DNA from: a virus
DNA: 24,569 bases
Virus record (IMG/VR): IMGVR_UViG_3300022752_000379
Span: 1 to 24,569 of that record
Strand: one strand, 5' to 3'
Both the position numbers and the translations under genes were made by a program. Positions 1 through 24,569 of the stretch are shown here, piece by piece (the first letter of the stretch is position 1; each line of letters opens with the position of its first letter). The notes under the pieces are model-generated. The model was not told the DNA's origin. It did no database searches and was given only the letters and a program-made list of their open reading frames with translations.

Positions 1-41
1 AGCGCATTGTATTCGTTAAATTCTCTCGTAAACTTGTCCAT
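1..41 (-). CDS. 5' end of an unidentified gene (partial)
   Basis: Only the first 13 codons are inside the window (MDKFTREFNEYNA); the rest lies beyond base 1. The ATG at 41-39 has a good ribosome binding site (AAGGAG, 5 nt upstream) and sits behind a canonical promoter at 62-90, so this is a real gene start. Too little is visible to assign a function. Confidence 0.75.
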   Translation of the reverse strand, partial: MDKFTREFNEYNA

Positions 42-61
42 GCTTTACTCCTTAAAGTATG

Positions 62-90
62 AATATACATCAAAGCGGCTTGAAAGTCAA
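62..90 (-). promoter_or_regulatory. Sigma70-like promoter
   Basis: TTGACT (90-85), 17-bp spacer, TATATT (67-62). It directly follows the terminator at 96-125 and drives the partial gene at 41. Confidence 0.9.
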
Positions 91-95
91 GAAAT

Positions 96-125
96 AAAAA
101 AGGGGAAGCCGAAGCCTCCCCTTTT
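96..125 (-). terminator. Rho-independent terminator
   Basis: On the minus strand an 8-bp GC stem (GGGGAGGC / GCTTCCCC) closed by a TTCG loop is flanked by A4/T6 and ends in a T-tract. It ends the operon that starts at promoter 1603-1631. Confidence 0.93.
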
Positions 126-126
126 A

Positions 127-438
127 TCACATTGATTGGTAAAACGCAGCTAGATCAGCTGGAAGCTTATTGGTATCATAAACTTCGAAGCGATGCCGGA
201 TCACTGGCCGCAGGGCGGCCTTGCCAGCAGGGTCTGCCTGATCGTACTGACGCTTAAGTTCTGCTAGATCGCGAACCATACCATCGTTGTACTGTTCGCT
301 CTCCTTGAATACCTTCGCATCTAGTGCACGGTATCGAGGCTGAAAGAAAGAATCCATCTGAAAGCCAAAGTATGCTAGACCAAAGCCAGAAACGAGTAGA
401 AGAACAATACCTGCTAGTGTTACAAGAACTGTACGCAT
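127..438 (-). CDS. Small membrane-anchored phage protein
   Basis: 103 aa. Residues about 3-26 form one hydrophobic segment (TVLVTLAGIVLLLVSGFGLA). It is followed by a soluble, charged region ending in FYQSM, so the likely topology is N-terminal anchor with the rest in the periplasm. The ATG at 438 has AAGGA upstream. It is the last gene of its operon, next to a lipoprotein gene, which suggests a shared envelope role such as lysis or superinfection exclusion; that role is inference only. It resembles conserved hypothetical inner-membrane proteins I recall from myophages, but I cannot name a family. Confidence 0.85.
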   Translation of the reverse strand: MRTVLVTLAGIVLLLVSGFGLAYFGFQMDSFFQPRYRALDAKVFKESEQYNDGMVRDLAELKRQYDQADPAGKAALRPVIRHRFEVYDTNKLPADLAAFYQSM

Positions 439-447
439 GTTGAATCC

Positions 448-945
448 TTACTTAAGTGGAAACGTCGAAGTGACTAGATTAGGTTCTGCGCGAATAGGCT
501 GAACCTCGTCCTTGCCTGGGACCTTGCACATTACCCAAGTACCATTTGACGAGGGTGAGCTAAAGAGACCATTAGGGTCAGCCTGAGGCATTGGGATACG
601 ATCCACTCCATCAATTCGGATAGAGACTAGCTTCTCAGGGCTAGTATATTGAGTGGACTCAGAGATACCAAAACCAATTGAATCACAGACCTTATGTAGT
701 CCGCCATTCATGTCTACAAGATAAGTATAGGTTACAAGATTGGGACGATCACGAAGTTCGTAAATGTCCTTATAAACTCGCTTTTCCTGAAAGTTTACGA
801 TTGCTGGAAGTCCTACAGACTGAATAGCCTGCTTTGAGATTTCTTCCTGCTTCTTGTTTTGAATCGCATCAGACGACTGACGCAAATCTTCATTGCAGCC
901 AGCGAGAGCAAGCATAGATACTAGGGCAATTAGAAACTTATTCAC
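448..945 (-). CDS. Predicted phage lipoprotein
   Basis: 165 aa, starting with GTG at 945 behind AAAGGA. Residues 1-16 are a signal peptide ending in the lipobox LAGC, with the lipidated cysteine at position 17. Asn rather than Asp follows the cysteine, so sorting to the outer membrane is possible. The mature part has two further cysteines (in KVCDSIGF and WVMCKVPG) that could form a disulfide in the periplasm. It overlaps the upstream gene by 8 nt and is translationally coupled to it. No enzymatic motif is visible. Phage lipoproteins often act in superinfection exclusion or lysis, but nothing here decides between these. Confidence 0.87.
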   Translation of the reverse strand: MNKFLIALVSMLALAGCNEDLRQSSDAIQNKKQEEISKQAIQSVGLPAIVNFQEKRVYKDIYELRDRPNLVTYTYLVDMNGGLHKVCDSIGFGISESTQYTSPEKLVSIRIDGVDRIPMPQADPNGLFSSPSSNGTWVMCKVPGKDEVQPIRAEPNLVTSTFPLK

Positions 946-1156
946 TTACTTTTTCCTTTAGTTGAAGTTTACCACACCAGTCGTTTTCAGTAACTTCTGG
1001 CCATTCTCCGGTGATTGGAGGATTTGCTCGACAGATATAAATATTGTTACCATGAGACTTATTTACTTCCATTCCATAAGGATCTAGAACAGTAAATAAA
1101 TCGCCAGCCTTTACTACTAGCTCGCAAAATACGCATTTTGTACAGTTAATTTCCAT
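938..1156 (-). CDS. Small cysteine-rich protein, possible zinc ribbon
   Basis: 72 aa, ATG with AGGAAAA upstream. Cysteines at 5, 8 and 11 (CTKCVFC) and at 42 and 61 could bind one zinc ion; the spacing is not that of a family I can name. It sits between a 51-aa gene and the lipoprotein gene in the operon from promoter 1603-1631. Confidence 0.8.
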   Translation of the reverse strand: MEINCTKCVFCELVVKAGDLFTVLDPYGMEVNKSHGNNIYICRANPPITGEWPEVTENDWCGKLQLKEKVSE

Positions 1157-1163
1157 AATTTTC

Positions 1164-1319
1164 CTAATGAATTGTGTAAGACCGAATATAGTCCTCTGCT
1201 ATGAGCCATTCCATGATTTCTTCCATATCCTCGTCAGATATTTCTAGATGCTTTTGAATGAGATCAAAGTCAGTCCAACCATGTGCTAGTAGATACACTA
1301 CTCGTTGTCTATCATCCAT
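1164..1319 (-). CDS. Small helical hypothetical protein
   Basis: 51 aa (MDDRQRVVYLLAHGWTDFDL...). The start overlaps the end of the upstream gene (GGCTATGG, with GGTGG as a weak ribosome binding site) and the stop is a few bases before the next start. The pattern VVYLLAHGWTDFDLIQKHLEISDEDMEEIMEWLI suits a compact helix-turn-helix-like fold, but no family is recognised. Confidence 0.75.
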   Translation of the reverse strand: MDDRQRVVYLLAHGWTDFDLIQKHLEISDEDMEEIMEWLIAEDYIRSYTIH

Positions 1320-1584
1320 AGCCACCGTTACCAATCAGATCCATAAGAGTTGGATCAAAATAGATTGAGCCCTTGGTACGATCCCTACTAGGATCGCTCT
1401 TGGCGACCACAGTGACATGCGACATATATTCCGGACCCCGAATCTGTTCGATAAGATTCTCGGTATATGCAACCATATCTCGATTATAGACAATCCAGTA
1501 AATATGTTTGCTGGGATTATCTGGCAGACTACGAATAGCTACTTCCTGCTTACCCATACGACGTGCTCCTTGAAAAGCCATCAT
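1312..1584 (-). CDS. Conserved phage hypothetical protein
   Basis: 90 aa, first gene behind promoter 1603-1631, with AGGAG before tandem ATGs (MMAFQGARRMGK). The central part (HIYWIVYNRDMVAYTENLIEQ) alternates hydrophobic and polar residues as in an alpha/beta fold. It resembles short phage proteins that I know only as hypothetical. Its stop overlaps the next start. Confidence 0.8.
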   Translation of the reverse strand: MMAFQGARRMGKQEVAIRSLPDNPSKHIYWIVYNRDMVAYTENLIEQIRGPEYMSHVTVVAKSDPSRDRTKGSIYFDPTLMDLIGNGGYG

Positions 1585-1602
1585 TTGCTCCTGATATGCC
1601 TC

Positions 1603-1631
1603 ATTATATTTAAATAAACAGGCAAAGTCAA
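1603..1631 (-). promoter_or_regulatory. Sigma70-like promoter
   Basis: TTGACT (1631-1626), 17-bp spacer, TATAAT (1608-1603). It lies just after the stop of the gene at 1640 and drives the 1584-to-127 operon. Confidence 0.92.
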
Positions 1632-1639
1632 TATAAAAA

Positions 1640-1813
1640 TTAAAGTATCTTACAAAGTTCTAGTGCTTCTTCGGGAGTAAATCCCTCTATTCTATAAGCA
1701 TCGTATAGGCATCGTCTAGCGTAAGCAATATCAGCCGCCTGTTGAGCCATGCGCATGTAACTCTCGGTTAGTATCTTTACAATCTCGTCGGCGCTAGGCT
1801 GTTTTTCGGTCAT
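1640..1813 (-). CDS. Small conserved phage protein
   Basis: 57 aa (MTEKQPSADEIVKILTES...), two predicted helices, ending RRCLYDAYRIEGFTPEEALELCKIL. This C-terminal pattern (LYDAY..EGFTP..AL.L) recurs in many phage hypothetical proteins I know, always of unknown function. The ATG overlaps the stop of the upstream gene (ATGA). Confidence 0.85.
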   Translation of the reverse strand: MTEKQPSADEIVKILTESYMRMAQQAADIAYARRCLYDAYRIEGFTPEEALELCKIL

Positions 1814-1983
1814 CCAATTCTCACTGTGCTTCCGCGTCCGCGGCAGGCTTTGTCTTTAAACATAGCTAGAAAAATGTCATTGATATCCTTGGATTCTTTC
1901 ACTTCAATGGCATATATCGAATCTTCGCTATGCCTGTTGAGAACCCAAGTATCGTCGTCTAGATCTAATTCATAATGTTCCAT
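1810..1983 (-). CDS. Small acidic hypothetical protein, leaderless start
   Basis: 57 aa (MEHYELDLDDDTWVLNRHSE...). The ATG at 1983 lies only 6 nt after the -10 box TATAAA of promoter 1990-2018, so the expected transcription start falls on or next to the A of ATG and there is no room for a Shine-Dalgarno site. It is therefore a candidate leaderless mRNA. It is followed by the 57-aa gene at 1640-1813 with a 4-nt overlap. Function unknown. Confidence 0.8.
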   Translation of the reverse strand: MEHYELDLDDDTWVLNRHSEDSIYAIEVKESKDINDIFLAMFKDKACRGRGSTVRIG

Positions 1984-1989
1984 TTAGAC

Positions 1990-2018
1990 TTTATACAACA
2001 AAATATGCTTGGAGTCAA
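1990..2018 (-). promoter_or_regulatory. Sigma70-like promoter (leaderless transcript)
   Basis: TTGACT (2018-2013), 17-bp spacer, TATAAA (1995-1990), preceded by AAAATAATAC. It drives the genes at 1983 and 1813. Confidence 0.92.
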
Positions 2019-2037
2019 GTATTATTTTATGCGGACA

Positions 2038-2075
2038 TAAAAAAGGGCCGACCATCACGAAGATGATCGACCCTT
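2038..2075 (-). terminator. Strong terminator of the tRNA / structured RNA unit
   Basis: On the minus strand a 14-bp stem starting AAGGGTCGATCATC and closed by a TTCG-containing loop is followed by T6. It ends transcripts coming from promoter 3759-3787 through the noncoding region and tRNAs. Confidence 0.93.
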
Positions 2076-2458
2076 ATGTTGCAAACCACGTTAGTTCGAC
2101 TACTAGGCTTTCCTAGTGGGCATTGGAGATTCTACTATCGCAAGATACCCCAAATAAAGACGCATTTCTAATCTTCTCGTAGGAAATGGCAATACGCTAG
2201 ATAATCGGTAGCCTAGAACCGGACCAGTTGGTTAACTGGGACTTTTCGTCACTCAATGGAACCACCATAGTATTGTGCGGGAGTCTCACGCTGCTCCATC
2301 GCGACGCTTAGCGGCCACTGGCCTTTTGCATATCCCAATAAAGGGGCTAAGTTATAGCCGTAAGAATACGGCTATGTTGGAAGTAGTGAACGGGACTGAA
2401 TACCCGCACGACCCGGCTAATTCTCCGGGTATCCTGGATTAGATCATCACTACTATAC
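2076..2458 (-). ncRNA. Structured RNA segment, 3' part of the large unit
   Basis: About 380 nt between tRNA-Gly and the terminator, without a credible ORF. Visible stems include a perfect 9-bp hairpin (ATAGCCGTA / TACGGCTAT, 2354-2375), an 8-bp long-range stem closing a subdomain (2382-2389 with 2447-2454), and shorter hairpins such as CCAGTT-AACC-AACTGG, CTAGG-AAAG-CCTAG and GGCC-AGT-GGCC. This density of perfect short stems is unlike coding or random sequence. It may be a domain of the same RNA as the segments at 2769-3232 and 3307-3752. No named family is recognised with certainty. Confidence 0.6.
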
Positions 2459-2531
2459 TGGAGCAGCATCCCGGATTCAAACCGAGTCCATTACCTTGGA
2501 AGGGTAAGTCCTCTCTCAGGAGAAATGCTGC
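2459..2531 (-). tRNA. tRNA-Gly (TCC)
   Basis: 73 nt, acceptor GCAGCAT / ATGCTGC fully paired, discriminator T, encoded CCA. The anticodon loop CTTCCAA gives TCC. It lies 6 nt from tRNA-Met. Confidence 0.95.
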
Positions 2532-2537
2532 AAAACT

Positions 2538-2613
2538 TGGTACCAGATGGTGAGGCTCGAACTCACGACCTTAGGCATATGAGGCCCGCGCTCTACCACT
2601 GAGCTACACTGGT
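2538..2613 (-). tRNA. tRNA-Met (CAT)
   Basis: 76 nt with encoded ACCA. The anticodon loop CTCATAT gives CAT; D-arm GCTC/GAGC and T-arm GTGAG/CTCAC are good. There is one extra unpaired base between T-stem and acceptor. A lysidine-modified tRNA-Ile2 cannot be excluded from the anticodon alone. Confidence 0.88.
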
Positions 2614-2694
2614 ATAATAAAAAGGCCGTCCACAGAAGTTATTATAACGACACCTACCTGTTCTGCGCGTTACCGTGTTGACGACGGAAGTAAC
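2614..2694 (-). other. Spacer with a hairpin between two Met-type tRNAs
   Basis: 80 nt without a gene. Near the upstream side it can form a bulged hairpin (GTTA..CCGT / ACGG-TAAC on the minus strand), followed by an AT-rich run. It is probably removed during tRNA processing. Confidence 0.4.
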
Positions 2695-2768
2695 TGGTTG
2701 CGGAGCCACGGATTTGCACCGGTTTTCAAGGTTATGAGCCATGTGTGATACTGAACCACCCGCCCGCG
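2695..2768 (-). tRNA. Divergent initiator-like tRNA-fMet (CAT)
   Basis: 74 nt ending GCAACCA, as in bacterial tRNA-fMet. The 5' CGCGGG and the 3' CCGCA leave the C1.A72 mismatch that marks initiator tRNAs. The anticodon loop CTCATAA gives CAT. It departs from a normal tRNA: the D-stem is only 3 bp, the T-loop is TGCAAAT, the T-stem needs a bulge, and the anticodon stem lacks the three G-C pairs typical of initiators. It could be a decayed gene, a mimic, or a domain of the surrounding RNA. Confidence 0.55.
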
Positions 2769-3232
2769 ATAAATGCTATTAAAAGACACTAGTAAAGTGA
2801 TGAAGGACCAATAACCACGATCGTTTCTATAAATTCGGCCTTGAATGTATACTAATGTCGTTTAATAGCACTCCGAAGAATGCTATGCGAAGCATGAGAT
2901 TACTGCTTCTATCGAAAGTCTTTGGTCATTACCCGATCCCTTGCGAGGATGGTTCTACCGTTATCCACTAAACAGCCTCCAACGGCTTGCCTAGTAACTT
3001 TCAGTGCTGCGTATTTATAAAGCGCTCGCGATTGCGCTGTCATATCATGCTAGTCGTCCATCAATCACCCGTCTGCCTTGCGAGCAACTAGATTCCGCTA
3101 AGAATCTCCGTAGTCTTTCCGAACAAACAACTTTGGCTTGCGGCCTCCATTGCACCACCTTCCTTGCGGGGTGGTATTAAGCACCTTTCACATGATACCG
3201 AAGCGGACTTTGCGTTTTAATATATCGTGAGA
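2769..3232 (-). ncRNA. Large structured RNA segment with GCAA tetraloops
   Basis: About 460 nt with no credible ORF. Four C(GCAA)G tetraloop hairpins occur here (ccttgcg or gcttgcg on the plus strand near 2940, 3079, 3135 and 3163). There is a perfect 10-bp stem TGCTATTAAA / TTTAATAGCA (2774-2783 with 2861-2870) closing a terminal domain, and an ACCACC/GGTGGT stem. Repeated GNRA loops with long-range stems are typical of large folded RNAs (group I/II introns, RNase P, GOLLD, ROOL). No intron core or reverse transcriptase is seen, so a GOLLD/ROOL-like phage RNA is my preferred reading, as inference. Confidence 0.65.
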
Positions 3233-3306
3233 TATACGTTACAGGAGTTGAACCTGCGACCCATAGTTTAATAGACTATTGCTCTGCCGAACTGAGCTAA
3301 ACGTAA
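3233..3306 (-). tRNA. tRNA-like element with ATT anticodon, no CCA
   Basis: 74 nt. D-arm GCTC/GAGC, anticodon stem ATAGT/ACTAT and T-arm GCAGG-TTCAACT-CCTGT are all well paired. The anticodon reads ATT (Asn codon AAT), although bacterial tRNA-Asn uses GTT and a normal tRNA-Asn(GTT) is present at 6480-6556. The first acceptor pair is T.T, and no CCA follows, unlike the other tRNAs here. A small hairpin (TATATC-TCAC-GATATA) starts at its 3' end. It is flanked on both sides by structured RNA, so it may be an embedded tRNA-like domain rather than a decoding tRNA. Confidence 0.55.
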
Positions 3307-3752
3307 AGTTGCTAACCTACCTCGAAGTGCCACTTCCGCTGCTTCATTTCCTTTTGGGAAACAAAATACAGCACTCCGACTGTCTTTCTCCTTGCGGGAT
3401 ACTAAACCATGCTTCTGGACTCTCACCCATTGCATTGCCACTTAGCCCTTTCACGCGAATGATCGGACAGAGTGACTACTAGTTAGTTGTCACTATAACA
3501 AGACGTTGGCATGTTGAAGATCGGGGGCCAACCCTTTTAATCCCTCACCGACTGGCTCTGGGCGTATATCCTTTCGGACTTCAACCGCTCGTTATAATTT
3601 GACTGCCATCACTGACAGCAGTATGCTTTCGGAGATCATCCGAGTCATACTCAACCCTAGCTTGCATAGCGACGTTCACGGGTATGTAGGAATCCCCGTC
3701 AATAGTGTGTCACCACACTATCCGCCATTATAGAGCGCTATGCCGCTCTTGA
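3307..3752 (-). ncRNA. Large structured RNA, 5' part of the unit
   Basis: About 445 nt starting at the expected transcription start of promoter 3759-3787. Minus-strand hairpins include AGAGCG/CGCTCT near the 5' end, a perfect 8-bp ATAGTGTG-GTGA-CACACTAT (3702-3721), GTATG/CATAC enclosing CGGA/TCCG, GTTGGC/GCCAAC (3505-3532), two CGAAAG GNRA loops, one CGCAAG loop near 3392, and TTTCC-CAAAA-GGAAA. The only ORFs are short antisense shadows. With 2769-3232 and the embedded tRNA-like element it would make an RNA of about 1 kb, in the size range of GOLLD RNAs, which are known from phage genomes near tRNA genes. Confidence 0.65.
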
Positions 3753-3758
3753 ATATCT

Positions 3759-3787
3759 TTTATAGATGATTTGACCATGAAAGTCAA
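3759..3787 (-). promoter_or_regulatory. Sigma70-like promoter for the large RNA unit
   Basis: TTGACT (3787-3782), 17-bp spacer, TATAAA (3764-3759), with AAAATAGATC just upstream. It is the only promoter seen for the noncoding/tRNA unit down to the terminator at 2038. Confidence 0.93.
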
Positions 3788-3806
3788 GATCTATTTTTTT
3801 GAAACT

Positions 3807-4002
3807 TAAAAGAATACTGCGCGGATTCGAACCGCATCCTAGTGTTGTCCATCTGTACTTCCCACTGTACTGACAGTATTCGTTTAAATGCCGGGAAACT
3901 ATTGTTTATGGCACAATCGTCCCGGCGTGAAAAGCCTGTCTCAACCGCTAGGCAGTGTGTTGACTATCATCAAGAGTTTCTCGGATGGGCCTTGGCTCTT
4001 GA
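3807..4002 (-). ncRNA. Short structured RNA ending in a tRNA-like fold
   Basis: About 195 nt from its own promoter (4009-4037). It begins with an 8-bp stem ATCAAGAG/CTCTTGAT right at the expected 5' end, then a GCCT/AGGC hairpin, then GCCGGGA/TCCCGGC enclosing ATTGT/ACAAT, and ends in the tRNA-like element 3812-3881 followed by TTTT. It has no protein-coding potential. The acceptor-like stem followed by T4 could also act as a weak terminator. Confidence 0.6.
3812..3881 (-). ncRNA. tRNA-like element without a usable anticodon arm
   Basis: It has a perfect 7-bp acceptor (GAATACT / AGTATTC) and a normal T-arm (TGCGG-TTCGAAT-CCGCG). A D-like arm has a GTAC/GTAC stem and an AGTGGGAA loop with the usual GG. 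The 18 nt where the anticodon arm should be do not form a 5-bp stem with a 7-nt loop, and there is no CCA. It is either a dead tRNA or a tRNA mimic. Confidence 0.55.
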
Positions 4003-4008
4003 TAATCT

Positions 4009-4037
4009 TTTATACAAAACTTTCAGATGAAAGTCAA
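4009..4037 (-). promoter_or_regulatory. Sigma70-like promoter for a short RNA
   Basis: TTGACT (4037-4032), 17-bp spacer, TATAAA (4014-4009), upstream AAAATAGTAC. The start region AAGATTATCA is shared with the promoters at 4500 and 7899. Confidence 0.93.
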
Positions 4038-4055
4038 GTACTATTTTTTAAATCC

Positions 4056-4493
4056 TTAGAAAAGTACTGAATTTCAGTGCTTATCAAAGGGATGGTTGTT
4101 GTAGCACAACCACCCAAAGCTGCTAGGCTGCGCTTCACTCCTAGCTTACGAAAATTCTTAACGTGCACTCGATCCTACGCACGAACTAGGCGTACCTAGT
4201 TATAAAGTAAGCCGCCGTTCCACCTCTCTGTGAGAGGGTGTGGCACTTCCACTTACGTAGCAACGATATAGTCCGTTGTCAACTGGGCCGATAAGCCGAT
4301 AACTGGTTTACTACTCACTCGCCTCGGTTGTCTGGCCAGACCATAGCCGATCGTATCTAGTAAGCAAGGTCTCCATATTCAAGAATTGTGCACCATGGAA
4401 ACGAGCCATTCATCTACTAGCACGTCTTGTTAGGTTCGCCTAGTTACGTTTATCAAGAACTTCGCTCTCGGAAACCTCGTGTCCCGCTCTTGA
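4056..4493 (-). ncRNA. Structured RNA of about 440 nt
   Basis: Starts at the expected transcription start of promoter 4500-4528 with a 5'-terminal stem TATCAAGA/TCTTGATA. Other stems are ACTAGG-TACG-CCTAGT, CGTGC/GCACG, CCTCTC-ACA-GAGAGG, CAACG/CGTTG and GGTGGTTGT/ACAACAACC. It ends in a terminator-like hairpin AAG-C-ACTGA-AAT-TCAGT-A-CTT plus TTTCT (4056-4083), after which the next promoter begins. No ORF of note is present. This is not a tRNA, tmRNA or RNase P RNA by any motif I can see. Confidence 0.65.
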
Positions 4494-4499
4494 TAATCT

Positions 4500-4528
4500 T
4501 TTATATCAATTTTAGCACTAAAAGTCAA
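4500..4528 (-). promoter_or_regulatory. Sigma70-like promoter for the 440-nt RNA
   Basis: TTGACT (4528-4523), 17-bp spacer, TATAAA (4505-4500), upstream AAAATAGTAC. It lies 20 nt downstream of tRNA-Ser. Confidence 0.93.
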
Positions 4529-4547
4529 GTACTATTTTCAGTAATGC

Positions 4548-4637
4548 TGGAGGAGAGTATTGGATTCGAACCAATGGTACCATCGCTAGTACGCCTCTTT
4601 AGCAAAGAGGATCTTTAGACCACTCAGACAACTCTCC
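4548..4637 (-). tRNA. tRNA-Ser (GCT)
   Basis: 90 nt, long variable arm, acceptor GGAGAGT/ACTCTCC fully paired, T-arm TTGG/CCAA with TTCGAAT, encoded CCA, discriminator T rather than the usual G. The anticodon is GCT. Its 5' half doubles as the 3' end of the endonuclease gene 4599-4979. Confidence 0.95.
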
Positions 4638-4979
4638 ATAAGCATATTTAGTAGTATCTATTTTATGGGTTTTGCGTGTTTCCATAAATTGTTTTGAAAT
4701 ATATACTACTTTATTTTCAGTAGATAAATATACTGCCCACCCATCTATTAGATCTCTATTTACATCTACTCTTTTACCATTAACTACGGAACTAGTATAT
4801 AATGTAGTATCTAGGCCCCTATACTTTATCTGTAGTCTATAGGTTTTTCCGTCTTCAGATAAGGCTATTAAATCTACTGGTGAATGATCATCGAAAGCAG
4901 GAAAACAGTAGAATCCCTGGTCTTGTAGGTTATCAATAACTTTTATAAGACCTTTTACGCCTTTTTGATTAACATTCAC
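4599..4979 (-). CDS. Putative PD-(D/E)xK homing endonuclease
   Basis: 126 aa, GTG start at 4979 behind GGAG. The core PVDLIALSEDGKTYRLQIKY carries Asp36 and, 14 residues later, Gln50-x-Lys52, which fits the D...(E/Q)xK active site of nuclease-fold enzymes. The small size resembles the I-Ssp6803I-type family found in tRNA introns; that assignment is from memory of the motif. A homing enzyme would cut a tRNA-array allele lacking the gene. The gene lies between tRNA-Glu and tRNA-Ser. It runs 39 nt into tRNA-Ser, so its last residues (ELSEWSKDPLC) are encoded by the tRNA 5' half and its stop TAA lies in the anticodon loop. Confidence 0.75.
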   Translation of the reverse strand: MNVNQKGVKGLIKVIDNLQDQGFYCFPAFDDHSPVDLIALSEDGKTYRLQIKYRGLDTTLYTSSVVNGKRVDVNRDLIDGWAVYLSTENKVVYISKQFMETRKTHKIDTTKYAYGELSEWSKDPLC

Positions 4980-4994
4980 TTAACTCTCCAAAAC

Positions 4995-5069
4995 TGGTAG
5001 CCCGAACGGGTTTCGATCCCGCTTCTTCTCCTTGAAAGGGAGGTATCCTAGCCACTAGACGACCGGGCC
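4995..5069 (-). tRNA. tRNA-Glu (TTC)
   Basis: 75 nt, anticodon loop CTTTCAA, acceptor GGCCCGG/TCGGGCT with two wobbles, encoded ACCA. The T-loop begins with A (ATCGAAA) instead of T, a feature shared with the second Glu tRNA at 7940-8014, so the two are duplicates. Confidence 0.95.
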
Positions 5070-5077
5070 ATTAAAAT

Positions 5078-5151
5078 TGGTCGCGACGGCGGAAATCGAA
5101 TCCGCGACTGCAGTACCACAAACTGCCGTGTTACCACTACACTACGCCGTC
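5078..5151 (-). tRNA. tRNA-His (GTG), irregular acceptor
   Basis: About 74 nt. The anticodon stem and loop (GGCAGT-TTGTGGT-ACTGC) give GTG. The T-arm is GCGGA-TTCGATT-TCCGC and ACCA is encoded. In this fold pairs 1-72 and 2-71 do not form. The 5' strand GACGGCG instead finds a perfect partner, CGCCGTC, overlapping the T-stem, so two folds compete. No G at -1 is obvious. Confidence 0.8.
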
Positions 5152-5155
5152 TCAC

Positions 5156-5230
5156 TGGTGCTCCTAGAAAGAATTGAACTTTCTTTTGAGTCTTACCAAG
5201 ACCCTGTAATGGCCATTATACTATAGGAGC
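5156..5230 (-). tRNA. tRNA-Thr (GGT)
   Basis: 75 nt, acceptor GCTCCTA/TAGGAGC, anticodon stem GGGTC/GACTC, loop TTGGTAA, encoded ACCA. Confidence 0.95.
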
Positions 5231-5231
5231 C

Positions 5232-5307
5232 TGGTCTAGAAGATAGGACTTGAACCTACAGCCTTCCGGTCCCAAACCGGACGCTCTACCGCTTGAGCTA
5301 CTTCTAG
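5232..5307 (-). tRNA. tRNA-Pro (TGG), first copy
   Basis: 76 nt, acceptor CTAGAAG/CTTCTAG fully paired with the C1-G72 pair normal for bacterial tRNA-Pro, loop TTTGGGA, encoded ACCA. It is only 1 nt from tRNA-Thr. Confidence 0.96.
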
Positions 5308-5313
5308 ATGGTT

Positions 5314-5342
5314 GGGGAGAGGCAACAGTAAGGCCTCTCCCC
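5314..5342 (-). other. Stable hairpin between a CDS and tRNA-Pro
   Basis: A perfect 10-bp stem (GGGGAGAGGC / GCCTCTCCCC) with a 9-nt loop follows the stop of the gene at 5350. On the minus strand no T-tract follows, so it is more likely an RNA processing or 3'-end protection hairpin than a terminator. Confidence 0.7.
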
Positions 5343-5349
5343 TATTTAA

Positions 5350-5718
5350 TTACTTGATACCGAGCTTCGAGAGAATCTCAGCAGCCTCGGCATTAGCCTG
5401 TGCAAGAAGGCGATACTTGTTATTTTCGCTCTCCTGTGCAAGAAGCTGGTCAAGGCGGGCGAAAAGATCGCGCTGCTCTGCAACTCGCTTGTTGGCTTCC
5501 TGATACTGTGCGAACAGATCAGCACCCAGAATGGTAACGACGGTCTTGGTAGCGCGCGAAGATGCGCCTGCCTTAATGTCAATTACCTTCACGATGCGAT
5601 ATTCTGAACCGTTGTGAACAACTACATTGTCTCCGATGGAGACTTTTGCAGCGTCATCTACGAGGTAGTGATAGTCCTTACCACCGTAGCTATCGAACTT
5701 TACAACTAGAGTCTTCAT
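5350..5718 (-). CDS. Conserved phage hypothetical protein with a KOW-like N-terminus
   Basis: 122 aa. The ATG at 5718 has AAAGGAAA upstream, and the longer reading frame would run through the promoter. The N-terminal half (YLVDDAAKVSIGDNVVVHNGSEYRIVKVIDI) has the look of a small beta-barrel, similar to the primosomal PriA N-terminal or KOW-type folds. The C-terminal half (about residues 66-120) is a charged, Ala/Gln/Glu-rich helix likely to form a coiled coil. It is the first gene of the unit that goes on to tRNA-Pro, Thr, His, Glu, the endonuclease and tRNA-Ser. Function unknown. Confidence 0.85.
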   Translation of the reverse strand: MKTLVVKFDSYGGKDYHYLVDDAAKVSIGDNVVVHNGSEYRIVKVIDIKAGASSRATKTVVTILGADLFAQYQEANKRVAEQRDLFARLDQLLAQESENNKYRLLAQANAEAAEILSKLGIK

Positions 5719-5740
5719 TTCAATTTCCTTTCTGAGAAAC

Positions 5741-5769
5741 AATATAGTTGAATGAGCACTTAAAGTCAA
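5741..5769 (-). promoter_or_regulatory. Sigma70-like promoter
   Basis: TTGACT (5769-5764), 17-bp spacer, TATATT (5746-5741). It drives the gene at 5718 and the tRNAs after it. Confidence 0.93.
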
Positions 5770-5782
5770 GATATATTTTAAG

Positions 5783-5858
5783 TGGAGTCGCGCACCGGAT
5801 TTGAACCGGCATCTCAAGGATTTGCAGTCCTGCGTCTTAGCCGTTGGACAAACGCGAC
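5783..5858 (-). tRNA. tRNA-Cys (GCA)
   Basis: 76 nt, acceptor GTCGCGT/GCGCGAC, loop CTGCAAA, T-arm GCCGG/CCGGT, discriminator T, encoded CCA. Confidence 0.96.
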
Positions 5859-5865
5859 GTTAAAC

Positions 5866-5940
5866 TGGTACTCGTGTAGGGACTCGAACCCCAATAATCC
5901 GGTAATCGGCCGGGTGCCTTAGCCATTAGACGACACGAGC
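5866..5940 (-). tRNA. tRNA-Ile (GAT)
   Basis: 75 nt, acceptor GCTCGTG/CACGAGT, loop CCGATTA, encoded ACCA. Confidence 0.95.
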
Positions 5941-5941
5941 A

Positions 5942-6016
5942 TGGCGACCTAGACGGGAATTGAACCCGCTGCGACTACATAGACAGTGTAGCTTCCAACC
6001 GGAGGAACCCTAGGTC
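5942..6016 (-). tRNA. tRNA-Asp (GTC)
   Basis: 75 nt, acceptor GACCTAG/CTAGGTC, anticodon stem CTACA/TGTAG, loop CTGTCTA, discriminator G as expected for Asp, encoded CCA. It follows the gene at 6022 by 5 nt. Confidence 0.96.
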
Positions 6017-6021
6017 ATTAA

Positions 6022-6228
6022 TTAGCTTACGAGCTGGGCAATCTTTTCCATTACGCTCTGTGCGCGGTCAATCTCGCCATTCTTAGCGCGAGCCGCGTCA
6101 GCATGGAACTTCGCTTCTTCAAGGTGATTGTCACGCTGTGCGTTAGTACGGCTTACGAAATCCTGAAGATCGGCATGAACCTGCGTAAAAGTGGAAAGAA
6201 TACCTTCAAGCGACTTAGACTTAAACAT
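6022..6228 (-). CDS. Small coiled-coil phage protein
   Basis: 68 aa, start MFKSKSLEGILSTF at 6228 behind AAAGGG. The whole chain is predicted helical, with a charged heptad-like pattern (HLEEAKFHADAARAKNGEIDRAQSVMEKIAQLV). Similar short MFKSK...L proteins occur in many phages as hypothetical. It is the first gene of the unit carrying tRNA-Asp, Ile and Cys. Confidence 0.85.
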   Translation of the reverse strand: MFKSKSLEGILSTFTQVHADLQDFVSRTNAQRDNHLEEAKFHADAARAKNGEIDRAQSVMEKIAQLVS

Positions 6229-6257
6229 TATAATCCCTTTCTCTGTCTTGATGCCCC

Positions 6258-6286
6258 ATCTTACAAAGATTGGGCTATAATGTCAA
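6258..6286 (-). promoter_or_regulatory. Sigma70-like promoter
   Basis: TTGACA (6286-6281), 17-bp spacer, TAAGAT (6263-6258), upstream AAAATAAGTG. It begins just after tRNA-Ser(TGA). Confidence 0.9.
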
Positions 6287-6299
6287 CACTTATTTTAAC

Positions 6300-6389
6300 T
6301 GGAGGAAGGCTGGCAGTGTCGATCTCCATGCCGGTCAGGGCACCAACGGTTTTCAAGACCGTGCCGAGGGCCGCCTCGGTTAACCTTCC
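6300..6389 (-). tRNA. tRNA-Ser (TGA) with an irregular T-arm
   Basis: 90 nt, acceptor GGAAGGT/GCCTTCC paired, anticodon stem ACGGT/ACCGT with loop CTTGAAA, a good variable arm (GTGCC/GGCAT), discriminator T, encoded CCA. The T-arm is poor: the expected TTCGAAT loop is replaced by ATCGACAC, an 8-nt loop, and the stem TGGAG/TGCCA has a mismatch. It may be decaying or unusual in shape. Confidence 0.82.
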
Positions 6390-6397
6390 ATTAAATC

Positions 6398-6471
6398 TGG
6401 ATGCCAGACTAGGATTCGAACCTAGACCAATAGAGTCAGAGTCTACCGTCCTACCATTAGACGATCCGGCA
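6398..6471 (-). tRNA. tRNA-Gln (CTG)
   Basis: 74 nt, T1-A72 first pair typical of tRNA-Gln, acceptor TGCCGGA/TCTGGCA, loop CTCTGAC, T-arm CTAGG/CCTAG, encoded CCA. Confidence 0.95.
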
Positions 6472-6479
6472 ATAATAAC

Positions 6480-6556
6480 TGGCTCCCTATTTAGGATTCG
6501 AACCTAAAACTTCAGGATTAACAATCCTGCGCCAGTACCTATCCGGCCCATAGGGA
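6480..6556 (-). tRNA. tRNA-Asn (GTT)
   Basis: 77 nt, acceptor TCCCTAT/ATAGGGA, anticodon stem CAGGA/TCCTG, loop TTGTTAA, discriminator G, encoded CCA. Confidence 0.96.
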
Positions 6557-6560
6557 ATAA

Positions 6561-7061
6561 TTAAGAAATACTTTTTATAACTTGTGAAGCTTTAATACCA
6601 GAAATCCATTCACCGGCCTCAATAGATAGTTTAAACTTATCTTTGACAAAGGCTTCGGTCTCTCGCCTATTAAATACAAATTCATAGGCTTCTACTTTAT
6701 AATCTCTGAAAGGAGAGTAGGTCTGATACTTAGATAATCTTTCTTTTACATTTATAGTCATCCCCAGCTTAAGCATATTAGGCCAAGCAGGATTAGATAC
6801 AGTATATACAAATCCTTCTTTACACTGATTAGATTTCAATCCTAAACTTAGCTTATACTTTATAAGAGTAAGACCTGCCAGTTTTCTAGCATATCTAATA
6901 TTGGACTGTTTGGCAGCCCAAGACTCATTATAACCTTTATATAAGGTGTATAACTTAATGTAAGATTGAAGGTGAAACTCTGTAATTTCAAAATCAGTAG
7001 TAGGTAATAAATCCGCTTTTATAAGATCAACTATAACCTTATAAGCTGTATCATTATTCAT
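6561..7061 (-). CDS. GIY-YIG family homing-type endonuclease
   Basis: About 166 aa from ATG 7061; a TTG at 7067 (two codons earlier) is closer to the AGAGAA site and is also possible. The C-terminal half has the GIY-YIG layout of the T5orf172/MUG113 type: GFVYTV, then NPAWPNMLKLGMT, KERLSKYQTYSPF, and EFVFNRRETEAFVKDKF with the catalytic glutamate region, ending in GEWI. The N-terminal 75 residues are helical and may bind DNA. It lies freestanding between tRNA-Tyr and tRNA-Asn with AT-rich codon use, as expected for a mobile homing gene. Whether it cuts an allele of the tRNA array is inference. Confidence 0.85.
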   Translation of the reverse strand: MNNDTAYKVIVDLIKADLLPTTDFEITEFHLQSYIKLYTLYKGYNESWAAKQSNIRYARKLAGLTLIKYKLSLGLKSNQCKEGFVYTVSNPAWPNMLKLGMTINVKERLSKYQTYSPFRDYKVEAYEFVFNRRETEAFVKDKFKLSIEAGEWISGIKASQVIKSIS

Positions 7062-7120
7062 TTTCAATATATTTCTCTAGGCATTAACATCGTCGAGAGG
7101 TGGCCGCTTATTTATAATTC

Positions 7121-7205
7121 TGGTGGGTAGTGTAGGGTTCGAACCTACCATGTCTTTCGACGCCGGGGTTACAATCCGGGACGCGTCCACTCGCGCATAC
7201 TACCC
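7121..7205 (-). tRNA. tRNA-Tyr (GTA)
   Basis: 85 nt, long variable arm, acceptor GGGTAGT/ACTACCC, anticodon stem CCGGA/CCCGG with an A.C pair next to the loop TTGTAAC, T-arm GTAGG/CCTAC, encoded ACCA. Its first 6 nt overlap the end of the upstream coding region. Confidence 0.95.
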
Positions 7206-7577
7206 AATAATCTTTCTACCACTCTCTAGGGTGATAAACTTATCTGTGAACTCGTTCCATGTTTTAGCCCATGGACCACGAAAAGTCAAGACAAATGTTA
7301 CACCATCTGAATCAACTTTGTGAAAATCGCTTCGTGTGGTAATGAAAGGAAGCAGACTAGGGCGATATTCCCTGACTGTTTCATCAATCATTGTTTCTGT
7401 TAGCTTGCCACGAAGAACCCAGCTAACACAGTTAAAAGCGTGATTATGAAAGGCCTCCCGACTCTTTCCATCAAACCTTAGCAATAGAATAGAAAATGCA
7501 CTCTTGGCTTCGATAAGCCAATAGCCTGTTACTGTGCTTTCAGGACCGCCGTCCTTCATCTTCTTAAAAAGTTTCAT
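7200..7577 (-). CDS. Cupin-like phage protein
   Basis: 125 aa, ATG at 7577 with AAGGAG upstream. His44-x-His46 (FHNHAFN) followed by His86 (DFHKV) and a C-terminal FRGPW strand match a small cupin (double-stranded beta-helix) with a possible metal site. Similar proteins with HNHAFN...FRGPW are common in phages, and I know no proven substrate. The start overlaps the upstream stop by 4 nt and the stop lies 6 nt inside tRNA-Tyr. Confidence 0.82.
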   Translation of the reverse strand: MKLFKKMKDGGPESTVTGYWLIEAKSAFSILLLRFDGKSREAFHNHAFNCVSWVLRGKLTETMIDETVREYRPSLLPFITTRSDFHKVDSDGVTFVLTFRGPWAKTWNEFTDKFITLESGRKIIG

Positions 7578-7873
7578 GCGGCCAACTCCTTCAATTGTAG
7601 TTGACGATACACTATATCATGCAAAATCTTCATTTTGGTCTTAACAATAGCCATCTGGCTAGAGTTAGGCTTCTTCCGAAGAATATCACCACGAGTCATT
7701 AGACCGGCATTCTTAGCAAGAATTGCAATCTGACGACCAATCTCATAGCCGGGGCTTTTTGTGTCATCAAAAGGCTCGCCTGCATACAGAGACAGAATAC
7801 CCTCTTGAATTCGAGGATTATTAATCCAAGTCTCTAGAGTTACTGTCCTTGATCGCGTACCGAGATTACTCAT
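7574..7873 (-). CDS. Hypothetical protein
   Basis: 99 aa. The ATG at 7873 is chosen because GGAGGAAA lies just upstream; a longer frame reads back through the promoter. The protein is mostly helical and basic at its C-terminus (KTKMKILHDIVYRQLQLKELAA). It is first in the unit with the cupin-like gene, tRNA-Tyr, the GIY-YIG gene and tRNAs Asn, Gln and Ser. No family recognised. Confidence 0.82.
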   Translation of the reverse strand: MSNLGTRSRTVTLETWINNPRIQEGILSLYAGEPFDDTKSPGYEIGRQIAILAKNAGLMTRGDILRKKPNSSQMAIVKTKMKILHDIVYRQLQLKELAA

Positions 7874-7898
7874 GGCTATTTCCTCCGTCTGATAATCT

Positions 7899-7927
7899 TT
7901 TATATCAAACGAAGACACATTAGTCAA
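7899..7927 (-). promoter_or_regulatory. Sigma70-like promoter
   Basis: TTGACT (7927-7922), 17-bp spacer, TATAAA (7904-7899), upstream AAAATAGTTC. The sequence from -10 to about +8 matches the RNA promoters at 4009 and 4500. Confidence 0.94.
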
Positions 7928-7939
7928 GAACTATTTTTA

Positions 7940-8014
7940 TGGTAGCCCGAACGGGTTTCGATCCCGCTTCTCTGCCGTGAGAGGGCAGTGTCCTAGCCAC
8001 TAGACGACCGGGCC
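7940..8014 (-). tRNA. tRNA-Glu (CTC)
   Basis: 75 nt, nearly identical outside the anticodon arm to tRNA-Glu(TTC) at 4995-5069, loop CTCTCAC, encoded ACCA. Confidence 0.95.
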
Positions 8015-8022
8015 ATTTTAAA

Positions 8023-8098
8023 TGGTAGACCAGGAGGGGTTCGAACCCACGACCTAAGGATTAAGAGTCCCGCGCTCTGCCAACTGAGCTACTGGTCC
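8023..8098 (-). tRNA. tRNA-Lys (CTT)
   Basis: 76 nt, acceptor GGACCAG/CTGGTCT, loop CTCTTAA, T-arm GTGGG/CCCTC, encoded ACCA. Confidence 0.95.
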
Positions 8099-8107
8099 AT
8101 TATATGC

Positions 8108-8183
8108 TGGTGCCTCCAGAGGGTTTCGAACCCCCGACACTCGGTTCTTCAAACCGATGCTCTACCAGCTGAGCTACAGAGGC
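8108..8183 (-). tRNA. tRNA-Phe (GAA)
   Basis: 76 nt, acceptor GCCTCTG/TGGAGGC, anticodon stem TCGGT/ACCGA, loop TTGAAGA, encoded ACCA. Confidence 0.96.
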
Positions 8184-8190
8184 ATTAGGA

Positions 8191-8280
8191 GAATACACTA
8201 ATATCTAAATAGAAGATCGACTAATACATGCCTGCAGGTCATGTTTAGTGTGTACTCTATTGATTAGAAGTAGTGTATTC
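8191..8280. repeat. 90-bp imperfect palindrome between tRNA genes
   Basis: Outer arms GAATACACTA (8191-8200) and TAGTGTATTC (8271-8280) are perfect. The match continues imperfectly (TCTAA and ATAGA segments), and an inner stem ACTAATACATG / CATGTTTAGT surrounds CCTGCAGG at the centre (8231-8238). Transcribed with the array, it would form one long hairpin between tRNA-Phe and the Arg-like tRNA. Confidence 0.75.
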
Positions 8281-8296
8281 GCCAAATGCTTCTATA

Positions 8297-8377
8297 TGGA
8301 GCCGCAGACAGGATTCGAACCTGCATCTTCCTCCAGTTACCTTACTCCTGATTCGTATTCAGGGTGGTTACTGCGGC
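8297..8377 (-). tRNA. Aberrant tRNA-Arg-like gene (ACG), no normal D-arm
   Basis: 81 nt. Acceptor GCCGCAG/CTGCGGC and T-arm GCAGG-TTCGAAT-CCTGT are perfect and CCA is encoded. A CCTGA-ATACGAA-TCAGG hairpin reads ACG, the bacterial Arg anticodon with the usual T33 and A37. Only seven nt (TAACCAC) separate the acceptor from this hairpin, so there is no D-arm, and about 22 nt follow before the T-arm. It may be a rearranged tRNA or a tRNA-shaped RNA. Confidence 0.65.
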
Positions 8378-8384
8378 ACTTATC

Positions 8385-8469
8385 TGGTACGAGTAGAGGG
8401 ACTCGAACCCCCACGACATAAGCCACTGGTACCTAAAACCAGCGCGTCTACCAATTCCGCCATACTCGC
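8385..8469 (-). tRNA. tRNA-Leu (TAG)
   Basis: 85 nt, long variable arm, acceptor GCGAGTA/TACTCGT, anticodon stem CTGGT/ACCAG, loop TTTAGGT, encoded ACCA. Confidence 0.95.
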
Positions 8470-8475
8470 ATATTC

Positions 8476-8551
8476 TGGTGGAGAATATCGGTTTCGAACC
8501 GATCACCTTCTGCGTGCAAAGCAGACGCTCTCCCAAATGAGCTAATTCCCC
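8476..8551 (-). tRNA. tRNA-Ala (TGC)
   Basis: 76 nt, acceptor GGGGAAT/ATTCTCC, loop TTTGCAC, encoded ACCA. Its 5' end is part of the 95-bp direct repeat. Confidence 0.95.
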
Positions 8552-8635
8552 ATAAATCTGGTACCCGGTGACGGGATTGAACCGCCGACAATCTCGGTGT
8601 AAACGAGGCACTCTACCCCTGAGCTAACCCGGCAT
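8541..8635 (-). repeat. Direct repeat, copy 1 (tRNA-Val and 5' end of tRNA-Ala)
   Basis: 95 bp matching 8975-9069 at all but 3 positions. It covers the whole of a tRNA-Val plus the first 11 nt of the neighbouring tRNA. Confidence 0.9.
8559..8633 (-). tRNA. tRNA-Val (TAC), diverged copy
   Basis: 75 nt, loop TTTACAC, encoded ACCA. The acceptor GCCGGGT/ACCGGGT has a G4.G69 mismatch and the D-stem a G-T pair. The other copy (8993-9067) is fully paired, so this one is the more degenerate. Confidence 0.92.
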
Positions 8636-8642
8636 GTGTATA

Positions 8643-8777
8643 TTATTTCTTTTCTTGTAATTTCTTTTCTTGTAATTTCTTATCATCAACGGGGTTCTTA
8701 TCAAAGTTTCCATTGTCTCTGCAAAAAGGACCGCATGGTTCTGTTCGATAACATCCGTCTTCACTACAATATGCCAT
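8643..8777 (-). CDS. 44-aa cysteine-rich protein with C-terminal repeat
   Basis: The N-terminal half (MAYCSEDGCYRTEPCGPFC) has four cysteines at 4, 9, 15 and 19 that could bind zinc. The tail is highly charged and repeats KLQEK twice (KKLQEKKLQEKK), from a 15-bp direct DNA repeat near 8645-8680. The ATG at 8777 lies inside the end of the 40-aa gene and has only AGAAAG as a weak ribosome binding site. Short, so moderate confidence. Confidence 0.6.
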   Translation of the reverse strand: MAYCSEDGCYRTEPCGPFCRDNGNFDKNPVDDKKLQEKKLQEKK

Positions 8778-8886
8778 TACGTTTTTCTTTCTGCTGCATA
8801 GCATATGCTACCAATTCACGATATCCGCCGAGCTTTCTTGCAGCAGCGTATACTTTTTTCTGCTCCAGAACTGTTGTAACAATCAT
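8764..8886 (-). CDS. 40-aa basic hypothetical protein
   Basis: MIVTTVLEQKKVYAAARKLGGYRELVAYAMQQKEKRNGIL. AAAGGAT lies 8 nt before the ATG. The pattern (VYAAARKLGGYRELVAYA) fits a single helix pair. It lies between tRNA-Pro and tRNA-Val, overlaps the 44-aa gene by 14 nt, and both fill a gap that would otherwise be the longest in this part of the array. Confidence 0.6.
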   Translation of the reverse strand: MIVTTVLEQKKVYAAARKLGGYRELVAYAMQQKEKRNGIL

Positions 8887-8907
8887 ATGTTAAACATCCT
8901 TTAAAAC

Positions 8908-8985
8908 TGGTCGGGAATGTAGGATTCGAACCTACGACCCCCTGCTCCCAAAGCAGGTGCGCTAACCAGACTGCGCTAATTCCCC
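8908..8985 (-). tRNA. tRNA-Pro (TGG), second copy with G1.G72
   Basis: 78 nt, anticodon stem CCTGC/GCAGG, loop TTTGGGA, T-arm GTAGG/CCTAC, encoded ACCA. The acceptor GGGGAAT/ATTCCCG pairs except at the first position, which is G1.G72 instead of the C1-G72 expected for tRNA-Pro. Its first 11 nt equal those of tRNA-Ala, within the direct repeat. Confidence 0.92.
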
Positions 8986-9069
8986 ATAAATCTGGTACCC
9001 GGTGACGGGATTGAACCGCCGACAATCTCGGTGTAAACGAGGCACTCTACCGCTGAGTTAACCGGGCAT
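8975..9069 (-). repeat. Direct repeat, copy 2 (tRNA-Val and 5' end of tRNA-Pro)
   Basis: Second copy of the 95-bp repeat at 8541-8635, 434 bp away. Confidence 0.9.
8993..9067 (-). tRNA. tRN­A-Val (TAC)
   Basis: 75 nt, acceptor GCCCGGT/ACCGGGT fully paired, D-stem ACTC/GAGT, loop TTTACAC, encoded ACCA. Its first 10 nt overlap the 3' end of the coding region at 9058. Confidence 0.95.
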
Positions 9070-9273
9070 TTCTAAAATGTTAATCAGCATATCCGCATCG
9101 AAATAGTAGTTCTTAATCATCTCGATTGAATTAAGCTCTGCTATAGTCTCTAGCTCGGGGCTAAAGTCCCAGATATAGTGACGAAGATAAGCCTCATAAA
9201 GACTGCCCTCGAAATCAAATAGTTCCTGCGTAAGCTCATTATCGAAAAAATTCATCTTTGCTACAACGAACAT
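9058..9273 (-). CDS. Small acidic hypothetical protein
   Basis: 71 aa, ATG at 9273 with AAGGAGG 7 nt upstream. Aromatic and acidic (LFDFEGSLYEAYLRHYIWDFSPELE...), no recognised family. It opens the unit from promoter 9299-9327 that continues into tRNAs Val, Pro, Val, Ala, Leu, Arg-like, Phe, Lys and Glu. The last codons (EMPG, stop) lie inside tRNA-Val. Confidence 0.8.
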   Translation of the reverse strand: MFVVAKMNFFDNELTQELFDFEGSLYEAYLRHYIWDFSPELETIAELNSIEMIKNYYFDADMLINILEMPG

Positions 9274-9298
9274 GCCTATACCTCCTTTTGTTAACACT

Positions 9299-9327
9299 CT
9301 TATATCAAAAATAAGGCAGCGTGTCAA
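9299..9327 (-). promoter_or_regulatory. Sigma70-like promoter
   Basis: TTGACA (9327-9322), 17-bp spacer, TATAAG (9304-9299), upstream AAAATAGATG. Confidence 0.92.
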
Positions 9328-9336
9328 CATCTATTT

Positions 9337-9412
9337 TGGTGGACGGTCTGGGGCTCGAACCCAGGACCTACAGGTTAAAAGCCCGTTGCTCTGCCTACTG
9401 AGCTAACCGTCC
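9337..9412 (-). tRNA. tRNA-Lys (TTT)
   Basis: 76 nt, acceptor GGACGGT/ACCGTCC, loop CTTTTAA, T-arm CTGGG/CCCAG, encoded ACCA. Confidence 0.96.
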
Positions 9413-9421
9413 GTAATCTCT

Positions 9422-9766
9422 TTATGCCGCTTCTTCTAGATCTACTAGATGCGCGCGAATATAATCTGCATTTGACAGTGCCTTGTGCAGCGCCTGAAGA
9501 TCGAGCTTACCGGCTTTTGCAAGGCTAGGAATTTCCAGCCCGAACCACTGCCCTATTTCCTTCACAAGGTCTTCCTTGCGAGTGATTGGTTCCCCGTTCT
9601 TGCTAACACGAGCAGGAGCCTGATAAACACCCGCACTAGAGAGTTTGGCGATAATTGATCGCGCACTTTTGCCATGTTCCTCTGCGAGACGATCAACGGT
9701 CGCCCGAGTAGGATCAGCACTGTATTCATCAATGATAATCTGGGTAATTTCTTCTGTGTATGACAT
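9422..9766 (-). CDS. Small HTH-type phage protein, paralog family member
   Basis: 114 aa, ATG with AAGGAT upstream. The N-terminal part (IIIDEYSADPTRATVDRLAEEHGKSARSIIAKLSSAGVYQAP) reads as a helix-turn-helix. A conserved RVSKNGEPITRKEDLVKEI linker leads to a C-terminal helical region. It shares this plan with the proteins at 11178-11498 and 24216-24527 (LA...GKS.RSI.AKL...GVY, then a K.G..I..KE motif). DNA or RNA binding is likely; the role is unknown. It shares promoter 10615-10643 with the endonuclease upstream. Confidence 0.85.
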   Translation of the reverse strand: MSYTEEITQIIIDEYSADPTRATVDRLAEEHGKSARSIIAKLSSAGVYQAPARVSKNGEPITRKEDLVKEIGQWFGLEIPSLAKAGKLDLQALHKALSNADYIRAHLVDLEEAA

Positions 9767-9777
9767 AATATAAATCC

Positions 9778-10608
9778 TTAAAATATACAGTATGGCTTTT
9801 TATTAATAAAATCATTTTCCCATATATAAATTACGTTAGATACTGTTGATAACTCCTTCATTCTTAAGAAGGTTTTATCCCACAATTCTTCAGCAGTAAT
9901 TGTTTTATCATATGGGTGACAGTAAAAATCATAACTGTATATATCTAGATTTCCGTGATATGCGTCTCCGTGAAATTCATATACAGTATTTGTAGTTGGA
10001 TCGTATCCATCTACTTTAAATCCTAATATAACTTGTTCACCACCATTCTCGGCGTGTAATATGTTAGGGTTATTTAAACTATTAAGCCATTGAATAGCTA
10101 CTTTACTGTACTTGCGTCTGGCAGTACAATAGGGACAGCCTCCGGTTCCATTAGCTAATGCACTCTTTAAGGTTGAAGGTGTGGTGTACCATTCGTGACC
10201 ACACTCTAAATGCTTGTATAAGGTTTTCTTTTTTGTTCCGTGATACTCACTAAGTTGAATGAATTCTGGAGTATTTTTTAACCATTCTTCATTTATATCA
10301 TTATTAGTGTTTATTCTTGCAGATGACTTCACGTTTAGAATATTATTAGCTCGGCTTCTAATAGCACCAACGGACCTATCCAGTGCTTCTGCACATTTAT
10401 GAATGCCCAGCAGATGATAGTTATCTATCATGAACCTATCTTCTTCCACGGTCCAGTCTCTATGCTTCTTTAAGCCAAGTCTACTAGATTTATTCTCTAT
10501 AGATTTAACAGTCCTATTTAGATATACGGCTATGTCAGTTATAGCCGTATTCATATAGTGATTTTTTAAATATAGCTCATCTTCAGAAGTCCATTTTTCT
10601 TTTGTCAT
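9778..10608 (-). CDS. Homing-type endonuclease with Myb-like and zinc domains
   Basis: 276 aa. Two Myb/SANT-like helix-turn-helix repeats come first (residues 5-47, KWTSEDELYL...KSIENKSSRLGL; 52-95, WTVEEDRFMI...GAIRSRANNIL). A CxH...CxxC zinc site follows (C136, H138, C158, C161). Last is a nuclease-like domain with VDGYDPTTNTVYEFHGDAYHGN (199-220) and YIWENDF (261-267). The EFHGDxxHG signature fits the VSR-like EDxHD endonuclease group known from I-Bth0305I-type homing enzymes. The ATG lies 6 nt after the -10 box, so its mRNA may be leaderless. AT-rich codon use fits a mobile gene. Confidence 0.83.
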   Translation of the reverse strand: MTKEKWTSEDELYLKNHYMNTAITDIAVYLNRTVKSIENKSSRLGLKKHRDWTVEEDRFMIDNYHLLGIHKCAEALDRSVGAIRSRANNILNVKSSARINTNNDINEEWLKNTPEFIQLSEYHGTKKKTLYKHLECGHEWYTTPSTLKSALANGTGGCPYCTARRKYSKVAIQWLNSLNNPNILHAENGGEQVILGFKVDGYDPTTNTVYEFHGDAYHGNLDIYSYDFYCHPYDKTITAEELWDKTFLRMKELSTVSNVIYIWENDFINKKPYCIF

Positions 10609-10614
10609 GAGAGT

Positions 10615-10643
10615 ATTATACCTCCCATGAGCATGGAAGTCAA
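10615..10643 (-). promoter_or_regulatory. Sigma70-like promoter (leaderless transcript)
   Basis: TTGACT (10643-10638), 17-bp spacer, TATAAT (10620-10615). The start codon at 10608 is 6 nt downstream of the -10 box. GGGAGG overlaps the spacer end and could serve only transcripts from further upstream. Confidence 0.93.
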
Positions 10644-10664
10644 GACTTATAATTAAAATGGTAT

Positions 10665-11093
10665 CTAAATTACTTGCTGTGCTTCAATATGACGGAGGTA
10701 CAGTCTATATAGGCCCACTTGCATTCCGAAACTTTCTATCTCCCAAGGGCTAAAGAAGTAGTTTTCCGAGTTAGCCTCGTCAGCTTCGTACTTCTTACCG
10801 TGCCAGCTACAATACTTACCGTGATCTACGAGTTCGCCATTAGCATACTGCTTGACATGCACCATCTCATGAGCGAGAACCGCAATCGGATCTTCCTCGC
10901 CAGACTCCTCGTCGTTATCTTCGATACCTACAATAAAATAGGGATACACGTCTTCGTCATGGTACTCACAGTACCCGGCTACAGGCATATCGGGATAAAC
11001 ACCGACTACAATAATGGTAGAGTCAGGAATGCCAAGCTTAGCGGCATAGAACTCGGCGGCTTCCTTAAATTGCTCGTTGTCACAAATAATCAT
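10665..11093 (-). CDS. Putative zinc metallopeptidase (zincin)
   Basis: 142 aa. The ATG at 11093 has AAAGGA upstream; a longer frame reads through the promoter. HEMVH (75-79, HExxH) supplies two zinc ligands and the catalytic glutamate, and SPWEIESF (116-122) supplies a likely third glutamate ligand. No signal peptide is seen, so it would act in the cytoplasm. The length and the HExxH...PWEIE arrangement recall SprT- or IrrE-like minimal zincins, but the family is not certain. It is the only gene of its transcript. The substrate could be a host protein or a capsid/tail precursor. Confidence 0.83.
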   Translation of the reverse strand: MIICDNEQFKEAAEFYAAKLGIPDSTIIVVGVYPDMPVAGYCEYHDEDVYPYFIVGIEDNDEESGEEDPIAVLAHEMVHVKQYANGELVDHGKYCSWHGKKYEADEANSENYFFSPWEIESFGMQVGLYRLYLRHIEAQQVI

Positions 11094-11121
11094 AAGGAAG
11101 TCCTTTCGTTTCAAGATAACT

Positions 11122-11150
11122 GTTATAACATACTTAGGGGTCGGTGTCAA
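11122..11150 (-). promoter_or_regulatory. Sigma70-like promoter, -35 box inside an inverted repeat
   Basis: TTGACA (11150-11145), 17-bp spacer, TATAAC (11127-11122). A 9-bp inverted repeat GGGGTCGGT / ACCGACCCC (11137-11145 with 11163-11171) encloses the -35 region. Confidence 0.9.
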
Positions 11151-11177
11151 TGATTATTTTTAACCGACCCCCGTATT

Positions 11178-11498
11178 TCACATCGCGGTCTTGACGACAT
11201 TACGAAGCTTCACGAGATCTTCTAGTACGAGCTTATCGAGACCCTTGAAAGTCACGTTAAGCATGGACTCGATTTCAGCAGCAATAGCTGCCTTCGATTC
11301 CGCGGGAGCCTTAGTCACCTTCGGCTTGTCAGTAGACACCTTAGGCTCATAAGGAAGCTCCATCGAGCGAACCTTTGCAACGACGCTTCGAATGCTAATG
11401 TTGTGCTTGAGAGCAAAGACATTAGCCATATCGTAGGTAATAACGCCCATCGACTTGAGTTCGTTGAGCATCTTTTCAGTGTAGTTAATCTTAGACAT
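11178..11498 (-). CDS. Small HTH-type phage protein, paralog family member
   Basis: 106 aa, ATG with AAGGGG upstream. Residues about 5-45 (MLNELKSMGVITYDMANVFALKHNISIRSVVAKVRSMELPY) match the helix-turn-helix plan of the proteins at 9422 and 24216. They are followed by a Lys/Pro-rich linker and a C-terminal helix pair (GLDKLVLEDLVKLRNVVKTA). Single-gene transcript from promoter 11523-11551. Probably nucleic-acid binding, by inference. Confidence 0.85.
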   Translation of the reverse strand: MSKINYTEKMLNELKSMGVITYDMANVFALKHNISIRSVVAKVRSMELPYEPKVSTDKPKVTKAPAESKAAIAAEIESMLNVTFKGLDKLVLEDLVKLRNVVKTAM

Positions 11499-11522
11499 TT
11501 CGTTTCCCCTTCTGATGCAATC

Positions 11523-11551
11523 AATATAATCGAATCAGGCTGAAAGGTCAA
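11523..11551 (-). promoter_or_regulatory. Sigma70-like promoter
   Basis: TTGACC (11551-11546), 17-bp spacer, TATATT (11528-11523), upstream AAAAATAGGTG. Confidence 0.91.
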
Positions 11552-11561
11552 CACCTATTTT

Positions 11562-11717
11562 TTATTTGCTTGACTGAAGTACCATAGCATCAGCTACAGC
11601 GTATGAGTCCTTAGCCATATCGTGAACAGAGTACTTTTCCAGAGAGCCCAAAGACTTCTCTAGTAGAACCTGCATGGCTTGAGACGCGATGAAATCGCGC
11701 AGCTTAATATCGGTCAT
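11562..11717 (-). CDS. Small conserved phage protein
   Basis: 51 aa (MTDIKLRDFIASQAMQVLLE...YAVADAMVLQSSK). Short proteins beginning with a (K)xRDxIAxxAMQ motif and ending YxVADAM are frequent in phages and remain uncharacterised. The ATG overlaps the upstream stop (ATGA). Last gene of the operon from promoter 12279-12307. Confidence 0.82.
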   Translation of the reverse strand: MTDIKLRDFIASQAMQVLLEKSLGSLEKYSVHDMAKDSYAVADAMVLQSSK

Positions 11718-11923
11718 GCGCTAGGGTCTCGATACCACTCAAGAATGAGATCAAGAGCTTCAATGTGCTTGACAATCAACGCCTTATCGTAGGCTTCATT
11801 GCAGGAGAAGATACCAATATGTCCGCCTTCAAGATCTTCCAGAAACTGCTCACGAGTCTCCTGAAGATCAGTAAATACGATATTAGAAACCTGTTCTCCG
11901 TCTAGTACTAAAGAAATATCCAT
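11714..11923 (-). CDS. Small acidic hypothetical protein
   Basis: 69 aa. The ATG at 11923 (MDISLVLDGEQ) is chosen because GAGGAG lies 9 nt upstream. The site lies within the end of the preceding gene, giving a 41-nt overlap. Alpha/beta pattern, no recognised family. Confidence 0.78.
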   Translation of the reverse strand: MDISLVLDGEQVSNIVFTDLQETREQFLEDLEGGHIGIFSCNEAYDKALIVKHIEALDLILEWYRDPSA

Positions 11924-12170
11924 TGTTATTACACTCCTCAATGTTATTGTCAGCTAGAGCCGAGGCATAGCCTTGGTCAAACGAGTCATCTGATGCGTCA
12001 GAAAGTCCGGCGTTATACCCGTGGTCATGACCTTCGTCATATCCAGAATCGTGGGCATCTTCTACAGCCTCTTCCATGAGCTGTGCAATGGCTTCGCGCT
12101 GCGATGCATTAATAAAGCCGTTCTCAACCCATTGGTCAAGATTGGCAGTTACGTGGCTTGATAGTTCCAT
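11883..12170 (-). CDS. Phage protein with Gly-Tyr repeats
   Basis: 95 aa, ATG at 12170 with AGGAAG upstream. The N-terminal 35 residues are helical. Then comes a run of DSGYDEGHDHGYNAG and DQGYASA, a repeated (D/N)xGY motif seen in short phage proteins of unknown role, perhaps a turn-rich binding segment. The overlap with the next gene covers its last 13 codons. Confidence 0.8.
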   Translation of the reverse strand: MELSSHVTANLDQWVENGFINASQREAIAQLMEEAVEDAHDSGYDEGHDHGYNAGLSDASDDSFDQGYASALADNNIEECNNNGYFFSTRRRTGF

Positions 12171-12258
12171 GTTTAATCTTCCTAGAATAGAGTTTCTTAG
12201 ACTTCACAGCCTTAGGCTTGTTAAATTTCCACAGGTTGCGGGCGATAGGGTTACGCAT
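12136..12258 (-). CDS. 40-aa highly basic phage protein
   Basis: MRNPIARNLWKFNKPKAVKS... with Lys/Arg throughout and a single Cys near the end. Strong ribosome binding site AAGGAGG. Similar MRNPIAKN...FNKPK peptides occur in many phages with unknown role. It is the first gene behind promoter 12279-12307 and overlaps the next by 35 nt. Confidence 0.8.
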   Translation of the reverse strand: MRNPIARNLWKFNKPKAVKSKKLYSRKIKHGTIKPRNCQS

Positions 12259-12278
12259 AGCTTCCTCCTTATTCGCCC

Positions 12279-12307
12279 ACTATACCCTAATCAGCCTTGA
12301 GAGTCAA
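12279..12307 (-). promoter_or_regulatory. Sigma70-like promoter
   Basis: TTGACT (12307-12302), 17-bp spacer, TATAGT (12284-12279). The -35 box lies inside the last codons of the gene ending at 12291. Confidence 0.92.
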
Positions 12308-12614
12308 CACCAATTTCCACGAAGGTCATACTTGATCCCTCGTCTTCATCGTAGAAATCGAACTCACAGCCGCACGGCGTTCCTAGCATCCACTCAATCT
12401 TTTCAATTGGTGAGTACTGATCGTAGGTTTGAGGCTTGAAATCATCTCGGTATTCGTCGTACTCAGCATCTACAGTTAGTGTAGCCTGCTTATACTGCTC
12501 TTCGGTAAGCTTACAACTGTTGCATACGCACTGTTCTAGCATATTCAGAAGATGCTCGATATGATCAGATTTGAACTGCCAGCCCGGAACTGACATTTTC
12601 TCAAGAACTAGCAT
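12291..12614 (-). CDS. Hypothetical protein with paired cysteines
   Basis: 107 aa, ATG overlapping the upstream stop; GGAG is only 3 nt away, so translation is probably coupled. Cysteines in CVCNSC (29-34) and CGC (about 80-82) could bind a metal ion. Acidic C-terminus. No family recognised. Confidence 0.78.
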   Translation of the reverse strand: MLVLEKMSVPGWQFKSDHIEHLLNMLEQCVCNSCKLTEEQYKQATLTVDAEYDEYRDDFKPQTYDQYSPIEKIEWMLGTPCGCEFDFYDEDEGSSMTFVEIGVDSQG

Positions 12615-12868
12615 TCGCTCCAGAGTCCTTTGTTTTGAGGTACATCAGGTACAATAACGTATCCCATGTCGTGATTATAAAATACTAAACGATCCGCATC
12701 GGTCACCTTGAAAGCGGTCCGAGGAGGAATACCATAGTACTTGAAGATTAGATCATGAGGAGGTTCTACACCACCCCATAGAGTGTCCACTAGTTCTACG
12801 ATCTCATTTCGTTCTGGATGAATATCACCATTACGATCTTCCCATTCAGGAATACGTAGCTTATACAT
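12608..12868 (-). CDS. Hypothetical protein
   Basis: 86 aa, AGGAG before the ATG at 12868, which overlaps the end of the HAD gene. Beta-rich, Pro-rich middle (GGVEPPHDLIFKYYGIPPRTAF). No recognised family. Confidence 0.8.
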   Translation of the reverse strand: MYKLRIPEWEDRNGDIHPERNEIVELVDTLWGGVEPPHDLIFKYYGIPPRTAFKVTDADRLVFYNHDMGYVIVPDVPQNKGLWSEC

Positions 12869-13361
12869 TAATAAAACTCCTAACTTGCGCTAGTACTGAC
12901 TTATACTCGTCAGGGTGGTACACGATACCGTGTCCACCAGCAGCAATAAACTTTTCAATATTTGGGGCGTGATCGTCGATAAGAAACGCCTTCTTGTGAG
13001 CTAGACGCGCCTTCATTGCTCCACTACTAGTGATGCAGAAAGCCACAGGCTCTAGTGATGGAAAGTTGTTGTCGATGCTTTCCTTCTTCTGACGAGCGAC
13101 TTCCCCACGAGACTTATGAAATGATCCGCCAGAAGTAAGAATTGCCACATGACAACGCATAGCCTGAATACCCGCTACGAGTTCATGTGCATTTTCTAGT
13201 GGTGGAATGGTTGCAAATCCATTGCGCTCCACGAAATCTGGAAGATAGGACTTGAAGAGCTTATTGCGATCAGCCATTGGAAACTGAATTCCGGTGTGCT
13301 CCTGGAGTGCTGAATGAAGATCAAACAGCACTCCATCCATATCAAGATACACCAATTTCAC
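12861..13361 (-). CDS. HAD-superfamily phosphatase, 5'(3')-nucleotidase-like
   Basis: 166 aa. A GTG start at 13361 (VKLVYLDMDGV) with GAGGAGAA upstream fits the motif far better than the ATG at 13427, which would put 22 extra residues before the catalytic strand. HAD motif I is DMDG (7-10, nucleophile Asp7, acid Asp9), motif II is the Thr of ILTSGG (76), motif III is Lys123/124, and motif IV is IDDH (129-130). Length and motifs resemble deoxyribonucleotidases (NT5C-like). It overlaps the HD gene by 20 nt, and the pair may remodel nucleotide pools. Confidence 0.85.
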   Translation of the reverse strand: MKLVYLDMDGVLFDLHSALQEHTGIQFPMADRNKLFKSYLPDFVERNGFATIPPLENAHELVAGIQAMRCHVAILTSGGSFHKSRGEVARQKKESIDNNFPSLEPVAFCITSSGAMKARLAHKKAFLIDDHAPNIEKFIAAGGHGIVYHPDEYKSVLAQVRSFINV

Positions 13362-13797
13362 TAAGCTTCTCCTCGATTGTGTCTCGAAATGCACGATACT
13401 TGAGCATTCGACGTTCGGTCTTTGCATCCATGATAACGCGACCTTCCATCATATTGTGACGAAGATCACACAGCTTGACTTTCATAGCATCAATGCTGTC
13501 AAGCACATTGCGCTGGTAGTCTCCATAGTTCATACCCTTGAAGCGAGAAAGCTTGAGAATGCCATTCGCAACGCGGATATTGAAGTTATCATAAAGGAAT
13601 TGCCAAGTTACTTCCGTATCTTCTAGCAGATCATGACCTGCTGCAATGCAGAGTAGCTCCTCGTCCTCATGACCCCAACGCTGGCGAGTGAACTCGGTCA
13701 CAGCCATGATATGAAAGATGTAGGGTACACCAGCGAGATCGACCTGCCCATCATGGGCCTCGACAGCAAGCTCTAGCATTTCACTAAGCATTCGCAT
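13342..13797 (-). CDS. HD-domain phosphohydrolase, SpoT/MESH1-like
   Basis: 151 aa from the ATG at 13797 (AGGAGGAC upstream). His15 in AVEAHDGQVD, His29 in PYIFH, His55-Asp56 in GHDLLEDT and Asp111 in KLCDLRHNM match the metal-binding HD layout of (p)ppGpp hydrolases (AH.GQ.D..G.PYI.H, HD..EDT, K..DL.HN). A stand-alone hydrolase domain of this size would remove (p)ppGpp or a related nucleotide and so blunt the stringent response. This is inferred from motifs; other nucleotide pyrophosphates are possible substrates. The neighbouring HAD gene supports a nucleotide role. Confidence 0.83.
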   Translation of the reverse strand: MRMLSEMLELAVEAHDGQVDLAGVPYIFHIMAVTEFTRQRWGHEDEELLCIAAGHDLLEDTEVTWQFLYDNFNIRVANGILKLSRFKGMNYGDYQRNVLDSIDAMKVKLCDLRHNMMEGRVIMDAKTERRMLKYRAFRDTIEEKLSEIGVS

Positions 13798-13916
13798 TAG
13801 AAGTCCTCCTGTAGCTTTTGCATTACGCCCCACCAGTAGTTCTTGAACTTCTGATTGCGAGCACGAGTATAGGCCCCGTAAGCACGATACCAACGAGAGT
13901 AAACATCAACTTGCAT
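13797..13916 (-). CDS. 39-aa basic, aromatic protein
   Basis: MQVDVYSRWYRAYGAYTRARNQKFKNYWWGVMQKLQEDF, with many Tyr, Trp and Arg. GAGGAAGA lies before the ATG, inside the end of the upstream gene, and the stop overlaps the HD gene start (TAATG). No known family. Confidence 0.72.
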   Translation of the reverse strand: MQVDVYSRWYRAYGAYTRARNQKFKNYWWGVMQKLQEDF

Positions 13917-14184
13917 CTTCTTCTTCCTTATAGCAGTCAACACACACGCTATCGGTCATATTACTAGCGTCAAGAGACATGTCACAATTATCTACGGTCC
14001 ATCCGCAATTTGCACAAGTGAACATCATGGAGTCTACAATGTCAAGAATCTCTGACTCGTTTCGTCCGTAAAATTCTCTGTCGATTTCACCATCTTCAAT
14101 TAGGTAATCAATACCAATCAGAATATCCTGTGAAGTACCACAAATCCGTTCATAGATAAGATTGGCTACTTGCTCTTTGGTCAT
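13906..14184 (-). CDS. Small zinc-ribbon protein
   Basis: 92 aa. The ATG at 14184 has AAGGAGAT upstream; a longer frame would run across the promoter. The C-terminal CANC (57-60), Cys67 and CVDC (81-84) form a likely zinc ribbon, and the N-terminal half is helical. First gene of the operon from promoter 14204-14232, which continues into the HD and HAD genes. Confidence 0.82.
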   Translation of the reverse strand: MTKEQVANLIYERICGTSQDILIGIDYLIEDGEIDREFYGRNESEILDIVDSMMFTCANCGWTVDNCDMSLDASNMTDSVCVDCYKEEEDAS

Positions 14185-14203
14185 TTCTATCTCCTTATGT
14201 CCC

Positions 14204-14232
14204 ATAATACAAAAAATGGCCCCCGTTGTCAA
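14204..14232 (-). promoter_or_regulatory. Sigma70-like promoter nested in a terminator
   Basis: TTGACA (14232-14227), 17-bp spacer, TATTAT (14209-14204). The -35 box occupies part of the loop of the terminator hairpin 14213-14242. Confidence 0.92.
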
Positions 14233-14242
14233 GGGCCATTTT
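14210..14242 (-). terminator. Terminator whose loop holds a -35 box
   Basis: A perfect 10-bp stem AAAATGGCCC / GGGCCATTTT (14213-14222 with 14233-14242) and a 10-nt loop, followed by TT to make a T6 run. It ends the operon whose last gene stops at 14246. Confidence 0.92.
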
Positions 14243-14245
14243 AAG

Positions 14246-14557
14246 TTATGCTTCTACCCAGTGATAATTAGACTCTTCCATAAGAGTTTCCGAGCCATCA
14301 TATTCTTCAATACGAAATCGGACACCAATAGGAACCCAATGAACAGTAAGCCCGTCAAGCCCTCCAAGATAAGCATCTGGATAGCGTTGTGCAGCAATAC
14401 GAGCAATTTCCTTATCAGATTTACCATCAAGAAGAGCCTGTGCAATCTCAGGGTCGAAAAGCATATCCTCATCGTATTCCCATGAGTACCAGCCTGCGCC
14501 GTACCCATGAGAAACTAGAACCGCTACTTCTCCATCAATAATAAGCTTATCCGGCAT
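14246..14557 (-). CDS. Conserved phage hypothetical protein
   Basis: 103 aa, AGGAAG before the ATG at 14557. It begins MPDKLIIDGEVAVLVSHGYGAGWYSW and includes DPEIAQALLDGKSDKEIARIA; proteins of this pattern are common in large phages and lack a known function. The C-terminus (VHWVPIGVRFRIEEYDGSE) looks like a small beta-sheet. Overlaps the previous gene by 11 nt. Confidence 0.86.
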   Translation of the reverse strand: MPDKLIIDGEVAVLVSHGYGAGWYSWEYDEDMLFDPEIAQALLDGKSDKEIARIAAQRYPDAYLGGLDGLTVHWVPIGVRFRIEEYDGSETLMEESNYHWVEA

Positions 14558-14837
14558 TGAAACTTCCTAGAACTGTGCCAGCGGGGCCATCATAGCCATC
14601 CGCTAGAAATTGAACTTCTACATGATCGGGTGAGGTCCAAGAACTCGAACAATAGTCAAGAACTCTTCCATCTTCTAGATGCCAGAGCCACTTTGACCCA
14701 TTCCAGATTTTAGTACCCAAATCCCAATTATCTGGATAGATATAACGTGCCTCTTCTTCCGTCTCTGCGGCAACGATCGCCGAGTCGAAAGTATCCCAGC
14801 CGTTATTTTCAGACTGTGAAATAAGCCAAAGTTTCAT
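14547..14837 (-). CDS. Hypothetical phage protein
   Basis: 96 aa, start MKLWLISQSENNGWDTFDSAIVAAETEEEARYIYP, a beta-alpha pattern typical of small phage proteins that share the VAAETEEEAR segment. AGGAAC upstream of the ATG. Function unknown. Confidence 0.86.
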   Translation of the reverse strand: MKLWLISQSENNGWDTFDSAIVAAETEEEARYIYPDNWDLGTKIWNGSKWLWHLEDGRVLDYCSSSWTSPDHVEVQFLADGYDGPAGTVLGSFNAG

Positions 14838-14998
14838 TAGTTGTAGTTCCTATCACGAGTTGTAAACTTATCTAGATTATTTACTAGAAACTCATGGATG
14901 ATCTGAAAATCATCATCTTCATCTAGACAACATCCAAGTTTATTAATAAGTAGATCATGTAGATCTACAGCTATACTATCAATATCATCGGGACTCAT
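14837..14998 (-). CDS. 53-aa acidic hypothetical protein
   Basis: MSPDDIDSIAVDLHDLLINKLG..., helical and acidic. The ATG overlaps the upstream stop by 4 nt and the stop overlaps the next start by 1 nt, so translation is coupled. No family recognised. Confidence 0.75.
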   Translation of the reverse strand: MSPDDIDSIAVDLHDLLINKLGCCLDEDDDFQIIHEFLVNNLDKFTTRDRNYN

Positions 14999-15192
14999 GC
15001 TCTGTACTCCATTTCAATTTCTTCTGCCCATTGACGAGCTTCAACCTCGGCCTCTTCACGAGTCGCGTAGCGACCCATGCCAGTGTCATAAGGCTCCCAG
15101 AAGGGACCAAAGTCCTCTTCTTCGTTCAGCCACATATGCACTGCGAAAAAGCCGCTCATACCTTCAGTAACAGTGATGAAGTTCTTAATCAT
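14995..15192 (-). CDS. Small conserved phage protein
   Basis: 65 aa, strong AAGGAGAG before the ATG. FFAVHMWLNEEEDFGPFWEPYDTGMGRYATREEAEVEARQWAEEIE matches short phage proteins with a strand pair and one long helix, function unknown. First gene behind promoter 15214-15242. Confidence 0.87.
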   Translation of the reverse strand: MIKNFITVTEGMSGFFAVHMWLNEEEDFGPFWEPYDTGMGRYATREEAEVEARQWAEEIEMEYRA

Positions 15193-15213
15193 GGTTTCTC
15201 TCCTTATGTAGCC

Positions 15214-15242
15214 ATTCTAATCGAATGAGCACTCAAAGTCAA
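15214..15242 (-). promoter_or_regulatory. Sigma70-like promoter
   Basis: TTGACT (15242-15237), 17-bp spacer, TAGAAT (15219-15214). The TGA stop of the preceding gene lies inside the -35 box. Confidence 0.9.
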
Positions 15243-15412
15243 GGATTGTATTCAACAATCTTAATATCTTGCTCGTTACCATACTGCTTCCACGCCTCTA
15301 CAGCCTCTTCCGCATCCTCTAAGCTCATGACTGCTACTCGAAGATTCTCAATAGGCCCCTCGCACATGTAGTTCCAATCTTCACCTAGCTTTACCATAAT
15401 TGCATAATTCAT
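15239..15412 (-). CDS. 57-aa hypothetical protein
   Basis: MNYAIMVKLGEDWNYMCEGPIENLRVAVMSLEDAEEAVEAWKQYG..., a beta-alpha pattern like the other small proteins of this region. The ATG overlaps the upstream stop by 4 nt. Confidence 0.78.
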   Translation of the reverse strand: MNYAIMVKLGEDWNYMCEGPIENLRVAVMSLEDAEEAVEAWKQYGNEQDIKIVEYNP

Positions 15413-15639
15413 GAGAACACTCTATCCATATATTCTTTTACATCTTCTTGCATAAACTTCTCGGACTCTAGAATATCCACTAGATGCTTTAGTGCCCGTA
15501 CGCTCATAGTACTAAGAGTTACTGTAGTACTATAGACGGAGTACTCAAAGTCAACACTCCAAAGTTTACTTTCCTGTACGAGAGCCTGCACAGCGTGCAG
15601 AAACTCGTTGTTTACTGCCTCAATTTTCAGTGTATACAT
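15409..15639 (-). CDS. Hypothetical protein
   Basis: 76 aa, AGGGGA before the ATG at 15639, which lies inside the end of the pentapeptide-repeat gene. MYTLKIEAVNNEFLHAVQALVQES is followed by a long C-terminal helix. No family. Confidence 0.8.
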   Translation of the reverse strand: MYTLKIEAVNNEFLHAVQALVQESKLWSVDFEYSVYSTTVTLSTMSVRALKHLVDILESEKFMQEDVKEYMDRVFS

Positions 15640-16189
15640 AATATCCCCTGTCTTTCAACATGTGAAAGATCCATTGTTTGTTTCTTCTCCAGAACTTAGC
15701 CGCTCGAAGCCCTTCGCCACTTGCAGCGAGTCTTTCATCAGCTTTCCAGAAAAAGTCGATTGTGTTAAATTCGCACCCTACTTGCATATGGCCATTGTCT
15801 AGCACTGTAAGAGGATATTCGATGCCCTGCACTAGTAACGGAGGAGAGTTTATGAGAGTACCCTGCCACTCGACGTTAATAAAGCTAGAGCCTGTAAAGT
15901 CTACGGTTGAAAGAAGCACGTCTTTCATTTCTGCACAGGTAAAGTTGCAGTTCTTGAATTGACTAGAGAAGAAGTAGGTTCCGTGAAACTTCGCATAGGT
16001 AAAGTCACAGTTCTCAAAGCGCGCACCTGTAATGTAGGCACGCGTGAAGTCGGCTGCGGAGAAATCGCAGTCTGTAAAAATTGCACCAAGAAAGTCGGCT
16101 CTTTCGAACCGACTTTCAGAGAAGTCATGATTGTGGTATTCTGCCAGTCTGTAGTCTTTAGACACGATATAGTTCGTTCCTAGGCACAT
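15620..16189 (-). CDS. Pentapeptide-repeat protein
   Basis: 189 aa. Residues about 21-120 contain repeated A(D/N)LxX-type units: FSESRFERADFLGAIFTDCDF, ADFTRAYITGARFENCDFTYAKFHGTYF, FKNCNFTCAEMKDVLLSTVDF. Such repeats form a right-handed square beta-helix. The C-terminal 60 residues are non-repetitive and end in a helical basic segment. DNA-mimicking pentapeptide proteins can shield or inhibit gyrase, but many have other roles, so a gyrase function is speculative. AAGG lies 11 nt before the ATG. Confidence 0.88.
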   Translation of the reverse strand: MCLGTNYIVSKDYRLAEYHNHDFSESRFERADFLGAIFTDCDFSAADFTRAYITGARFENCDFTYAKFHGTYFFSSQFKNCNFTCAEMKDVLLSTVDFTGSSFINVEWQGTLINSPPLLVQGIEYPLTVLDNGHMQVGCEFNTIDFFWKADERLAASGEGLRAAKFWRRNKQWIFHMLKDRGYYVYTEN

Positions 16190-16334
16190 ATGAGTGCCGG
16201 CCTTCGTACTTTACTTCGGCATACACAACGTCGTTCACGACTCCTGCAAGAGTTACAAACTCTACAGGAATGTCATGATCCTTGTTGCGCCAGACGTACT
16301 TGGGCTTGCGAAAGAGTTTGAGTAGATTAAACAT
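16158..16334 (-). CDS. 58-aa basic hypothetical protein
   Basis: The ATG at 16334 (MFNLLKLFRKPKYVW) has GAGGCA upstream and overlaps the previous gene by 8 nt. The second half (VEFVTLAGVVNDVVYAEVKYEGRHSYVPRNELY) looks like an SH3-like beta-barrel. Function unknown. Confidence 0.78.
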   Translation of the reverse strand: MFNLLKLFRKPKYVWRNKDHDIPVEFVTLAGVVNDVVYAEVKYEGRHSYVPRNELYRV

Positions 16335-16569
16335 TGGTTGCCTCAAAAGCATTCTTACGAGTCCAATAGCAATCATATAGATCTACTTTAATTTGAACAA
16401 TATGACAGCCAATTCGTTTCCAGTCTTCCCATAGAGGATTATTCTCTTTTTGATACTCCTCTACCTGCGCCATAGTACTCTGCACTGTATACATGAGTAA
16501 ATGACCATCAGGATTACGAACACAGGCTGCTAGTCGGTTTTTGCATTCCACTTTAGGATACTGATCCAT
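16327..16569 (-). CDS. Hypothetical protein
   Basis: 80 aa, ATG at 16569 overlapping the upstream TGA (TGATG); a GTG one codon earlier is possible. Three cysteines without a clear metal-binding spacing. No family. Confidence 0.78.
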   Translation of the reverse strand: MDQYPKVECKNRLAACVRNPDGHLLMYTVQSTMAQVEEYQKENNPLWEDWKRIGCHIVQIKVDLYDCYWTRKNAFEATNV

Positions 16570-16910
16570 CACTTCATACGCTCCATCTGAAAGGCGAAGT
16601 CTTCCTCGAAAGAACCACCACCCATACGAATAGAGTCGTGCTCTTCACCGTTATACTCTTCCCAGAAGTAGTTCAGCTGATCGTCAGTGCAAACGCGATC
16701 CCACTCTTCGTACTGCTCATCTTCATCCTCGCTCTCGGGCTCCCAAGAGCTATCGACGTAATCCCAGCCGTACATAGCTGCGTTATCAATCGCAGCATAC
16801 CAGCAGGCTTCATCCAGAGCAGAGTCAGGAGTACCAGTCTCAAACAGAACAGCTTCGGCGAAGTTAGTGCCGACAGTCTTAGCGGAACCCCGCAGAATAA
16901 TCTTACGCAT
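16569..16910 (-). CDS. Acidic hypothetical protein
   Basis: 113 aa, AAGGA before the ATG. Very acidic middle (EPESEDEDEQYEEWD). The N-terminus MRKIILRGSAKTVGTNFAEAVLFETGTPDSALDEACWYAAIDNAAMYGWDYV resembles short conserved phage proteins of unknown role. Confidence 0.84.
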   Translation of the reverse strand: MRKIILRGSAKTVGTNFAEAVLFETGTPDSALDEACWYAAIDNAAMYGWDYVDSSWEPESEDEDEQYEEWDRVCTDDQLNYFWEEYNGEEHDSIRMGGGSFEEDFAFQMERMK

Positions 16911-16912
16911 GT

Positions 16913-17068
16913 TTAGTCCTTAATGTTAGCGAGTTCAATGATAAGACGAAGGGCCTCTTGCCGAGCAATAATACTGTATACACCTTGTGTAGGCCGGCTC
17001 TTAATAATACGATCATTAAGTTCGGCTTCCCGGTTAATATGCTGAATTTGCTTAAGTGTGAGCTTCAT
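16913..17068 (-). CDS. 51-aa hypothetical protein
   Basis: MKLTLKQIQHINREAELNDRIIKSRPTQGVYSIIARQEALRLIIELANIKD, helical and basic. AAGGAGA lies before the ATG. First gene behind promoter 17089-17117. Confidence 0.8.
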   Translation of the reverse strand: MKLTLKQIQHINREAELNDRIIKSRPTQGVYSIIARQEALRLIIELANIKD

Positions 17069-17088
17069 TTCTGTCTCCTTATGCTCAT

Positions 17089-17117
17089 AATATAGGGGAT
17101 TGACACGAAGATGTCAA
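17089..17117 (-). promoter_or_regulatory. Sigma70-like promoter inside a hairpin
   Basis: TTGACA (17117-17112), 17-bp spacer, TATATT (17094-17089). The -35 box and spacer form the 13-bp hairpin listed next. Confidence 0.91.
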
Positions 17118-17124
17118 CCCCCTA
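17091..17124 (-). terminator. Terminator-like hairpin fused to a promoter
   Basis: On the minus strand TAGGGGGTTGACA (17124-17112) pairs with TGTCAATCCCCTA (17105-17093) around TCTTCG, 13 bp with one G-T. The downstream tract is TATTAT, not a clean T-run, so termination may be partial. It follows the stop of the nicotinamide phosphoribosyltransferase gene. Confidence 0.75.
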
Positions 17125-17135
17125 TTTAGGCTTAG

Positions 17136-18506
17136 TTAAATTTGTGCTCGTTCACGAATCTCAGCAAAAGTCTGATCAAGTGGAGTGTTACCCTCAATGA
17201 ATACAGTCCGAAGTTCGTCGTGCAAGATATAGAACATCTTGTCATGTTCAGTAACAGTGATGTAGTTGTCAACATCCTTCACGAGCTTGAGACGACCCTT
17301 CATAGAACGCTTACCAGGATCAGTAATCGGATCCTTGTATACGTCCCTCCACTCACCGTTAACACGAATAGCGCTACACTTCATAGCGAACTTCTGATCG
17401 TCGCGGTTGACAATCTGAAGCAGCGCGCCGCCCTGACCAAACACTACGTTGTCAGCACTAAATCCAGCAGACTCCAGATAATCTAGAATCTCTCGGATAC
17501 TGTTGATATTGATGCCGTCACCCTGAAGAATGCGAACATTGTTCAAAACATGAAAGCCCTTTTCATTAACAGTAGTGCCAAAGTACTCAGAGAGAATCAT
17601 AGCACAGTCAAGCACGACGCTGGCTGGATGGCCACTGTCAGGACGAACTACAAGAGTTGCGCCACTATCAAGAATATCCTGCTTAAGTTCCGTACCCCAG
17701 AGCTTGCAAGCATTGTAAATGTCATAGCTGTCAGATACTGCCGAGACAATACCATCAACTACACCATTCTTCTTGACCATATTACGGTATGCGTCAACTT
17801 CGTGTTCGCGGCCCCAGCTAGTTACAGTGCTATGTTCCATAGCGGGAACACTGAAACCAGCCATGTCAGCACCATAATAACGCCGAGCAAAAAGAAGAGC
17901 TTCGACAGTATCAGTTCCAGCGAAGTTAACAAGGTGGGCGGCACCACCAATACCAGCAGACTCAAGACTGCTAACGCCACGAGCACCAAAATCGTGAAGC
18001 TTAAAAGAAATGTCCCCGGGAGTACCAGTACGCTCAAGTGCATCAAGAATTACCTTCTTAATTTCGCGGCTGTTGGTAGCCACAGTGGTGGGATACCACA
18101 CCGCACGAAGCAGCGCAGTCTCTAGAAACGAAGTGAGCCAGTAGCACTTCGGGTCAGTGTTGATAATCGTAGCAAGTACGTTATGTACTCCTACGACAGT
18201 ACCCTCAGGCACGGCCTTAATCTCAACAGGCAGGTAGCCGTCGTACTTCTCCATGATGTACTCCCAACCTTCACGGTTGAAAGGCTCACCATGTGCTAGA
18301 ATGATAGCTTCGGCTTCATCAATATCGTTCCAAGTAATTGGGTGAACGAGGTACTGCTTGATGAACGCCTGAAGACCGAAGAACACGGTCTCGTCATACT
18401 TACCACCACGACTCTCGATGTAGCTGTAGACGTATTCAGTACCTTCTGGGTACTGGTTAAACTGACTGTACTTGTAGCTGTCAGCATTAAGAATAATGTT
18501 ATGCAT
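17136..18506 (-). CDS. nadV: Nicotinamide phosphoribosyltransferase
   Basis: 456 aa, GAGGAG before the ATG. It condenses nicotinamide with PRPP to NMN. Conserved blocks are NADSYKYSQFNQYPEGTEYVYSY at the N-terminus, LHDFGARG (170-177), VPAMEHSTVTSWGREHE with the phosphorylatable His225, VVRPDSGHP (287-294) and LQGDGININ (327-335). Length and motifs match the NAMPT/NadV family; bacterial and human forms are about 460-495 aa. The gene has its own promoter (18555-18583) and lies two small genes away from the NMN adenylyltransferase-Nudix fusion. The pair gives the two-step nicotinamide-to-NAD+ route (NARP2), shown in phages to undo NAD+-depleting defences. Confidence 0.96.
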   Translation of the reverse strand: MHNIILNADSYKYSQFNQYPEGTEYVYSYIESRGGKYDETVFFGLQAFIKQYLVHPITWNDIDEAEAIILAHGEPFNREGWEYIMEKYDGYLPVEIKAVPEGTVVGVHNVLATIINTDPKCYWLTSFLETALLRAVWYPTTVATNSREIKKVILDALERTGTPGDISFKLHDFGARGVSSLESAGIGGAAHLVNFAGTDTVEALLFARRYYGADMAGFSVPAMEHSTVTSWGREHEVDAYRNMVKKNGVVDGIVSAVSDSYDIYNACKLWGTELKQDILDSGATLVVRPDSGHPASVVLDCAMILSEYFGTTVNEKGFHVLNNVRILQGDGININSIREILDYLESAGFSADNVVFGQGGALLQIVNRDDQKFAMKCSAIRVNGEWRDVYKDPITDPGKRSMKGRLKLVKDVDNYITVTEHDKMFYILHDELRTVFIEGNTPLDQTFAEIRERAQI

Positions 18507-18528
18507 AATAGAACTCCTCTATTAAATT

Positions 18529-18552
18529 AGGTTCAGGTCTATCCTTGAACCT
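18529..18552 (-). promoter_or_regulatory. Inverted repeat at the nadV transcription start
   Basis: AGGTTCA (18529-18535) and TGAACCT (18546-18552) flank 10 nt. The repeat begins 2 nt after the -10 box, so it covers the expected start site. It could be a repressor operator or, if transcription starts early, a 5' hairpin in the mRNA. Confidence 0.55.
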
Positions 18553-18554
18553 TA

Positions 18555-18583
18555 GTTATACTAAAATTTGCCTTGAAAATCAA
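18555..18583 (-). promoter_or_regulatory. Sigma70-like promoter of nadV
   Basis: TTGATT (18583-18578), 17-bp spacer, TATAAC (18560-18555). Confidence 0.88.
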
Positions 18584-18592
18584 GATAATTGT

Positions 18593-18784
18593 TTACCAAC
18601 TCCTGATAATTGCTTTATTACCACAGCTAGGGCAAACCACCCACTCTTCTCCATCAGGCCCGCCACCATAATCTGTACCATGACGAGACCAGACTTCAGT
18701 AAGCGTGTACTCTAGAATACTAGCACACGACTTACAAGTGATTCGCTTTACTGCTCGCTCGTCTTTACCTACTACTTTAACCAT
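18593..18784 (-). CDS. 63-aa zinc-ribbon protein
   Basis: CKSC (17-20) and CPSC (51-54) form a classical two-knuckle zinc ribbon with a Gly/Asp-rich loop between them. The ATG at 18784 is preceded by GGAA only, so translation is probably coupled to the upstream 53-aa gene, which it overlaps by 8 nt. Last gene of the unit from promoter 20024-20052. Confidence 0.82.
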   Translation of the reverse strand: MVKVVGKDERAVKRITCKSCASILEYTLTEVWSRHGTDYGGGPDGEEWVVCPSCGNKAIIRSW

Positions 18785-18938
18785 GAACAATTCCAAAATG
18801 CTTGAGGATTACACCCTTGCTAGTTTCTGGTACTAGCTTTACACATTCCCAAACAATCTTCTCGGCTAGGTCGTAATACTCCTCGTCTTTGTAGAGACCC
18901 ATTTCTTCAATGATTTCGTTGATAACTTCTACAAACAT
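18777..18938 (-). CDS. 53-aa hypothetical protein
   Basis: MFVEVINEIIEEMGLYKDEEYYDLAEKIVWECVKLVPETSKGVILKHFGIVHG, helical. It starts 2 nt after the end of the NMN adenylyltransferase-Nudix gene, whose terminal GGGG is the only ribosome-binding-like sequence. Confidence 0.75.
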   Translation of the reverse strand: MFVEVINEIIEEMGLYKDEEYYDLAEKIVWECVKLVPETSKGVILKHFGIVHG

Positions 18939-18940
18939 GA

Positions 18941-19975
18941 TTAAAGCCCCAGAAAATACTGAATGATGTGGTAGTGGTCGTCAAACAACTTGTCCTCCGC
19001 AATCTCACTAATGGGAACCCAACGGGCCTTTTCAGCATCGTCAGCACCCTTTACCTTCGGCAGCGAAGTATCATCCGCGAGCTTGATGTAGCTTGCGAAA
19101 GTTACGACACGACCGATATTCGAGCGATAGGGATCGTCGAACATATGAGTTGCGTGAACCGAGCCCTTAAGAACAGGCACTGGAACCTTGATTCCAGTCT
19201 CTTCTCGCAGTTCTCGAATTACTCCGTCTTGCAGCGTTTCATCCATTTCTAGATGACCACCAGGAAGTGCCCACAGGCCCTTGCCCGGTTCCGAGCGACG
19301 CTTTACTAGCAGAATGTGACCCGATTGCTCAACCACTGCGTCGACGGTCAGATGCTTCACAGGATAAGGAGCGGCTTCCCACGCCTTCTTGTACTTCTCA
19401 ACGAACCAGTACTCCTTACGAAGCGTCTCGATATCGTCCTTAAAGTTAAGCTTTTCTAGAACATCCTCGGTTCCATAAGGAACAGTATTAATTAGGCTAT
19501 CCCAATCTTCTTCGAGGTATTGATTACGAAGATCAGTAGCGTGAACCTCATGCTCGATAGGAACATTTACAGATTCCCACTGAGGAAACAGCTTCAAGTA
19601 GTAAGAGCTGTTGTCCTTGGATGCACCAATAAGACCCACACGGCCAGTACCGTGAAGGTTAACTCCTGGATTTTGCAGATCAATCGCAGTCTGTGTCACA
19701 ATGTCCTGCACCTGCTTGATCCAAGCAGAGTCGTTGTAGGTCTTGTCCCGAAGCGGCTTGACAAGGATTCGAGCACTGTCTTCAGTACTAAACGAATCAA
19801 GAATCATTCTATCCCGCTCTTCGAACGTGAACGGATTTCGCACAGTACGAGCCTTACCCGAACTGCCTACAAGCACTAGAACATGCTTCGCCTTAGTGAG
19901 CGCAATATCAATCACGCGCTTGTGTTCCATATGAAAAGGCTGAAACCGGCCAATAAAAACTAGAAGGTCAAACAT
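18941..19975 (-). CDS. nadM: Bifunctional NMN adenylyltransferase / Nudix hydrolase
   Basis: 344 aa, ATG at 19975 with AAGGAG; a longer frame reads through the promoter. Residues 1-185 are a nucleotidyltransferase: GRFQPFHMEH (9-18, the HxGH-type site) and SGKARTVRNPFTFEERDRMI (39-58), joining NMN and ATP to NAD+. Residues about 205-344 are a Nudix domain with the full box, G240 to the GI at 261-262 (GHLEMDETLQDGVIRELREE core). The Nudix part could hydrolyse ADP-ribose or other nucleotide diphosphates. The same fusion is known in cyanobacteria and phages. With nadV it makes NAD+ from nicotinamide and could recycle the product of host NADases. Confidence 0.95.
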   Translation of the reverse strand: MFDLLVFIGRFQPFHMEHKRVIDIALTKAKHVLVLVGSSGKARTVRNPFTFEERDRMILDSFSTEDSARILVKPLRDKTYNDSAWIKQVQDIVTQTAIDLQNPGVNLHGTGRVGLIGASKDNSSYYLKLFPQWESVNVPIEHEVHATDLRNQYLEEDWDSLINTVPYGTEDVLEKLNFKDDIETLRKEYWFVEKYKKAWEAAPYPVKHLTVDAVVEQSGHILLVKRRSEPGKGLWALPGGHLEMDETLQDGVIRELREETGIKVPVPVLKGSVHATHMFDDPYRSNIGRVVTFASYIKLADDTSLPKVKGADDAEKARWVPISEIAEDKLFDDHYHIIQYFLGL

Positions 19976-19997
19976 TGCAAACTCCTTGCAAAAAATA

Positions 19998-20018
19998 CAT
20001 AGCAGTCTATCTGCTATG
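19998..20018 (-). promoter_or_regulatory. 5'-terminal mRNA hairpin or operator of the nadM gene
   Basis: A perfect 8-bp stem CATAGCAG / CTGCTATG with loop ATAGA. It begins 6 nt after the -10 box, so the mRNA would start with this hairpin. This could protect the 5' end, or mark a repressor site as at nadV. Confidence 0.6.
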
Positions 20019-20023
20019 AGTCC

Positions 20024-20052
20024 ACTATACACAATTTTGGGTCTATTGTCAA
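20024..20052 (-). promoter_or_regulatory. Sigma70-like promoter of the nadM operon
   Basis: TTGACA (20052-20047), 17-bp spacer, TATAGT (20029-20024). Divergent from the plus-strand promoter at 20070. Confidence 0.92.
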
Positions 20053-20069
20053 GATCTAAAAAATGGGAC

Positions 20070-20098
20070 TTGACTTTATACTAGATTTTATATAGAAT
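20070..20098 (+). promoter_or_regulatory. Sigma70-like promoter, plus strand
   Basis: TTGACT (20070-20075), 17-bp spacer, TAGAAT (20093-20098). It drives the genes at 20124-21461. Confidence 0.9.
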
Positions 20099-20123
20099 GA
20101 GGCAACGAAGAGGGAGATTTAGT

Positions 20124-20450
20124 ATGACAAATAAAACACTTGCCGAGCTGGATCGGGCGGAATGGGCTGGCAAATTGCCGTTGCTGCTTGAATGCGTCGA
20201 AAACGGCGTCTGGCAAATCCGCCTGATCTTCGGAGAAGGCGAGAAGAACTGCACGGCCATGCGGCAGTGGGCCGACCTCTACCGCACCGGCAAGCTCGTC
20301 CTGATCGACGATGGGGCGGTGGAGGCCATGCGAGTGGGAGCGGAGGAGCTAGATGCGGCGGCACCATTGCTGGGCGAAAGCGCGGCAGGTGACATGCATC
20401 GCGCCGCTGCCCAACTTCGCGCCGCCCTCTCAGCGCTGGGGGTGAAGTGA
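20124..20450 (+). CDS. GC-rich hypothetical protein, probably acquired
   Basis: 108 aa, ATG at 20124 with GAGGGAGA. MTNKTLAELDRAEWAGKLPLLLECVENGVWQIRLIFGEGEKN..., ending in an Ala-rich helix. Codons are strongly GC-rich, unlike nearly all of the window, which suggests recent transfer from a GC-rich host or prophage. No function recognised. Confidence 0.85.
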   Translation: MTNKTLAELDRAEWAGKLPLLLECVENGVWQIRLIFGEGEKNCTAMRQWADLYRTGKLVLIDDGAVEAMRVGAEELDAAAPLLGESAAGDMHRAAAQLRAALSALGVK

Positions 20451-20905
20451 TGGGCAGGATTGAAGATGATTTATTCCACACCGCGCAAGCGTTGGAAGCC
20501 GCCGAAGCCCGCGCCACAGCAGCAGAGGCCCGAGAGGTGAAGCTGCGGGAGGCGTTGGAGGCGGAGGACGCATACTGGGCCGCAAGCCGCGCTCTAGCGG
20601 CTGCGTTGCCAAGGCTTCGGGAGGGTGCGCGACTTGTGTTTGATGCCGCTCTTGCTCGCCGCGACAATGCCCGTGCAGCACTGGAGACGGACAATATGAG
20701 CATTGAGGATGAAATGGCAGCGATTGAAACACAGCGCTGGGAATTGAACTATAGTCAGACGATTGCTGAATTGCAGGCACAGCTTAAGGAAGCGGAAAAG
20801 CAGATCGCGGAGTTGCAATACTGCTTTAACGAGGCCGTCGAACTAGTAAAAGAGTCGCAGGAAATTGCTCGAATTGCATTGGGGATGAGAAATGACAGTG
20901 TATGA
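20450..20905 (+). CDS. Coiled-coil protein with a composition break
   Basis: 151 aa, ATG overlapping the upstream stop (TGATG). Residues about 10-75 are Ala/Glu/Arg-rich helix, GC-rich in DNA. From about residue 80 (NMSIEDEMAAIETQRWEL...) the DNA shifts to the AT-richer phage style and the protein is a Leu/Gln coiled coil (TIAELQAQLKEAEKQIAELQ). The reading frame therefore looks like a fusion across a transfer boundary. Function unknown. Confidence 0.82.
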   Translation: MGRIEDDLFHTAQALEAAEARATAAEAREVKLREALEAEDAYWAASRALAAALPRLREGARLVFDAALARRDNARAALETDNMSIEDEMAAIETQRWELNYSQTIAELQAQLKEAEKQIAELQYCFNEAVELVKESQEIARIALGMRNDSV

Positions 20906-21071
20906 ATTTGTAGTCGAAATGATTAGTAATGCCTACGAGAATGGCTATGAGGCTGAAATTAAAGATCTAGAGGATGAATATCTGGCCCAAGACTTGCTTT
21001 ACTCGATGGACGATGAAAATTACACCTATGAAGATATTCTAGCAGCAGTAAAGGAATTTCGTAATGTTTAA
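20892..21071 (+). CDS. 59-aa acidic hypothetical protein
   Basis: MTVYEFVVEMISNAYENGYEAEIKDLEDEYLAQDLLYSMDDENYTYEDILAAVKEFRNV, helical and acidic. GGGGATGA precedes the ATG. It overlaps the coiled-coil gene by 14 nt and the next gene by 8 nt. Confidence 0.8.
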   Translation: MTVYEFVVEMISNAYENGYEAEIKDLEDEYLAQDLLYSMDDENYTYEDILAAVKEFRNV

Positions 21072-21333
21072 GAACTCAGAACTAGCACTCATCGAGGAAC
21101 TTCGTGAGCAGAAGGCACCACTAGAACGTTGGGCGAAGTTCTTTCCTGAGAAGACCATTCGGGAGCTTATGGGAAGCGAGCAACAGAAGCCGATTTACTA
21201 CTTGTATGGCAAACCTGTGTATGCTAGTGCAATTAATCCCTGTAGCGAGATTCCTTGCGATCCAGCAGCTTATGCCCTTCTAAAAAGAAGGGCAGTATCT
21301 ACATGTGGGACGCGCTTCAGGACAGCTATTTGA
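21064..21333 (+). CDS. Hypothetical protein
   Basis: 89 aa, AAGGAA before the ATG. MFKNSELALIEELREQKAPLERWAKFFPEKTIRELMGS looks like a small helix-turn-helix (Myb-like) start, then GKPVYASAINPCSEIPCDPAAYALL. The last codons overlap the next gene by 31 nt. Confidence 0.78.
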   Translation: MFKNSELALIEELREQKAPLERWAKFFPEKTIRELMGSEQQKPIYYLYGKPVYASAINPCSEIPCDPAAYALLKRRAVSTCGTRFRTAI

Positions 21334-21461
21334 TTGGACTAGCCAATAGAGGTATTGCTATTGATAATATTATGAGCCTGATTTATGAGCGTTTCGGTAT
21401 CAAGCGTACTTCGGGTGCAATTGAATCTCGACTTAGCTCACTTGGTTTTATTCTACGATAA
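21303..21461 (+). CDS. 52-aa single Myb/SANT-like domain
   Basis: MWDALQDSYLIGLANRGIAIDNIMSLIYERFGIKRTSGAIESRLSSLGFILR. The order helix, RTSGAIESRLSSLGF recognition helix is that of one Myb-like repeat, as in the proteins at 21598 and 22478. The ribosome binding site is weak (AAGGGC 11 nt upstream), so coupling to the overlapping gene is likely. Confidence 0.72.
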   Translation: MWDALQDSYLIGLANRGIAIDNIMSLIYERFGIKRTSGAIESRLSSLGFILR

Positions 21462-21465
21462 CATG

Positions 21466-21497
21466 AGGCCCTCGGCAGCAATGCTGGGGGCTTTTTG
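21466..21497 (+). terminator. Rho-independent terminator
   Basis: GCCC..GCAGC and GCTG..GGGGC pair around AAT with an internal asymmetry and are followed by T5. It ends the 20124-21461 operon. Confidence 0.85.
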
Positions 21498-21519
21498 TTG
21501 GAGCTTGGGTAAATAATTC

Positions 21520-21548
21520 TTGACTTTCAGTCCCGAAAGTATTATATT
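21520..21548 (+). promoter_or_regulatory. Sigma70-like promoter, plus strand
   Basis: TTGACT (21520-21525), 17-bp spacer, TATATT (21543-21548). It drives the two Myb-domain genes. Confidence 0.92.
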
Positions 21549-21597
21549 GTGTTCATGAGAGCAAAAGTGCTCAAAATAAACAGAATAAGGAGTAATT

Positions 21598-22485
21598 ATG
21601 GCAGTTTTTGGTAAGAGATGGAGTAAGGCAGAGCTAGATGCTCTGAAAGTAACGAATGATATTGACGAGTTAAGAAGGCTATTGCCCGATAGAACAGAGG
21701 GGGCGATTAAAGCTAAGATTCTACAGTTAAGCAGGGATCCTGAGCCTAAAGAAGCACCAGCGCCCTGGACTAGAGTAGAACTAGATCAGTTTCCTACTGA
21801 AATGAAAGTAGACAAATTGATTTTACACTCACTAGCAGATAAGCTAGGTCGGGATAAGAATACGCTTTGGAGAAAGATGAAGTCTCTTGGTTATGTATGG
21901 GTAAAGTCTACTGAACCACTGGAAGCTACAGAGGATAATCCATACCCAATGCACGGTCAGAAATGGACTGATGAAGAGCTTGCTCTATTTCCCCAAGAGA
22001 AGGAAGTTACTAAAGAGATTTTAGATGAAGTAATTACTAAGATTCCCTTTAGAAAGCCCTCCTCAATCTGGCCCAAGATGAAGAAAGAAGGGTACATTTG
22101 GGTTGCTCCAGAAGAACCACAACAGCCTACGTTACCTCCAGTTATTAATGCAATAGAGATTCTCACTGAAGATGAGAAGTATGTGCTAAGTCTCTCACAC
22201 GAGCTAGGATTTCGTAAGAGAAACAACCAGAAGAGTCCAGCAATTGAACCAGGACTAGAAGATAAGTACGGTTATAAAGATAGAATTGCCACTGACTTTG
22301 GACTCTCGGAAGCCTTTACTGGTGGAGAACTATACTATGCTATTGGTCAGCGAATCTCTCCATTTCCGTGGGATATGAATTACTGCGAAGAGATCGCTAT
22401 AGCCTATAGAAAGAGGGACAAGCAGAGCATAATGGCAGCGGCCGAAGCACTTCACGCTAGACTAGAAGAATTCATCAATGGCTAA
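21598..22485 (+). CDS. Protein with three Myb/SANT-like repeats
   Basis: 295 aa, AAGGAG before the ATG. Repeat 1 is residues 6-45 (RWSKAELDALK...TEGAIKAKILQL). Repeat 2 is about 55-100 (APWTRVELDQFP...KNTLWRKMKSLGYVW). Repeat 3 is about 122-170 (QKWTDEELALFP...PSSIWPKMKKEGYIW). Repeats 2 and 3 share a MKxxGY(V/I)W ending. The C-terminal 110 residues are a separate helical domain (YVLSLSHELGFRKRNNQK...). Such repeats bind DNA, so this is a likely phage regulator or genome-binding protein. It overlaps the next gene by 8 nt and lies upstream of a structured RNA, which it may regulate. Confidence 0.83.
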   Translation: MAVFGKRWSKAELDALKVTNDIDELRRLLPDRTEGAIKAKILQLSRDPEPKEAPAPWTRVELDQFPTEMKVDKLILHSLADKLGRDKNTLWRKMKSLGYVWVKSTEPLEATEDNPYPMHGQKWTDEELALFPQEKEVTKEILDEVITKIPFRKPSSIWPKMKKEGYIWVAPEEPQQPTLPPVINAIEILTEDEKYVLSLSHELGFRKRNNQKSPAIEPGLEDKYGYKDRIATDFGLSEAFTGGELYYAIGQRISPFPWDMNYCEEIAIAYRKRDKQSIMAAAEALHARLEEFING

Positions 22486-22756
22486 GCGATGGACAGCAGA
22501 GGAAGATGCGCTTCTCGTTAAGCTAAGAATGGAGGGCTTTACTGGTAGAGAGATTGCTCTTAGACTCAATCGTAGTGAAGATGCGGTTAGAGTAAGACTT
22601 GCTAGTAAGGCCAAAGTTAGAGAAAGATGGACCGAGCAAGAGGTAGAAAAGCTACTAAAGCTAAAGGAAGAATTCAATTCTAATAGAAAAATCGCCTATG
22701 AACTAGGCAGAACAACTAGAGCGGTAGAAGCTAAATTAAAAGAATTAATAGGTTAA
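22478..22756 (+). CDS. Tandem Myb/SANT-like DNA-binding protein
   Basis: 92 aa made of two repeats: residues 4-43 (RWTAEEDALLVKLRMEGFTGREIALRLNRSEDAVRVRLAS) and 49-91 (ERWTEQEVEKLLKLKEEFNSNRKIAYELGRTTRAVEAKLKEL). Each has the Trp-start, EE/EQE, and (S/T)xxAVxxxL recognition helix. It is last in its operon and directly precedes the promoter of the hairpin RNA at 22816. Confidence 0.87.
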   Translation: MAKRWTAEEDALLVKLRMEGFTGREIALRLNRSEDAVRVRLASKAKVRERWTEQEVEKLLKLKEEFNSNRKIAYELGRTTRAVEAKLKELIG

Positions 22757-22780
22757 AACCATACCTAGGAAAAATAGTTC

Positions 22781-22809
22781 TTTACATTTTCCTTTCGGTG
22801 GTATATAAT
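22781..22809 (+). promoter_or_regulatory. Strong promoter of the hairpin RNA
   Basis: TTTACA (22781-22786), 17-bp spacer, TATAAT (22804-22809), upstream AAAAATAGTTC matching the other promoters. Confidence 0.92.
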
Positions 22810-22963
22810 ACTAATATAAGTTATGAGGGATTACCGAGTGACAGGAAGAGTTCTCTCTTCTGACTTGGATTAGTGAACACTCCGTGTGAACGCTTAATCT
22901 AAGTCTAGGATGAAAGAGAGAACGTGAACCTTCCTGTCACATCGGACTGCAAACTGCTAAGTT

Positions 22964-23011
22964 TTCAAACGAAGTTTGAAGTTTTATACTAACTGTCAAA
23001 CGAAGTTTGAA
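22964..23011 (+). repeat. Two hairpins with C-GAA-G triloops
   Basis: TTCAAAC-GAA-GTTTGAA is present at 22964-22980 and again, trimmed by one base each side, at 22996-23010. Related triloop hairpins lie at 23234-23248 and near 23911-23925. Confidence 0.85.
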
Positions 23012-23249
23012 AGCTTGTATCAAATAGCAAGACTGGAAATCCGTCTACTAAAACTGTAACGATCGAAGCAACTTTTTGACTCTCTTTGTTGGTCAACAAC
23101 TGTTCCTACTTGTTTTTAAACTTTTATTGGTTTCTTCTACGCTGAGGGTAAACTTGTCCTTACTATACTAGTCGCGCGTCAGCCCACTCTAGCCCGCTTG
23201 AGCATTACTCTAGCACTATTAGATTACTATTATAGCGACGAAGTCGCTT

Positions 23250-23284
23250 AGCCTGCTACTTAACTGTAGTGGGCTATTATTTTG
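23250..23284 (+). terminator. Terminator of the hairpin RNA
   Basis: AGCCTGCTAC / GTAGTGGGCT, 10 bp with two G-T pairs around TTAACT, followed by ATTATTTT. Confidence 0.8.
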
Positions 23285-23407
23285 TCCACAGTTTACGTCA
23301 AATTTCCACTAGCAGAAAAATCTGATTTCCACCGCAAAAGTTAGCCGCAGGTGCAGCTCCCGGCTTAAAAATCAAAAGTTTTTTGCCGGCGCCTCAAATT
23401 TTGAGCG
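23285..23407. other. Noncoding stretch with a hairpin and a GGCGCC motif
   Basis: No gene seen. It holds CCGGC/GCCGG flanking an A/T-rich loop and a GCG-CTCAAA / TTTGAG-CGC hairpin (about 23392-23408). The GGCGCC...GCAAAAAAGCC arrangement is repeated near 24018-24038. Confidence 0.5.
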
Positions 23408-23440
23408 CAAAAAAGCCCGCTGAAACGTGTTCAGCGGGCT
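23408..23440 (-). terminator. Rho-independent terminator
   Basis: Perfect 11-bp stem AGCCCGCTGAA / TTCAGCGGGCT, 5-nt loop, T6 on the minus strand. It ends the gene at 23477. Confidence 0.93.
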
Positions 23441-23476
23441 AAATCTTTAATAATCCAGAATTATCTCAAACTAACG

Positions 23477-23716
23477 TCAATCTGCGTCGAAAATGTCGAA
23501 AGATGCAGTAAAATCCTCCAAAAGGACGATTTCGCCAATAACCAGCTCAGTTTCCTCAGACTCGACGAAAACAATGTCCCAAACAGCCGGACGATCTACG
23601 TCGTCAACGACAAGCTCGACCCGGTTCACGTCGTAGTTAAGAAAAACGTCAGGAATAGCAATCGCCAGCTGACGAAGTACGGTTTCAATGTCTTCACGAA
23701 TGTTAGTAGCGCGCAT
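23477..23716 (-). CDS. Acidic hypothetical protein
   Basis: 79 aa, AAGGAAGGA upstream of the ATG. MRATNIREDIETVLRQLAIAIPDVFLNYDVNRVELVVDDVDRPAVWDIVFVESEETELVIGEI..., probably beta-rich. Single-gene unit between its promoter (23770-23798) and terminator (23408-23440), convergent with the hairpin RNA. No family recognised. Confidence 0.83.
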   Translation of the reverse strand: MRATNIREDIETVLRQLAIAIPDVFLNYDVNRVELVVDDVDRPAVWDIVFVESEETELVIGEIVLLEDFTASFDIFDAD

Positions 23717-23769
23717 GGTTAAAAGTCCTTCCTTAAAATGGAAAAAATCATTGCCTCTGTTGAAGTTAT

Positions 23770-23798
23770 ACTATACTAGGTAAAGCATTGAAAATCAA
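23770..23798 (-). promoter_or_regulatory. Sigma70-like promoter
   Basis: TTGATT (23798-23793), 17-bp spacer, TATAGT (23775-23770). Drives the gene at 23716. Confidence 0.89.
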
Positions 23799-23853
23799 GA
23801 CAAATTTTCAGCAAGCCTGGCACGAAGATGCCCAGGTGCTATTAAAATTTTAC

Positions 23854-23882
23854 TTGACTTTGTGTTGATTTGCCACTATAAT
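23854..23882 (+). promoter_or_regulatory. Sigma70-like promoter, plus strand, no gene downstream
   Basis: TTGACT (23854-23859), 17-bp spacer, TATAAT (23877-23882), a consensus -10. It leads into GGCGCC and hairpins, not an ORF. Confidence 0.9.
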
Positions 23883-23884
23883 TG

Positions 23885-23985
23885 GCGCCTTTGGCTTAAG
23901 CAGACTTGCGAACGAAGTTCGCAGGCTTGGTTAAACCGTTTGCGGAGATTAACCTACCTTAATCTCCGCATAAAAAAGATTTGTC
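23885..23985 (+). ncRNA. Possible small RNA with two hairpins
   Basis: From the promoter at 23854. It contains TTGCGAAC-GAA-GTTCGCAG (near 23908-23927) and a perfect 12-bp stem TGCGGAGATTAA / TTAATCTCCGCA (23941-23970) with loop CCTACC. The latter is followed by A6, not T, so the 3' end is uncertain. The next promoter follows at once. Confidence 0.5.
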
Positions 23986-24014
23986 TTGACTTTCACTAGA
24001 TTTTGCACTATAAT
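23986..24014 (+). promoter_or_regulatory. Sigma70-like promoter, plus strand, no gene downstream
   Basis: TTGACT (23986-23991), 17-bp spacer, TATAAT (24009-24014), second of a tandem pair. Confidence 0.9.
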
Positions 24015-24029
24015 TTTGGCGCCTGACGC

Positions 24030-24064
24030 AAAAAAGCCTGCTACAGCGACAACTGTAGCAGGCT
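24030..24064 (-). terminator. Rho-independent terminator
   Basis: Perfect 12-bp stem AGCCTGCTACAG / CTGTAGCAGGCT, 6-nt loop, T6 on the minus strand. It is the nearest terminator for the gene at 24216. Confidence 0.93.
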
Positions 24065-24215
24065 AATTTCGTACTAAGCCGATCCGTCGTAGGCTCTGTT
24101 ACAAGGGACTAAACCGTCCGCGGGTGAATAACAGGCTCTAGGGTGAATCCGGTCGTGTACTGCAACTTCCGGGGGCGGTGTGGAAGTTATCTACTCCCTC
24201 GCGCCCCCGTGTTAC
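24065..24215. other. 150-nt noncoding stretch with overlapping GC stems
   Basis: No ORF seen. AACTTCC (24164-24170) pairs with GGAAGTT (24182-24188), and GGGGGCG (24171-24177) pairs with CGCCCCC (24202-24208). The stems interleave, so they form a pseudoknot or two alternative hairpins. It is the 3' UTR of the gene at 24216 on the minus strand and lies downstream of the promoter at 23986 on the plus strand. Confidence 0.6.
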
Positions 24216-24527
24216 TTACGCACTCAGACGAGCGCGCAGGGTCTGAAGGACCAGCTTCGGGGCCTTCTCAAGACCGTCGAGGTTCTTGCCGACCAGCTCG
24301 GCAATGTCAGCCACGATGGCTTCCTTCGACTCGATCTTGCCACCGGTCTTCGACACCTTCTCCTTAGCCTTGTAGATGCCCATGCGAACCGCCTTAGAGC
24401 GGATCGAGCGGACGTCCTTACCGAACTTAGCGGCGAATTCGAGAGCGAGATCGTTGTCGATCACGCCAGCGGCTTCGAGTTCAGCTTCCTGAGCGGCGGT
24501 GTAGTTCTTCACAACTTCCTTGGACAT
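24216..24527 (-). CDS. Small HTH-type phage protein, paralog family member
   Basis: 103 aa. The ATG at 24527 (MSKEVVKNYTAAQEAELEAAG) has AGGAGAT upstream. FAAKFGKDVRSIRSKAVRMGIYKAKEKVSKTGGKIESKEAIVADIAELVG follows the same plan as 9422-9766 and 11178-11498: helix-turn-helix, KxSKxGxxIxxKE linker, and a C-terminal GLEKAPKLVLQTLRARL helix. Its DNA is more GC-rich than the other two copies, which may reflect high expression or a separate origin. Probably nucleic-acid binding. Confidence 0.87.
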   Translation of the reverse strand: MSKEVVKNYTAAQEAELEAAGVIDNDLALEFAAKFGKDVRSIRSKAVRMGIYKAKEKVSKTGGKIESKEAIVADIAELVGKNLDGLEKAPKLVLQTLRARLSA

Positions 24528-24569
24528 TTCATTATCTCCTGTTGATGAAATCATATTAGACGATTTGGG

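Follow-up and report, generated by a model that had tools for sequence, protein, structure and literature searches.

A GOLLD RNA in a tRNA-rich phage record carries a tRNA-derived and probably non-decoding cassette in its linker

The DNA analysed here, referred to as the window, is a virus record of 24,569 nt in which ARAGORN found 21 tRNAs, with the tRNA cluster on the minus strand. The features of the region of interest and of its immediate upstream neighbourhood are as follows.

4070–4500, minus strand: structured RNA Y (modelled core 4279–4433), with its own promoter-module copy at 4528–4500
3813–4037, minus strand: third promoter module (4037–4009), a short hairpin RNA (about 4000–3880) and an aberrant tRNA-like gene (3882–3813), recognised from the repeat and from folding
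3759–3787, minus strand: sigma-70-like promoter of GOLLD (TTGACT, 17-nt spacer, TATAAA), read from the sequence
2769–3752, minus strand: GOLLD RNA, matched by Rfam and conserved end to end in the relatives L014 (78%) and L019 (76%)
3380–3752, minus strand: GOLLD 5′ domain, the presumed cage cap, judged from the cryo-EM structure of another GOLLD; outside the Rfam model
2891–3379, minus strand: GOLLD 3′ domain, which defines the Rfam family (RF02032 match, covariation in 19 sequences)
3231–3307, minus strand: tRNA-like cassette in the GOLLD linker (ARAGORN; RF00005, 59.9 bits)
2769–2890, minus strand: 3′ extension beyond the Rfam model, predicted to fold into a small hairpin and one long hairpin
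2695–2768, minus strand: degenerate tRNA-Met(CAU), recognised by alignment, at the place of an intact tRNA-Met in L014 and L019
2538–2613, minus strand: tRNA with anticodon CAU (RF00005, 49.2 bits)
2460–2530, minus strand: tRNA-Gly(UCC) (RF00005, 32.8 bits)
2042–2327, minus strand: structured RNA X, which follows tRNA-Gly(UCC) and ends in the terminator
2043–2075, minus strand: intrinsic terminator of 14 pairs and a U-run, kept in L014 and L360 with compensatory changes

The preliminary description had proposed that one promoter and one strong terminator enclose a mostly noncoding unit with two normal and two odd tRNAs. The promoter and the terminator were both found (3787–3759 and 2075–2043), and the sole open reading frame of at least 60 aa between them encodes 67 aa on the opposite strand. 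Because the promoter was predicted from the sequence at 3787–3759, the transcript is expected to start near 3752. The normal tRNAs (2613–2538 and 2530–2460) and the odd ones (2768–2695 and 3307–3231) were likewise recovered, the odd tRNA-Met at 2768–2695 being found neither by ARAGORN nor by Rfam at E = 1. The unit is thus real, although it does not make up a single RNA: at least two are present, GOLLD (3752–2769) and a separate RNA (2327–2042); in L014 a protein gene separates them.

The GOLLD promoter belongs to a 53-nt module which is 92–96% identical in L014 and L019 and has further copies in the window at 3995–4047 and 4486–4538. Three such modules (TTGACT-17-TATAAA with conserved flanks) stand in tandem on the minus strand, at 4528–4500, 4037–4009 and 3787–3759; each starts a structured RNA, whose 5′ end reads ATCAAGAGC or TTCAAGAGC. 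The tRNA-like gene at 3882–3813, downstream of the third module, was not accepted by ARAGORN. RNA Y has homologs upstream of GOLLD in L019 (1360–1514) and L014 (270–424), and its covariation is weak (double changes in 3 of 29 pairs). RNA X has homologs in L014 (2658–2936) and L360, the L019 contig (5459–5736), in the same place after tRNA-Gly(UCC) and with the same terminator; two-sided changes were seen in 22 of its 70 predicted pairs across the three sequences, giving covarying hairpins. Rfam gave no match for RNA X or for RNA Y, and a covariance model of RNA X matched only the window, L014 and L360 among 100 sources. IMG/VR patterns, covariance models and distant BLAST of phage records yielded no relative of either RNA outside the window phage, L014 and L019.

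Since alphaproteobacterial phages carry tmRNA beside GOLLD, RNA X was also considered as a tmRNA; this was rejected, as positions 2030–2540 were unmatched at E up to 10 while the tmRNAs of L002 and L003 gave 110–119 bits. Permuted tmRNAs of the alphaproteobacterial type lie near phage GOLLD in L002 (5229–5644), L003 (5381–5797) and L060 (8196–8535), as well as in L363–L367, L370, L371 and L361 (the L014 contig), and they occur beside GOLLD in Caulobacter phages too. Elsewhere on the minus strand of the window, a selenocysteine-tRNA-like tRNA was seen at 6304–6389 (46.2 bits, marginally below the cut-off of 47), where L019 has, at the corresponding place between tRNA-Asp and tRNA-Gln, a tRNA-Ser(UGA). 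Genes for a nicotinamide phosphoribosyltransferase and a NadM-Nudix protein were located at 17136–18506 and 18941–20032, also on the minus strand, and probably form an NAD-salvage pair encoded by the phage. For the transferase, the best relatives occur in phages of 150–300 kb that infect Synechococcus, Xanthomonas and Roseobacter.

The preliminary description had left open whether the long noncoding part is GOLLD, ROOL or a new class. The RF02032 model matched positions 3379–2891 over its entire length (1–416 of 416), scoring 179.5 bits where the cut-off is 150 (E 3e-49), and the same model had no match in a control of 14 genomes. The Rfam model of ROOL, likewise a phage-borne cage RNA that occurs near tRNA genes and has a variable inward linker, had no match in the window at E up to 1, and ROOL differs from the window RNA in sequence and structure. 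L014 and L019 align across the whole of 3797–2692 (78% and 76%). Double changes were observed in 52 of the 73 pairs of the 3′ domain among 19 sequences including the window, and 29 of the 108 pairs predicted for the 373-nt 5′ domain stay paired through two-sided changes in three sequences. The covariation among homologs that had been put forward as a check was therefore obtained in both domains, and in the cloverleaf described below as well. The 984-nt RNA folded more stably than all 20 of 20 dinucleotide shuffles (z = −3.0), and it contains five CGCAAG and two CGAAAG motifs where about 0.24 of each is expected by chance, in exact agreement with the five GCAA and two GAAA tetraloops counted earlier. 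The predicted length is about 984 nt with the 3′ extension and about 860 nt without it. The 122-nt extension is 90–93% identical in L014 and L019 and absent from the other loci examined; an IMG/VR pattern scan for it matched only L014 elsewhere.

Thus, the RNA scores over the family cut-off, has a covarying 3′ domain and a structured 5′ domain, is predicted to exceed about 800 nt and lies in a virus record near tRNA genes (21 by ARAGORN). With the Caulobacter, Roseobacter and lake-phage members of RF02032 it shares the full-length match, the position of the linker, GNRA-rich hairpins, the tRNA cluster and its size; relative to other GOLLDs it adds the 3′ extension, observed in a small group only, and then an undescribed RNA downstream. 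On homology and covariation, the unit almost certainly encodes a GOLLD RNA. An ordinary tRNA operon with structured spacers, in which the likeness to GOLLD is incidental, would suit the surrounding cluster of more than 20 tRNA genes; it is already contradicted by the full-length covariance model match and by the covariation in both domains, and is barely credible.

The GOLLD RNA env-38 has been shown by cryo-EM to form a cage of 14 subunits with a variable linker inside, and phage tRNAs sometimes occur in this linker (PMC12286853; PDB 9MEE). By analogy with that structure, the only GOLLD for which a cage is known, the GOLLD of the window is expected to form a hollow cage of 14 subunits whose linkers are directed inward. 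Within its 3′ domain, the window RNA has its linker in the part where that structure has a disordered, inward-pointing one (PMC12286853). They differ in that the env-38 linker (497–538) is a short disordered loop, whereas that of the window is a cloverleaf. The tRNA-like fold that had been suspected inside the RNA is thus present, and it is located in the known GOLLD linker: the cassette at 3307–3231 is inserted between positions 102 and 109 of the GOLLD model. Such a cassette is common to many GOLLD members and not to all.

The window cassette has the three cloverleaf arms D, anticodon and T (ARAGORN, RF00005). Its anticodon loop is CUAUUAA (formal anticodon AUU), with A at position 34, and it encodes no CCA, whereas CCA is encoded by all 20 of the other 20 ARAGORN tRNAs of the window. 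U33, A34 and CCA were taken as criteria for judging whether a tRNA works. Since the window cassette also has U33, A37 and a mostly paired acceptor stem, the case for its loss of decoding comes from the missing CCA and from A34 only. The comparison was extended to the family at 99 loci, which yielded 77 distinct embedded elements and, alongside them, 1017 distinct free tRNAs. CCA was encoded in 2 of the 77 embedded elements versus 978 of the 1017 free tRNAs, and G33 occurred in 4 of 73 seven-nucleotide embedded loops versus none of 1009 free tRNAs. Four of the 77 elements have anticodon loops of 6 or 8 nt, and the embedded acceptor stems are usually broken at the outer pairs. Anticodons of the NUU (Lys/Asn) type were found in 49 of 77 embedded elements versus 81 of 1017 free tRNAs.

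Two sets of GOLLD relatives were collected from IMG/VR. The first came from a pattern in the 3′ core, confirmed with Rfam and blind to tRNAs; the second came from a pattern around the linker. This second pattern prescribes the T loop and the 5′ junction, both of which are therefore uninformative in that set, and places no constraint on the anticodon arm, on the D arm or on whether CCA is present. A loose GOLLD pattern run on genomes gave mostly chance matches, among which only L177 and L207 were GOLLD. In L177, a Crocinitomicaceae genome, two tandem GOLLDs (6611–7881) have tRNA-like linkers with the formal anticodons TTT and GAG.

Since tRNA finders select paired stems, linkers for the test of the fold were picked by position. 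The 15 linkers comprised 13 from the tRNA-blind set, the window and L002; L010, L014, L019 and L060, in which the linker is decayed or rearranged and the cloverleaf no longer in order, were omitted. De novo, RNAalifold recovered the D, anticodon and T arms of these 15 linkers and not the acceptor stem. On the cloverleaf, 99.5% of cells were paired, and covariation was 0.81 compared with 0.22 after shuffling and at most 0.15 after sliding. The fold is not universal: it occurs in about 13 of the 17 distinct linkers of the first set, and there it has been retained. L014 and L019, the nearest full-length relatives, have no cloverleaf in the linker, only a remnant hairpin, and the cloverleaf is therefore not needed by GOLLD; the linkers of L004, L013 and L055 are without a tRNA. 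In the omitted linker of L060 (4700–4870), a circularly permuted tRNA can be read by eye: the T arm comes first, followed by the 3′ strand of the acceptor stem with CCA and then by its 5′ strand (CTCCCCC with GGGGGAG), and the D arm and an anticodon arm with the loop ATCTTGA come last. With the anticodon masked, 73 of 76 embedded elements had another embedded element as their closest relative, so that the embedded elements constitute a distinct family; for the window cassette the margin between embedded and free nearest relatives was narrow (34 vs 32).

Across the set, features of translation are lost and the shape of the D, anticodon and T arms is retained. The linker element in the window phage and in many relatives would thus be a tRNA-derived, non-decoding tRNA mimic, a reading to which we give a probability of roughly 0.75, and the tRNA-shaped piece in the window GOLLD is probably not a working tRNA. 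That tRNAs occur in GOLLD linkers has been reported before; what appears new, relative to PMC12286853 and to the accessible text of PMC6582537, is the nature of the tRNA-like element.

The variability of the anticodon loop was measured on relatives; the window cassette has no near-identical relative, and its own variability would follow from that of the family. Between elements whose bodies are at most 2 differences apart, embedded loops of 7 nt differed at 2.33 positions compared with 0.11 in free tRNAs, and the anticodon differed in 13 of 21 near-identical embedded pairs versus 3 of 150 pairs of free tRNAs; the pairs in both counts are not independent, and a P value for the contrast is therefore indicative at best. 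Most relatives are metagenome contigs, and complete genomes of cultured phages were examined to exclude assembly artefacts. In Caulobacter phages of the phiCbK group, GOLLD is nearly identical and the loops differ between isolates: CTCTTAA in Magneto, Ccr5 and Swift, CGTCCTA in phiCbK, Ccr10 and Ccr29, and CATCCTA in BL57. Between Magneto and phiCbK, the cassette is identical except for five adjacent positions in the loop, and the approximately 890 nt around it contain three differing sites. Position 33 is a purine in two of the three loop alleles, and none of the three elements has an encoded CCA; the genome records annotate these elements as tRNA-Lys and tRNA-Gly. These comparisons indicate that the anticodon loop changes much faster than its surroundings, both in the relatives and in the sequenced Caulobacter phages. 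The stable anticodon identity along descent that is expected of a functional tRNA was not observed among the relatives. Because the differing loop positions are adjacent, the changes could represent few events, which would weigh against hypervariability.

Whole cassettes also differ between otherwise matching RNAs. L319 and L322 are identical at 420 of 420 positions downstream and 89 of 90 upstream of the linker and at only 60 of 91 within it, and the converse relation of cassettes to backbones was likewise seen. Judging from these alignments, cassettes are exchanged between GOLLD backbones. Gradual drift of the cassette is weakened as an account, since near-identical GOLLD cores carry different cassettes; exchange combined with loop change appears to fit better.

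Three other readings of the linker were weighed against a non-decoding mimic. The element might be a working phage tRNA that RNase P and 3′ nucleases release from the GOLLD transcript and that a host enzyme supplies with CCA. Its score of 60 bits as a tRNA, the two CCA ends among 77 elements and the labels tRNA-Lys, tRNA-Gly, tRNA-Arg and tRNA-Leu that phage annotators give to such elements are consistent with this. However, every other ARAGORN tRNA of the window encodes its CCA, loops lacking U33, loops of 6 and 8 nt and mismatched acceptor stems recur, and excision would cut GOLLD in two. The anticodon, moreover, shifts with little or no change of the body, so that a switch of synthetase would be needed each time. 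A mycobacterial GOLLD offers one similar case of a tRNA-like gene within the RNA: according to the accessible text of that report, this pseudo-tRNA was judged non-functional and its expression was not detectable (PMC6582537), and the same text gives no account of fold conservation, of the family-wide absence of CCA or of a hypervariable loop. We regard a working tRNA as quite improbable. The linker could instead be a passive tether, into which tRNA genes recombine and decay harmlessly while the cage alone works. The remnant hairpins of L014 and L019, the absence of a linker tRNA from L004, L013 and L055, the cage formed by the cryo-EM RNA with a disordered linker of 42 nt and the swap of cassettes between the backbones of L319 and L322 all agree with such a tether; yet diverged cassettes are 99.5% paired and covary strongly (in the 15 chosen by position, the four decayed or rearranged linkers being omitted), CCA is lost almost everywhere, so that these are no fresh insertions, and neutral decay does not explain why change is concentrated in the loop. 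A passive tether seems unlikely to us.

The loop might also be a site of pairing with RNA, kissing a second subunit within the cage, the anticodon of a host tRNA or an mRNA, so that its alleles would hold the cages of different phages apart or retarget them. Kissing loops hold the GOLLD cage together in the cryo-EM structure, a stable stem bearing a hypervariable loop of 7 nt would be apt for specific pairing, and many loops (CTNTTAA) contain the self-complementary UUAA. CTNTTAA is, however, the usual anticodon loop of Lys and Asn tRNAs, the common variants CGTCCTA, TTTAGAT and ATTGAAG are not self-complementary, and a non-exhaustive search found no compensating partner site. Pairing of this kind seems rather improbable to us.

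For the non-decoding mimic, a role as bait can be proposed. By homology with env-38, the GOLLD cage in an infected host would hold the linker cassettes inward, and the many copies of a tRNA mimic would bind a host protein that recognises tRNA by its anticodon loop, candidates being an anticodon nuclease or another defence effector; the loop of the cassette would change as the host protein changes. An unusually fast-changing loop on a retained shape is what one would expect from a bait and not from a translating tRNA. PrrC and AriB of PARIS both cleave tRNA-Lys (PMC10264068, PMC11455837), and together with the Lys/Asn bias of the cassettes this makes anticodon nucleases the leading candidates. 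Altered anticodon loops are likewise found in phage tRNAs by which such nucleases are evaded (PMC10264068; T5 tRNA-Lys against PARIS, PMC11455837), and Lys is over-represented among the GOLLD cassettes. Those tRNAs work and replace the cleaved ones, whereas the GOLLD cassette appears unable to decode; being non-decoding, it could only bind, distract or report. While mimicry of tRNA by the linker cassette is well supported, its use as bait is our inference. In the known structure the place of the cassette is inside a closed cage, where a bait would be poorly accessible if the cage did not open; the excess of NUU may reflect mere descent from a tRNA-Lys or tRNA-Asn ancestor, and the nearest full-length relatives, L014 and L019, are without the cloverleaf. 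The whole chain, from a GOLLD cage through a non-decoding mimic to a bait for some host factor recognising anticodon loops, is therefore offered tentatively, at somewhat less than even odds. Still more doubtful is the generalisation that GOLLD linkers make up an undescribed class of tRNA mimics that do not decode and that diversify rapidly, with the cage presenting or holding 14 baits whose loops are shaped by an arms race with the host.

GOLLD is among the largest structured bacterial RNAs, and its cage structure has been solved while its function is not known. Many of the annotated phage 'tRNAs' within GOLLD are probably not tRNAs and are unsuitable for arguments on codon usage. A fast-changing loop on a conserved fold, in GOLLDs of culturable Caulobacter phages that are nearly identical elsewhere, makes the function testable, by a search for the reader of the loop. 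The arms-race bait class, if true, would be the first function for GOLLD.
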